From an uncultured Phycisphaerales bacterium (GTDB lineage: Bacteria > Planctomycetota > Phycisphaerae > WQYP01), in the NCBI GenBank assembly GCA_903868035.1, contig CAIPTQ010000293.1, forward strand, positions 1-7,130: 7,130 nucleotides of DNA, given 5' to 3'. A program made the translations under genes and the position numbers. The stretch's first letter is position 1, and every line of letters begins with the position of its first letter. Positions 1-7,130 of the stretch are shown in pieces. The notes below the pieces were generated by a model. That model was not told the origin of the DNA, did not search any database, and saw only the letters and a program-made list of their open reading frames with translations.

Positions 1-101
1 CGGGCTGGGTCAATGGCGACTTCGACTGCAACGGCGTGATTGACGGGACGGATTACTCCATGATCAACCTGGTGTTGGCGCAGCAAACCGTCACGTTGTG
101 A
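1..101 (+). CDS. Dockerin-like C-terminus of a secreted protein (partial, 5' end outside window)
   Basis: Only the last 32 complete codons are present, read from base 3 to a TGA at 99-101. They encode GWVNGDFDCNGVIDGTDY followed by a short helix ending LAQQTVTL. The segment has an EF-hand-like calcium loop (D, D, N, D, D at loop positions 1, 3, 5, 9, 12), as in a type I dockerin repeat. Similar GDFNxDGxxDGxDY tails are common at the C-termini of large secreted planctomycete proteins, which is the main taxonomic hint here. The body of the protein, and therefore its function, lies outside the window. Codons end in a G/C mix, unlike the C-ending codons of the downstream operon, so it probably belongs to a separate unit. 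Confidence 0.75.
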   Translation, partial: GWVNGDFDCNGVIDGTDYSMINLVLAQQTVTL

Positions 102-279
102 GGCGGGCGGATGACGGGAGAGGGGATTTTCGACTTTCAATTTGTGATTGGGGGGTTGCGGAACGCCTATCATGAACGCGGGCGGGGATTTTTTCTGGCA
201 TGGGGGTGCAAAGGGGTTATACATCCACGGTCTGGTTGGGCATTTCGCTGGCAGCCTCCAGTCCTGCCGCGCCGCCGAG
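102..279. other. G-rich intergenic region with a weak promoter candidate
   Basis: No convincing gene was seen between the dockerin stop and the first operon gene. By hand count bases 102-240 hold 57 G and 22 C, the opposite of the strongly C-rich plus strand further right. The most AT-rich patch is about 126-150. A possible sigma-70-like pair is TTGTGA (142-147) and TATCAT (168-173). The latter is one mismatch from TATAAT, but the 20-nt spacer is too long, so this is weak. From about base 247 the frame of the next gene begins to show its C-ending codons (GGC AGC CTC CAG TCC), so coding sequence could begin before the start chosen for that gene. Confidence 0.35.
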
Positions 280-738
280 ATGATGGGTGCCAAGCTCGAG
301 ATGAAGCGCTGGGTTTTCGAGCAACTGCTCACCAAGCTCGAACTGGCCAAGACCGACCAGGAATTCACCCAGTCGATGTCCGCGATCAACACCGTCGTCA
401 AGATCGACCCCGAAGCCGTCGCCGACGTCATGGGCGAAATCGAGGACAAGCTCGGCGACCAGGTCGATACCGACAAGGTCTGGGAAAAGATGTACGGCAA
501 GGAGATGGAGGGCGTGGAATCCCAGATGACCGACGTCGTCCCCTCCATGTCCGACATGATGGGCCAGTTGCAGGATGAGGTCGCCGAGGACATCACCGCC
601 GACCGCCCCGCCAAGTCCAAGGCCAAGGACCCCGAGGCCCCTGAGCGCCGCGCCAAAAAGGACACCGAAGGCAGCCTGGACTCCCAGATCAGCGACGCCC
701 GCAAGCGCATTCGCGAGGGTCTGGAGGGCGAAAAATGA
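280..738 (+). CDS. Putative ESCRT-III (Snf7/CHMP)-like small helical protein
   Basis: This encodes a 152-residue, acidic, Met-rich, helical protein with no signal peptide or TM segment. Residues 32-55 (QSMSAINTVV, then VMGEIEDKL) resemble the SM...MNLEK..ALMDKFE helix of CHMP1. Residues 63-71 fit the LDV...M stretch that follows, and residues 92-105 (DMMGQLQDEVAEDI) fit the DMLLQEMADEAGLDL stretch before the tail. A charged linker (106-130) leads to an amphipathic C-terminal helix with a MIM1-like motif. The stop overlaps the start of a Vps4-like MIT-AAA gene, the partner expected of an ESCRT-III protein. The protein lacks room for the alpha1-alpha2 hairpin that forms the usual ESCRT-III N-terminus (family members are about 200-240 aa). 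The start is uncertain: the frame is open back to a TTG at 148 and an ATG at 172, with ATGs at 280, 283 and 301, none with a good Shine-Dalgarno. ATG 280 was chosen because codon use looks coding from about 247. The alternative is an unrelated coiled-coil adaptor. The gene is near certain; the family is moderate. Confidence 0.6.
   Translation: MMGAKLEMKRWVFEQLLTKLELAKTDQEFTQSMSAINTVVKIDPEAVADVMGEIEDKLGDQVDTDKVWEKMYGKEMEGVESQMTDVVPSMSDMMGQLQDEVAEDITADRPAKSKAKDPEAPERRAKKDTEGSLDSQISDARKRIREGLEGEK
679..714 (+). other. MIM1-like C-terminal motif (MIT-interacting helix) in the ESCRT-III-like protein
   Basis: Residues 134-145 (from ATG 280) read DSQISDARKRIR. The MIM1 consensus that binds the Vps4 MIT domain is (D/E)xxLxxRLxxL(K/R). 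D134, I137, I144 and R145 fall on the expected positions, with the central RL replaced by A140-R141. The motif sits seven residues from the C-terminus after a charged disordered linker, exactly where ESCRT-III proteins carry it. Binding is inferred, not shown. Confidence 0.45.
723..728 (+). promoter_or_regulatory. Shine-Dalgarno for the MIT-AAA ATPase gene
   Basis: GGAGGG lies inside the last codons of the preceding gene, six bases before the ATG at 735. It fixes that start, which overlaps the upstream TGA as ATGA (735-738), so the two proteins are probably translationally coupled. Confidence 0.75.
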
Positions 739-1874
739 GTTTCCATGGCGATAAGAAACGCGAGCATGAGAATGCCGCCGTCGCCGCTTATGACGACGGC
801 GATCTGGCCAAGGCCGCCTTCCACTACTTCAAGGCCGCCGAGTTCGGCCTCAGCCTCGCCGAGGAAAGCGAAGGCAAGATCAAGCGCCGCTACGTCGAGG
901 ACGCCGGCGAGCTGATCGACCTGGCCGAAAAACTCAAAACCAAGGCCGCCGCCAAAAGCAAAACCCAGGTCCGCCGCGCCATGAAGGAGGGCGGCAAAGA
1001 GGAGGACGACAAGGCCAAGAGCGACTGGGAGCTTAAGGAACGCCCCACCGAGCGCCTCGACGATGTGGCCGGCCTGGCCGAGGTCAAGGCCGAGCTGCGC
1101 GAAAAGGTCATCGAGCCGTTCAACCACCCGGAACTCTTCGAGCGCTTCAAGCTCAAGGTCGGTGGGGGGGTCATCATGTACGGCCCGCCGGGCAACGGCA
1201 AAACCTTCGTCGCCAAGGCCGTCGCCGGCGAGCTTGACGCCGCCTTCTTCCCCGTCAATGCCGCCGAAATCAAGGACAAGTACGTCGGCGAAACCGAGAA
1301 GAACCTCCAGAAGCTCTTCGAGGACGCCCGCAAGCACGAGCGCTCCGTGCTCTTCCTCGATGAGGTCGATCACCTCCTGGCCAAACGCGGCAACCGCAAG
1401 ATCGGCACCGTCGCCCAGTTCCTCACCCTCACCGACGGCCTGGTCCAGAACAAAAACTGCATGCTCATCCTCGCGGCCACCAACAAGCCCTGGATGCTCG
1501 ACGAAGCCGTCATCCGGCCCGGCCGCCTGGGCACCCACATCTACGTCGGCCCGCCCGACGCCCCGGCCCGCGCGGCGATCCTCGCGCTCAACCTCAAGGA
1601 CGTGCCCATCGCCCCGGAACTCAACCTCGCCGAGCAGGCCGCCCTGACCGAAAGCTACAGCGGCGCCGACATGGCCGAAATTTGCGACCGCGCCAAACGC
1701 GCCGCCAAGAACCGCCAGGTCGCCAGCGGCAAGAACGAGTTCGTCACCAAGGAAGACTTCGCCGCCGCCCTCGCCAAGGTCAAGCCCTCCGTGACCGCCG
1801 AACAGCTCAAGGAATACGACGCATGGCGCATCTCCCGCGAAAAGCCCAAGGACGCCGGTGACGAGGAAGAATGA
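735..1874 (+). CDS. Vps4-like AAA ATPase with N-terminal MIT domain
   Basis: A 379-residue cytosolic protein. Residues 8-70 form an MIT three-helix domain: AAVAAYDDGDLAKAAFHYFKAAEF corresponds to the Vps4 segment around EEALRLYQHAVEYF, and the third helix ends LIDLAEKLK, close to the YLDRAEKLK of Vps4. A charged linker (71-100) follows. The AAA core has Walker A GPPGNGKT (150-157), aromatic pore loop KYVGETEK (182-189; Vps4 has KWLGESEK), Walker B VLFLDEVD (205-212), sensor-1 N250, arginine-finger candidates R261 and R264 in RPGR, and YSGAD (308-312). The C-terminus VKPSVTAEQLKEYDAW (349-364) matches the terminal helix of the Vps4/katanin/spastin clade. No room remains for the Vps4 beta-domain insertion, making the core more spastin/katanin-like. 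All catalytic residues seem intact. The predicted role is ATP-driven threading and disassembly of the adjacent ESCRT-III-like polymer, with ADP-bound subunits assembling into hexamers on ATP. It overlaps both neighbours by 4 bp. Confidence 0.9.
   Translation: MSFHGDKKREHENAAVAAYDDGDLAKAAFHYFKAAEFGLSLAEESEGKIKRRYVEDAGELIDLAEKLKTKAAAKSKTQVRRAMKEGGKEEDDKAKSDWELKERPTERLDDVAGLAEVKAELREKVIEPFNHPELFERFKLKVGGGVIMYGPPGNGKTFVAKAVAGELDAAFFPVNAAEIKDKYVGETEKNLQKLFEDARKHERSVLFLDEVDHLLAKRGNRKIGTVAQFLTLTDGLVQNKNCMLILAATNKPWMLDEAVIRPGRLGTHIYVGPPDAPARAAILALNLKDVPIAPELNLAEQAALTESYSGADMAEICDRAKRAAKNRQVASGKNEFVTKEDFAAALAKVKPSVTAEQLKEYDAWRISREKPKDAGDEEE
1863..1869 (+). promoter_or_regulatory. Shine-Dalgarno for the caspase-like gene; two possible starts
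   Basis: GAGGAAG lies one base before ATG 1871 (too close for good pairing) and seven bases before ATG 1877. Spacing therefore favours initiation at 1877 (MEPRRAAIIV), which would shorten the protein by two residues. The ATG at 1871 gives the usual ATGA overlap. Either choice keeps the genes coupled. Confidence 0.5.
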
Positions 1875-4351
1875 CCATGGAACCCCGCCGCGCCGCCATC
1901 ATCGTGGGCGTCAACCGCTACGACCAGGATTCCGGCATCCGTCCGCTGGAATACGCGGTCGATGACTGCACGCAGTTGCACGGCTTCCTGCAGTACCGGG
2001 CGGGTTACGATACCACGCGCCTGCTGCTGGAGCCTAACAAGGCCCAGGTGCTCGAAGCCTTCGAACAGGTTACCGCCACCCTCGGCCCCGGCGACCTCCT
2101 CGTCTTCTTCTTCGCCGGCCACGGCGTCGAGTTCAACGGCAAGCATCTGCTCCTCTGCCGCCCCGCACGCCTCTCGCGCCTCCGCCATTTTGACGAGGTG
2201 ATCCCCGTCGAGCAGGTGCGCGACGAAACCGCCAAGCCCGGCCTCCACCGCCTGATTATCCTGGACTCCTGCCGCAGCGATCTGCTGCACACGCGCGGCG
2301 CCCCGGGCGGCGAGGGCCTCAAGGGCGAAAAACACCTGCGTGATATCGTGGCGCGGATGTCCCAGGAACGCGAGGTGGATGCCGGTTCCGTCGCGGTCCT
2401 CTGCTCCTGCCCGGAAAACGCCCAGGCCCTCGAACTGCCAGCCGTGCGCCAGGGCTTGTTCACCGCGGCCTTCCTCGAGGAGATGCAGGAGGCCGTCCAG
2501 TGCGGCGGCGAACTCAAGCTCTCCGACACCTTCATCGAGTCCCTCAGTCAGCGCATGGCCCGCCTGGCCCGCGAACACGGCCAGAACGACTGGAAGCAGC
2601 GCCCCTGGGTGCAATGGTCCGGCGTCATGCCCGCGATGATCGCCGGCACCGCCGTGCCGGAGCGGCCCACGCCCGCGCCGTCCAAACTAGAGTCGAAGCC
2701 CGAGCCGCCCAAGCCGGAGCCGCCCCAACCTGATTCGCAGGCCCTTGCCGTTGTCCAAAAGCTCCCCGGCGCATCGTCATCCGCGAAACCAGTTCCGCCA
2801 GCGTCACCGCGCACCAAACCCAAAGCTCGCGCCTCGGCCGTTCCCCCGCCGCTGCCCGACACGGGCACGAACGTACTACACGCGGTGATTGATATTGATG
2901 TCCGGGAGATTGAGCGGGCGACCAAATCCGCCAAAGGCGCCTCGGACTACCTCAAGACGGTCTGGAAAAGCCGCCAGGCGGACTGGGCGCGCGCCGCCGG
3001 ACTGGGCTGGCCCGCGGGGCAATGGCTGATGGGTGCGTGCCTCGAGGAAGGCCTCGGCACAACCGCCAACCCGGCCCAAGCCGTCAAACTCTACCGCCAG
3101 GCCGCCGATCAAGGCTTCGCACCCGCCCAATACAACCTGGGATTCTGCTACGGCAACAGCCGGGGCGTCCCCCAGGACGCAACCCAGGCCATCAAGTGGT
3201 ATCGCAAAGCCGCCGATCAGGGTTACGCCCCCGCCCAATTCAAACTCGCCATCTACTACGAAAACGGCGCGGGCGTTCCGCAGGACAAAACCCAGGCCGC
3301 CCGTTTGTATCGCCAGGCCGCCGACCAGGGCCACGCCATCGCCCAATTCAACCTCGCCTTGTGCTACGACCAGGGCACCGGCGTCCCGCAGGACAAACCC
3401 GAGGCCGCCCGGCTGTACCGCCAGGCCGCCGACCAGGGCCACGCCTCCGCGCAATACAACCTGGCCCTGTGCTATGACAACGGCTGGGGCGTGGCTCCGG
3501 ATAAAACCCAGGCCTTCCAGTGGTATCTCAAGGCCGCCTCGCAGGGCCAAACCGCCGCCCAGTTCAACCTCGGCGTCTCCTACGACAAGGGCGATGGCGT
3601 CGCGCAGGACAAGGCCCAGGCCGTCCACTGGTATCGCAAGGCCGCCGATCAAGGCTACCCCGCCGCCCAGTACAACCTGGCCCTGTGCTACGCCAACGGC
3701 ACCGGCGTCGCTGCCAACAAAGCCGAGGCGGTCAAGTGGTATCGCCAGGCCGCCGAAAAAGGCCACCCCGCCGCCCAGTTCAACTATGCCGTGCGCCTCG
3801 ACAACGGCGACGGCATCGCGCAGAACAAAACCGAGGCCGTCCAGTGGTATCGCAAGGCCGCCGAGCAGGGCCACGCCTCCGCCCAATACAACCTGGGGGT
3901 CTGCTACGAAAACGGCGAGGGCGTGGCACCCGACAAAAATGAGGCGGCCAAGTGGTATCGCAAGGCCGCCGAACAGGGGAATGCCGCCGCCCAGAAGGCC
4001 CTCAAGCGCAAGTGCTACCTCTCCACCGCCGCGGCCGACGTCATGGGCTGGGCCGACGACGGCCCGGAACTCAATCTCCTGCGCCGCATGCGCGACACCT
4101 ACATGATGCGGACGCCCGCGCGGCGCGCCCAAGTCGCCGCCTATTACCAAACCGCCCCCCGCATCGTCCATGCCATCGACGCCGCCCCCCGCCCCGCCGC
4201 CGAATGGCGCAGCATCGCCCACGCCCACCTCCTCCCCGTCCTCGCGCTCCTCCGCTCCGGCAACCTCCCCGCCGCCCATCACCACTACCAATCCATGGTT
4301 CACGAACTCACCGCCCGCTGGCTTCACCGACCACTGACCACTAACCACTAA
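1871..4351 (+). CDS. Caspase-like peptidase (C14) with Sel1 repeats and CFI-box-like C-terminal domain
   Basis: An 826-residue protein with no signal peptide. Residues 7-260 are a caspase/metacaspase fold: AAIIVGVNRY (first strand), LEYAVDDC (26-33), catalytic His84 in FFFAGHGVE and catalytic Cys134 in LIILDSCRSD, 50 residues apart as usual for C14. A Pro-rich, Lys/Arg-containing linker (262-330) could be flexible or processed. Nine Sel1-like repeats of 36 residues (about 383-706) follow, probably a protein-binding solenoid for target or partner recognition. Residues 712-815 begin KCYLSTAAADVMG and continue with LLRRMRDTYM, resembling the CFI-box-type C-terminal domain found behind TPR/Sel1 arrays; its function is unknown to me. 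The predicted role is a cytosolic protease effector or processor activated by the ESCRT/AAA pair, inferred only from the 4-bp overlap with the AAA gene. The natural end has been altered: the last residues (PLTTNH) and the stop are written by a heptamer array. Confidence 0.9.
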   Translation: MTMEPRRAAIIVGVNRYDQDSGIRPLEYAVDDCTQLHGFLQYRAGYDTTRLLLEPNKAQVLEAFEQVTATLGPGDLLVFFFAGHGVEFNGKHLLLCRPARLSRLRHFDEVIPVEQVRDETAKPGLHRLIILDSCRSDLLHTRGAPGGEGLKGEKHLRDIVARMSQEREVDAGSVAVLCSCPENAQALELPAVRQGLFTAAFLEEMQEAVQCGGELKLSDTFIESLSQRMARLAREHGQNDWKQRPWVQWSGVMPAMIAGTAVPERPTPAPSKLESKPEPPKPEPPQPDSQALAVVQKLPGASSSAKPVPPASPRTKPKARASAVPPPLPDTGTNVLHAVIDIDVREIERATKSAKGASDYLKTVWKSRQADWARAAGLGWPAGQWLMGACLEEGLGTTANPAQAVKLYRQAADQGFAPAQYNLGFCYGNSRGVPQDATQAIKWYRKAADQGYAPAQFKLAIYYENGAGVPQDKTQAARLYRQAADQGHAIAQFNLALCYDQGTGVPQDKPEAARLYRQAADQGHASAQYNLALCYDNGWGVAPDKTQAFQWYLKAASQGQTAAQFNLGVSYDKGDGVAQDKAQAVHWYRKAADQGYPAAQYNLALCYANGTGVAANKAEAVKWYRQAAEKGHPAAQFNYAVRLDNGDGIAQNKTEAVQWYRKAAEQGHASAQYNLGVCYENGEGVAPDKNEAAKWYRKAAEQGNAAAQKALKRKCYLSTAAADVMGWADDGPELNLLRRMRDTYMMRTPARRAQVAAYYQTAPRIVHAIDAAPRPAAEWRSIAHAHLLPVLALLRSGNLPAAHHHYQSMVHELTARWLHRPLTTNH
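3017..3988 (+). repeat. Nine-unit tandem 108-bp repeat encoding Sel1-like repeats
   Basis: Nine consecutive 36-codon units with no length change between them. Each follows the pattern AQxNLxxCYxxGxGVxxDxxxAxxWYRxAAxQGxxx. At the DNA level neighbouring units share long near-identical stretches such as GCCGCCGACCAGGGCCACGC, especially units 3 and 4, which suggests recent unit duplication. The first unit is the most diverged. Confidence 0.9.
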
Positions 4352-4358
4352 CCACTGT
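4324..4358 (+). repeat. CCACTRA heptamer array spanning the caspase-gene stop codon
   Basis: Units: TCACCGA (degenerate), CCACTGA, CCACTAA, CCACTAA, CCACTGT. The stop TAA (4349-4351) lies within the third clear unit and the array encodes the final residues of the caspase-like protein. It closely matches the array at 6907-6948. Short heptamer arrays of this kind are dispersed in several bacterial lineages including cyanobacteria; their function is unknown. Confidence 0.85.
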
Positions 4359-4362
4359 AGTC

Positions 4363-4366
4363 GGAG
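4363..4366 (+). promoter_or_regulatory. Shine-Dalgarno for the four-TM protein gene
   Basis: GGAG (within CGGAGA) lies seven bases before ATG 4374 and supports that start. Only 22 bases separate this ATG from the preceding stop, with no obvious hairpin terminator, so continued transcription from the upstream genes is likely. Confidence 0.65.
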
Positions 4367-4373
4367 ACCTATC

Positions 4374-5240
4374 ATGGGACTTCCCTTCCTCGCCGCCAAA
4401 TGGGGCCTCGCCTGGTTCACCCGCATCGGGGCCATGTCGCTCGTCCTCCTCCTCGGCTGGCAATGCTGGGACCACTTCCGCCCCCACCGGGCCGAACTTG
4501 GCCCCATCCGCCAGGCCTTCGCCGACCGCATCATCCCCGTCATCGTCAATGAACTCCGCCAGTCCAAGGGCACTGTCCAGCAGGTCGCCGTCCTCCATTT
4601 CGCCAACGACCCCACCGACTATTTCACCAACCAGTTCCGCGCCACCGTCGAACACGGCGGCTCCTTCGACCTCCGCGACCGAACCCTCGGCGAAAAAATC
4701 TCCGACACGCTCGGCCAGCGCTCCACCGCCTACGGCACCAAAGAAACCGCCCTCGCCCGCGCCAAATCCCTCGCCGCCCCCGCCGTCATCTTCGGCACCA
4801 TCCACACCTTCGAGTCCGACGGCACCTCCGCCACCCTCGACGCCGAAGTCACCCTCGCCAACGTCTCCACCGGCGAAATCCTCTTCACCAAACGCTACAA
4901 CAAGGACACCACCCCCTTCACCGCCCTCGCCGCCGGCGTCGCCTCGATCACCCTGGGCATCCCCTGGTATCAGCGCCTCGTGGCCTGGATTCTCATCGTC
5001 GTCCTCCTGCCCGTCTTCACCATCGCCTTCATCCGCACCATGGTCCGCAAAAAATCCAACCGCTCCAACGCCTTTGTCCTGGCCGTCTACACCGTGGCCG
5101 CCGTCCTGCTGGCCTACCTCGCGGGCGTCTGCGGATTTTCCTCCTGGTGGAGTTCCGCCTTCTTCCTCCTCCTGGCCGCCGGCGCCTTCGCCTACAACGT
5201 GGCCTTCATGAGTTTCGCATTGCGTCTGGAGGATGCCTGA
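4374..5240 (+). CDS. Four-TM membrane protein with CsgG/LpoB-like extracytoplasmic domain
   Basis: A 288-residue protein. Predicted TM segments by hydrophobicity: about 12-31, 201-221, 232-251 and 259-279. Positive charges cluster in the 222-231 loop (RTMVRKKSNR) and near the N-terminus, so both ends should be cytosolic and residues 32-200 extracytoplasmic. That domain has the layout of the CsgG/FlgO/LpoB-like fold: a strand QVAVLHFAND (70-79), a helix and GSFDLRDR (96-103), an Ala-rich helix, then VIFGTIHTF (138-146) and LDAEVTLANVSTGEIL (155-170). The full architecture is not one I recognise. It lies in the same direction as the caspase gene upstream and three bases before the SPFH-like gene, so it may anchor that protein or sense envelope state for the module. 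Function is inferred from context only. The codons are almost all C-ending. Confidence 0.75.
   Translation: MGLPFLAAKWGLAWFTRIGAMSLVLLLGWQCWDHFRPHRAELGPIRQAFADRIIPVIVNELRQSKGTVQQVAVLHFANDPTDYFTNQFRATVEHGGSFDLRDRTLGEKISDTLGQRSTAYGTKETALARAKSLAAPAVIFGTIHTFESDGTSATLDAEVTLANVSTGEILFTKRYNKDTTPFTALAAGVASITLGIPWYQRLVAWILIVVLLPVFTIAFIRTMVRKKSNRSNAFVLAVYTVAAVLLAYLAGVCGFSSWWSSAFFLLLAAGAFAYNVAFMSFALRLEDA
5228..5232 (+). promoter_or_regulatory. Shine-Dalgarno for the SPFH/DUF4384 gene
   Basis: GGAGG lies inside the end of the preceding gene, eleven bases before ATG 5244. The spacing is a little long but the match is strong. With only 3 bp between the genes, coupling is likely. Confidence 0.6.
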
Positions 5241-5243
5241 GCC

Positions 5244-6902
5244 ATGACCACCCTTGAACCCATCGTCGCCGTCGAAGCCCCGCCCCGGGAAAAAAGTTTC
5301 CTCGGCATCTCCCTCCGCGCCCCGCGCGTCCCCCAGCTCCGCCCCGACGCCCACCTCTATGCCTCCGCCCCGCGCCCCGACGGCATCCGCGAATTCACCC
5401 GCATCACCGTCGCCGCCGAACTCCCCGCCCTCGCCGGCGCCGTTCTCTTCTACCACGTCAGCCTCGCCGCCGCCCCCTTCGCCCCCACCTTCTCCGCCGC
5501 CGTCAATGACTCCCAAAACCGCCCCTGGGACTGCCGCCTCGCCGGCCGCGTCTCCGTCACCGACTCCCGCCGTTTCCTCGAATCCTTCGCCGCCACCATC
5601 GCCGCGCCCAATTCCCCGCTCACCGCCGCCCTCGCCGAATCCTGGTTCGCCCACCGCATCGCCCCCAACGTCCGCGACGCCATCCGCGCCTACGCCCTCG
5701 AAGACCTTCGCGACAAACACGCCCTCCCCCCCGCCTGGTGGGAAAAGCAACTCGCCGCCTGGCTCGCCGACTTCGGCATCACCGTCCGCATCGAGGAAGT
5801 CGCCTGGTCCAGCGCCCAGGCCGCCGCCGCCGAGGCCGACGCCGCCCGCCAGCGCGACCTCGCCCACGTCGCCCAGGCCCGCCAGGAGGAGCACGAAGCC
5901 CAGCTCCGCGAAGCCGCCGCCCGCGCCGCGTACGAACTGCGCAAAAAACAAATCGAAAACGACCAAACCCTCTCCGCCCACGAGACCGCCAACCAGCTCC
6001 AGCTCCTCGAAAAAAAGCACCGCAAGGAGCTTATCGAAGCCGACACCCAGATCGAAAACGCCCGCCGCGACGCCGAAAAAGCCGCCCTCGCCCACGAGCG
6101 CGAACTCGCCCGCCTCCGCCAGGACATCACCGCCGTCCAGCAGTCCCAGGAGCGCGCCCGCCAGGCCGAGACCCAGCACACCGCCATCCTCGAGGAACTC
6201 CGCGGCTTCACCGCCACCCTCGCCAAACTCTCCGACCTCCCCGACCACCTGCTGGCCAAACTCGCCGACCGCGACGCCCACACCGCCCATGCCGCCGCCG
6301 AACGCATCGTCTCCCCCGAATTCAACCTCTCCGCCTCCACCCTCGCCGGCATGGGCTTCCACACCCAACAACAATCCCTCCTCGAACACCTCCGCGCCCA
6401 CGCCGCCGCCGACGGCCACCCGATTTCCATCCGCAAAACCGACCTCGTCACCCGCGACATCGGCACCGCCCGCGTCCACGCCCTCCCCATCAACACCACC
6501 CTCCAGTTCCAGTTCACCACCGCCCGCGCCGGCTTCGTCACCCTCCTCAACATCGGCACCAGCGGCAACGTCTACGTCCACGTCCCCAACGCCTACACCC
6601 CCCTCGCCCGCACCCAAGTCCCCGCCGGCGCCTACGCCGTCCCCGGCCCCGAACTCCTCCCCTGGGACCGCCTCCAGCAACTCGGCCTCGACTACCTCGA
6701 AGTCGGCCCCCCCGGCTGGGAGCACCTCGTCGTCCTCGTCTCCGACCGCCCCCTCCTCCCCGCCCACACCCTCGCCCACGCCTCCCCCGAAAACCCCTTC
6801 ATCAAACTCACCCTCCCCGACCTCTCCCAACTATGCGCCGCCATCAACGCCGCCCCGCCAGACACCTGGTCCGCCGGCGTCCTCTCATTCCTGGTTGGCT
6901 GA
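5244..6902 (+). CDS. SPFH/Band-7-like, coiled-coil, DUF4384 domain protein
   Basis: A 552-residue, apparently soluble protein; no TM or signal peptide was seen. Residues about 98-190 look like the second half of an SPFH/Band-7 domain: DSRRFLESFAA (107-117), a helix with RIAPNVRDAIRAYALEDLRD (138-157), then LAAWLADFGITVRIEEVAW (170-188), the usual L..yGI.v..v pattern before the coiled coil. Residues 190-312 form a long Ala/Glu/Arg-rich coiled coil, as in flotillins and prohibitins. Residues about 395-510 match a DUF4384-type beta-sandwich: LQFQFTTARAGFVTLLNIG (420-438), VYVHVPNAY (443-451), YLEVGPPGWEHLVVLVS (484-500). DUF4384 is often met in caspase- and TPR-containing bacterial signalling proteins. 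The predicted role is an oligomeric membrane-associated scaffold. SPFH proteins such as B. subtilis YdjI partner with PspA, a bacterial ESCRT-III relative, which fits this locus. DUF4384 and coiled coil are confident; SPFH is moderate. Confidence 0.75.
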   Translation: MTTLEPIVAVEAPPREKSFLGISLRAPRVPQLRPDAHLYASAPRPDGIREFTRITVAAELPALAGAVLFYHVSLAAAPFAPTFSAAVNDSQNRPWDCRLAGRVSVTDSRRFLESFAATIAAPNSPLTAALAESWFAHRIAPNVRDAIRAYALEDLRDKHALPPAWWEKQLAAWLADFGITVRIEEVAWSSAQAAAAEADAARQRDLAHVAQARQEEHEAQLREAAARAAYELRKKQIENDQTLSAHETANQLQLLEKKHRKELIEADTQIENARRDAEKAALAHERELARLRQDITAVQQSQERARQAETQHTAILEELRGFTATLAKLSDLPDHLLAKLADRDAHTAHAAAERIVSPEFNLSASTLAGMGFHTQQQSLLEHLRAHAAADGHPISIRKTDLVTRDIGTARVHALPINTTLQFQFTTARAGFVTLLNIGTSGNVYVHVPNAYTPLARTQVPAGAYAVPGPELLPWDRLQQLGLDYLEVGPPGWEHLVVLVSDRPLLPAHTLAHASPENPFIKLTLPDLSQLCAAINAAPPDTWSAGVLSFLVG

Positions 6903-6906
6903 CAAC

Positions 6907-6948
6907 TCACTGACCACTGACCACTGGCCACTGGCCACTGACCACTGC
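6907..6948 (+). repeat. CCACTGR heptamer array between convergent genes
   Basis: Six units: TCACTGA, CCACTGA, CCACTGG, CCACTGG, CCACTGA, CCACTGC. It fills almost the whole 47-bp gap between the SPFH/DUF4384 stop and the permease stop. It is the second copy of the array seen at 4324-4358 and the two together bracket the last two operon genes. No stem-loop terminator was seen. Confidence 0.9.
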
Positions 6949-6949
6949 C

Positions 6950-7130
6950 TCACCCTCCCCTTCTCGTCAGCCTCTGCTTCAACCGGTCATACAACGCCGC
7001 CGCCAGCAGTATCCCTCCCGTCGCCACATACTGGTAATCCTCATGGATATTCTTCGCCGACATCGCATTGCGCACCGTGCCCAGAAAAAACACCCCCACC
7101 ACCACCGCCAAAATCGTCCCCCCCCCGCCC
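6950..7130 (-). CDS. C-terminus of a sugar-type (RbsC-like) ABC transporter permease (partial, 5' end outside window)
   Basis: The last 59 residues are read on the minus strand, ending at a stop complementary to 6950-6952. The segment opens GGGGTILAVVVGVFFLGTVR, a glycine turn leading into a TM helix as in the C-terminal region of monosaccharide permeases (RbsC/XylH/rhamnose-type; typical GGRGTVLGTLLGALLIGVL). After a polar loop (NIHEDYQY) comes the last TM helix (VATGGILLAAALYDRL) and a basic cytosolic tail KQRLTRRGG. It would import a sugar with an ATPase and binding protein outside the window. It is convergent with the operon and its codons are G-ending, so it is probably unrelated to the ESCRT/caspase module. 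The sugar cannot be told from this fragment. Confidence 0.7.
   Translation of the reverse strand, partial: GGGGTILAVVVGVFFLGTVRNAMSAKNIHEDYQYVATGGILLAAALYDRLKQRLTRRGG

Follow-up and report, generated by a model that had tools for sequence, protein, structure and literature searches.

In a probably bacterial contig of 7130 bases (hereafter the window, meaning the whole stretch of DNA analyzed), we find a partial gene of a bacterial-type Snf7 family that shares four bases with the gene for a predicted MIT-like AAA ATPase. The two probably form an ATP-driven membrane-remodeling pair. The pair recurs across bacterial genomes, and its ATPase lies outside the clade of Vps4, CdvC, katanin and spastin in our best tree.

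Layout of the window

The window carries five genes, at 280–738, 735–1874, 1871–4351, 4374–5240 and 5244–6902; these, like all features described below, lie on the plus strand. Consecutive ATGA overlaps chain the first three. At 735–738, the four bases ATGA are common to the ORF at 280–738 (152 aa) and the ORF at 735–1874 (379 aa), joining the ESCRT-III stop to the ATPase start. This is the translational-coupling layout described in the original prediction, and the same 4-base overlap is found in six loci (the window, L001, L002, L003, L004 and L039). The prediction was right in part, and it overlooked the truncation of the first gene and the caspase and membrane-protein genes that follow. Further upstream, translation of 3–101 gives the 3' end of an unrelated reading frame, resembling what we take to be a dockerin-type tail. 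Rfam had no match in the window, and counts of promoter-like and terminator-like sequences there were close to shuffled means. A short CCACT-containing repeat (ACCACTGA/ACCACTAA) forms intergenic runs at 4327–4356, after the caspase gene, and at 6908–6947, after the last gene.

The first gene is incomplete. The prediction placed its start at an ATG at 280, and the open frame begins further upstream (ATG at 172, giving 172–738; TTG at 148). No relative matches the residues before 'SLQSCRAAEMM' (about base 258), and the bases up to about 257 cannot be aligned with the family. Because the frame joins the family only there, roughly 70 N-terminal family residues are absent and unrelated sequence stands in their place. 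By the predicted structure of a relative, P0002, the missing part comprises helix 1 and the first turns of the next helix. Truncation, insertion or misassembly may have produced this shortened copy.

A bacterial family of Snf7 type

The small protein is helical and Met-rich, as predicted, and belongs to a family of 251 proteins, itself included, whose members among the matches listed are mostly 215–228 aa long. Its predicted ESCRT-III likeness emerges through these relatives: the 152-aa protein alone has no Pfam match to Snf7 (PF03357) at E ≤ 1, whereas 27 of 29 aligned family members match the model at E ≤ 0.1 (best 1.7e-6). Many of these single-member matches fall below the Pfam cut-off, as do those of Sulfolobus in the control set. 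Of 13 genomes carrying the family, 11 gave a match to the Snf7 model at E ≤ 0.01, and in four the cut-off was exceeded (controls, 1 of 14), the matches in G387 and partly those in G582 being at positions other than the family's own. Members from L003, L031 and L037 also exceed the cut-off.

Profile searches gave the same answer. Yeast SNF7 was retrieved at 2.5e-5 by the 29 aligned members and at 9.8e-10 by a broader profile of 35 sequences, which also found Asgard ESCRT-IIIB (0.0019) and one unrelated TPR construct (4y6c; 2.4e-5 over 31 residues). The C-terminal 22 residues contain a putative MIT-interacting motif, R[LI]xx[LM], in 101 of 120 relatives among the matches listed and in 12 of 35 diverse relatives.

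The structural check on the prediction, made with the P0002 relative, returned an ESCRT-like model. P0002 (pLDDT 71) is predicted to fold as a long hairpin of helices 10–58 and 62–116, followed by shorter C-terminal helices. The top five Foldseek hits to this model are ESCRT-III proteins (probability 1.00, E 0.04–0.15), and in VIA, BAR domains rank as high as ESCRT-III. The predicted fold thus supports the ESCRT-III reading without deciding it alone.

Vipp1 and PspA chains also appear lower in the Foldseek list, which would fit a PspA/Vipp1-type protein whose AAA neighbor is unrelated to its work. We consider this very improbable. The 35-member profile that found SNF7 at 9.8e-10 picked up neither PspA nor Vipp1 chains, even at E values as high as 10. 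PF04012 (PspA) is absent from the top 25 of 28 families matched and from the L003, L031 and L037 members scanned. At the genome level, 12 of the 13 genomes with the family have no PspA match at E ≤ 1e-5, and in the remaining one the match lies elsewhere in the genome. The constant adjacency of the pair also argues against an unrelated neighbor. The family-level Snf7 matches and the profile search without PspA both disfavor PspA/Vipp1 identity; at the family level, the evidence supports homology to Snf7, and Snf7 type rather than PspA/Vipp1 type.

An AAA ATPase with Vps4-like features

The second gene (735–1874) encodes an AAA ATPase (PF00004, 6.1e-35) with a Walker A motif GPPGNGKT (residues 150–157; 1182–1205), a pore-loop-1 motif KYVG that also occurs in spastin (residues 182–185; 1278–1289) and a Walker B motif VLFLDE (residues 205–210; 1347–1364), names that we assign presumptively. 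The predicted Vps4 traits held in part. Vps4_C (PF09336) matches at 9.3e-6 (26.0 bits; cut-off 21.3), and the match includes a C-terminal helix predicted by AlphaFold (residues 355–369; 1797–1841). The MIT model PF04212, however, matched none of the 20 N-domains scanned. In the AlphaFold model, the N-domain (residues 3–82; 741–980) forms three helices, and profile comparison with MIT by hhalign is marginal (P 1.5e-5, probability 57); a separate search gave VPS4B MIT at E 0.52. The domain is MIT-like in its predicted fold, and homology by sequence is marginal.

Full-length models do not single out CdvC. Its model NF041006 covers residues 8–365 of the ATPase and scores 209 bits against a cut-off of 650, with CDC48 (212) and PAN (202) scoring alike, and the CdvC equivalog cut-off was exceeded in none of the 13 family-carrying genomes. 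In our best tree, the references for Vps4, CdvC, katanin and spastin group together (96/92), with the bacterial ATPases outside that clade. A joint clade of the bacterial ATPases with yeast Vps4 was rejected (p 0.008), and one with CdvC (p 0.195), Cdc48 (0.136) or FtsH (0.242) was not, in tests with only 12 reference rows that lacked PAN, ARC and archaeal Cdc48. FtsH, considered as nearest kin, is not so placed in the best tree, although its joint-clade p is 0.242; the grouping with FtsH that would have counted against the prediction is not seen there. Within the tree, the window's ATPase pairs with that of a Planctomycetota locus, L002 (99/93), so the window probably comes from a bacterium of this sort.

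The ATPase could instead be an unfoldase akin to Cdc48, with a helical N-domain of its own, using the helical protein as an adaptor or scaffold and passing unfolded proteins to neighboring caspase or papain proteases rather than remodeling membranes. p97 tops both the fold list and the sequence list. Where the Vps4, CdvC, katanin and spastin references carry RR[FL] at the arginine-finger place, the window's ATPase has RPGR (residues 261–264; 1515–1526), as in p97 D2. Protease genes lie nearby, and long-helix folds, BAR among them, score no lower than ESCRT-III. Yet sequence relates the helical family to Snf7, a membrane protein is the partner that recurs most regularly beyond the pair itself, and 16 of 20 genomes have no caspase near the pair. 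On balance, we judge the unfoldase distinctly unlikely.

For the membrane-remodeling pair that we favor, it is reasonable to propose that the ATPase works like Vps4, because in 18 of 20 loci ESCRT-III adjoins an ATPase of this build, with its MIT-like N-domain and Vps4_C helix; this does not imply membership of the Vps4 family. The predicted ESCRT-III/Vps4 pair stands as to Snf7 at the family level and as to adjacency; as to the Vps4 clade, the best tree leaves the ATPase out, and a joint clade with CdvC is not rejected.

The pair recurs across bacterial genomes

We compared 20 loci, the window included, with genes called by a codon-usage script. In the 18 loci where the two families adjoin, ESCRT-III comes first in 17 and the ATPase first in one, L030; of the others, L005 has three genes between them and L028 lies at a contig edge. 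Of 57 ESCRT-III contigs 4 kb or longer among the matches listed, at least 34 were also in the ATPase list, contigs being equated when equally long. A scan of genome contigs gave no ATPase relatives.

Several loci elaborate on the basic pair. L031, L032 and L037 hold two to four ESCRT-III paralogs, and double-AAA ATPases occur in L032 (8872–11262), L036 (941–3166) and L037 (6462–9482); in the tree, the second AAA domains of these ATPases cluster with L027 and L029. A Hydrogenedentota-group genome has a second, divergent pair in L080 (G387:C3:18001-37000; 8812–13063), where a 210-aa gene at a Snf7 match position (0.0013) is followed by an AAA gene, a caspase-Sel1 gene and a gene (13105–16521) with an FGE-sulfatase domain (1.5e-28). 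In L006, a second, divergent AAA-like protein after the pair (10829–12067) lacks the P-loop pattern searched for.

Relatives come from metagenome-assembled genomes (MAGs) of Phycisphaeraceae, Planctomycetota, Verrucomicrobia, Hydrogenedentota, Lentisphaerae and Victivallis, and also from Thermodesulfobacteriota. The distribution is patchy. At E ≤ 1e-4, the family was found in 2 of 343, 2 of 68, 14 of 197 and 1 of 236 genomes of four groups drawn, and it is densest in the class of G006.

That the named hosts are MAGs and that the window's first ~257 bases do not fit the family would be expected of an artefact, either archaeal or eukaryotic DNA binned with bacteria or a chimeric contig. Against this stand the 251 family members, the breadth of hosts from Planctomycetota to Thermodesulfobacteriota, and the bacterial context of individual contigs: L005 carries ftsH and folP, and L038 carries ruvC, gatA and gatC, all over NCBIfam cut-offs, plus a ligA-like gene below cut-off. 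An artefact is therefore extremely improbable.

Membrane-protein, protease and coiled-coil neighbors

The third gene (1871–4351) encodes a caspase-like protease with a His84/Cys134 dyad by motif, a Pfam caspase domain, nine Sel1 stretches and a CFI-box C-terminus. Pfam places caspases in the window, L001, L027, L029, L031 and L080. Of 67 caspase domains, which come from 11 of the 20 genomes, eight (in four genomes) are no more than 10 kb from the pair, where 0.27 would be expected (P for four genomes, 6e-5), a count made without the L080 caspase; the other 16 genomes have no caspase within that distance. Papain-like proteases occur upstream of the pair in L006, L027, L029, L032 and L037, and sigma-70 region 4 in L032, L036 and L037 (8.4e-7 to 9.8e-5; L036 below cut-off).

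These neighbors raise the alternative of a defense or regulated cell-death system, in which the caspase would be activated upon infection or damage, with the ESCRT-like pair either damaging or resealing the membrane. Caspase-bearing conflict systems have reportedly been described in an earlier study (PMC7159879). Such a role would suit the genes that lie upstream in Lentisphaeria and resemble sigma-70 region 4 and papain. However, the PADLOC hits of the ATPase, IetA and TRIP13, are of a kind general to AAA proteins and those of the small protein (ZorA) are weak, and neither the phage and plasmid collections nor a viral-contig scan with two short patterns yielded a relative. We regard defense as unlikely.

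The fourth gene (4374–5240) encodes a membrane protein with about three C-terminal hydrophobic segments and a weak LpoB-like domain (Pfam E 0.00099, below cut-off). Relatives occur in 16 of the 20 positive genomes, and in 14 of these 16 (not G001 or G589) a copy shares a contig with an ESCRT-III gene, counting for G387 that genome's second, Snf7-matching pair. The fifth gene (5244–6902) encodes a coiled-coil protein with a C-terminal DUF4384 domain by Pfam and a weakly supported SPFH-like N-terminal part, the SPFH nature being seen in 1 of 22 relatives. One DUF4384 relative, P0289 (857 aa), also has protein kinase domains.

Another coiled-coil gene of about 200 aa beside the pair (A5) was considered as a second ESCRT-III subunit and rejected, with a profile-comparison probability of 1.6. 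The A5 set of 15 genes from 14 loci was picked by place and length, its members from L005, L006 and L036 being doubtful; PDB searches returned mostly coiled coils, and Pfam nothing consistent.

A proposed model for the pair

If the two proteins do remodel membranes, the helical protein would polymerize on the cytoplasmic side of the cell membrane, and the ATPase would use its MIT-like domain to grip that protein's conserved C-terminal helix and, by analogy with Vps4 and CdvC, pull subunits out. The membrane protein and DUF4384 coiled coil may anchor the machine or sense the envelope, while the caspase-like protease could couple it to a stress or cell-death decision, joined in some relatives by the papain-like protease and sigma-factor-like gene. 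Polymer remodeling would then serve envelope repair or remodeling, with the protease and membrane-protein genes as its controls.

More tentatively, the loci may represent a third, separate bacterial ESCRT lineage, which we hold to be quite possible: Snf7-type filaments would be remodeled by an MIT-bearing ATPase with an origin on the Cdc48 side, independent of Vps4/CdvC, and linked to caspase-like proteases and an envelope-sensing membrane protein, in effect a caspase-controlled ESCRT machine outside eukaryotes. A conserved bacterial pair of Snf7 and MIT-like-AAA proteins makes it testable how an ESCRT polymer gains its ATPase, and the caspase neighbors raise the question of whether membrane remodeling and caspase signaling are linked in bacteria.

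Comparison with known systems

In the literature covered, which was outside subscription papers and preprints, we found no paper on a bacterial locus combining snf7, an MIT-AAA gene and a caspase. PMC7615534 describes bacteria as having no clear Vps4 homolog, and PMC8281802 places PspA and Vipp1 within a wider ESCRT-III superfamily. The family described here shares their long helical hairpin in its predicted structure, but has no PspA-type match and does have an adjacent AAA gene.

The loci also resemble archaeal CdvB–CdvC and Asgard and eukaryotic ESCRT-III–Vps4. In each, a Snf7-type helical protein stands beside a single-AAA ATPase with an MIT or predicted MIT-like N-domain and a Vps4_C helix, and the several ESCRT-III paralogs of L031, L032 and L037 recall those systems too. 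The bacterial loci differ in their hosts, in an ATPase that falls outside the best-tree clade and carries RPGR, and in their membrane-protein, DUF4384-coil and caspase partners; nor was a winged-helix partner noticed. The archaeal Meth_adaptin loci (PMC10936438) unite ESCRT-III, Vps4 and a coiled-coil SPFH protein; those loci are archaeal, and the SPFH character of 5244–6902 rests on 1 of 22 relatives.

Related pieces are published for bacteria (PMC11237479), and in the literature covered the arrangement found here is not among them. PMC11237479 describes Vps4-like AAA loci in which snf7 is said to be displaced by TPR plus a 6TM gene. L062 (G003:C247), at a different place in G003 from the pair, holds a TPR-AAA gene beside a TPR and hydrophobic protein; it has the longest branch in our tree and resembles such snf7-less loci. 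The window's locus, unlike those described there, keeps snf7 next to the AAA gene.
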